Shown piece by piece: positions 1 to 38,069 of a DNA stretch of 38,069 bases; the first letter of the stretch is position 1, and every line of letters starts with the position of its first letter. The stretch is taken from positions 1-38,069 of the forward strand of contig CAMAVB010000044.1 in assembly GCA_945861465.1 (NCBI GenBank), read 5' to 3'. Source of the stretch: Candidatus Kuenenia stuttgartensis. Lineage in GTDB: Bacteria; Planctomycetota; Planctomycetia; Planctomycetales; Planctomycetaceae. Made by a program: the position numbers and the translations under genes. The notes below the pieces were generated by a model. The model had not been told where the DNA came from. It searched no databases and worked only from the letters and a program-made list of their open reading frames with translations.

Positions 1-14
1 GTAACCGTTCACGG
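1..14 (+). repeat. IS66 terminal inverted repeat, left
   Basis: GTAACCGTTCACGG. It is the perfect reverse complement of 1491-1504. The pairing stops at base 15. The transposase stop codon lies within it. Confidence 0.88.
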
Positions 15-1442
15 GTTGAACAGGATGCACGGAGCAGATTCGCCTTTGAGGCTGGCATCGACGGCATCGCAGAGCCACTGGTAGATGGGGCGTTTCTGGA
101 GGCGGCAGGTTTCTGAGATAGTCAGCATCCGTTCGATGAAGCGACTGCCCGCTTCACTCTGAGTTCCGAATGAAAGCTTGCGATAGATCACGGCAGGTCG
201 CAGCGCGCGTTCGGCGGTGTTGTTGGTCGGTTCGATGCCTTGAATGTCGGCAAACGTCCATAACCAGTCGCGGTGCTCATACAATTCTTTGCACATGCCC
301 TTCAGGCGCGTGTTTCCACTGCACCTTCCGCGCAGCAACAGGTGATTCACGGTGTCGCGAACGGGCTCCATCTGTGCCTGAAACGTTTCCCATGAGATTT
401 CGCCCGACTTATGCCGATGCCAAATGCTGAACATGATTCCGACTTGTCGTTTCAAATCGAAACCCAGCCGTTTCACCCGATTATCATGATGTTCGACCAA
501 AGCCTGAATGTCGCGTGACAAATGAGCCCAGCACCACTGCAGGCGTTTGGCTCGCCAGTACATTTTTGCCCGATCGCAGTTGATGATTCCCTTGAAGTTA
601 CCGCCCAGGAGTTTTGGAAGAGCCGTTGCCGCTCGACTCGAAAACACGGCGAAGACGGCAAACGTGGAAGTCACTGCGGTCCACAACCATGCCTTCTCAT
701 TCGCCTGCTTTGTCGGTGTTTCGTCCATGAATACCTGATGTTCGTATTCCAGCCGGCTTCTCAGATCCTCGTACGGTTGCTCGAGCGCTGCCGCAACGCG
801 ATTCTGCATGTTGACCGTGGATGCCGGGCAGCAGGGCATGTTCAGCAGATCGGTCAGAAACATGGCTGCACGGCGTTTACTTTGCCTGAAGTGGCCCATC
901 AGCAACGCCGTGAAGGCGAGTAACTTCGCTCCGAACTGGCCCGTCGGGACACCAGGAGGCAGTTCAGCACAGGTCATGGTTCCGCAGCATTCGCAGGTGA
1001 GCCGGTGCCTTTGGTATTCCGTGATGAGCGGCTCAATCTTCGGCAGGTCCCAGACCTGATGTCGCAGCGGTTCTGCGTCAGTCCCTTTGAGTCCCTCGCC
1101 ACAGCGTCGGCATTCTGTCGGAAGCAGTGGAATCACTTCCGTACATCGTTCGACCGGAACAAGTTCGCGAACAGTGCGTTTGTGTCCGTTCTGCCCGCCA
1201 CGTTTTTTCTTTGATTTCGATTTTGGCGTGGCCGGAGGTCGAGCATGCGGATGCAGAGTCGAAGGGGGCACGGAAGAATTCTTTGGTGTCAGCTTCTTGA
1301 CCTGAGCCTTCAGTTCGTCAATCTCGGCCTGCATACGGGCCTGCATCTCTGCCATCTGAATCATCAGCGACTCGACAAACGCCCTCACACCTGGCGTCAT
1401 CTCCGCTAACAGTTCCGGTGGTATGTCAGACATCCGTGTCAT
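9..1442 (-). CDS. IS66-family transposase (TnpC type)
   Basis: DDE transposase that moves the surrounding element. The 477-aa protein has the order expected for IS66 TnpC: an N-terminal coiled-coil/leucine-zipper-like stretch (about residues 28-52), a basic linker, a zinc-finger region with CRRC at 111-114 and CECC at 150-153, then the catalytic domain. Likely catalytic residues are Asp240 (FMDETPTK), Asp290 (INCDRAKMYW) and Glu411 (NNTAERALRP). The length is normal for the family, there is no internal stop, and the stop codon lies inside the left terminal repeat. The gene therefore looks intact. Activity cannot be judged from sequence alone. Confidence 0.95.
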   Translation of the reverse strand: MTRMSDIPPELLAEMTPGVRAFVESLMIQMAEMQARMQAEIDELKAQVKKLTPKNSSVPPSTLHPHARPPATPKSKSKKKRGGQNGHKRTVRELVPVERCTEVIPLLPTECRRCGEGLKGTDAEPLRHQVWDLPKIEPLITEYQRHRLTCECCGTMTCAELPPGVPTGQFGAKLLAFTALLMGHFRQSKRRAAMFLTDLLNMPCCPASTVNMQNRVAAALEQPYEDLRSRLEYEHQVFMDETPTKQANEKAWLWTAVTSTFAVFAVFSSRAATALPKLLGGNFKGIINCDRAKMYWRAKRLQWCWAHLSRDIQALVEHHDNRVKRLGFDLKRQVGIMFSIWHRHKSGEISWETFQAQMEPVRDTVNHLLLRGRCSGNTRLKGMCKELYEHRDWLWTFADIQGIEPTNNTAERALRPAVIYRKLSFGTQSEAGSRFIERMLTISETCRLQKRPIYQWLCDAVDASLKGESAPCILFNP

Positions 1443-1490
1443 GCACGTGATGTCTCAGATTATCAAATTTTTGTACAGACCAATCCCGGG

Positions 1491-1504
1491 CCGTGAACGG
1501 TTAC
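1491..1504 (-). repeat. IS66 terminal inverted repeat, right
   Basis: CCGTGAACGGTTAC, the mate of 1-14. It lies 48 bp upstream of the transposase start, so the transposase promoter should be between 1443 and 1490. Confidence 0.88.
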
Positions 1505-1543
1505 AGTTGTTTCCCCTCTCGAACTGGCTCAGGAGCTAAGCAT

Positions 1544-2568
<1,025 letters not shown>

Positions 2569-2791
2569 GTTGATTGGGCAATCTGATTAAAAAGTGGCCG
2601 TGGCGACGTCGGGCTTGGAAAAGGGGTCAGTGGCAGGTGCAACCCAATTCCTGAGTCCTCACGTCGCACCGGAAACGGAGTTCATTTGTTCTTCGGAATG
2701 GTCACGCAGGGTTTAGCTGTATCAATGAATTTCTCCGTACGATTACGGCGAGCGAGTTGGCCGTGAAGCCCTGTCAACGTTAGGCCTCTGC

Positions 2792-3850
2792 GTGTCTGGT
2801 CAATTATCATACTGCATCGGGTATCTCGGCGCCGATTGGTGGGGAAGTGATGCCCGAGCCCTGGCGACGGAACTGCGATCACAGGGGCATTTACTGGTCG
2901 AACGGCACTACGAGGACTATTTTTCCACAAAATGGCGAAGTTTTGCGCTGCGTGCTTTTCGCCGCCTGTCTCGTCCGCTGATGGCGGCCGAATACAACCG
3001 TGCCGTTTGTGAATTGCTTGACATCGGGGCTCTGGATTTCCTGCTGGCGTTTAAGGGGATGCTGCTGGACGAATCAACGCTGCTGAAGTTTCGGAAACTC
3101 GGCAAGCCGTGCTACTGCGTTTACCCCGACGTCAGCTATCGGGATCATGGAGAAAATATCTGGAAGTGCCTGCCGCATTATGACTGTGTTTTTACAACAA
3201 AGTCCTATCATCTTGAAGATCCGGAATTGGTGAAGCGCGTTCGTTGCCTGCAATATGTTCCTCATGGATTTGACCCGGAAGTGCATCGGCCTGTGACGCT
3301 TACGGCCAGACTCAAAGAATACTACGGCTGTGATGTTTCGTTTGTTGGGGTGTGGTCACCGAAAAAAGAACAGATTCTGTCCGCTGTCATTGATGCGTTG
3401 CCAGATGTAGATCTCAGAATCTGGGGACCGTTCTGGAATCGGGCGCAAGAGTCCGTTCGGCGTTGCTGGCAGAAGCGAAGTGCTTACGGCGATGAGCTGG
3501 CGGCGATTTGTTCCTGTTCGAGAATCAATCTTGGACTGCTGAGCGAGGCAGGGCAGGGCACCGTCGAGGGGGACCGCACGACGGCCAGAACCTGGCAGAT
3601 TCCGGCCTGCGGCGGTTTTCTGCTTCACGAAGATACAAACGAACTGAGCGCCGCATTTGCTGTGGGTGAAGAGGCAGCGGTATTTTCCACATGCGCAGAT
3701 CTGGTTTCCCGGATCAGTCAGTATCTGCACGACTCCGAAGGACGAGAACGGATTCGGCTTGCCGGCCATCAGCGCTGTTGGACATCACTGTATTCATATC
3801 GCGCTGCGGCGGAGCGGGTGCTGACGTTTCATCGGAATCGGTCGCCATGA
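2792..3850 (+). CDS. CgeB-like family 1 glycosyltransferase
   Basis: Probably transfers a sugar in synthesis of a surface polysaccharide; donor and acceptor are unknown. The N-terminus (YCIGYLGADWWGSDARALATELRSQGH) looks like the first Rossmann domain of the CgeB/DUF3880-type group. The central VFTTKSYH...YVPHGFDPEVHRP and the C-terminal EGDRTTARTWQIPACGGFLLHEDTNEL are characteristic of this group's donor-binding half. The start is a GTG at 2792; the frame is open only to about 2729 upstream and offers no ATG, and the first residues align with where such proteins usually begin. There is no clear ribosome-binding site. Its stop overlaps the next start as ATGA. It is the first gene of the polysaccharide cluster. 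Confidence 0.85.
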   Translation: MSGQLSYCIGYLGADWWGSDARALATELRSQGHLLVERHYEDYFSTKWRSFALRAFRRLSRPLMAAEYNRAVCELLDIGALDFLLAFKGMLLDESTLLKFRKLGKPCYCVYPDVSYRDHGENIWKCLPHYDCVFTTKSYHLEDPELVKRVRCLQYVPHGFDPEVHRPVTLTARLKEYYGCDVSFVGVWSPKKEQILSAVIDALPDVDLRIWGPFWNRAQESVRRCWQKRSAYGDELAAICSCSRINLGLLSEAGQGTVEGDRTTARTWQIPACGGFLLHEDTNELSAAFAVGEEAAVFSTCADLVSRISQYLHDSEGRERIRLAGHQRCWTSLYSYRAAAERVLTFHRNRSP

Positions 3851-4608
3851 TCCTGATGTACCACCATGTGTGCCCATTGCCCGAGATTCCGCCTGTGGAT
3901 CAACAAGCCCGGCTTGAAGGGTGGCGATACACTATCGCACCGGCGGCGTTTGAATGGCAATTGCTGGAAATCGCCAGACGCGGCTTTCGGTATGTGACAT
4001 TTGACGAGTATGTGGCGGAACTTGGAACGAACAGGCGAAATTCGGGCTACCTTGCCACGGTGACCTTTGATGATGGTTGGCGTGACAATTTCGATTATGC
4101 GTTCCCGATCCTGCAGACGCATGGGATTCCCGCGACGTTCTTCATCGTCTCGCGCGAAATGGATGGCGTGGCCGGTGATCGCCGCATGACGCCCAACCAA
4201 CTTTGCCGATTGAAGGCTGGCGGGATGACGATCGGCGCTCATTCGCGGACTCATCCCAATCTGGCTTTGCTCAGCAGCCAGTCGCTTGCCGATGAATTGC
4301 GGGGTTCAAAGGAAGATCTGGAGTCAATTCTGGGCACATCCGTGAATTACCTTGCCTATCCGGGCGGAAGGTTCAACCGCGCTGTCGTGAAGGCGGCTCA
4401 ACAAGCAGATTTCAAAGCGGCCTGTTCTGTGATTGGCTGGGGGCAGAATTCTGAGGCATCGCGGTTTTGGCTTTATCGCGACGTGTTCAGTGATCGGCTT
4501 GACAGTCTGTCCGATCGATTACGATTGAATGCCTGGTCGCGAAGAATATTTCGTTGGAAGGCGGCACGACTACTGGGACGCATGCTGCGAGTGAGAACCC
4601 ATGAGTGA
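3847..4608 (+). CDS. polysaccharide deacetylase (NodB homology domain)
   Basis: Carbohydrate esterase family 4 protein, expected to remove N- or O-acetyl groups from a polysaccharide. The ATG at 3847 overlaps the previous stop (ATGA) and gives MILMYHHVCP, the usual beginning of this family; a longer frame from 3691 only runs back through the preceding gene. Visible motifs in the 253-aa protein are TFDDGW at 73-78 (catalytic base and metal-binding Asp), HSRTH at 132-136 (metal-binding His pair) and YPGG (motif 3). No signal peptide is apparent, so it may act in the cytoplasm or leave by another route. The overlaps on both sides indicate translational coupling with the glycosyltransferase and the polymerase. 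Confidence 0.9.
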   Translation: MILMYHHVCPLPEIPPVDQQARLEGWRYTIAPAAFEWQLLEIARRGFRYVTFDEYVAELGTNRRNSGYLATVTFDDGWRDNFDYAFPILQTHGIPATFFIVSREMDGVAGDRRMTPNQLCRLKAGGMTIGAHSRTHPNLALLSSQSLADELRGSKEDLESILGTSVNYLAYPGGRFNRAVVKAAQQADFKAACSVIGWGQNSEASRFWLYRDVFSDRLDSLSDRLRLNAWSRRIFRWKAARLLGRMLRVRTHE

Positions 4609-6046
4609 GCAACTGAGCAGCACACAGAAGCGATATGCGTGGATACGTTCCGCCATCGAACGCCGCAGTGCGTCCACATTTGGCATTGTTCTGGTCGTCG
4701 TGCTGGGATTGATCGGTGCCGTTCAGGGGCTTCCAAATTGGTTTAGCATCCTTGTTGTCACGGGAGTCATTGCTTATGAGTTTCAAAAGCGACTTGATCA
4801 GGGGGTGCCGCTGCTGCAGCTGACGTGCCTGATTGCCGTACTGCAGTGGCTGGTGGGACCACTGCTTAGCTACTCATCGGACAATCCGATCGAACGCTAC
4901 ACGATGTCGGTTCCGGCAGAGCAGTACTTTCGTTTTGCAATTCCCGCAACAGCCTTGTACGTCGCCGTGATGCTGTTCGCCGGAGCCTCAGTCATCCAGA
5001 AGAATCTATTGCAGCAAATCGATCGCCGAAAGTTTTTCACGATCGGTGTCCTGTTGAACATTGTGGCGATTATTGCGGCGTTTGCTGCGACGCGGGTTTC
5101 AGGATCACTGGCATTCCTGTTGCATCTCATCTCTCAGATGCGATATGTGGGAGCCATCTATTTCCTGCTCTCCAGAAGTCAGGTGCGGCTCGTCTTCGCC
5201 GGACTTTCCTGCATCCAGCTGTTTTCAGGTTCGCTGGGAGCCGGAATGTTTCATGACATGATCCTCTGGCTGGCGATTCTGTTTTGCTATTGGTTCGCCC
5301 AAAAGAAACGCACGACCCTGTTTAAGACTGTCGTGTTGGCAGCCACGACCGTGTCCTTGTTTTCGATTCAGGTTGTCAAACAGGAATACCGACAACAGCT
5401 CCGCCAGGGAGCGCAGCCCAATCTGTTCCGTTTGGTAATTGACTACGTCACGCCCGGCGGTCAGGCTTGGGAAACAGGCGTCTTATCGCTGGCGATCACA
5501 CGGTTGAATCAGGGATGGATTATCTCGGCCGTCATGTGGAACGTTCCGGAGAACGAGCCATTTGCAGGCGGCGAGACTGTCAAGCAGGCGGTGCTCGGTT
5601 CGCTCGTGCCAAGGTTCTTGTGGGCAGACAAGGCGAAGGCAGGTGGTCGAGAAAGTTTTCGCCGTTTCACAGGCCTGCGGATATTGGACAGTACGTCCAT
5701 GGCGATTAGTCCGTTAGGCGAGGCGTATGCCAATTTCGGAGAACTCTGGGGAACAATCTTCATGGTCGCCTTTGGGTCATTCTTCGCATTGTTCTATCGC
5801 CTGACCCTCTGGCATTGTCTCAAGTATCCGACTTTTTTGTTTTGGATTCCGCTCATTTTCTATCAGGCCATCAAGGCTGAGACAGAACTGCTGGTCATCA
5901 TGAATCAGCTTGTGAAAGGATCGGTCGTCGCGTTTGGCTGTCACTTCCTGGTGGAGAAAGTATTCCCCACACGGATTCGCAACTTGACTCCGGCAAACCC
6001 TGCCGGGGCACAGCCAACTGGCGTGGGCTTCAACGTCTCGCCGTAA
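4601..6046 (+). CDS. Wzy-like O-antigen/exopolysaccharide polymerase
   Basis: Polytopic inner-membrane protein of 481 aa with roughly ten hydrophobic segments and a long central hydrophilic loop (about residues 255-370). It most likely polymerises oligosaccharide repeat units. The loop and its flanks carry RLNQGWIISAVMWNVPENEPFAGGETVKQ, GSLVPRFLW and SPLGEAYANFGELWGTIF, a pattern seen in O-antigen-polymerase-type proteins. Sequence conservation in this family is weak, so the call rests on topology, these patterns and position. The ATG at 4601 overlaps the deacetylase stop by 8 bases. A Wzx flippase is not present in the window, so export must be encoded elsewhere or use another route. Confidence 0.75.
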   Translation: MSEQLSSTQKRYAWIRSAIERRSASTFGIVLVVVLGLIGAVQGLPNWFSILVVTGVIAYEFQKRLDQGVPLLQLTCLIAVLQWLVGPLLSYSSDNPIERYTMSVPAEQYFRFAIPATALYVAVMLFAGASVIQKNLLQQIDRRKFFTIGVLLNIVAIIAAFAATRVSGSLAFLLHLISQMRYVGAIYFLLSRSQVRLVFAGLSCIQLFSGSLGAGMFHDMILWLAILFCYWFAQKKRTTLFKTVVLAATTVSLFSIQVVKQEYRQQLRQGAQPNLFRLVIDYVTPGGQAWETGVLSLAITRLNQGWIISAVMWNVPENEPFAGGETVKQAVLGSLVPRFLWADKAKAGGRESFRRFTGLRILDSTSMAISPLGEAYANFGELWGTIFMVAFGSFFALFYRLTLWHCLKYPTFLFWIPLIFYQAIKAETELLVIMNQLVKGSVVAFGCHFLVEKVFPTRIRNLTPANPAGAQPTGVGFNVSP

Positions 6047-6359
6047 GCCGTGCGACGCTGGGGTGCTGTTGATTTACTTGATCGTGGGATAAGCTGCCAG
6101 CTTGTCATTGCTGTGCAAAAAACGAGTGGTTTTCTCCAATCGATGCCAGGCTGGACCGCCCCAGTCCAGGGGAAACTTAAACAGACCGCCAGCAATTCCC
6201 GGTCATTGATTCCCCCCTTGATCTCACCGCGTATGAATCGGCGAGGGGCCATCGCGTAGTTCAGACGACAACCCCCAATGGCAGGCCAGCTGGAAGCTTA
6301 CCCCACGAATCTTGATCGCGCGGGAACTCGTGCGGCTGTGTGGTGAAGAGGTAGATGTA
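6047..6359. other. spacer between polymerase and GT4 gene
   Basis: No gene is supported here. The spacer interrupts an otherwise tightly packed cluster. It contains one copy of a dispersed 23-bp repeat (6084-6106). The frame of the downstream GT4 gene stays open upstream, but its translation there does not resemble the family. A different frame around 6208-6318 reads VIDSPLDLTAYESARG before a TGA, which could be chance or a decayed fragment. Confidence 0.5.
6084..6106 (+). repeat. dispersed 23-bp repeat, copy 1
   Basis: This segment, with the core AAGCTGCCAGCTT, is an exact reverse complement of 33347-33369. The core itself is a hairpin (AAGCTG, c, CAGCTT). Two perfect 23-bp copies 27 kb apart in intergenic DNA suggest an interspersed repeat family. 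Confidence 0.85.
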
Positions 6360-7358
6360 GTGCGAGTGGTTCAGTTTCAGCGTCGTCCTGTGCCGACTCA
6401 ATTCAGTGTGGAAGGATACTTTGACCGCGTCCGTAGCCAGCTGGCTGAAAAGGCTGATATCGTCCCGCACGTCCTGCCGCGCTACAGTCGTGGTGTCTGG
6501 GGACGGCTTCGCAATATATGCTATGCCGCCCGACATCAGGACGACGTCAACCATGTCACCGGCGACGTACATTATGCAGCACTCCTGCTGCCGCGACGCA
6601 AGACGATCCTGACTGTGCTGGACTGTCAGATTCTGGACCGCCTGAAAGGTTGGCGCAGGGCCGTCGTCAAGTTTTTGTGGTACACACTGCCTGTCCGCCG
6701 TGTTTCACGTATCACGGTGATCTCTGAGGAAACGAAGCGACAACTGTTACGGGAAGTGAATTTTCCTGCAGATTACGTGTATGTGATCCCGGTCTCCGTG
6801 TCGGAGTTGTATCACCCATCCCCGCAACCGTTTTGCGATGAATGTCCTCGAATTCTTCAGGTCGGGACAAAGGCCAACAAGAATGTCGTGCGACTCGTCA
6901 AAGCTCTGCAGGGGATTCGTTGCCGCCTGGAAATTGTCGGACCGATTGATCAGGAATTGAAGTCATTGCTGGAAGTCTGTCAGGTCGATTACAGAGCTTT
7001 CGGAAGGCTGACGGATTCGGAGCTTGTCGAAAGATATGAGCAGGCTGATGTCATCAGTTTCGTATCCACTTACGAAGGCTTCGGAATGCCGATTGTGGAA
7101 GCCCAGTGTGTGGAACGCGTGTGTGTCACGTCGAACTGTTCTTCCATGCCGGAGGTCGCAGGGAATGGAGCGTGTCTGGTTGACCCCTTTGATGTACAAT
7201 CCATCCGCCAGGGGTTTCAGCGTGTGATTTTTGATGCGGCGTATCGTGAATCGCTGATCGAAGCTGGCCGACAAAACCGTCTGCGTTTTGACGCTCAACG
7301 CATTGCCGACGCTTTTCTGAAATTGTACTGCCAGGTGTACGAGGAATCGCAGAAATAA
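6360..7358 (+). CDS. GT4-family glycosyltransferase
   Basis: GT-B glycosyltransferase, probably adding a sugar to the repeat unit made by this cluster. I place the start at GTG 6360: the purine-rich AAGAGG at 6346-6351 is 8 bases upstream, and MRVVQFQRRPVPTQFSVEGYFDRVR matches where the family normally begins. A TTG at 6312 would add 16 residues that do not fit. The 332-aa protein has the family's N-terminal half (HQDDVNHVTGDVHYAALLLP, TVLDCQILDRLKGWRR, ITVISEETKRQLL) and the C-terminal donor-binding half (RILQVGTKANKN, FVSTYEGFGMPIVEAQ, SSMPEVAGNGACLVDPFD). The EGFGMPIVEA segment holds the usual E-x7-E pair. It is separated from neighbours by about 310 and 209 bp, so it may have its own promoter. 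Confidence 0.9.
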   Translation: MRVVQFQRRPVPTQFSVEGYFDRVRSQLAEKADIVPHVLPRYSRGVWGRLRNICYAARHQDDVNHVTGDVHYAALLLPRRKTILTVLDCQILDRLKGWRRAVVKFLWYTLPVRRVSRITVISEETKRQLLREVNFPADYVYVIPVSVSELYHPSPQPFCDECPRILQVGTKANKNVVRLVKALQGIRCRLEIVGPIDQELKSLLEVCQVDYRAFGRLTDSELVERYEQADVISFVSTYEGFGMPIVEAQCVERVCVTSNCSSMPEVAGNGACLVDPFDVQSIRQGFQRVIFDAAYRESLIEAGRQNRLRFDAQRIADAFLKLYCQVYEESQK

Positions 7359-7481
7359 AAACTTGTGATTTGGCAGGTTCAGCCTGCCGGGCTGGACTTT
7401 TGCGACTTGTCGCAACAACCAAACAAGGTTGATTCATAGGCAACACGGCGACGTGGAGCGGACGTCCGCACCAACAAGAAA

Positions 7482-7531
7482 GTCCTTTCCGGCAGAAAGG
7501 ACCTACAGAAAACAGTCCTTTCCGGCAGAAA
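7482..7531. repeat. paired GTCCTTTCcggcaGAAA hairpin repeats
   Basis: A perfect hairpin, GTCCTTTC (7482-7489), loop cggca, GAAAGGAC (7495-7502), is followed by a second copy starting at 7515 whose right arm is degenerate (GAAAAAACC). They sit between two GT4 genes on the same strand and are not followed by a T-run, so they look like interspersed hairpin repeats more than a terminator. Confidence 0.75.
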
Positions 7532-7567
7532 AAACCTAACCAAGCCTGCCATTGACTGGATTCCCGC

Positions 7568-8740
7568 TTGTCTCCTCGGTTGTTGATTTGTGTCGATTGG
7601 TTTGATCCGGGGACTCGGGCCGGAGGACCGATCCGCAGTTGTGTGAATCTGATTCGGCTGCTTCATCACGATGTGAAAATCTCAGTCCTGACTGGTGATC
7701 GCGATCTCGGGGCAGAAGAATGCTATTCGAATGTCCGCTGCGGAACATGGAACAATTGGAATGGTCAGGCGACATGTTGGTACGCCACACGCAGGCAGCA
7801 TGCGACAGGAGCGTTTCTAAAGGCCTTTCGACGTGTTCAGCCGGAAACAATTTACCTGAATGGCATGTTCTCGTTCTGTGGTGCCATTGTTCCGCTGCTC
7901 AGTCTGCGTCTGCTTGAAGGCCAAACTCGCATCGTGATTGCTCCGCGAGGCATGCTGAAGGAGTCTGCACTTTCCATCAAACGATGGAAGAAGATGCCGT
8001 GGCTTACCTTTCTGCGACTGTCCGGAATTTCCGGTCGCGTTGTCTTTCACGCAACGTCCGAACAGGAAGCTGAGGAAGTGAGAGGTTGGTTTGGCACTTC
8101 AGCAACCATCCGTGTCGTTCCCAATATTCCCTGCCTGCCAGTCGAAAAGCTGAACGTCGCCCAAAAAGAATGTGGAAAGCTTCGTTTGAGTTTCACTGGT
8201 CGTGTGCATCCGGTCAAAAATCTGCTGTACCTGCTGCGACTTTTGAAGACGGTGACATGCGAATGTTCGCTCAATGTGATCGGACCGATTGAGGATGCGG
8301 CGTACGATCAGGATTGCCAACATGAGATTGCGGAGCTCCCCGGCAACGTGACCGTGAAATTTTCCGGGGCGGTCTCCAACGAGGATACCTTGCGGCTGGT
8401 TGCGGATTCTGACTTCATGGTACTGCCCACCGTCGGAGAAAATTTTGGTCACGCAATTTTCGAAGCCTTGTCGCTGGGAATTCCGGTACTCATCAGCGAT
8501 CAGACCTATTGGAAAGATTTGGAGACAGACCGGGCAGGCTGGGATTTGAATCTGTCGCAGCCCGATCAATTTTGTGCGGTGCTGGAACGGATGGGACAGA
8601 TGAGTGTTGAGGAATATCAAATGTGGCAGACGGGTGCTCATCGAAGGGCGATTCGGTTTTTTGAAGAGCACGATCTGAAGTCGGCATACGCGGAATTGTT
8701 GCTGGGACAGAACGCAGCCACTGCGCCGTCGCGTCGCTGA
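7568..8740 (+). CDS. GT4-family glycosyltransferase
   Basis: Second GT-B transferase of the cluster, 390 aa. It begins near RLLICVDWFDPGTRAGGPIRSCVNLIRLL, in which the AGGPIRS loop is typical of GT4 proteins. It continues with VIAPRGMLKESALSIKRWKK, the donor-domain start LSFTGRVHPVKNLLYLLRLL, and the E-x7-E segment LPTVGENFGHAIFEALSLGIPVLIS. The start is uncertain: TTG 7568 is the first start-like codon after an in-frame stop ending at 7555, and another TTG lies four codons later; no good ribosome-binding site precedes either. The protein otherwise looks complete. It is the last gene of the polysaccharide cluster before the PEP-CTERM gene. Confidence 0.88.
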   Translation: MSPRLLICVDWFDPGTRAGGPIRSCVNLIRLLHHDVKISVLTGDRDLGAEECYSNVRCGTWNNWNGQATCWYATRRQHATGAFLKAFRRVQPETIYLNGMFSFCGAIVPLLSLRLLEGQTRIVIAPRGMLKESALSIKRWKKMPWLTFLRLSGISGRVVFHATSEQEAEEVRGWFGTSATIRVVPNIPCLPVEKLNVAQKECGKLRLSFTGRVHPVKNLLYLLRLLKTVTCECSLNVIGPIEDAAYDQDCQHEIAELPGNVTVKFSGAVSNEDTLRLVADSDFMVLPTVGENFGHAIFEALSLGIPVLISDQTYWKDLETDRAGWDLNLSQPDQFCAVLERMGQMSVEEYQMWQTGAHRRAIRFFEEHDLKSAYAELLLGQNAATAPSRR

Positions 8741-9098
8741 TGGATTACGTAGGCGACATCGCTCCGCAACTCGTATTTTTATTCACGCCCATACGAAAAC
8801 AACGCCGTAGAGCGGTCTCTAACAAATCATTCATGGGATCGCCGCGACGCCATTGCGACTTTGCAGTCACGCTATCCCCTGCATCCAAGCGATTCCTTGT
8901 CAAATGCCTGAATTGCCGCCACAACCGATAGGCACTTCAACTTCCCTAAAACTACATTTTGGCAAAATGGGCATTCTGTCGAAAATTGCCGTTTTCTTCT
9001 TGAATTTCCCCCTAGGGAGTTTTTACCCTACGGACAACGTCAGAATACTGTTCTGTGAAGTTCTTGGATCTCTCTTAAAAACTTGGCGGTGGCAAATC
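8741..9098. other. upstream region of the PEP-CTERM gene
   Basis: A frame at 8740-8931 and an upstream extension of the PEP-CTERM frame (from 8853) are both open but lack family-like sequence or start signals, so I leave them out. The second half (8940-9098) becomes A/T-richer and holds a symmetrical CCCTAGGG/CCCTACGG pair at 9010-9033. This is likely the promoter and operator region of the PEP-CTERM gene. Confidence 0.5.
9010..9033 (+). promoter_or_regulatory. candidate operator: CCCTAGGG and CCCTACGG
   Basis: CCCTAGGG (9010-9017) is a perfect palindrome. CCCTACGG (9026-9033) is a near-copy starting exactly 16 bp later. The site lies 66-89 bp upstream of the PEP-CTERM start codon. Two similar palindromic boxes at a fixed spacing fit binding by a dimeric regulator, for example a LuxR/NarL-type response regulator. 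The regulator is not identified; this is inference from symmetry and position. Confidence 0.4.
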
Positions 9099-9734
9099 AT
9101 GAAACAACTTCTGTTAGTGCTCTTGGCAGCGTGTTTTGCATCAGTAGCGGTTCAGGCGGAACTGGTGATCGATGACTTCACCTTGCCTAGTGCAGGGTAC
9201 GGCGAAGCTGTACCGTTGGACGATGATATCGCTGGAACACGAACCGTGACACGAACTAACTCTGCGGAGATGACAGTAGACGGAGTTGGTGGAGCTGTAT
9301 TTACTGGTGGATTTTTGGGAGGATCGAGAATTGACATTCACTACTTCTTCAACACGGCATTCAACATGGACGCTGTGGGGGGGGGAAACAGGACGCTGCT
9401 GATTGATTTATTTGACACGGTAACTGGCAATTGGAGTCTCAATGCGATTTTCACGAACTCAGCCAACGCGCAAGCGAGTCTTAACCCGGTAGCTGTATCA
9501 ACTCCTGGGGCTCGCAGTTTTGATTACGCACTTCTGCCCACGGCATTTGCGACGGATGTGAAGCAACTCACAATCAGGCTGGTGCGTAACACAGACGGTG
9601 CAGTAATTACTTCCTCTGGCGGCCTTGTGGCTGCCGTACCAGAACCAACGTCTCTGGCTTTGCTCGGCATTACCGGGTTGGGTGGCTGGTTTGTGGCACG
9701 TCGGCGGGGCAAAAAGTCCGAAACTGTTGTCTGA
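9099..9734 (+). CDS. PEP-CTERM sorting-domain protein
   Basis: Secreted 211-aa protein and the likely substrate of the exosortase encoded just downstream. The ATG at 9099 is chosen because it begins a clear signal peptide (MKQLLLVLLAACFASVAVQA, cleavage expected after residue 20). The C-terminus is a canonical sorting signal: VPEPTSLALLGITGLGGWFVARRR, with Pro-Glu-Pro at about 181-183, a hydrophobic helix and an arginine cluster. The mature middle (about residues 21-177) begins LVIDDFTLPSAGY and looks beta-rich with many Thr, Asn and Ser residues; no enzyme motif is visible and its function is unknown. After sorting, the C-terminal tail is expected to be removed at the inner membrane and the protein released or anchored at the surface. 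A strong terminator follows it, so it is probably its own transcription unit. Confidence 0.9.
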   Translation: MKQLLLVLLAACFASVAVQAELVIDDFTLPSAGYGEAVPLDDDIAGTRTVTRTNSAEMTVDGVGGAVFTGGFLGGSRIDIHYFFNTAFNMDAVGGGNRTLLIDLFDTVTGNWSLNAIFTNSANAQASLNPVAVSTPGARSFDYALLPTAFATDVKQLTIRLVRNTDGAVITSSGGLVAAVPEPTSLALLGITGLGGWFVARRRGKKSETVV

Positions 9735-9764
9735 TCCGGGTCTCTCTTGACAGAACGTGTTCAT

Positions 9765-9798
9765 ACCACAACGATGCAAGTCGTTGTGGTTTTTTTTT
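9765..9798 (+). terminator. rho-independent terminator
   Basis: Perfect 10-bp stem ACCACAACGA (9765-9774) and TCGTTGTGGT (9781-9790) with a 6-base loop, followed by a run of eight further T residues to 9798. It ends transcription of the PEP-CTERM gene and insulates it from the exosortase operon. Confidence 0.93.
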
Positions 9799-9948
9799 GC
9801 TTTTACTTCACGCAGATTTTGTCCGAAACGCGAAGTATATTACCTCGTGACTCCTTCGCGGACATGCACATCGCAGAGTCCCTGACCCGAAAATACCAGC
9901 ACATTTCGTGCATGTGATGGATCAAAACTCTTGTCGACAAATCTCACA

Positions 9949-11640
9949 ATGGCTTCTGTTGCCTCCCGCAAGCGTACAACGGGGATGATTGTCTGCGGAA
10001 GCGTGCTTCTCCATGCTGGATTCTTCTGTGGCTTGGCTGTTTGGCTGTGGTCTCGCGCGCATTACCAATTCTTCCCACTCGTGTTGTGCGGCTCCGCCGC
10101 ACTCGCATGGTATCGATTACAGGATGCAAAGTGGGATCACACGCCATGCCTCACGCTTCGAGTCGCTGGACTTGGCACCGGGGCATTCGTGCTGTTTGCG
10201 ATTGCGGCGTTGTTCCAGAGCAATTGGCTTGGGTCGTTGTCCGGGATTCTATCGCTGTGGGCTCTGATCTGGTTTTGCGGCGGATTTGAAATCGCCGACA
10301 GGCTTCGCGGGCCAGTATTTCTGCTCCTTTTAGTAATTCCGATCCCGCTGAACTTTGACCTCAAGCTGGTCATCTGGCTGCAAAAAGTCGCGACTGCTGC
10401 AGCGAGCAGCCTGTTGGATATGCTACATGTCTGGCATTCGACATCCGGCGTTGCCATCACGACGGTTCAGAGGAGTTTTATGGTGGAGGAGGCGTGCAGT
10501 GGGATCCATTCCCTGTTCTCCTGCCTGTGCGCGGTAATCTTCGTCTGTGTGTTACGGAGATCAGGCTTCCTGCGGCTTGTGATCAATGCGATCCAGACGG
10601 CAGGTTGGGTGATCGCGGCAAACGCCATTCGAGTGTTCCTTGTGATCTACGCATTTTCGGAATGGAATCTTCCGTTGGACAAAGGCTGGCCGCACGAGGC
10701 GCTTGGTGTCGGGACTTATGCGTTGGCTCTTGGATTGTCGCTCAGTACCGACCGACTGTTTCTGTTCCTCGTACCCATGTCGCACATCCCGTTCGTAGAC
10801 GTCGGCTCGACCTACAATGCGTCGGGCAATGTGGTTTCGCAGTCCTTGGCATTTCTCGGTGCATCGACAAAAACACTCAACCGGTTTCTCAACCAAGGGC
10901 GATTGGCAAAACGACTATCGCTGTGGGTCGTAGTGGGTGTCCTTGTCCTGCTCTTTGGCCCGCTTGCTTCCCTGAATTATGCCCGCGTCATTGCCGATTC
11001 AAGAGCGGTTGCGGCTGGGCAGAATGCTGGAGGAGCACCGAATTTTGTCGGCAATATGAGCGAGGTCGTGACTGACACCGCAGTGCCAAATAAAGTGGAC
11101 CAATGGAAGTTGGTGAATACCGAACGCATCAACCGAACCCCCGATGATCCGCAGGGCACAAATTCAACGGTCTTCACATTCGCTGGTGAAGGCCTGACCG
11201 CATCCTTTTCAGTGGATGGTTATTATCCCGAATGGCACGACCTTGCCTACTGTTACACTGCTCTGGACTGGAAGCTGAAGAGTCAGCAAAACTTCCAGGA
11301 TGCATCGACCGGGCATAACGCCACAATGCTGTCACTCTACATTGAGGATGGACAGTATTCTGTTTCGTATTTTTCGTGTTACGACAGTCGATTGCAGTCC
11401 GTAAAACCTGGAGCGGCGACGATTGGTGTGATCCCGACATTCAGCGTGCTCATGGATCGATTGCCATGGCACGCCTCAAGTGACCCTGACACGGCGAAGA
11501 TTGTGCCCCCTGTCTTTCAGTTGCAACTCATGTGCAGCAGTTCCCATGAATTACTCGACCACGAGCGTGTGAATCTGCAACACCTCTTCAGCGTCCTGAG
11601 TCAGCATGCGTTGCAGTCGATTATGAAGGCATCTCCATGA
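9949..11640 (+). CDS. xrtU: exosortase fused to EpsI-like domain (XrtU-like)
   Basis: Integral membrane cysteine transpeptidase-like enzyme expected to process PEP-CTERM proteins. The start is either ATG 9949 (used here, 563 aa) or an in-frame TTG at 9931; neither has a clear ribosome-binding site. The first about 285 residues form a multi-spanning exosortase domain with the three invariant positions: Cys183 in VEEACSGIHSL, Arg228 in NAIRV and His249 in WPHEALG. After a further membrane segment (about 315-335), the C-terminal 200 residues form a soluble domain (VDQWKLVNTERINR, GEGLTASFSVDGYYPEWHDLAYCYTALDW) resembling the exosortase-associated EpsI/DUF3485 domain, usually a separate gene. The fusion fits what I remember of planctomycete exosortase U, so the symbol is provisional. 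It overlaps the next gene by 4 bases (ATGA). Confidence 0.88.
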   Translation: MASVASRKRTTGMIVCGSVLLHAGFFCGLAVWLWSRAHYQFFPLVLCGSAALAWYRLQDAKWDHTPCLTLRVAGLGTGAFVLFAIAALFQSNWLGSLSGILSLWALIWFCGGFEIADRLRGPVFLLLLVIPIPLNFDLKLVIWLQKVATAAASSLLDMLHVWHSTSGVAITTVQRSFMVEEACSGIHSLFSCLCAVIFVCVLRRSGFLRLVINAIQTAGWVIAANAIRVFLVIYAFSEWNLPLDKGWPHEALGVGTYALALGLSLSTDRLFLFLVPMSHIPFVDVGSTYNASGNVVSQSLAFLGASTKTLNRFLNQGRLAKRLSLWVVVGVLVLLFGPLASLNYARVIADSRAVAAGQNAGGAPNFVGNMSEVVTDTAVPNKVDQWKLVNTERINRTPDDPQGTNSTVFTFAGEGLTASFSVDGYYPEWHDLAYCYTALDWKLKSQQNFQDASTGHNATMLSLYIEDGQYSVSYFSCYDSRLQSVKPGAATIGVIPTFSVLMDRLPWHASSDPDTAKIVPPVFQLQLMCSSSHELLDHERVNLQHLFSVLSQHALQSIMKASP

Positions 11641-13202
11641 GGTTTTATCAGAAATGGATGCGTTTCTTCAGATATTGGATCCGCAGTATTCGGTTACCGA
11701 GACTGCCCCGGATTCTGACACTTGGGTTCTATTGGTCGATCATTGCCTTTCCCTTCGTTTGGCTGATGGTCAATTGGCAACGCCATCGCGTCCGCGATCT
11801 GGTGCTGGGACTGCCGGCAGTGGCAGGGATAATCGCGACTGCGGTACTCGTGGGCGCGGGTCAGGTTCAGGAACGTTCGCTGACAATGAGCTATTTCAAT
11901 GAGGCTCAAGATGCCATCGCCGAAACAGAGTATCCACTTGCAGAATTGCTGCTGGGCCGGGTCCTGCAACGCGGCGACAGCAAACTCAGCGATGCTCAAT
12001 ACCTGATGGCAGTTCTCTTTGAGGAGACGGGGCAAGAGGAGCGTGCATCGGCGCTGCTCAGGATTATTGCTCCGGATGACAGTCGGGGAAACCGCGATGC
12101 GCACAGTCGACTGGCGAGGATTCTGGCAAATCAAACAACCTTTCAGAGCGATCCTGCGGATATCAAGCGTTTGTATTGGCATCTGACAGCTGCGATGGAA
12201 GACGGATCCCCGGACATGGCGTTGGCATGGGGACAGTATTCACTTGCCGTAGGAGACCTCGAATCTGCCAGGCGATATCTGGCGGATGCGGTGAAGGACT
12301 TCCCTGAGGTTTGGCAGACATTGGGCGTGATCGAAGCGACCATTGGAAACGATGTTACGGCCACCGCGCATTTTCAGCGATCGGCCGATTACTTCTCGGA
12401 AAAGCTGCGAATCGATCCGAAAGATGAGCGTAGCCGTATCGACTACGCTCAAACTCTGATGAAACTCGGTCGCCTGGATGAAGCAAAAATCATTCTGGAA
12501 CAGGGTAAACTTCTGGATCCCAATGGTAAATGGTCATGGATGCTCGCATCACTGGCCGTCAGTTACCACGATCTGAATGCCGCAACGGGAAAGCCCATTT
12601 CAGAGCTGCTTGGTTATCTTGATCGCGCTCTCACTTATGATCCGAATCATGGCCTGGCTCTGAATCGCCTGATGGCTTACGCAAAAGCGGATGTCACAGG
12701 CAACGTCGAGCTGAAGACGGTCCTTGCGCGCGTGATTGCCGAAGGAGAACAGCCCGCACTGGCTCATCTGGCGATGGGAAATCTGTGCTGGCTGGAGGAC
12801 GACCGGGAAGGCGCATTATTTCATTTCGAAAGTGCCACAGAAATCCGGGATGATGTGGCTGTCGTGCTCAACAATCTGGCATGGCTGATCTCGCACGACA
12901 CAGCCGCGCCGGACTTTGAACGAGCAATCGGACTCGTGAATTCTGCTCTCGAAAAGCGCCCGGACGATCCCAGTTTTCTGGACACTCGTGGAACGGTCTT
13001 TTTCCTGCAAAAGAACTGGAAACCTGCGCTCATCGACTTCGAGAAAGCTCTGTCTGGCGTGCGTGACAAACGCTCTGTCCATGAGAAACTGGCGATCATC
13101 TATCAGGAACTCGGCATGCCGGAGATTTCTGAACAGCATACGAAGCTAAGCGCAGAACTGATGAACACCCAGACTCCCATAGTTCCGCAGGTTCGACAAT
13201 GA
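11637..13202 (+). CDS. membrane-anchored TPR protein of exosortase operon
   Basis: 521-aa protein with a basic N-terminus, two membrane segments (about residues 29-47 and 56-76) and a long helical periplasmic or cytoplasmic part made of tetratricopeptide-like repeats. Clear repeat units include AQYLMAVLFEETGQEERASALLR, IDYAQTLMKLGRLDEAKIILEQGKLLDP, LAMGNLCWLEDDREGALFHFESATEI and LDTRGTVFFLQKNWKPALIDFEKAL. TPR proteins such as PrsT-type proteins commonly accompany exosortase/exopolysaccharide loci, where they are thought to act as assembly scaffolds; the exact role here is unknown. It overlaps the exosortase gene upstream and the carbamoyltransferase downstream by 4 bases each, so the three should be made together. 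Confidence 0.85.
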   Translation: MRFYQKWMRFFRYWIRSIRLPRLPRILTLGFYWSIIAFPFVWLMVNWQRHRVRDLVLGLPAVAGIIATAVLVGAGQVQERSLTMSYFNEAQDAIAETEYPLAELLLGRVLQRGDSKLSDAQYLMAVLFEETGQEERASALLRIIAPDDSRGNRDAHSRLARILANQTTFQSDPADIKRLYWHLTAAMEDGSPDMALAWGQYSLAVGDLESARRYLADAVKDFPEVWQTLGVIEATIGNDVTATAHFQRSADYFSEKLRIDPKDERSRIDYAQTLMKLGRLDEAKIILEQGKLLDPNGKWSWMLASLAVSYHDLNAATGKPISELLGYLDRALTYDPNHGLALNRLMAYAKADVTGNVELKTVLARVIAEGEQPALAHLAMGNLCWLEDDREGALFHFESATEIRDDVAVVLNNLAWLISHDTAAPDFERAIGLVNSALEKRPDDPSFLDTRGTVFFLQKNWKPALIDFEKALSGVRDKRSVHEKLAIIYQELGMPEISEQHTKLSAELMNTQTPIVPQVRQ

Positions 13203-14971
13203 ATATTGTCGGAATCAATGCATATCACGGCGATGCGTCTGCAGCATTGGTCGTGGATGGCCAGTTGGTGGCGGCTGTCGAAGAGGAACGCTTTAACCGC
13301 GTCAAGCACTGGGCTGGATTTCCTGCGGAATCCATTCGTTGGTGTCTCCAGAAGGTCGGATTGACGGCATCGCATATTGATCACGTCGCCATTTCATTCA
13401 ATCCGAAAGCCAATTTCCTCAAACGAATTGGATTTGTCGCCACGCACTGGCCTTCGGCCTCGGCGATTGTCGATCGACTCAAACGACAAGGCAGGACCCT
13501 GGGGCTTGAGGAACAGTTCGCTCAGGCCGTCGGCACCGAACGGTCTGCGTTGAAAGCTCAGTTCCACCGTATTGAACATCATCAGACGCATGTGGCAGCG
13601 GGATTTCTGATTTCGCCGTTTGATGAAGCGTCCGTGCTGTCGGTGGACGGTATGGGCGATTTCACAAGCACGCTCACAGCACACGCTCAGGGTACGGACT
13701 GGAAGGAATTCGACCGTGTCTACTTTCCGCATTCGATTGGGTTTCTTTACACTGCCATCACGATGTATCTGGGCTTCCCGTTCTATGGCGATGAGTACAA
13801 AGTCATGGGATTGGCACCGTACGGTCAGCCGGAATTTGCAGATTTTTTTCGGAAGATGATTCGCCCAAAGGGAGATACGTTTGAGTTGAATCTCGACTAC
13901 TTCACGCATCACAAAAAGGGTGTCCGGATGGCGTGGAATGACGGGACTCCTGTGATTGAGCCCTTTTTCAGCCAGAAACTGATTGATGAACTGGGGCCTA
14001 CTCGCGATCGAAAAGATCCGATGACGCCAAGGCACGACAATATCGCGAAATCTCTGCAGGTGGTCGCCGAAGAAATCATCATGCACCTGTTGAATCGGCT
14101 TCACAGGAAGTCCAACTGCGAAAATCTCTGCATGACTGGCGGTGTGGCGATGAATTCCGTGGCCAACGGAAAAATTACCACTCAGACGCCATTCAAGAAT
14201 GTCTACATTCCTGCCGGGGCAGCGGACAATGGCACATCCTTCGGTGCGGCCTTCTACGTGTGGAATCATGTGCTGAAGAAGCCGCGGACCTTTATCCAGG
14301 ATCATGCCTACTGGGGATGCAGTTCAACGGATGCAGAAGCCATCGCGGCGGCAAATGCGGCTGGCGTACCGTATGAACAACTTGACCAGGCAACACTCGT
14401 TGACCGGACCACGGACTTGATGCTGGACGGAAAAGTCGTCGGCTGGTTTCAGGGAGAAATGGAATTCGGCGCAAGGGCACTGGGCAACCGAACTTTGCTT
14501 GCGGACCCGCGAAGGACGGACATGCGGGACATCATCAATCTGCGGATCAAATTCCGCGAGAAATTCCGCCCGTTTGCCCCCAGTATTCTGGAAGAGCGGG
14601 TTGGCGAATGGTTCGAGATTAATGAGTCAACACCTTACATGGAGAAAGTGTTTCCGATTCGAAAAGAGAAGCGTGCCATTATTCCCGCGGTGACTCATGT
14701 GGATGGCAGCGGTCGATTGCAGACGGTGTCTAAGAAGACGAACCCACTGTATCATCGACTAATCAGTCGATTCTTTGAAAAGACTGGCGTACCGATTGTC
14801 CTGAACACATCGTTGAATGAAAATGAGCCCATCGTGCGGACGCCTGCGGAAGCCATCAGCTGTTTCCTGCGAACCGAAATGGATGCAATCGTGATTGGCG
14901 GTGTGTTAATCAATCGCCACCGCCCCGACTTCCCGGAATACCTGCGGAAGCGGGTTTCCACACCATCGTGA
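13199..14971 (+). CDS. NodU/CmcH-type carbamoyltransferase
   Basis: Enzyme expected to transfer a carbamoyl group from carbamoyl phosphate, through an ATP-dependent carbamoyl-adenylate, to a hydroxyl of a small molecule or sugar. The 590-aa protein has the complete two-domain family structure. The N-terminal Kae1-like domain has GINAYHGDASAALVVDG, HHQTH at 127-131 (metal-binding histidines) and SVDGMGD near 148-154, with GGVAMNSVANGK and GAADNGTSFGAA further on. The C-terminal YrdC-like domain has QGEMEFGARALGNRTLLADPR, KFREKFRPFAPS and VLNTSLNENEPIV. No catalytic motif appears missing. In the first gene context known for the family (nodU) the product modifies a secreted oligosaccharide. Here the 4-bp overlap with the TPR gene puts it in the exosortase operon, so a surface glycan or glycoprotein acceptor is plausible but unproven. 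Confidence 0.93.
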   Translation: MNIVGINAYHGDASAALVVDGQLVAAVEEERFNRVKHWAGFPAESIRWCLQKVGLTASHIDHVAISFNPKANFLKRIGFVATHWPSASAIVDRLKRQGRTLGLEEQFAQAVGTERSALKAQFHRIEHHQTHVAAGFLISPFDEASVLSVDGMGDFTSTLTAHAQGTDWKEFDRVYFPHSIGFLYTAITMYLGFPFYGDEYKVMGLAPYGQPEFADFFRKMIRPKGDTFELNLDYFTHHKKGVRMAWNDGTPVIEPFFSQKLIDELGPTRDRKDPMTPRHDNIAKSLQVVAEEIIMHLLNRLHRKSNCENLCMTGGVAMNSVANGKITTQTPFKNVYIPAGAADNGTSFGAAFYVWNHVLKKPRTFIQDHAYWGCSSTDAEAIAAANAAGVPYEQLDQATLVDRTTDLMLDGKVVGWFQGEMEFGARALGNRTLLADPRRTDMRDIINLRIKFREKFRPFAPSILEERVGEWFEINESTPYMEKVFPIRKEKRAIIPAVTHVDGSGRLQTVSKKTNPLYHRLISRFFEKTGVPIVLNTSLNENEPIVRTPAEAISCFLRTEMDAIVIGGVLINRHRPDFPEYLRKRVSTPS

Positions 14972-15164
14972 AGTTTCGGAAGACATCACAATGAATATCA
15001 GGCGAGCGGCAGAAGAAAATTTTCCGCAGTTGAATTCGCAGAAATTCAGCTGCAGTTGTGACGTTATCACCACGTCATATCCGGGGAATCACAGTCGGCG
15101 CAGCGACTGTGCTACGTAGGCTGGCAACGACGCAAACTGTTGCCGGTGGTCATCGCCATTCCAC

Positions 15165-16373
15165 TCAAAGCAGCACTTTTCTTAGTTCCAGAATGAGTTC
15201 GACAGTTGTTTGCTGATTGCCTCGCACGATGTTGAGTTGAATCGCCTGGCCAGCTTTGAAGGTCTGCATAAGGCGGGTGAGGTCATCGAAAGTCCGGATT
15301 TTCTCGCCGTTGATGGCGGTGATCTGGTCGCCCAGAAAAAATCGCCTGCCTTGTTTGGTGCATCCCTGGAGCCCGACGGCTTCTGCGGGCGTATTGGGAT
15401 AGACGTAGAGCACCACCAGACCACCCACCAGCAGTTGCTCCGGGATTCCATTGTCGCGGGCGGTTTCGCTGTCGAGGATGGCGATGCCCATCGACGGAGT
15501 CTGGTTGTTGATGGCCTCGTGCATTACCAGTTCCACCGATTGATGAACGTCGTTGACGGGCACCGCAAAGCCCAGTCCAGCGGATGCACCACTCGTGCTG
15601 ACGATCGCAGTGGTAACGCCGATCAAGCGACCCGCACTGTCAAGCAGCGGGCCTCCGGAGTTGCCGGGATTGATCGCCGCATCTGTCTGGATCATCCCTA
15701 CCAGGATATTCTCGTCCTCGGTTTGCACGCTGCGATTGAGTCCGCCAATAACGCCTGTGGACAGCGTCCGCGCAAAGCCAAACGGATTCCCGATCGCCAG
15801 CACAGTTTGCCCTACGTGCAGATCTTCTGATGAGCCGATCGTGATCGGCACCAGCAGCGAAGGTTTGGCGGCGATTTTCAGCACGGCGATATCGTGCTTG
15901 GAAACCGCCCCTACAAATTCCGCAGCAAACACCTGTGGACTTGTGGTGCTCGACAATTCCCCCAGCTGCACTTCCATCTCTGCACCCTGTCTGAGCAGCG
16001 CGTCCTGCACGACGTGCAGATTTGTGACGATGTGGCCATCCTCGTCCCAGACGAATCCGGTTCCCGAACCGATTTCCTGATCGGAGATGCCGCCGCCATT
16101 TGCCGGCAGTACGTCCTTCGACTTCATTCGAACGTACACGACCGAAGGCGAGACCTTCTTGAACAACTCAACCCTTGTCGCTTCGTCGGCAGCCAATTCA
16201 CCGCGCGGCGTGACGGTGCGTTGAGTGTAATCGTGACGATTTGTCCAAGTGTCTGTCACGGTCTTGAACAGCAGCACGGCCACCAGTCCGAGCAGTACGG
16301 TCACGAGCCAGCCGTTCGCCGCAGGCACATGCTTTTCTGACGGTAATTGAGAATCCTGATTTTGGTCACGCAT
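15165..16373 (-). CDS. membrane-anchored HtrA/Deg-family serine protease
   Basis: Periplasmic quality-control protease with one N-terminal membrane anchor (about residues 22-40). The trypsin-like domain (about 65-280) has an intact triad: His120 in TNLHVV, Asp161 in HDIAVLKI and Ser239 in GNSGGPL. One C-terminal PDZ domain (about 295-395) contains VLYVYPNTPAEAVGLQG and FLGDQITAINGEKIRTFDDL. One anchor and one PDZ domain resemble DegS-type or HhoA-type proteins. The 402-aa length is normal. A regulatory role in envelope-stress signalling is possible, but no anti-sigma partner is next to it. It is transcribed away from the DUF447 gene, with a shared 194-bp intergenic region. Confidence 0.93.
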   Translation of the reverse strand: MRDQNQDSQLPSEKHVPAANGWLVTVLLGLVAVLLFKTVTDTWTNRHDYTQRTVTPRGELAADEATRVELFKKVSPSVVYVRMKSKDVLPANGGGISDQEIGSGTGFVWDEDGHIVTNLHVVQDALLRQGAEMEVQLGELSSTTSPQVFAAEFVGAVSKHDIAVLKIAAKPSLLVPITIGSSEDLHVGQTVLAIGNPFGFARTLSTGVIGGLNRSVQTEDENILVGMIQTDAAINPGNSGGPLLDSAGRLIGVTTAIVSTSGASAGLGFAVPVNDVHQSVELVMHEAINNQTPSMGIAILDSETARDNGIPEQLLVGGLVVLYVYPNTPAEAVGLQGCTKQGRRFFLGDQITAINGEKIRTFDDLTRLMQTFKAGQAIQLNIVRGNQQTTVELILELRKVLL

Positions 16374-16567
16374 AGTTGTGGTTTCGGAATATCTGTTCTT
16401 GAGTTGCTGGAATTTGTATCCGCAGCGTGCCGCAAAACCGAATGTGGCGTATTATCCGCGATCTGCAAAGTCCGGCATCATACAGGGCCTGCCTGTCGGG
16501 TTGGACATTGCCGTGTGAAGTAACCCGATGGAATTCCAGCAATTCCAACTCTTCTGAAAAATGACTC

Positions 16568-17134
16568 ATGATTGTAGAAGGAATCGTAACAAGTTTGGAT
16601 GCAGCCGGTCACCTGAATGTCGCTCCGATGGGGCCGATTGTTGTGGGTGATTTTGCGAGCTTGCTCCTGCGCCCGTTTCAACCTTCGACCACGTTCAACA
16701 ATCTGGCAGCGACGCGGTGTGGCGTATTTCATGTGGTAGATCAAGTGGAAATCATTGCTCAGGCAGCGATCGGCAGACTGAGCGTGTTGCCTGCCGTTGA
16801 ACGCGCAGTAAAGATCGATGGATTTGTACTCAATAATTGCTGCCGCTGGTTCGAGTTTACGGTGGACAGTGTCGATGAATCGGACGCCAGGAGCAGGATG
16901 CTCTCAACCGTCGTGCATCGCGGCGAACGGCGTCCGTTCCTGGGATTTAATCGCGCTCGACATGCTGTCCTTGAAGCCGCCATCCTTGCGACTCGCCTGC
17001 ACCTGCTTTCTCGGCAGCATGTGCTGGATATGATGAGCTTTCTGGAGCCAGCGGTTGAGAAAACCGGCGGTCATGCAGAAAAATCCGCGTTCGCGATGCT
17101 CAAGGAATTCGTCCTCCGTCACGAGCCCGTGTAA
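16568..17134 (+). CDS. DUF447 protein of H4MPT-linked C1 metabolism
   Basis: The 188-aa protein matches the DUF447 family, which has a flavin-reductase-like beta-barrel start (MIVEGIVTSLDAAGHLNVAPMGP) and a helical end (RHAVLEAAILATRLHLLS, FLEPAVEKTGG). Members are found in methanogens and in the bacteria that carry tetrahydromethanopterin-dependent formaldehyde-oxidation genes, including planctomycetes. The biochemical function is not established as far as I know; a role in making or using the methanopterin cofactor is inferred from genome context. That context is reproduced here: the beta-RFAP synthase gene follows on the same strand after about 176 bp. Confidence 0.85.
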   Translation: MIVEGIVTSLDAAGHLNVAPMGPIVVGDFASLLLRPFQPSTTFNNLAATRCGVFHVVDQVEIIAQAAIGRLSVLPAVERAVKIDGFVLNNCCRWFEFTVDSVDESDARSRMLSTVVHRGERRPFLGFNRARHAVLEAAILATRLHLLSRQHVLDMMSFLEPAVEKTGGHAEKSAFAMLKEFVLRHEPV

Positions 17135-17310
17135 AAGAATCAAAAACCTGTGCCCGCTCAATCGACTGACCCTTTAACTCGCCTGTGCAACCAGACAACC
17201 ACCAGCACGACATGTTTCCCAAACACATTGCACACCTCAAGTCTGCGGCATCGGACCAGCTGCTTGTAATGGCCTGGAGCCGGACACGCGAATTGACGGA
17301 TAAACGATTC

Positions 17311-18315
17311 ATGACAACCACGATTTCCAAAATCCATGTCACTACGGGCTCGCGACTGCATTTTGGACTCATCTGCAGCGAACCCGCCGCGCGCTGGCGG
17401 TTTGGCGGAATCGGTGTCATGCTGCGACAGCCTGCGTGGCATTTGAGCGTCACACCGATCGCTGCTGATGAGGATTCGATTGAGGCAACCGATGACATCT
17501 GCCGACGGATCCGGGAATTGCTGCAACGCATTCGATCGCGCCACCACATGACATCGCTGCGGATTGAGGTACATCACGAAGTTTCGTTGCATACGGGGCT
17601 CGGAAGTGGCACACAGTTGGGACTGGCGTTCTCCGCTGCGAGCGAACTGTTGACGCATCGCCGCCTTCAGGAAGATCCTTTTCAATTGGCTCAACTTGCA
17701 TGCCGTGCAGAGCGTTCGGCGATTGGCACAGTTGGGTTTGCCCGCGGTGGATTTCTGGTTGATCATGGTGAATCAAATGATGAGTCGTTGCGTCGGCAGG
17801 TGGATCGATTCGTGTTTCCGGACGATTGGCGTTTTGTGCTGACGCATCCGGAAAATTCGCAGGGACTGTCCGGCGTACAGGAACGAACATTCTTCGGCCA
17901 GCAAATTCATATGCCTCGGACGCTGATCGCAAACCTTGAGCAGCAGATGTTGCGGGAAATCATACCGGCCGTTCGCGAAAAACAATTTCAAGCGTTCGCA
18001 ACGTCGCTGGAAAACTACGGACAAACGGTCGGCACATTTTACGCCGCAGAGCAGGGCGGTGTGTTTGCGCATCCCGCGATGACGCAACTGGCCGATCATC
18101 TGCGAACGGCTGGAGTTTCAGGGATGGCCCAATCGTCATGGGGTCCGCTGATCGGTATTCCGGCAGAATCACAGAAACATGGAGAAGAAATCATGCGACT
18201 CATTCCAGACTGCATAGGTTCCAATCGCTTGACGACAATGATTTCTGAACCGTTGAATACGGGTGCCACAATTCGTTCCACGGTTGATGATGCGAGTGGA
18301 CGCAGCCTGCTATGA
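17311..18315 (+). CDS. beta-ribofuranosylaminobenzene 5'-phosphate synthase
   Basis: Catalyses the first committed step of the tetrahydromethanopterin pterin-arm pathway, joining 4-hydroxybenzoate or p-aminobenzoate to PRPP with loss of CO2 (the enzyme named MptG in archaea). The fold is of the GHMP-kinase type. The ATG at 17311 is used because the protein then begins TTTISKIHVTTGSRLHFGLI, the normal family start; an upstream in-frame ATG at 17185 adds 42 residues of poor character. Other landmarks are FGGIGVML, the GHMP glycine-rich loop LHTGLGSGTQLGLAFSAA, and GTVGFARGGFLVDHG. The 334-aa length is usual. With DUF447 it indicates that the organism makes a methanopterin-type C1 carrier; the remaining genes of the pathway are outside the window. 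Confidence 0.92.
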   Translation: MTTTISKIHVTTGSRLHFGLICSEPAARWRFGGIGVMLRQPAWHLSVTPIAADEDSIEATDDICRRIRELLQRIRSRHHMTSLRIEVHHEVSLHTGLGSGTQLGLAFSAASELLTHRRLQEDPFQLAQLACRAERSAIGTVGFARGGFLVDHGESNDESLRRQVDRFVFPDDWRFVLTHPENSQGLSGVQERTFFGQQIHMPRTLIANLEQQMLREIIPAVREKQFQAFATSLENYGQTVGTFYAAEQGGVFAHPAMTQLADHLRTAGVSGMAQSSWGPLIGIPAESQKHGEEIMRLIPDCIGSNRLTTMISEPLNTGATIRSTVDDASGRSLL

Positions 18316-18413
18316 TTCGCGGTGAGGATGGATTCGTGCAGGCCGGAGTCAGGCGCTAATCTTAACCACAATCCCGCTCATCGTCATCGGTTTGAGCCGG
18401 TCAATTGAACATT

Positions 18414-18480
18414 AGCAGGTGTGCCTCGGAGGTGTGAAATGGTCCCGGGGAAATGACACCGCTCCGCGCCTGCTTTTGTT
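18414..18480 (+). terminator. structured inverted repeat with T-rich tail
   Basis: An imperfect long stem pairs AGCAGG (18414-18419), CGGAG and GGTGT with ACACC, CTCCG and CCTGCT (ending 18473), followed by TTTTGTTT. It lies between the convergent beta-RFAP synthase and glnD genes, which supports a terminator role for the plus-strand unit. The stem has mismatches, so confidence is moderate. Confidence 0.45.
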
Positions 18481-21132
18481 TCAAGTGCCGTTCAGTAACC
18501 GAATTTCTTCCAGCAATGATGATTTGAGTTTCTGCAGCAGTTCCTGGTCTTCGACTTTGCGTTGATGTTCGTCCACGACGTAGAAGACATCGACGACCTG
18601 ATCGATATTCGTCGCGATACGCGCCAGATGCACTTGCAGTCCGTAGTTGAACAGCGTATGCGCCAGGGTATACAGCAGGCCCTGCGTGTCCGTGGCGAAC
18701 ACATCAATCACGGTGAAGCGTTCAGAGCAGTCGTTGTCGATGCCGACTTTTGGTTCCTGCCGCACGATGACCGGATTGATATGGTTGTTTCGATAAATTC
18801 CGCTGCGGCGAAAAACGCTGTCCACCGACTTCCTGGCCGTCAGCACGTCCCCGATGGCCACGGCGACATCTTCAATTCGCGACTGCGGCACCGGGCCGGT
18901 GAAATCATTGTCCGTCACTCGAAAATAGGCAATCACCACGCCATTGGCTGTCGTGCATACCTGAGCCGCCAAAATGTTCATCCGCAGGCCGGACAGAATC
19001 CCAGCGATGCTGTGAAAACTGCCGTGCCCGAATCTGCCAGGTGCGAATACTCGATAGCTGACGGTTTCCGTTTCTGCATCGAATTCGCCCTCAATCCTGA
19101 CTTCCGATTCATTCAACTGATGAATCATATCCAGATCCCGCGCGATCCGGTCTGGTTGTTCGGTCATGAGATAGAATGGGGGAAGTGTGTCCAGTTGTGA
19201 TTCGGCCCATGCGCCCCATGAACCCGGATCCGTCCTCGTCCCCAGTGGCGCGATCGAGCTTCGCACTGCGGTACGTACCATTTGCAGTCGTTCACGTTCC
19301 AGATGGTTATAAGGACGCCCGCTGAGAATCTGGATCGCACGGTTGTAGAGATCGGCCAGTAGCTCACCTTTCCAGTCCGACCAGACGCCCGGTCCGACGG
19401 CCCTGATGTCGGCCACAGACAGAACGTACAACATTCGCAGCAATTCCGGGGCACCCACCAGGCGTGCAAAATCGACCAGCATTGTGGCATCCGTGATGTC
19501 TCGCCGAAACGCCAGATCAGGCATGATCAGATGGTAGCGAACCAGAAACATGAGCATCGTCTTCTTGTTCGCGGCCATCTGCAGACGTACGGCGACGTCT
19601 TCGCACAGCTGTTCGCCGACGATGCTGTGATCACCTTCGCGTCCCTTGCCGACATCGTGCATCAACATCGCGAGGTGCAAAGTTGCGCGATGCCGAACGC
19701 CCTGATATGCTGAACCGACGGGTGATTCATCATGGGCGAACGACGTGATTTCGTCCATCGCCTTCAGGGTATGCTCATCGACCGTGAAGCTGTGATACTG
19801 ATTGAACTGCATCAGGTTTCGAATGCCCGCAAAGGACGGGATCAGCCATTCCAGAATGCCAGTTTCGTACATGGCTCGCAGCGTTTCCGGCAATCCGTCG
19901 GCGAACCGCAAGATGTCCCGAAATCGATCGGTTGCTTCGCGGCTTGGCTCTTCGGGCAGGCTCAGTGCGCTCTGTCCGATCGACTTCCGCAGTTCCGGCG
20001 AAAGCTTCGCCTTGTTCTCCGCAGAGCTGACGAACACGTCCAGAATCGTAAGCGGATCTTTGAGCGACTCGCGGCGGGCGTCCGGCACCTCGACCATGCC
20101 GTCAACAATCAGAAAACCTTCTGCCGACTTCTGCGGCAGAATGGCATTTCGCAGGCGTTTGAAGATCGACGGCCTGCGTGGAACTTCCGCCACGCGCCGT
20201 GCCACGACCGCCACCCGCGACGTGTGATCAAAGTACTCCTGCATGAATGCTTCAACGGGACGCAGCAGATTCGATGACCGAAATCCTCGTTGCTCAGAAA
20301 GCTGCAACTGCAATTCGCGCGTCATCACATCCTGTTTCAGACCAGTCAGCGAGTGCAGGTCCGTTCGCAGGGACGACAGGAACTCATCTGCCAGCAAAAG
20401 ATTATCCAATTCCGGCTTGCTGATGTCTCCTTTTTGCTGAAGCTGCAGAGGATCCGGATTGCGATAACGCATGAAAGACACCCAACGCAGGAGATGCAGA
20501 TCGCGCAGACCGCCGGGAGATCGTTTCAGATCCGGCTCCAGCTGATTCACCGAATTACCTCGGGTTATCCATTCTTCACGCCGTGATGCGACAAGTCGCA
20601 GGATCATGGGTTCTGACCGATCGAGGAACACCTTTGATCGAAGCTGTTGCAGAGCTTTCTCAGCGAGCCGTTCGTTGCCGCACAGAAATCGGGTTTCAAT
20701 CATCGATGTCGCGAACTGAATGTCATCAATTGCAAACCGCACAACGTCCGAAACTGTGCGGACACTCGAACCCAGCTGGGCACCGGCATCCCAGCAGTCG
20801 CGCACTACGGCCGACAAAAATTTCTGGGTGCTGGTCTGCTGTTTGGCGTCAACCAGGAACAACAGATCGATGTCTGAAAATGGGGCAGGGCGACGGCGAC
20901 CGTTGCCTCCGACGGCGAGGATCGCAAATGACGTGGCCAAAACATCTCGATGGACAATCTGCTGCTGACTCACGATTTCGAGTATGAATGCATCCACCTG
21001 ATCGGACTGCCATTGGCAACACGCAATCCCGCCCTCACCCGCTAATCTGCGTTTGCCCACGCTATTTCGCATCGCCAGCATAGAGGCGCGTCGTTGCTGA
21101 ATACTGCTGTTGATGGTTTGGAAATTAGCCAT
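18481..21132 (-). CDS. glnD: [protein-PII] uridylyltransferase/removing enzyme GlnD
   Basis: Bifunctional nitrogen sensor that uridylylates PII when glutamine is low and removes UMP when it is high. The 883-aa protein has the full domain order. The nucleotidyltransferase domain has GGNGRRRPAPFSDIDLLFL at 75-93, where the Asp pair SDID binds metal, and LEPDLKRSPGGLRDL at 198-212. The HD domain contains HLAMLMHDVGKGREGDHS, HD at 492-493. Two C-terminal ACT domains lie at about 705-790 and 810-880. In E. coli GlnD the first motif is GGYGRGEL; here Tyr is Asn and the following residues are RRRP, which is unusual but keeps the aspartates. No PII or ammonium transporter gene is adjacent. It starts 3 bases after the PaaK-like gene ends, so the two are almost certainly co-transcribed. 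Confidence 0.93.
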   Translation of the reverse strand: MANFQTINSSIQQRRASMLAMRNSVGKRRLAGEGGIACCQWQSDQVDAFILEIVSQQQIVHRDVLATSFAILAVGGNGRRRPAPFSDIDLLFLVDAKQQTSTQKFLSAVVRDCWDAGAQLGSSVRTVSDVVRFAIDDIQFATSMIETRFLCGNERLAEKALQQLRSKVFLDRSEPMILRLVASRREEWITRGNSVNQLEPDLKRSPGGLRDLHLLRWVSFMRYRNPDPLQLQQKGDISKPELDNLLLADEFLSSLRTDLHSLTGLKQDVMTRELQLQLSEQRGFRSSNLLRPVEAFMQEYFDHTSRVAVVARRVAEVPRRPSIFKRLRNAILPQKSAEGFLIVDGMVEVPDARRESLKDPLTILDVFVSSAENKAKLSPELRKSIGQSALSLPEEPSREATDRFRDILRFADGLPETLRAMYETGILEWLIPSFAGIRNLMQFNQYHSFTVDEHTLKAMDEITSFAHDESPVGSAYQGVRHRATLHLAMLMHDVGKGREGDHSIVGEQLCEDVAVRLQMAANKKTMLMFLVRYHLIMPDLAFRRDITDATMLVDFARLVGAPELLRMLYVLSVADIRAVGPGVWSDWKGELLADLYNRAIQILSGRPYNHLERERLQMVRTAVRSSIAPLGTRTDPGSWGAWAESQLDTLPPFYLMTEQPDRIARDLDMIHQLNESEVRIEGEFDAETETVSYRVFAPGRFGHGSFHSIAGILSGLRMNILAAQVCTTANGVVIAYFRVTDNDFTGPVPQSRIEDVAVAIGDVLTARKSVDSVFRRSGIYRNNHINPVIVRQEPKVGIDNDCSERFTVIDVFATDTQGLLYTLAHTLFNYGLQVHLARIATNIDQVVDVFYVVDEHQRKVEDQELLQKLKSSLLEEIRLLNGT

Positions 21133-21135
21133 TGT

Positions 21136-22437
21136 TTACGACTCATCCCGCACAATTCGTCGACTCTTCAGTTCAAATCGGGGAAGCTCACCAGGGGCCG
21201 CCGCACGGACGTCCACGATGAACCCCAGTCGCTGTCGCAAGGCTGATTGCACGCGTTCAATCAGCAGAGCAGAAATATCGGCGGCTTCTACCGTGGGTTC
21301 AACCACGACACAAAGTTCCTGCATCGCGCGCACCGTCCTGAGTTCAAGTCGAAACTCAGCGACTTCCGCGATTTCGCGCACGACGGCCTCGATGCTGGAC
21401 GGAAACACATTGTTGCCGCGCACAAACAACATATCGTCAGAACGGCCAAGGATGCCGCCGTCGAGCCATGTGAGTTTTCTGCCAGCGGGATCGTCAGCGA
21501 TCGATGCTTTCACAAGATCGCGCGTACGATAACGAATCAGCGGACTACCCATTCGCCCCAGATTTGTCACGACAAGCTCGCCGATTTCGCCAGGCGCGAC
21601 GGGCGTCAATGTGTCCTGATGCAGTATTTCCGCGATGCATTCCGTCTCCAGCAGAAACAATCCGCCCGGTCGATCTTCGCTTTCAACACCCAGGGAACCC
21701 AACTCCGTCATGCCCCAGTGATCAATCACCCTCGCTTCCCATGCATCTTCAATCCGAGCCCTCGTGCCCGGAATTGTGCCGCCAGGTTCACCGGCGACAA
21801 CCAGCATTCGCACGGAAGTCTCTTTCAGATCGATACCTTCTGCAGCCGCGACCTCGGCCATGCGCATGGCGTAAGTCGGCGTGCAACAGACGACGGTCGC
21901 TTCATTTTCGATCATCGCCTGCAACCGCACCGACGTGGACATGCCTCCGCCAGAAATGCAGAAATTGCCGATTCGTCCCGCACCTTCAAACGCCGCCCAG
22001 AAGCCGATGAAGGGTCCGAAGGAAAAGGGGAAGAACAGACGATCCCATGACTGCAGTCCAGCGAGTGTATAAATCTGCCGCCAGCACTCCATGAACCAGT
22101 CCCAGCTTTCCTGTGTGTCCATCCAGCGCACAGGACGCCCCGTTGTTCCCGATGTCTGATGCAGGCGCCGGTAACGTGTCGAGGGATAGGACAGATTTGA
22201 ACCGTATGGCGGCTGCTCGGACTGGTTGTCAACTAACTCCTGCTTAGTCGTAAACGGCAGCTCCGCCAGATCTGCCAGACTCCGAATTGCCGCCACATCG
22301 ACTCCCGCCGCCTGCAGCTTCGTCGTCCAGAATCGGTTGCGCGGAATGATCGCCTGCAGCATCTCCACCAGCCGTTGCGACTGCCTGGCTTCAATCTGCG
22401 ATCGGTCTTTCCAGATCGCTTCAATATCGATGGTCAC
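21136..22437 (-). CDS. PaaK-type phenylacetate-CoA ligase family protein
   Basis: ATP-dependent acyl-adenylate-forming enzyme of the phenylacetate-CoA ligase/coenzyme F390 synthetase group, 433 aa. The AMP-binding P-loop-like motif is HQTSGTTGRPVRW at about 93-105. Also visible are the acyl-adenylate motif DHWGMTELGSLGVES, SPLIRYRTRDLVK, GRSDDMLFVRGNNVFPSSIEAVV and the C-terminal LPRFELKSRRIVRD. The substrate cannot be read from sequence; no paa ring-cleavage genes are nearby, so phenylacetate degradation is not supported by context. It is the first gene of a two-gene unit with glnD, 3 bp apart, an arrangement for which I know no functional explanation. It is divergent from the Uma2 gene across 273 bp. 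Confidence 0.88.
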   Translation of the reverse strand: MTIDIEAIWKDRSQIEARQSQRLVEMLQAIIPRNRFWTTKLQAAGVDVAAIRSLADLAELPFTTKQELVDNQSEQPPYGSNLSYPSTRYRRLHQTSGTTGRPVRWMDTQESWDWFMECWRQIYTLAGLQSWDRLFFPFSFGPFIGFWAAFEGAGRIGNFCISGGGMSTSVRLQAMIENEATVVCCTPTYAMRMAEVAAAEGIDLKETSVRMLVVAGEPGGTIPGTRARIEDAWEARVIDHWGMTELGSLGVESEDRPGGLFLLETECIAEILHQDTLTPVAPGEIGELVVTNLGRMGSPLIRYRTRDLVKASIADDPAGRKLTWLDGGILGRSDDMLFVRGNNVFPSSIEAVVREIAEVAEFRLELRTVRAMQELCVVVEPTVEAADISALLIERVQSALRQRLGFIVDVRAAAPGELPRFELKSRRIVRDES

Positions 22438-22710
22438 GAGAGGTGAATTCCAAACTGAGCGGTCAGCATTGTGTTTGCAGTTTGCGCTGCAAACAGACGT
22501 TCACGCAGTTTCTTAAGTCTTTCGAAACGTGCAGCATATCAGGAGCACAGAACTCAAGAAACCGGCAATCAGGAATTGAGACCCGATTGAGACTTGAGAA
22601 GCTTTGACCCAGCTCATAACGTTGTGATTGCGCGTTTTCGTCGGGAATTTCTCGACAAAAACGTCAGGTTATGAAACAATTGAACGGCGAAAGCAACCCG
22701 ATCACATCCA

Positions 22711-23304
22711 ATGGCGCAGCCAGAAATAAACACGATGAGCACAGTACGAATTAACGAGAGTATCTCAATTGCTGAGTACCTGGAGGGTGAACTCGTTTCA
22801 AACGTGAAGCACGAGTACATTTCCGGATCGGTCTTTGCGATGGTCGGTGCGAAGAACGCTCACAATATGATTGCGGTGAATGTACTTCTTGCTTTTGGAT
22901 CTCGTCTGAAAGGACGTCTATGTCGTCCCTTCAATTCCGACACAAAGATCCGCATCAGAATGCTTGACCATGTTCGGTTTTACTACCCGGACATGTCCGT
23001 TGTTTGTCAGGCGAATGCATTGTCCGATACTTTCCAGGACCAGCCAGTAGTCATCATCGAAGTCCTGTCAGAAAGCACTCGGCGCCTTGACGATGGCGAG
23101 AAACGCGACGCCTATTTTACGATTCCGTCGCTGACACACTACATCCTGCTCGAACAGGACAGTATTGTGGCGGTCATGTACCAACGGGTCGGTCAGCAAT
23201 TCGAACGCCGGGACTTCACCAACCTCAATGATGTCATTGTTCTGGACAGCCTGAGCTTGAGACTCCCGCTGCGGGAGTTCTATGATGGCGTTGTTTCGCT
23301 GTAA
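22711..23304 (+). CDS. Uma2-family (DUF820) putative endonuclease
   Basis: The 197-aa protein belongs to the Uma2/DUF820 family, which has a PD-(D/E)XK nuclease-like fold and is greatly expanded in planctomycetes and cyanobacteria; cellular roles are largely unknown. Typical segments are SIAEYLEGELVSNVKHEYISGSVFAM (the N-terminal acidic residues), NMIAVNVLLAFGSRLKG, YYPDMSVVCQ (the active-site Asp) and PVVIIEVLSESTRRLDDGEKRDAYFTIPSLTHYILLEQD, where E and the later acidic/basic residues would complete the site. The ATG at 22711 is used; an internal ATG at 22735 (MSTVRINESI) is an equally likely start. It is a solitary gene with no visible partner. Confidence 0.88.
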   Translation: MAQPEINTMSTVRINESISIAEYLEGELVSNVKHEYISGSVFAMVGAKNAHNMIAVNVLLAFGSRLKGRLCRPFNSDTKIRIRMLDHVRFYYPDMSVVCQANALSDTFQDQPVVIIEVLSESTRRLDDGEKRDAYFTIPSLTHYILLEQDSIVAVMYQRVGQQFERRDFTNLNDVIVLDSLSLRLPLREFYDGVVSL

Positions 23305-23610
23305 AGTGCGACGGACGCATCGGCAGATTCTGCGTGTTCATATTTCTCGCCGCTGAGCGACGAGGCACATTGTTTCGCGCACGGTTATCCCGTGGCGAGC
23401 ACCCGACGATTGCTTTGCCGTCACGGTTTTGAAACGCCTCCTAAAGCTGCCAATGCCGAATCGACGATCAGTCACTTGAATAGGCGCAGTTTGACCATTG
23501 TCCTGATCCTGATTCTATTGCTTGACTCTCCGAGTCGAGTTGCGTTTTCTGCAGTTTTTGCCGGTTTATCGTAATTCCAATCGGTTACAGTCCCGAGGAA
23601 AGACAACGGA
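23305..23610. other. intergenic region before 174-aa gene
   Basis: No gene supported. A short frame (23392-23574) contains a hydrophobic stretch but lacks a convincing start and family pattern. A sigma70-like arrangement is present: TTGACC at 23491-23496, 17 bp, then TCTATT at 23514-23519, about 92 bp upstream of the 174-aa gene. It is a weak promoter candidate. Confidence 0.35.
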
Positions 23611-24135
23611 ATGTCAGGGGCGGGGAAAACGGAACATCTGCGGCTGGGCTTCATGGAAACCATGGAGGTCGATGGTCGCGGTCACATCGGCGGGCTGCTG
23701 ATCACTAACCAGAACGGACGCCCGCTGGAGTTCCAGTGTACGACTCCAGTCAAACCGAATCGCACTCAGGAAATCCTGTTTGGCGAGTCACTGCGGGCGT
23801 GGCTGCTGGGCGAGCTGATCGGCAGCACACTGCTGGATCGGGTTGCCATTAAACCGAACATTATCATTACCAGCGATCCAAATCTGCTGGAGCTGCGCAA
23901 CCATACGTCGATCCCTGTCGCCTGTGCGGCGGATGCAAAATCAAAAGTGGCAGAGCAGGGCGGGACACTGCGACTCGGAAGCAGCATACTTCGATTTCAC
24001 GGAAGCCACGAGGTCGATGCCGAATTGCTGTCACAACAGAAGCACCTGATCCCCGATTCCGCAAACTTGGCTGAACCTCTTGAACGAGTTCGCGAGGCCC
24101 TGGCAGAAACCGTCAAAACGGTGTTTGCACGATGA
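23611..24135 (+). CDS. unknown 174-aa protein coupled to SNF2 helicase
   Basis: I do not recognise a named family. The protein is soluble with no signal peptide or membrane segment. The N-terminal half (residues 10-75: [62 protein letters not shown]) reads as an alpha/beta domain; the middle (about 80-105) resembles a Rossmann-like strand-turn ([22 protein letters not shown]); the C-terminus is helical ([18 protein letters not shown]). Its stop overlaps the start of the SNF2 gene by 4 bases (ATGA), so the products are probably made in fixed ratio and may act together. It could be a regulatory or substrate-recognition subunit of the helicase. No catalytic motif is evident. Confidence 0.82.
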
Positions 24136-25994
24136 GTGACTTTGAATTCGACCATGCAACAGCGAATGCCCCGGATGTTATCGATCCAGCGCTGATTCGC
24201 GAAGCAAAACGCGGCACTCGAGTCGATATCGCTCAGATTGGATTCAATCCGGCACTGGGACGATTGCCGACAATTGAAACGCAGACGGTCTCACTCAATA
24301 CCGTGCTGGACTTTGTACCATCGTGGACTGCCCGCCGGATTCCCATCAAGTGTATCGGTCTTACGCTTCCGGAAGGCATGGAGTTCCTGCCGCCAAAAAC
24401 GGACACAACAAAGTCATCTGACGGAGTCGAACTGAAAAGAATTGGCCCGCCAAAGAAAGACGTTAACGAAGCGGGCGGCGGCGAGAAGCCACGCAAAGTC
24501 ACTCGGATCAAACCGCCCCTGGATGCGTTGTCGCTGCAGGATCGCCTGTTTTACCTGTTGCAGCCGCCACTCGAATCGTGGCTCGCCGAGCAGGAACTCA
24601 TCATGCCGTTCGAACCGTTCGGCTATCAATACGAAGGCATCGCGTGGCTTTTCTCCAGTCACTCGGCACTGCTGGCGGACGAGATGGGACTTGGCAAAAC
24701 GATGCAGACAATCACTGCCATCCGGCTGCTGCTGCGAAGTGGTCAGGCACGGCGGATCGTTCTCATCTGCCCGAAGCCATTGATTCCAAACTGGCAGCGA
24801 GAATTCAAAACGTGGGCGGAGGAACTGCCAGTTGTCACCGTCGAAGGCAACGGACAGCGGCGGCGGATGCTCTGGACCATGCCTGGTATTCCCATTCTGA
24901 TCGCGAACTATGAATCCATGGCCCGCGACATTGCCGAGATTCCCGAAGACGAACAGCCGAAATTTGACTTGCTCGTACTTGATGAAGCACAACGCATCAA
25001 GAATCGCGACTCGCGCACCGCCGAAGCTGCCCGGTCCATCCGACGCCGCCGCAGTTGGGCGCTGACGGGAACACCTATCGAGAATCGCCCGGAAGAACTG
25101 GCAGCACTTTTTGAGTTTCTGGAAGTGATTCCAAAAGCCGCAAGTCCAGATCTGCGACAACTTTCAAAGCTCGCGAAGAAATATATTCTGCGGCGGACCA
25201 AAGATCTGGTGATGAAAGACATGCCTCCGCGTATCGATCGCGATGCAGAACTGGAACTCACGGACGCGCAGGAGCTGGCGTATCGCACGGCGGAGAAAGA
25301 AGGCATCATTCAATTGAACGACATGGGTGATACCATCACCGTGCAGCACGTTTTCGAACTCGTACTGCGGCTGAAACAGATCACCAACTTCGATCCGCTC
25401 ACCGGTGAAAGCGCCAAGCTGGAACGGCTCATGGCCGACATGGAAGAAATCGGGGCGAGCGGCGGAAAGGCGATTTTGTTCAGTCAGTGGACGAAGACCA
25501 TCGACTGGCTGGCTCCAAAACTGAAAGAATTCAATCCGCTGATTTATCACGGCGGCGTTCCGACGAAGAAACGGGAACCGATCCTCGCAAAATTCAAAGA
25601 GGACCCCAACGCTCACATTCTGTTAATGAGCTACGGAACCGGTGCGGTTGGATTGAACCTGCAATTTGCGGGATATGTGTTCCTGTTCGACCGCTGGTGG
25701 AATCCGGCAATCGAAGATCAGGCAATCAATCGAGCCCACCGCATCGGCGTGAAAAACCCGGTGATCGTGACACGATTCATTTCAAAGAATACGATCGAAG
25801 AACGCATCGATCGTGTCCTGCGAGAAAAGCGCGAACTCTTCGCAGCCATTCTGGGCGACGGCGACAACAATAACGTATCGCTGGGCCTCAATGCGACCGA
25901 GATCTTTGGACTGTTCGATCTGAAGGCGCGGCACAAAGGTGGCTCGAAGTCGATCGGTCCAAAACCAGTTGAACAGTCAACCGACGCGGCATGA
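24132..25994 (+). CDS. SNF2-family DEAD/DEAH ATPase
   Basis: Superfamily 2 DNA translocase of the SWI2/SNF2 type, 620 aa. The first about 155 residues are a distinctive N-terminal domain with no motif I recognise, ending in a charged linker (about 88-130). The helicase core follows: [12 protein letters not shown] (Q-like motif), Walker A DEMGLGKT at 183-190, [16 protein letters not shown] (Ia), DEAQ at 284-287 (motif II, DEAQ in place of the usual DEAH), [13 protein letters not shown] (III), then the second RecA domain with [13 protein letters not shown] (IV), [43 protein letters not shown] (V and VI). All motifs are intact. It lacks the SWIM zinc-finger or nuclease domains seen in many bacterial SNF2 proteins, so a separate partner, such as the overlapping 174-aa protein, may supply specificity. 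Confidence 0.93.
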
Positions 25995-26369
25995 AGTGTC
26001 TTAAGCAATCAGGTTCGTTCGCGGGGAGCCGAAGATCTGTCGCTTCCTGGCCGCAACTGACAGCAGCCCAACGAGCCGAGTGTTCACCGTGCCGGAGGCA
26101 GCCCGCGAATTTGAAATTTGGTAATGCTGTATTTCGGCGAGCGGCAGGGCGTCAGCCCTCCGAGTCCACGGGCTGTAGTCAACAGTGCCACGCACGTGAC
26201 AACCATGACCGCGTGGAGTGGATGAAGGAATCTACAAAGATCATAAATCTGCGGTAATGGCTCGAAGGGCTGAACCGTCTGGTACCCTGCACATCTTGCT
26301 TCCCACTTCGCGCCTTGCTCCATTGTGAGTGGAATTGACGGATGACGCGCTGGATCGCCCACAAACTGA
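25995..26369. other. non-coding spacer before hsdR remnant
   Basis: No gene supported on either strand; the frames present are short and uncharacteristic. It contains a hairpin AGGGC-gtca-GCCCT within 26148-26161, of the kind found as interspersed repeats in this sequence. The hsdR frame begins only after a stop at 26367-26369, so this spacer presumably covers the junction at which the rest of hsdR was lost. Confidence 0.5.
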
Positions 26370-27206
26370 AACGACAGCGACGTATGTGCAGCACACCGAC
26401 ATCGGTATCCGGACATTGCTGATGAACTGGAGTCTGCGGGGTACAGCACGACAGAGATCAACAGGCTCAAGCTGGACATTGATCATTACGTGAAACTCCG
26501 GGAAGTCATTCGAAAAGCCAGTGGTGAAACGATTGATCTGAAATCGTATGAAGCCGATATGCGGCATCCGATCGACACGTACATTGAGGCCAGCCATTCC
26601 AGAAAGGTTTCACAGTTCGATGATATGGGCCTGCTGGAACTCATTGTGAAGTTGGGAATCGATGACGCCATCAACAGATTACCGGAAGGCATCAAAGGCA
26701 ATCCGGGGGCAGTGGCTGAAACGATCGCCAACAATGTCCGCAGCAGGATCGTGAAGGACCATCTGAACGACCCGGCCTACTACGACCGCATGTCGGCTCT
26801 TCTGAACGAAGTCATTGCCGACCTGCGAGCGAAGCGAATCAGTTATGCGGAGTACCTGAAGCGAGTGGCTGACATTGCGAAGAATGTTAAAACCGGCCAT
26901 GCCGACGATACGCCCGAACCGCTGAAGAAAAGCCCGGCACTGCGGGCGTTGTACAACAATCTGCAGAACCAACCGGTATGGAATACGCAGGTCGGGGAGA
27001 ATGATCCTGAAGTCACCGGGGCTTACGATCCCGTGCTGAAGCTGGCTCAGGCGATTGACGAAGCCGTGCGGCGAGTCCGGCCCGATGACTGGCGTGGTGT
27101 GCAGGCTCGGGAGCAGGTCATCAAGGCCGCCCTGTACGGCATTCTGAAGGGTGTGGCTGAAGTGGAACGGATCTTCCTGATTGTCAAACAGCAGCCGGAA
27201 TACTGA
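26370..27206 (+). pseudogene. hsdR: 3' remnant of type I restriction subunit gene hsdR
   Basis: Only the C-terminal helical domain of the R subunit of a type I restriction enzyme remains. The open frame begins after a stop at 26367-26369 and reads, from about 26406, YPDIADELESAGYSTTEINRL, then HYVKLREVIRKASGETIDLKSYE, MRHPIDTYIEASHSRKVSQFDDMGLLELIV, GIKGNPGAVAETIANNVR and DRMSALLNEVIADLRAKRISYAEYLKRV. These are the typical features of the EcoR124-type C-terminus, which contacts the methylase complex. The nuclease and two helicase RecA domains (roughly the first 700 residues) are missing, and no hsdM or hsdS is in the window. A GTG at 26490 could start a 238-aa product, so a short protein might still be made. 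Its stop overlaps the next start (TGATG), the original coupling to the metallopeptidase gene. Confidence 0.85.
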
Positions 27207-27919
27207 TGGTGACGCACATCAAACTTGGCGACATGGTCCTGGATGTGGTTCAGAAGGACATCAAGAATGTCCATCTGAGCGTCTATCCGCCCAACGGCAG
27301 GGTTCGTATCTCCGCACCGTTGCGGATGAATTCCGACACGATTCGCGTGTTTGCGATCTCAAAGCTGTCCTGGATCAAACAGCAGCAACCGAAGATGCAG
27401 GAGCAGGAACGGGAGTCGCCCCGTGAATTCCTGGATTGTGAGAGTCATTACGTCTGGGGAAAGCGTTACCTCCTGAAGGTGACGGAGGTGGATGCGGCTC
27501 CGAAAGTGGAGTTGGTTCACAGGAAGTTGCGTCTGACCGTCCGGTCAGGAACATCGGAAGAGAAGCGGGCAACGATCATTGATGCCTGGTACCGTGAACA
27601 ACTGCGGCAGGCAGTACCGGCGATTATTGCCCGCTGGGAACCGGTGCTGGGAATGAAGGTGGCCCGATTCTTTGTCCAGCGAATGAAGACAAAATGGGGC
27701 AGCTGCAGTACGGATGTCGGCAGCATCCGGCTGAACACCGATCTGGCAAAGAAGCCGCCCGAGTGTTTGGAATACATTGTTGTCCACGAAATGGTGCATC
27801 TGCTTGAACCGACACACAATGACCGCGTCGTCGCCCTGATGAACCAGTTCATGCCGAAGTGGCAACACTGTCGGCAAATGCTGAATCGATTGCCGGTGCG
27901 GCATGAGACGTGGGGATGA
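27206..27919 (+). CDS. YgjP/DUF45-type zinc metallopeptidase
   Basis: Putative zinc-dependent peptidase of the DUF45/YgjP (WLM-like) family, 237 aa. The metal site is intact: VVHEMVHLLEPTHND with HEMVH at 194-198 and a further His204. The RMKTKWGSCS segment at 159-168 before it is a family signature. The N-terminal half (ISAPLRMNSDTIRVFAISKLSWIKQQ) is also typical. Its cellular substrate is not established. Genes of this family are often found at the end of type I restriction-modification operons, and here the start overlaps the stop of the hsdR remnant by one base, so it appears to be a surviving part of such an operon. Confidence 0.9.
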   Translation: MVTHIKLGDMVLDVVQKDIKNVHLSVYPPNGRVRISAPLRMNSDTIRVFAISKLSWIKQQQPKMQEQERESPREFLDCESHYVWGKRYLLKVTEVDAAPKVELVHRKLRLTVRSGTSEEKRATIIDAWYREQLRQAVPAIIARWEPVLGMKVARFFVQRMKTKWGSCSTDVGSIRLNTDLAKKPPECLEYIVVHEMVHLLEPTHNDRVVALMNQFMPKWQHCRQMLNRLPVRHETWG

Positions 27920-27946
27920 ACCGCGCTAGGACTGAGACAGAAATAA

Positions 27947-28012
27947 GTGGGGCACGATTCCGTCGTGCCGGCACGATTCCATCGTGCCGGGCACGTTAAA
28001 AACGTGCCCCAC
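27947..28012. repeat. compact triple-hairpin (cloverleaf-like) element
   Basis: Three perfect hairpins in direct succession: GGCACGA-ttccg-TCGTGCC (27951-27969), GGCACGAT-tcc-ATCGTGCC (27970-27988) and GGGCACGTT-aaa-AACGTGCCC (27989-28009). The ends also pair: GTGGGGCACG (27947-27956) with CGTGCCCCAC (28003-28012). Alternative folds are therefore a three-hairpin string or an enclosed multi-arm structure. It lies 28 bp after the metallopeptidase stop. No T-run follows, so it is more like a REP/interspersed palindrome element than an ordinary terminator. Confidence 0.85.
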
Positions 28013-28820
28013 GTCCAGAAGACGACAGTTATTTCTGCGATGGCCATTAGCGGCCAATTTTTCGAGCTCTGCTCGCTTTCAAGGGAACCTCTGGATACGT
28101 TACACTTTTGGCTTTTCCTGTCAGAAAGCTGAAGGGTTGGCCCCCGCGAAAAATTCCTTTCTTCGCAGAAATCGTCACTTGTTCCCTATTCGAGGGACTG
28201 CCTCGTTTCGAGTTTATTTATCTTCATGTCGGTGCGGCGGGATTTCATTGATTGAGCTTTGGTTCCGGGAAACTCTGATCGCCTGGCTACGACCGAATTG
28301 AACCCATGAGAGAATCTGATGGGCGAAGTGTGGACAACACCTGACGACTAAACCCCGCTCACGGATGAGCAGGTTCGCCAGATAATCGAAGAGTGCAAGG
28401 AAGTCACCAAAATTGTTTATACGAAACGCGGTGGCTTCTTTAGGCCGAATCTGAGGGCCAATTATCTCCAGGTCGGTCGTTCGTTCCTGGTATCATCACC
28501 AGTCCGTTCCTGATCCTCCTTGAGAATCTTTATTTGCTGTGGACGAGGATTCGTGGCTGGTTTCAACGGTTCTGTGCCTGGCTTTTCCTCGGCGTCCCCA
28601 GATCTGGAGTGGCGGCCGACCGGGACAACCGCGACTAATCCAGCAGCAGGCGGATGATCGCCTTTCAGATGTTAGACTTTGCCGGTTAAACAATCCCTAC
28701 GGACTATTCGGTGAATCTTGCCGCAGAATCGAGGATCGATTGTGACGGTAACAATCTTTGTGCCAGCCGCAGTCGATACATCCCTTATAGATGTTGCAAC
28801 TCCATTCCAAGGATGAGTCG
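28013..28820. other. mostly non-coding region before FadL-like gene
   Basis: About 0.8 kb without a supported intact gene. Several short frames exist on both strands but none shows a family pattern. The only segment with a coding look is 28319-28513, listed separately as a possible broken gene. The promoter of the FadL-like gene is expected near the right end; I see no strong consensus. Confidence 0.5.
28319..28513 (+). pseudogene. possible broken small gene
   Basis: From ATG 28319 the frame reads MGEVWTTPDD, an in-frame TAA (28349-28351), then TPLTDEQVRQIIEECKEVTK, IVYTKRGGFFRPNLRANYLQ and VGRSFL before a TGA ending at 28513. The part after the TAA has a balanced amino-acid composition and an amphipathic helix, as expected for coding DNA. 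I do not recognise a family. It may be a decayed gene or chance. Confidence 0.25.
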
Positions 28821-30206
28821 ATGATAAACCTGAGAAAGCTCGCCGCCGGCGGAAAGATGTACGTCCTTGCTGCGTTGATCATCAGTGTTGCTGTAAAACC
28901 CGCCGCAGCTCAGTATGGGCCGCTGCTTTCCGGAGCGGGGCCTATTAATCGTTCAATGGGTGGAGCCTCTACCGGAGCACCATTGTCCGCCAGCGGCGCT
29001 CTGTTTTGGAACCCGGCGACGCTTTCCGGACTGGAAGGCTCCCAGCTCGACGTCGGTGCCGAGTTGTTTTTTCCGCACGCGACTTTGTCGTCGAACATCC
29101 CGGCCAACACCCTCGGGCAGGGGGTTCCACCAGTTGATCTGAGTGGCAGCACAAATAGCTCAGACGGGGTATTCGCCCTGCCGACGATCGCGATGTCTTA
29201 TCGTCCGGAGGAGTCGCCGGTCACCTACGGTCTGGGGATCTTCTCGCTGGCGGGATTTGGCCTGAATTATCCCGGAAGTACAACTAATCCTGTGCTGTCT
29301 CCGCCCGCTCCCGTCGGGTTGGGCTTCGGACCAATCTTTTCGCAGTATCAAGTGCTTCAGATCGCTCCCGCTTTGGTGTACGACGTGAACGAACAGTTCT
29401 CGGTGTCGATGAGCCCTCTGTTGGATATCGGCCAGCTACAAGTCGATCCTTTGGTCGTCTCAGCGCCGGACGATGCCAATGGCGACGGATTCGCGTCGTA
29501 CCCGCCAGGCACGCATTCGGGGGCTGCGTGGGGAGCCGGCTTCAGCCTCGGAGCCTACTACAAGGCTGGTGACTGGGGCTTTGGCTCGTCTTACAAAAGT
29601 CCTCAATGGTTCCAATCGTACAGCTACAATACGACTAACGAACTTGGTCTGCCGCGTACTACGGAATTCAATCTGGACGTGCCGGCAATCGTGTCGGTGG
29701 GTACATCATACAAAGGCATCGACCGCCTGTTGCTGGCGGCGGATGTGCGATACATCGACCTCGCGAATACAAATGGTTATAGCGACTCCGGTTTCGCGCC
29801 GAACGGGGCGCTGCTGGGTCTGGGCCATCGGAGTATCTTCGCTGTCGCATTGGGAACTCAGTACATGTTGACTGACGCAACCTCGGTGCGGCTGGGTTAT
29901 AGCTGGAGTGAGAACCCGATTCCCGCTGATCAGACGTCGGCCAACGTCGCCTCACCGCTGTCGATCCAGCATATTCTCTCCGCCGGTATGTCGTACCAGC
30001 TGACGGATGCACTCTCTTTGTCGGTCGCCTACTCGCACAGCTTTGAGAACCCGATCACCGGCCCGATCGTGCTGCCCGGCGGAGCAGTCCCTGGCACATC
30101 GATCACGAGCAAAAGTTCGACGGATTCAATCATGATCGGAGCAACGGTCAAATTCGGAGGCCCCAAACGCTGTGATAGCACCAAGTGTGGCGACCACTAT
30201 CGCTAG
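28821..30206 (+). CDS. FadL/OMPP1/TodX-type outer membrane protein
   Basis: Outer membrane beta-barrel probably transporting hydrophobic compounds such as fatty acids or aromatics. The ATG at 28821 is preferred because AAGGA (28809-28813) is 7 bases upstream and a signal peptide follows at once (cleavage expected after residue 30, KPAAA/QYG); an upstream in-frame ATG at 28791 would add 10 residues. The mature start QYGPLLSGAGPINRSMGGASTGAPLSASGALFWNPATLSGLEGSQLDVG matches the family hatch region, including the NPA motif. The rest consists of alternating amphipathic strands, many ending in aromatic residues (SVRLGYSWSENPIP, ILSAGMSYQLTDALSLSVAYSHSFENP), and it ends ATVKFG before a short Cys-containing tail. 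The 461-aa length is usual. Confidence 0.9.
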   Translation: MINLRKLAAGGKMYVLAALIISVAVKPAAAQYGPLLSGAGPINRSMGGASTGAPLSASGALFWNPATLSGLEGSQLDVGAELFFPHATLSSNIPANTLGQGVPPVDLSGSTNSSDGVFALPTIAMSYRPEESPVTYGLGIFSLAGFGLNYPGSTTNPVLSPPAPVGLGFGPIFSQYQVLQIAPALVYDVNEQFSVSMSPLLDIGQLQVDPLVVSAPDDANGDGFASYPPGTHSGAAWGAGFSLGAYYKAGDWGFGSSYKSPQWFQSYSYNTTNELGLPRTTEFNLDVPAIVSVGTSYKGIDRLLLAADVRYIDLANTNGYSDSGFAPNGALLGLGHRSIFAVALGTQYMLTDATSVRLGYSWSENPIPADQTSANVASPLSIQHILSAGMSYQLTDALSLSVAYSHSFENPITGPIVLPGGAVPGTSITSKSSTDSIMIGATVKFGGPKRCDSTKCGDHYR

Positions 30207-30275
30207 TTTCTGATCTGCGGTTGATGCTCGGGACAGGATTTTGTCCACTTCTAAATCACGCTGCGAATCTGCTGC

Positions 30276-30407
30276 TTAAATCTGCATCATGTGGATGCGA
30301 CGATCGCTGGAGATCATGAGTTTTCCGAGCTCCGGAAGTTCGGCGACAATGGTGCTCACGCTGCCGGACCGATACGCTTGGCTGAATCGACTTGCCGATC
30401 TCTGCAT
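30276..30407 (-). CDS. possible 43-aa small protein
   Basis: On the minus strand, ATG at 30407-30405 opens a 43-residue frame ending IVAELPELGKLMISSDRRIHMMQI before TAA at 30278-30276. Third-position composition looks coding-like and it lies 53 bp after the four-helix membrane protein on the same strand. There is no clear ribosome-binding site, and I recognise no family, so this is tentative. Confidence 0.22.
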   Translation of the reverse strand: MQRSASRFSQAYRSGSVSTIVAELPELGKLMISSDRRIHMMQI

Positions 30408-30460
30408 CCGTGGTCTGCTGCAGTCGATTCTGCTCCTTGTGGACCAACTCCAGAAGGCAT

Positions 30461-30937
30461 TTAAGGCTTTCGCGAGATGCCTGCAGCAGTGATGGTAAAT
30501 GCCGACACAACGCAGATCGCACCGAGCGGCACGAGTATGATTCCCAGACCTGGGTCGCCGTCAAATGTCATCAATCCGCCCAACAGAAATCCAGCCGGGA
30601 GCAGTATGCCTCCTGTCGTCAGCAGGACCGATGCGATTTGCGCCCATCTGAGATCTGATACATCCATCGCTTTGAGTGTTACCGCAAATGCAATATGCAC
30701 AAGCGACAACAGAGTTCCGTGAGCATGGGCCAGCGTCCACATAAGTCGTCTCGTTTCCTGCGTGACGTTCAGATACAGGTCGAGTTTGAAGCCATGGAAG
30801 ACCTCCAGTGCGACACCAAGTATGCTGCAGACTACCAGTGACCACCAGCCGATCAGGAGATGGCGGCGCGTCAGTGATGCCTGCGCAGTTCTGCGTTGTT
30901 CGTGCGAAAGCAATGTCTTAGGTTCTGGCGAGGTCAC
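30461..30937 (-). CDS. four-helix membrane protein beside multiheme cytochrome
   Basis: The 158-aa protein has four predicted membrane helices (about residues 27-50, 65-87, 100-120 and 131-153). Helix 2 carries two histidines (MWTLAHAHGTLLSLVHIAFAV), which together with His48 could bind heme or a metal, but this is only suggested by the residues. I do not recognise a named family. The gene starts 17 bp after the stop of the multiheme cytochrome on the same strand, so the two are probably co-transcribed. It may be the membrane partner or an assembly factor of the cytochrome. Confidence 0.75.
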   Translation of the reverse strand: MTSPEPKTLLSHEQRRTAQASLTRRHLLIGWWSLVVCSILGVALEVFHGFKLDLYLNVTQETRRLMWTLAHAHGTLLSLVHIAFAVTLKAMDVSDLRWAQIASVLLTTGGILLPAGFLLGGLMTFDGDPGLGIILVPLGAICVVSAFTITAAGISRKP

Positions 30938-30954
30938 ACAGGGATCTCCACAAG

Positions 30955-32955
30955 TTATTCAACAATGACCATTGGGCGATCATCCCGCTGATTCAGCAGT
31001 TCACGCAAACGCATTTCTGAAAATGGACCTTCCGCAGAATCTGTCTGTGTGCCAAGTAAAGGTTCCGGGATTGAGATTCCGCTTCCGCTTGCCCGCTGCA
31101 TCCAGTCGAGACGCAGGGTATTCGAGACGCGGTTGCGGTCACCAGTCAGATCTTCGAACAAATCCTTCGTCACTGCTGCGACGTCGGCGTCTGAGATCGA
31201 GCTGACGGCTCGAAGCGCCTTCCAGGCATTGTAGCGGACCGCCGAGTATGGGTCGCTCATGACGGCGGTCAGAAATGGCGTCATCCATGAAGTTCCCGCG
31301 ACAGCCTTTGCTTCGGGCCAGCCAAGATGCCAGGCACTCAGAGACCGCTGGCCGCCATCGCCTTTCAGCAGCCACAGAATGGACGCTGCAGTATTCTGGT
31401 CATCCGCCGACAACGCCGGCGCTTCGGTACTGTACCATTCAGCAAGAAAGCCAGCCGTCCAGGCCTGTGTCTTGTCGAGATGGCATAGATTACAGGCATT
31501 GAGTCGCACGTTCTGGCCGAACGGCACAACGGTTGGGTTATCGATTCGATGACTCCGAATACCGCGCAGCAATGCGAAACTGGAGTGCGGCATGTGACAA
31601 TTCATACACAAACTTCCGCTGCTGCCTTCAGCGTGGTGAGTATGCGCTGGAATGTCCTCCTGCACGCTGGCATGACACTGCAGGCACGCGCGATTGGTTC
31701 GCATTCCATCGCGCAGCTGATCATCCGGGTCATCCCCATGCAACTGATGGCATGAAAGGCACGAAATCTGCCCCTGCTTGAAACACGCGGATTCGATGAG
31801 GCCATTGTACTCACGTCCTCCGCTGCGACATGCTCCGTCGGCCCAAAAGCGTGAGACGGCAATTTCCTGATCGCCTTCTTGATAGATGCGTTCATCGGCA
31901 ACCGTCATGAACCGACCTCGGTCGTTCAGACTGATGCCCGGGCGAAACTCATTGCCGATTTCAAAACGCACTTTGTTCTGAGGATGATTTCCGTCGAAAT
32001 CAAAATTGCTGTGGCAAATCCCACACGCCTGTGAGGAAGTTGCGTGATCCGTCTGAACTGGATTGAAGATCGTGCTGTCCGGCGTTTCTCTCAGATGTTG
32101 GGAATAGCGACGAAGCGGATTTTGATTCGTCTGAATATGTTCAAAGGCCGGACCGTGACATGCTTCGCAGGAGATTCCCAGCTCAGCAATATGCGTATTG
32201 TCGAACCGATGTGTCAGCGGATTTGAGCCAGGCTGTCCGCCGACGCTGTGGCACTGGATGCACGACTGATTCCAGACGTTGTGCCCCAGAGCCGGACGAT
32301 CTGCAGGAGGCTGCACAAAGACGTCATCGACATGAATCCACAGACGATCTGCGATCAGGTAACGCCACGGAAACAACCACAGCTCGCGAGATTCATCGAT
32401 GATGTACCAGTACGCCTGAAACGAATGTGAGCCAGTCGTCATGACAATTCGACGTTGGGTTCTCGGTGCGTCATCCCTGGGAGGAATCTGTCCCTGAAGA
32501 ACAAAGCTCAGGTTGAATTCCGGTTCCACCATCTCAACCCAAAATTCGTCGCCACGCCGTTCAACGCTCGCCTCCTGACCGTACCGCGTCAAAGTCCTTC
32601 CGTCAAAAGGTGCGACGACTGCTTCAGGCGATGCCACTTGAGTCATCGTGCGATGAAAGCTCGCGTGCCACGAGTCGTATTCCGCCGCATGACAGGCACG
32701 ACAAGAATTCGAACCGGCAAAAAGTTGATCCGTGCGTAGAGATGGAACGTCGAACGCGGTTGTTGTTGCGTAATGGGCGGCACGATCAATGGCCTGCATT
32801 CTGGACAATACTGCGATGCCCGGAAATACGAAAAAGCACACCGTTAATGTGATGGCCGTCCGAGGACTGATCCAACCCGCCGACATTGGCCCACCTATCA
32901 GGACCAGGAGGCCGATCAGTCCAGCCAGGCCATACAGGAGCCATTCTGCCCACAT
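30955..32955 (-). CDS. membrane-anchored octaheme-type cytochrome c
   Basis: Extracytoplasmic multiheme protein with eight CxxCH motifs, at residues 85-89, 232-236, 263-267, 311-315, 399-403, 424-428, 450-454 and 488-492. Two N-terminal membrane helices (about 4-25 and 33-52) anchor it. The C-terminal 150 residues are heme-free and include HEAT-like helices (TPFLTAVMSDPYSAVRYNAWKALRAV). I use the start at 32955 (MWAEWLLYGL, 666 aa) because GGAG at 32967-32964 lies 8 bases upstream; an upstream in-frame start at 33036 adds 27 polar residues. The spacing resembles cytochrome c554/NrfA-like decaheme or octaheme families, but I see no CXXCK motif, so a nitrite or hydroxylamine function is not supported. 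The electron partner is unknown; the small four-helix protein follows by 17 bp. Confidence 0.88.
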   Translation of the reverse strand: MWAEWLLYGLAGLIGLLVLIGGPMSAGWISPRTAITLTVCFFVFPGIAVLSRMQAIDRAAHYATTTAFDVPSLRTDQLFAGSNSCRACHAAEYDSWHASFHRTMTQVASPEAVVAPFDGRTLTRYGQEASVERRGDEFWVEMVEPEFNLSFVLQGQIPPRDDAPRTQRRIVMTTGSHSFQAYWYIIDESRELWLFPWRYLIADRLWIHVDDVFVQPPADRPALGHNVWNQSCIQCHSVGGQPGSNPLTHRFDNTHIAELGISCEACHGPAFEHIQTNQNPLRRYSQHLRETPDSTIFNPVQTDHATSSQACGICHSNFDFDGNHPQNKVRFEIGNEFRPGISLNDRGRFMTVADERIYQEGDQEIAVSRFWADGACRSGGREYNGLIESACFKQGQISCLSCHQLHGDDPDDQLRDGMRTNRACLQCHASVQEDIPAHTHHAEGSSGSLCMNCHMPHSSFALLRGIRSHRIDNPTVVPFGQNVRLNACNLCHLDKTQAWTAGFLAEWYSTEAPALSADDQNTAASILWLLKGDGGQRSLSAWHLGWPEAKAVAGTSWMTPFLTAVMSDPYSAVRYNAWKALRAVSSISDADVAAVTKDLFEDLTGDRNRVSNTLRLDWMQRASGSGISIPEPLLGTQTDSAEGPFSEMRLRELLNQRDDRPMVIVE

Positions 32956-33426
32956 CGATTTAGCTCCAGTATTCACCTGGCCAATTTGGGCCGACAATTC
33001 TTCGGCGGACTGTCCACACGACAACAACGATTGCAAAATGGCATGACGTCAGATTCTACGCTGGATTGGAATCGAAAACACGCGAGTGGGAGGCTGAAGG
33101 AGAATAGATGCAACAATGAATGGCACTGCCGCTCGCCTGATCAGCTGTCTTTCCCGATTGCAGGCATCCATGGGAGACACTTGTGCGGTACAGTGTTTGC
33201 AGAAGGATCCTCATCGAGACAGGCATGTAGCGGGCTGTTGATGTGGTGAGTTCAGGTAGAGTGTGTGCAGCGATAGCGAAACACACCAGTTTCCTGAGCT
33301 TTCCGCAGTGGTGCGTTGCGCTCCGCTTCACGCACCCTACGATTAAGACAAGCTGGCAGCTTATCCCACAGCGCTCAGTCGCTCGTATTTTGAAGCTATT
33401 CATTCTCATCCTCGTGGTACCCTGCG
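32956..33426. other. divergent intergenic region, cytochrome/kinase
   Basis: No supported gene. It holds the upstream signals of the cytochrome (minus) and kinase (plus) genes and a composite interspersed repeat at 33311-33369. A 33036-33427 set of short frames on both strands lacks any family pattern. Confidence 0.5.
33311..33369. repeat. composite interspersed repeat (two modules)
   Basis: First module, 33311-33341, starts GTGCG and has the complementary CGCAC near its end, around a GC-rich core (TTGCGCTCCGCTTCA). Second module, 33347-33369, is the exact reverse complement of 6084-6106 and contains the hairpin AAGCTG-g-CAGCTT. Both lie about 60-115 bp upstream of the kinase gene. They look like members of dispersed palindromic repeat families. 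Confidence 0.75.
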
Positions 33427-35556
33427 ATGTCAGCTCAATTTGAGATCACTCCGTCGCACAAGTCTCCTCGTTCTGCGCGAGCAAATGCAGCGTCGAAGCA
33501 TATCGGCAGGTGGATTGGCAAATTTCAGATTGTCGGTGAGCTGGGACGCGGCGGGATGGGAATCGTCTTTGAGGCTCAGGACAGCGTGCTCGACCGACTT
33601 GTCGCGATCAAGCTTCTGCCGCGGTCGCTCAGCGGTCAGCACAACGCGCTTCAGAGATTTCTGCGGGAAGCACGCTCCGCAGCAAAGCTCAATGATCCCC
33701 ATGTGGTAGGGATTTACGAGGCCGATCAGTTCAACGGACGGTACTACATAGTGCTTGAGCTAGTCCGCGGCAGCAATCTGCAGGACGTGATACGATCAGG
33801 ACCGCTCGATTGGATGACGGCGACACGTGTGTTGGCCGATGCCTGTCGCGGAATGGAAGTCGCACATCAGGCGGGACTGGTGCATCGCGACATTAAGCCG
33901 GCCAATTTGATGCGATCCTGCGATGGTACGGTCAAGCTCGCGGACTTCGGGCTGGCTCGGCCGACGGAGTCGGTCGGTGCGTCGATGACGGGTAGCGGAA
34001 ATGTGCTGGGAACGCCGCAGTTTATGAGCCCCGAGCAGTGTCGCTCAGAACTCGCCGATATCCGCAGCGACGTGTACGCGATGGGAGCAACTTACTATGC
34101 ATTGCTGACCGGGCGAGCCCCGTTTTCCGGTGAAGCGCCACTGCTGTTGATGAATGCTCATCTGTGGGACCCGATTCCTGACCCGCGCGAACTGAGTCCA
34201 CTGATTCCAGCAGCCTGTTCTGCGGTCGTTCGACGAGCTATGGCGAAAGACCCGGACGACCGCTATCAGACCGCTGGCCAGCTGCTTGCGGATCTGGAAG
34301 CGGTTCTGCAGCCAGCAGGCAAGGCCACTCAGAAACACGTTTCTCGCGTTAGCCGCATGAATCCGAAAAGCATCATTCAGGCGATTTCACTGGCGGGACT
34401 CTTCGTCGCATTATGGCTTGTCGATTGGTCGTCGTTGGGAGAATCCGCGAGAACGAGATCGATTCAGCAACCGGCAGGTGTTGCCATGGCGACAAACGTG
34501 ATGTACAGCGGGCAACAATTGACCGTGCCTGCCTCAATTCTGCCTGACCTGCATCTGCCTGGTGGAACATTCAAGCTACCGGGAATGCGGCGGGACGAAA
34601 GAAACCGGGATGCGAATTTCCAACGCTGGGTCATGGATTATCTCGATATTTCGCATGTCTGCCTTGCGAACTCGGGGGAGTTTCTGGTCGTCCTGACAAA
34701 CGATGCTCCGTCGGCCGACACGACTCAGGGCCAGGGGCATGTTCATGTCTGGAGTCGCGACGGCAAGATTTTGCTGGACGCGGCGCTGACCGGTCGAGCC
34801 ACGAGCGCTGCGATCTCAAGCGACAGCCGCCGACTGGCCGTTGGGGCAATGAATGGCGAGGGCGTGCATCTCTGGAATACGACGACATGGCAGCGCGAGC
34901 AGGCGGCTGAGCTATCCGAGAGCGGAGATGTTGACGCTGTTGCACTGTCGCACGACGGACGATGGCTGGCCTATACGACGCGGACGGGTGAGAACGACGG
35001 TTCGTGGGTGTTGTGGGATCTCACAGAGCAACAGCAGAAGCAACTGTCGAAGGTTGTGAATTCGGGGCGATTGCAGGCGATTGCTTTCGCTCCGGAAGGC
35101 GAACTGCTCATCAGGACCGGGAGTCAGGACGGAACCATGCGGTTGTTTTCAGGACTGTCCGGCGAGCAAAAACCCAAGCAAAACCGCACCGGCGCTGCTG
35201 TGGCGGCGATGACATTCTCGCCGGACCAAAGCTTGGTTGCAGCTGGCACGGGACGATATTTTGGGATCTGGAGTTGTCTCGAGAATCGACGAGAGCACGC
35301 ATTTGCCTCTCAGACGGGAGATGTGAATTGCATCGCGTTTTCCCCCACAGGAAGCGAAGTCTGCTGGGCTGCGGGCTCGTCTGTGCAGTGTGTCGATGTG
35401 AAATCAGGACATTCAGTCGCCACGCTTCATGATGTCGGGAGCCATGTTATTTCGTTGGCCTGCCTGCCGGATGCGAAGGGAATCCTGACCGCGTGCGGCG
35501 ACGGAAAACTGGTGCTCTGGTGGATGAGTCGTGAGTCTGAAGTCGGTGACAGGTAA
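33427..35556 (+). CDS. Ser/Thr protein kinase with WD40-like sensor domain
   Basis: Hanks-type kinase, 709 aa. The kinase domain (about residues 30-295) has all key elements: the glycine loop GELGRGGMGIVFEA at 38-50, Lys62 in VAIKLL, HRDIKPAN at 153-160 (catalytic Asp155), DFG at 173-175 and GTPQFMSPEQ in the activation segment. One membrane helix (about 315-334) separates it from a C-terminal beta-propeller (about 400-705) with WD40-like repeats such as SAAISSDSRRLAVGAMNGEGVHLWNTTTW, AIAFAPEGELLIRTGSQDGTMRLFSG and AMTFSPDQSLVAAGTG. The propeller is probably extracytoplasmic or a protein-binding scaffold. The gene precedes an ECF sigma factor by 26 bp, the standard planctomycete kinase-sigma pairing, so it probably controls that sigma factor. 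Confidence 0.93.
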   Translation: MSAQFEITPSHKSPRSARANAASKHIGRWIGKFQIVGELGRGGMGIVFEAQDSVLDRLVAIKLLPRSLSGQHNALQRFLREARSAAKLNDPHVVGIYEADQFNGRYYIVLELVRGSNLQDVIRSGPLDWMTATRVLADACRGMEVAHQAGLVHRDIKPANLMRSCDGTVKLADFGLARPTESVGASMTGSGNVLGTPQFMSPEQCRSELADIRSDVYAMGATYYALLTGRAPFSGEAPLLLMNAHLWDPIPDPRELSPLIPAACSAVVRRAMAKDPDDRYQTAGQLLADLEAVLQPAGKATQKHVSRVSRMNPKSIIQAISLAGLFVALWLVDWSSLGESARTRSIQQPAGVAMATNVMYSGQQLTVPASILPDLHLPGGTFKLPGMRRDERNRDANFQRWVMDYLDISHVCLANSGEFLVVLTNDAPSADTTQGQGHVHVWSRDGKILLDAALTGRATSAAISSDSRRLAVGAMNGEGVHLWNTTTWQREQAAELSESGDVDAVALSHDGRWLAYTTRTGENDGSWVLWDLTEQQQKQLSKVVNSGRLQAIAFAPEGELLIRTGSQDGTMRLFSGLSGEQKPKQNRTGAAVAAMTFSPDQSLVAAGTGRYFGIWSCLENRREHAFASQTGDVNCIAFSPTGSEVCWAAGSSVQCVDVKSGHSVATLHDVGSHVISLACLPDAKGILTACGDGKLVLWWMSRESEVGDR

Positions 35557-35582
35557 AACGCCTCGCAGGCAGGACGCATTGT

Positions 35583-36335
35583 ATGATTGAAACTCCTCAT
35601 CCGGACAAGCCACAGCCACGAGAGTTGAAATTCATTTCGACGCATTCAACGGCTCTTTCGACCCCATCGCGGTTTGTAATCCGCTACGGAGCAGCAGTGA
35701 GAATGTACCTGCGAGCCCTGTTGCCGACCCAGGATGACGCAGATGAAGTGGAGCAGGAGTTCCTGTTGCAGGTGGTGGAAAAGGGCCTGCCACCGATCTC
35801 AGCGGACCGCGGTCTCTTTCGACATTACCTGATTGCGATCGTGAGGAACGCGGCGTTCGCGTATCTGCGAAAACGGTCGCGGCGTCCCGAGATGGTAGGA
35901 GACCTTTCTCATGTGCCGACCGCGTCTGCTGCAAATTGCGAGTGGCAGCGCGGTTGGCGAGAGTGCGTGCTGCAGAACACGTGGCACGCTCTGCGAGACC
36001 ATCAGAAAAGAAACAAGGGGAACCTGTTTCACTCTGTCCTGAAGGCGTTTGTCGAGCACTCTGACGAAGATTCGAACGCCCTGGCGATACGAGTTTCCAC
36101 GGCAACCGGACAGCCGTTGTCGGCAGAAGCGTTCCGCAAGCAACTGAGCCGTGCTCGGCACAAATTCGCCGAACTGCTGATCAACGAAGTTTCCCGCACG
36201 ATTGCCGACGTCACACCGGAATTGCTCACTGAAGAGCTGCACGATCTTGGTTTGATGAAATTCGTGCGGACGATGCTGCCAGATCTGTTGATTCAGGGAC
36301 GATCAGGAGTGTTTTTGTCTAACCCGATGCCATAG
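35583..36335 (+). CDS. ECF-type RNA polymerase sigma factor
   Basis: Alternative sigma factor of 250 aa. Region 2 is recognisable in RYGAAVRMYLRALLPTQDDADEVEQEFLLQVVEKGLPPISADRGLFRHYLIAIVRNAAFAYLRKRSRR (about 34-105), with the core-binding helix and the -10-binding segment. Region 4 is LAIRVSTATGQPLSAEAFRKQLSRARHKFAELLINEV (about 160-200), a helix-turn-helix with the typical KQLSRAR recognition part. A tail of about 45 residues follows region 4 and may be regulatory. This is the type of ECF factor found next to Ser/Thr kinases in planctomycetes; it starts 26 bp after the kinase stop on the same strand. Its targets are unknown; the LEPR-XLL-like protein downstream is a candidate only by position. 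Confidence 0.88.
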   Translation: MIETPHPDKPQPRELKFISTHSTALSTPSRFVIRYGAAVRMYLRALLPTQDDADEVEQEFLLQVVEKGLPPISADRGLFRHYLIAIVRNAAFAYLRKRSRRPEMVGDLSHVPTASAANCEWQRGWRECVLQNTWHALRDHQKRNKGNLFHSVLKAFVEHSDEDSNALAIRVSTATGQPLSAEAFRKQLSRARHKFAELLINEVSRTIADVTPELLTEELHDLGLMKFVRTMLPDLLIQGRSGVFLSNPMP

Positions 36336-36657
36336 GCGAGGCGTTTCGAAGGGATTCCTCCCCGTTGGGTCGGGTTAAACCAGCAAAATCACCAGCCCGC
36401 TGGTGCCATTCCGCTCAATATGTCCCTTTCACAGATCCGTGAGCGGCAGAGTTGTGGCATGATGCAACACCTGTACCGAAACGCCTGTGGCTTTCTGCAA
36501 CAGTTTGAGCTGCAAGAGTTTACGCGAAAATATATTTAAAAAAATCTGGTCACAAATCGTCGATCGCCGACTGTCTCAGGTGTTCCAATCTTCCAGCGCT
36601 GTCCGGTCCTGGTCCGCCGCGCTGAAACCATTTCACTTGAAACAGGAGAGAGTCATT
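36336..36657. other. intergenic region with hairpin
   Basis: A hairpin CACCAG-cccg-CTGGTG at 36390-36405 follows the sigma factor gene; no T-run follows, so termination is uncertain. Further right, an A/T-rich stretch (about 36524-36545, containing AAAATATATTTAAAAAAA) precedes the surface-protein gene and could be part of its promoter. The frame of the next gene stays open here from 36487, but the sequence does not look coding. Confidence 0.5.
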
Positions 36658-38013
36658 ATGTCATTCCGTCAAAACTGGCTGGATCGATTTGCTTGTTCGT
36701 ACTTTGGCCCCGCTCGCCGTTCTCGGCGTGCTGGCCTTCGGGGACTTCCGGTTGAAGCTCTGGAAGATCGCAAGTATCTGAGTGCAACCATGACGTTGCT
36801 CAATGACGGTCACACGCTGAGCGTCGTCGGCGACCGCAGTGATAATCACATCGAGATCGTGCAGGATGATCGCGGAGTGCATGTCACTGCCGATGGTGCC
36901 CAGACTCAGAATTTCACTGGAATCGAATTGATTCTGGTGCAGACGGGCTTTGGCAACGATGACGTGCGAGTTATTCACGGGTTCAATCCACAACCTGATC
37001 CACCGGGAAATCAGTGGCGATCGCTCGACCTGCGAGTGAGCCTGGGCGAAGGTGATGACAAGTTCGCCGCCGATCTCCGGGTTCCTTCGGGAACAATCCG
37101 TGTCGGGGTGGATGCCGGTAACGGCAATGATGCCGTCACGTTTCGAACTGTCAGCGATCCGAATAGTCGACCGCAAAGTGCCGGGGATGGGAGTGTTCGA
37201 ACTGTGATGTTGTACGCGAACCTCGGTGCCGGGAATGACGTCTTCAACGGAGATCTGCAGTTTCCACCGGACCCCTGTAGACTCATGGTAATGGGTGGCA
37301 GCGGAGCCGACTCAATCAACGCGCTCATCGGATTGCTGTCAAATGCGACTCCGATCGGAGATGTTCAGGGGACAATTGACCTGTCGCTCAACGGAGGCGA
37401 CGGCAACGACGACATCCGAAGTGCTGCACGCAACGTGAATTTGAATGGCCGAGTCACCATCGACCTGCAGGGCGAAGCCGGGAATGACATCGTCCAGCAA
37501 ACGGTGGAGATGGTCAGGGTGAATGCGGGGCTGGATCTCAACGCACATGGCGGCGCAGGCAATGACTACGTCGTGCTTTCCGCCGCGCCGGAATCACGAT
37601 CAACCAGCGATGTCTTTCCAACTTTCTTCGTGAACAGCAAGGTTCGGCTGAACCTGCAGGGTGACCTGGGCAGCGACCGACTCATCGGCCTGATCCTGCC
37701 GTGCGTCATGCCGGCTGGCTCGCTCGACATGATCTTCGGCGGCGGTGGCGGCAATGATCTGTTCAGCATTCTGCTGGGGCTCGCACCCGGCATGGTCGAT
37801 CCACCTCCGGAACATACGACGCCTGAAGAGCAGGATGGCCCAATCCGCCTGGCGGTACTCGGCGGCGACGGAGACGATCGGTTGTATCTGTCGGTCCGAA
37901 ACCTGGGCCATTCGATGTCACCACTCGACGTGCGATTGGACGGCGGCACTGGCCTGAACACAGCGGTTGTCACTCCAGCCATCGATGTGAGCGACTGGCT
38001 TGACCAGTCGTAG
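36658..38013 (+). CDS. LEPR-XLL-like surface protein with GxGND repeats
   Basis: Exported 451-aa protein of a type common in planctomycetes. The ATG at 36658 is chosen because AGGAG (36644-36648) is 9 bases upstream; the longer frame from 36487 has no such signal. The N-terminus (RRSRRAGLRGLPVEALEDRKYLSA) matches the basic stretch plus LExR-x-LL/YLSA pattern found near the start of large planctomycete surface proteins, thought to act in export. The rest contains many glycine/aspartate repeats like those of RTX calcium-binding proteins (LGEGDDKFAAD, AGNGNDAVTF, GAGNDVFNGDL, GGDGNDDIRS, GEAGNDIVQQ, GGAGNDYVVLS, GGGGGNDLF, GGDGDDRLYL). They suggest calcium-stabilised beta-roll structure. No catalytic motif is visible. 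It ends 56 bp before the window edge. Confidence 0.82.
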   Translation: MSFRQNWLDRFACSYFGPARRSRRAGLRGLPVEALEDRKYLSATMTLLNDGHTLSVVGDRSDNHIEIVQDDRGVHVTADGAQTQNFTGIELILVQTGFGNDDVRVIHGFNPQPDPPGNQWRSLDLRVSLGEGDDKFAADLRVPSGTIRVGVDAGNGNDAVTFRTVSDPNSRPQSAGDGSVRTVMLYANLGAGNDVFNGDLQFPPDPCRLMVMGGSGADSINALIGLLSNATPIGDVQGTIDLSLNGGDGNDDIRSAARNVNLNGRVTIDLQGEAGNDIVQQTVEMVRVNAGLDLNAHGGAGNDYVVLSAAPESRSTSDVFPTFFVNSKVRLNLQGDLGSDRLIGLILPCVMPAGSLDMIFGGGGGNDLFSILLGLAPGMVDPPPEHTTPEEQDGPIRLAVLGGDGDDRLYLSVRNLGHSMSPLDVRLDGGTGLNTAVVTPAIDVSDWLDQS

Positions 38014-38069
38014 GCGGACGCATCTGACGGAAGATTGAACCAAAATTTTCCGAAAACCTGGCTGCCATG

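Follow-up and report, generated by a model that had tools for sequence, protein, structure and literature searches.

In the survey of Haft et al. (2006; PMC1569441) an epsH homologue was nearly always found amid genes for extracellular polysaccharide, and exosortase loci were described with TPR proteins and with C-terminal parts resembling EpsI. That paper makes no mention of carbamoyl. Among the class III O-carbamoyltransferases, the iron ligands of GdmN are H133, H137, D156, and D333 (PMC9633730). In the open literature, which omits most subscription papers, we found no description of a carbamoyltransferase paired with an exosortase; the single paper there that contains both terms refers to ornithine carbamoyltransferase, and no relevant paper on exosortases of the XrtU type was found there. 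Here we describe a window of 38,069 nucleotides from the planctomycete Candidatus Kuenenia stuttgartensis (contig CAMAVB010000044.1, positions 1 to 38,069) in which an XrtU exosortase, a TPR protein, and a carbamoyltransferase are encoded by overlapping genes.

Three overlapping genes beside a surface-polysaccharide cluster

On the forward strand of the window the genes for XrtU (9949-11640), a TPR protein (11637-13202), and a complete class III O-carbamoyltransferase of the TobZ/GdmN/NodU type (CT, 13199-14971) are joined by two ATGA overlaps, one at each of the two junctions. This layout had been reported in the first-pass annotation of the DNA and was confirmed. The same trio, again with overlapping junctions, is present in an independent genome (L056/L086), which rules out an assembly artefact as the cause of the gene order. 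An alternative TTG start of XrtU is possible at 9931, 18 nt upstream of the ATG at 9949; residues are numbered from the ATG.

A further forward-strand gene (9099-9734), absent from the first-pass list, ends 214 bp upstream of XrtU. Its product has a signal-peptide-like N-terminus and a C-terminal VPEP sorting motif, scored above the cut-offs of both PF07589 (24.6 bits) and TIGR02595 (24.7 bits), and is a likely exosortase substrate of the PEP-CTERM kind. Between this gene and XrtU stands a forward-strand hairpin resembling an intrinsic terminator (9765-9790), with 11 pairs followed by T8. Of 12 terminator-like sites that a scan detected in the region (7.2 would be expected by chance), none has a longer stem or a better T run. 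Its position suggests that XrtU-TPR-CT is a separate transcription unit, and the three genes probably do form their own; CT would accordingly be grouped with the XrtU unit rather than with the glycosyltransferase unit. Co-transcription of CT with XrtU-TPR is likely in the window and in one other genome.

The PEP-CTERM gene and the trio are preceded on the same strand by a run of surface-polysaccharide genes (2792-8740). These encode a glycosyltransferase (2792-3850; PF13524, 85 bits), a polysaccharide deacetylase (3691-4608; PF01522, 96 bits), a membrane protein, O8 (4601-6046), that is polytopic by hydropathy, and two GT4 glycosyltransferases, GT7 (6312-7358; PF00534) and GT6 (7568-8740; PF00534/PF13692). 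O8 gave no family above cut-off in the profile scan, and is polymerase- or flippase-like by position only. By synteny O8, GT7, and GT6 are conserved in the neighbourhood of CT. No asparagine synthase gene was found among the window neighbours scanned. On the other side, a gene for an HtrA-type protease (15165-16373) is convergent with the trio. The polysaccharide cluster is bordered by a transposase of the IS66 family (9-1442), and at 16568-18315 a DUF447 protein gene adjoins that of a beta-RFAP-synthase-like GHMP kinase, an arrangement suggestive of tetrahydromethanopterin biosynthesis.

The exosortase belongs to the XrtU type

XrtU scored 111 bits against the EpsH-like transmembrane core model PF09721 (cut-off 25.7) and 107 bits against NF033780 (cut-off 40), the domain that defines XrtU; its score against the narrower TIGR02602 was 85 bits, under the cut-off of 105.6. 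The first-pass annotation had called the protein an exosortase-EpsI fusion with intact Cys183, Arg228, and His249. The exosortase and the residues stood: all three, together with Asn225, are invariant in an alignment of 25 XrtU proteins having 20-52% identity to that of the window. The EpsI label is at best distantly right. The C-terminal part is of the XrtU_C family and gave no Pfam match to EpsI/DUF3485 (PF11984) even at an E value of 10; only a profile-profile comparison pointed to a weak, distant relation, hhalign aligning it with EpsI, H/C/GW motif included, at an E value of 5e-5 and a probability of 67%. An AlphaFold2 model of XrtU had a mean pLDDT of 82, and a fold search with this model against the PDB returned nothing at an E value of 0.001 or better. 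Three exosortases are encoded in the window genome, together with about 26 PEP-CTERM motifs above cut-off, one of which is beside XrtU. Note that XrtU_C-type domains above the family cut-off are also found in short open reading frames of ~255-300 residues (L034:2352-3122, L036, L042, L051, L052, L054, and L064); that of L034 adjoins a GDP-mannose-dehydratase-like gene, and no exosortase match was found on its contig.

XrtU is usually paired with the TPR protein

XrtU and the TPR protein are the conserved pair. A TPR gene adjoins XrtU within 1 kb in 21 of 27 XrtU loci, commonly with overlaps of 1 or 4 nt; the HMM used for this count was built from part of the same loci, and single-sequence searches agree. 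The window protein has TPR matches in Pfam. It is not a PrsT by TIGR02917 (78 bits versus a curated cut-off of 312). No lipoprotein signal was seen in it; behind a basic N-terminus, hydropathy shows one membrane segment that is strongly conserved and carries a GLPA-like motif. Because the window protein also has another, less pronounced hydrophobic stretch, its topology is less certain than that of orthologues having a single segment by hydropathy (L037 and L108). In those orthologues the single segment and the positive-inside rule would put the repeats outside the cytoplasm, and the TPR repeats are probably periplasmic. Exosortases fused to TPR repeats in a single chain occur in the same genus (L194:4808-7945, 1045 residues; L192:4912-10278, 1788 residues), and in that of L194 a membrane segment of the TPR-protein kind stands before the repeats. 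These fusions support an exosortase-TPR functional unit.

CT is a complete class III O-carbamoyltransferase

CT is full length and matched both domains of its family, Carbam_trans_N (PF02543, 193 bits) and Carbam_trans_C (PF16861, 232 bits). Enzymes of this family use ATP and carbamoyl phosphate. Nine orthologues all have the metal-ligand residues of CT (H127, H131, D150, and D343), whose pattern matches the two-His/two-Asp set of GdmN (PMC9633730). The best relatives in the PDB are 7xb6 (a carbamoyltransferase), 9s2t, GdmN, and TobZ. A complete NodU/CmcH carbamoyltransferase had been proposed in the first-pass annotation; the enzyme is complete and of class III, and is not NodU proper by model NF041651 (147 bits, cut-off 1000). 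Neither a signal nor a membrane anchor was found in the CT sequence, and the enzyme is probably cytoplasmic. Another contig of the window genome also encodes a carbamoyltransferase, 40% identical to CT and from a different subgroup (G000:C18:32195-33973; L065).

XrtU-TPR and CT also occur apart within the genus

CT orthologues (73-88% identity) were found in 9 of the 18 genomes covered from the window's genus. The order XrtU-TPR-CT is seen in two, that of the window and L056/L086, with overlaps in both, and in L073/L087 the end of a TPR gene is followed by CT after a 128 bp gap; the window, L086, and L087 form one clade. In the six other genomes (L066-L068 and L070-L072) a relative of GT6 is the gene immediately 5' of CT, at distances ranging from a 4 nt overlap (two of the six) to a 332 bp gap, and the order O8-GT7-GT6-CT is present wherever the contig is long enough. 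No exosortase was found on the contigs of these six, four of which are short, such that a more distant one is possible.

XrtU-TPR without CT is found in the genus at L043, L044, L059, and L063. L044 has the same downstream HtrA gene as the window and lies in a genome without any CT; at L059 XrtU-TPR stands behind GT6, and no CT orthologue was found in this 97% complete genome; L063 belongs to the window genome itself, as a paralogous locus. As XrtU-TPR and GT6-CT are each found separately, the window order joins two separately existing units, either of which may have moved. Between the window locus (9949-11640) and L086:707-2524 the XrtU proteins are ~53% identical and the adjoining CTs 88% identical, and judged by these identities the exosortase is evolving much faster than its neighbour.

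The association of CT with XrtU is recurrent but loose

Among 170 genomes of the family, XrtU_C was above cut-off in 42 and a CT orthologue was present in 17. The two lie within 4 kb of one another in only three genomes (G000, G011, and G460), which does not support a regular place for CT in the exosortase operon. In two further genomes (G015 and G470) TPR-CT is found at a contig edge. An even sample of the phylum gave, among the matches listed, no other XrtU genome with a CT near XrtU. Across the family XrtU_C and CT co-occur at the genome level (11/17 versus 31/153, Fisher p 3e-4), but we give this no weight, since it is in the genus of the window that both are concentrated. For adjacency in 3/17 a chance of 2e-7 was estimated; this figure assumes random placement, ignores kinship and clustering in surface loci, and excludes only the crudest null.

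In a sample of 80 CT relatives from named genomes, an XrtU-like exosortase was found within 4 kb of CT at L086, L089, L093, L099, L100, L101, and L121, which with the window makes eight loci; the exosortase of L101 is a partial gene, and a TPR gene alone was found near CT at L087 and L108. Scanning with NF033780 assigned the CT-adjacent exosortases of L089, L093, L099, L100, and L121 all to XrtU. Counted from the exosortase side, CT is within 4 kb in 7 of 27 XrtU loci, most of the seven having been found through CT. The order is CT-XrtU in L093, L099, L101, and L121, XrtU-TPR-CT in the window and L086, and convergent in L089. On the CT tree XrtU adjacency changes six times, three of the changes being forced by well-supported branches, and the CT-adjacent XrtUs are scattered over several branches of the XrtU tree; both are quick trees, with long branches among the XrtUs. 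The differing gene orders and the repeated changes indicate that the association is recurrent yet loose, and in this sample it is restricted to Planctomycetes. The first-pass annotation held that adjacency in only one or two genomes would speak against its proposal; this is nearly so for the exact order, but not for adjacency in general.

Polysaccharide genes surround the close relatives of CT, whether these are from Planctomycetes, Verrucomicrobia, Cyanobacteria, or Bacteroidetes; the annotated loci contain glycosyltransferases, asparagine synthases, UDP-sugar dehydrogenase, RmlA/RmlD, and an acyltransferase. An antibiotic or secondary-metabolite context, which the first-pass annotation had named as a finding that would count against it, was rejected on these grounds. 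One verrucomicrobial relative (L103) has an exosortase 8.4 kb away, and none was found in the flanks of the other relatives from Cyanobacteria, Verrucomicrobia, and Bacteroidetes. An Asn_synthase gene is near both CT and XrtU in L093 and L121. The XrtU loci themselves are mixed, with polysaccharide genes adjoining some and not others.

Discussion

The three-gene unit is real and intact, and its most likely meaning is that an enzyme tailoring a polysaccharide is expressed together with a module for protein sorting. We consider it probable that a polysaccharide-carbamoylating CT and a periplasm-facing XrtU-TPR sorting module share a surface locus, in which they constitute one translationally coupled transcription unit. 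CT would be a part of the neighbouring surface-polysaccharide cluster that is coupled to XrtU-TPR within that unit. In the cytoplasm, and at the expense of ATP and carbamoyl phosphate, CT would carbamoylate a sugar hydroxyl of the polysaccharide repeat unit or of its lipid-linked precursor. On the outer face of the inner membrane XrtU, partnered by the TPR protein, would process the C-terminal PEP-CTERM signal of surface proteins; the two enzymes probably act on opposite sides of that membrane. The modified glycan and the sorted proteins may be produced together for the same envelope or matrix, the two activities meeting at the level of the locus. Two observations argue against this explanation. 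The eight CT-XrtU loci, with at least three changes on well-supported branches, are unexpected under a purely accidental neighbourhood, and such recurrence makes a direct functional link between CT and XrtU possible; and the terminator-like hairpin of the window groups CT with XrtU instead of with the glycosyltransferases. The first-pass annotation had suggested that a surface polymer or sorted glycoprotein may be carbamoylated during export or anchoring. A carbamoylated surface glycan is a reasonable expectation; a regular place of CT in the exosortase operon is not supported.

A direct link could take the form of CT serving the exosortase, by carbamoylating the glycan, or lipid-linked glycan, that receives PEP-CTERM proteins from XrtU, which would make carbamoylation a step in anchoring. 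This idea is favoured by the overlapping junctions in two genomes and by the repeated adjacency of CT to XrtU-type exosortases, which takes several gene orders among Planctomycetes. We nonetheless think it unlikely, as most XrtU loci lack CT (3/42 XrtU genomes of the family have one nearby, and the phylum sample added none among the matches listed) and CT is common in polysaccharide clusters of Cyanobacteria, Bacteroidetes, and Verrucomicrobia that have no exosortase in the flanks.

Somewhat more doubtful is a neutral rearrangement, in which chance placed CT after XrtU-TPR in a single small clade, all other adjacencies being due only to the clustering of both kinds of gene in surface-polysaccharide loci. 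The exact order is indeed confined to the window, L086, and probably L087, which are one clade, and within the genus XrtU-TPR and CT are each found without the other. However, L086 keeps its overlapping junctions despite the divergence of its XrtU, which suggests that the order is maintained, and CT-XrtU adjacency arose more than once. Were there no functional link, the case would show an XrtU-TPR module and a polysaccharide-tailoring gene coming to share an operon.

The membrane scaffold that the first-pass annotation saw in the TPR protein retains its conserved membrane segment, but that it unites XrtU and CT is very improbable: TPR domains bind proteins and the TPR gene overlaps XrtU on one side and CT on the other, yet the protein partners XrtU with or without CT, other exosortases of the genus are fused to TPR repeats, and the repeats, predicted to be periplasmic from the single-segment orthologues (L037 and L108), would be across the membrane from a CT that has no export signal.

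Returning to the shared surface locus, a stronger version can be entertained with little confidence, namely that in Planctomycetes glycan carbamoylation and XrtU sorting are one module, with the carbamoylated glycan as acceptor or binding partner of PEP-CTERM proteins. We know of no resolved attachment target of exosortase substrates. Sorted proteins may have a carbamoylated acceptor, which if real would give the exosortase attachment group a chemical handle; with an enzyme that modifies sugars as a recurrent neighbour, the surface glycan of Planctomycetes may carry a defined chemical change.

Comparison with known systems

The window shares with the PEP-CTERM/exosortase loci of Haft et al. 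(PMC1569441) an exosortase, whose C-terminal part may be distantly EpsI-like, as well as a PEP-CTERM substrate, a TPR protein, and nearby glycosyltransferases; it differs in the XrtU type of the exosortase, in a membrane-anchored TPR protein far under the PrsT cut-off, and in the coupled CT. With the class III O-carbamoyltransferases NodU, TobZ, and GdmN, CT has in common both Pfam domains, the metal ligands, and the C-terminal motifs, but its gene stands among polysaccharide and sorting genes, not in a Nod-factor or antibiotic cluster, and the protein is too short to contain the dimerisation domain that GdmN has at its C-terminus. Sugar-tailoring enzymes also adjoin the exosortase in exosortase-linked polysaccharide loci with asparagine-synthase-like amidotransferases; in the window CT is present and an asparagine synthase gene is absent among the scanned neighbours. 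The coupled carbamoyltransferase is what the window adds to the known exosortase-polysaccharide loci and, with XrtU and CT probably on opposite sides of the membrane, XrtU-TPR-CT departs only modestly from what is known of the connection between surface sugars and the sorting of proteins.
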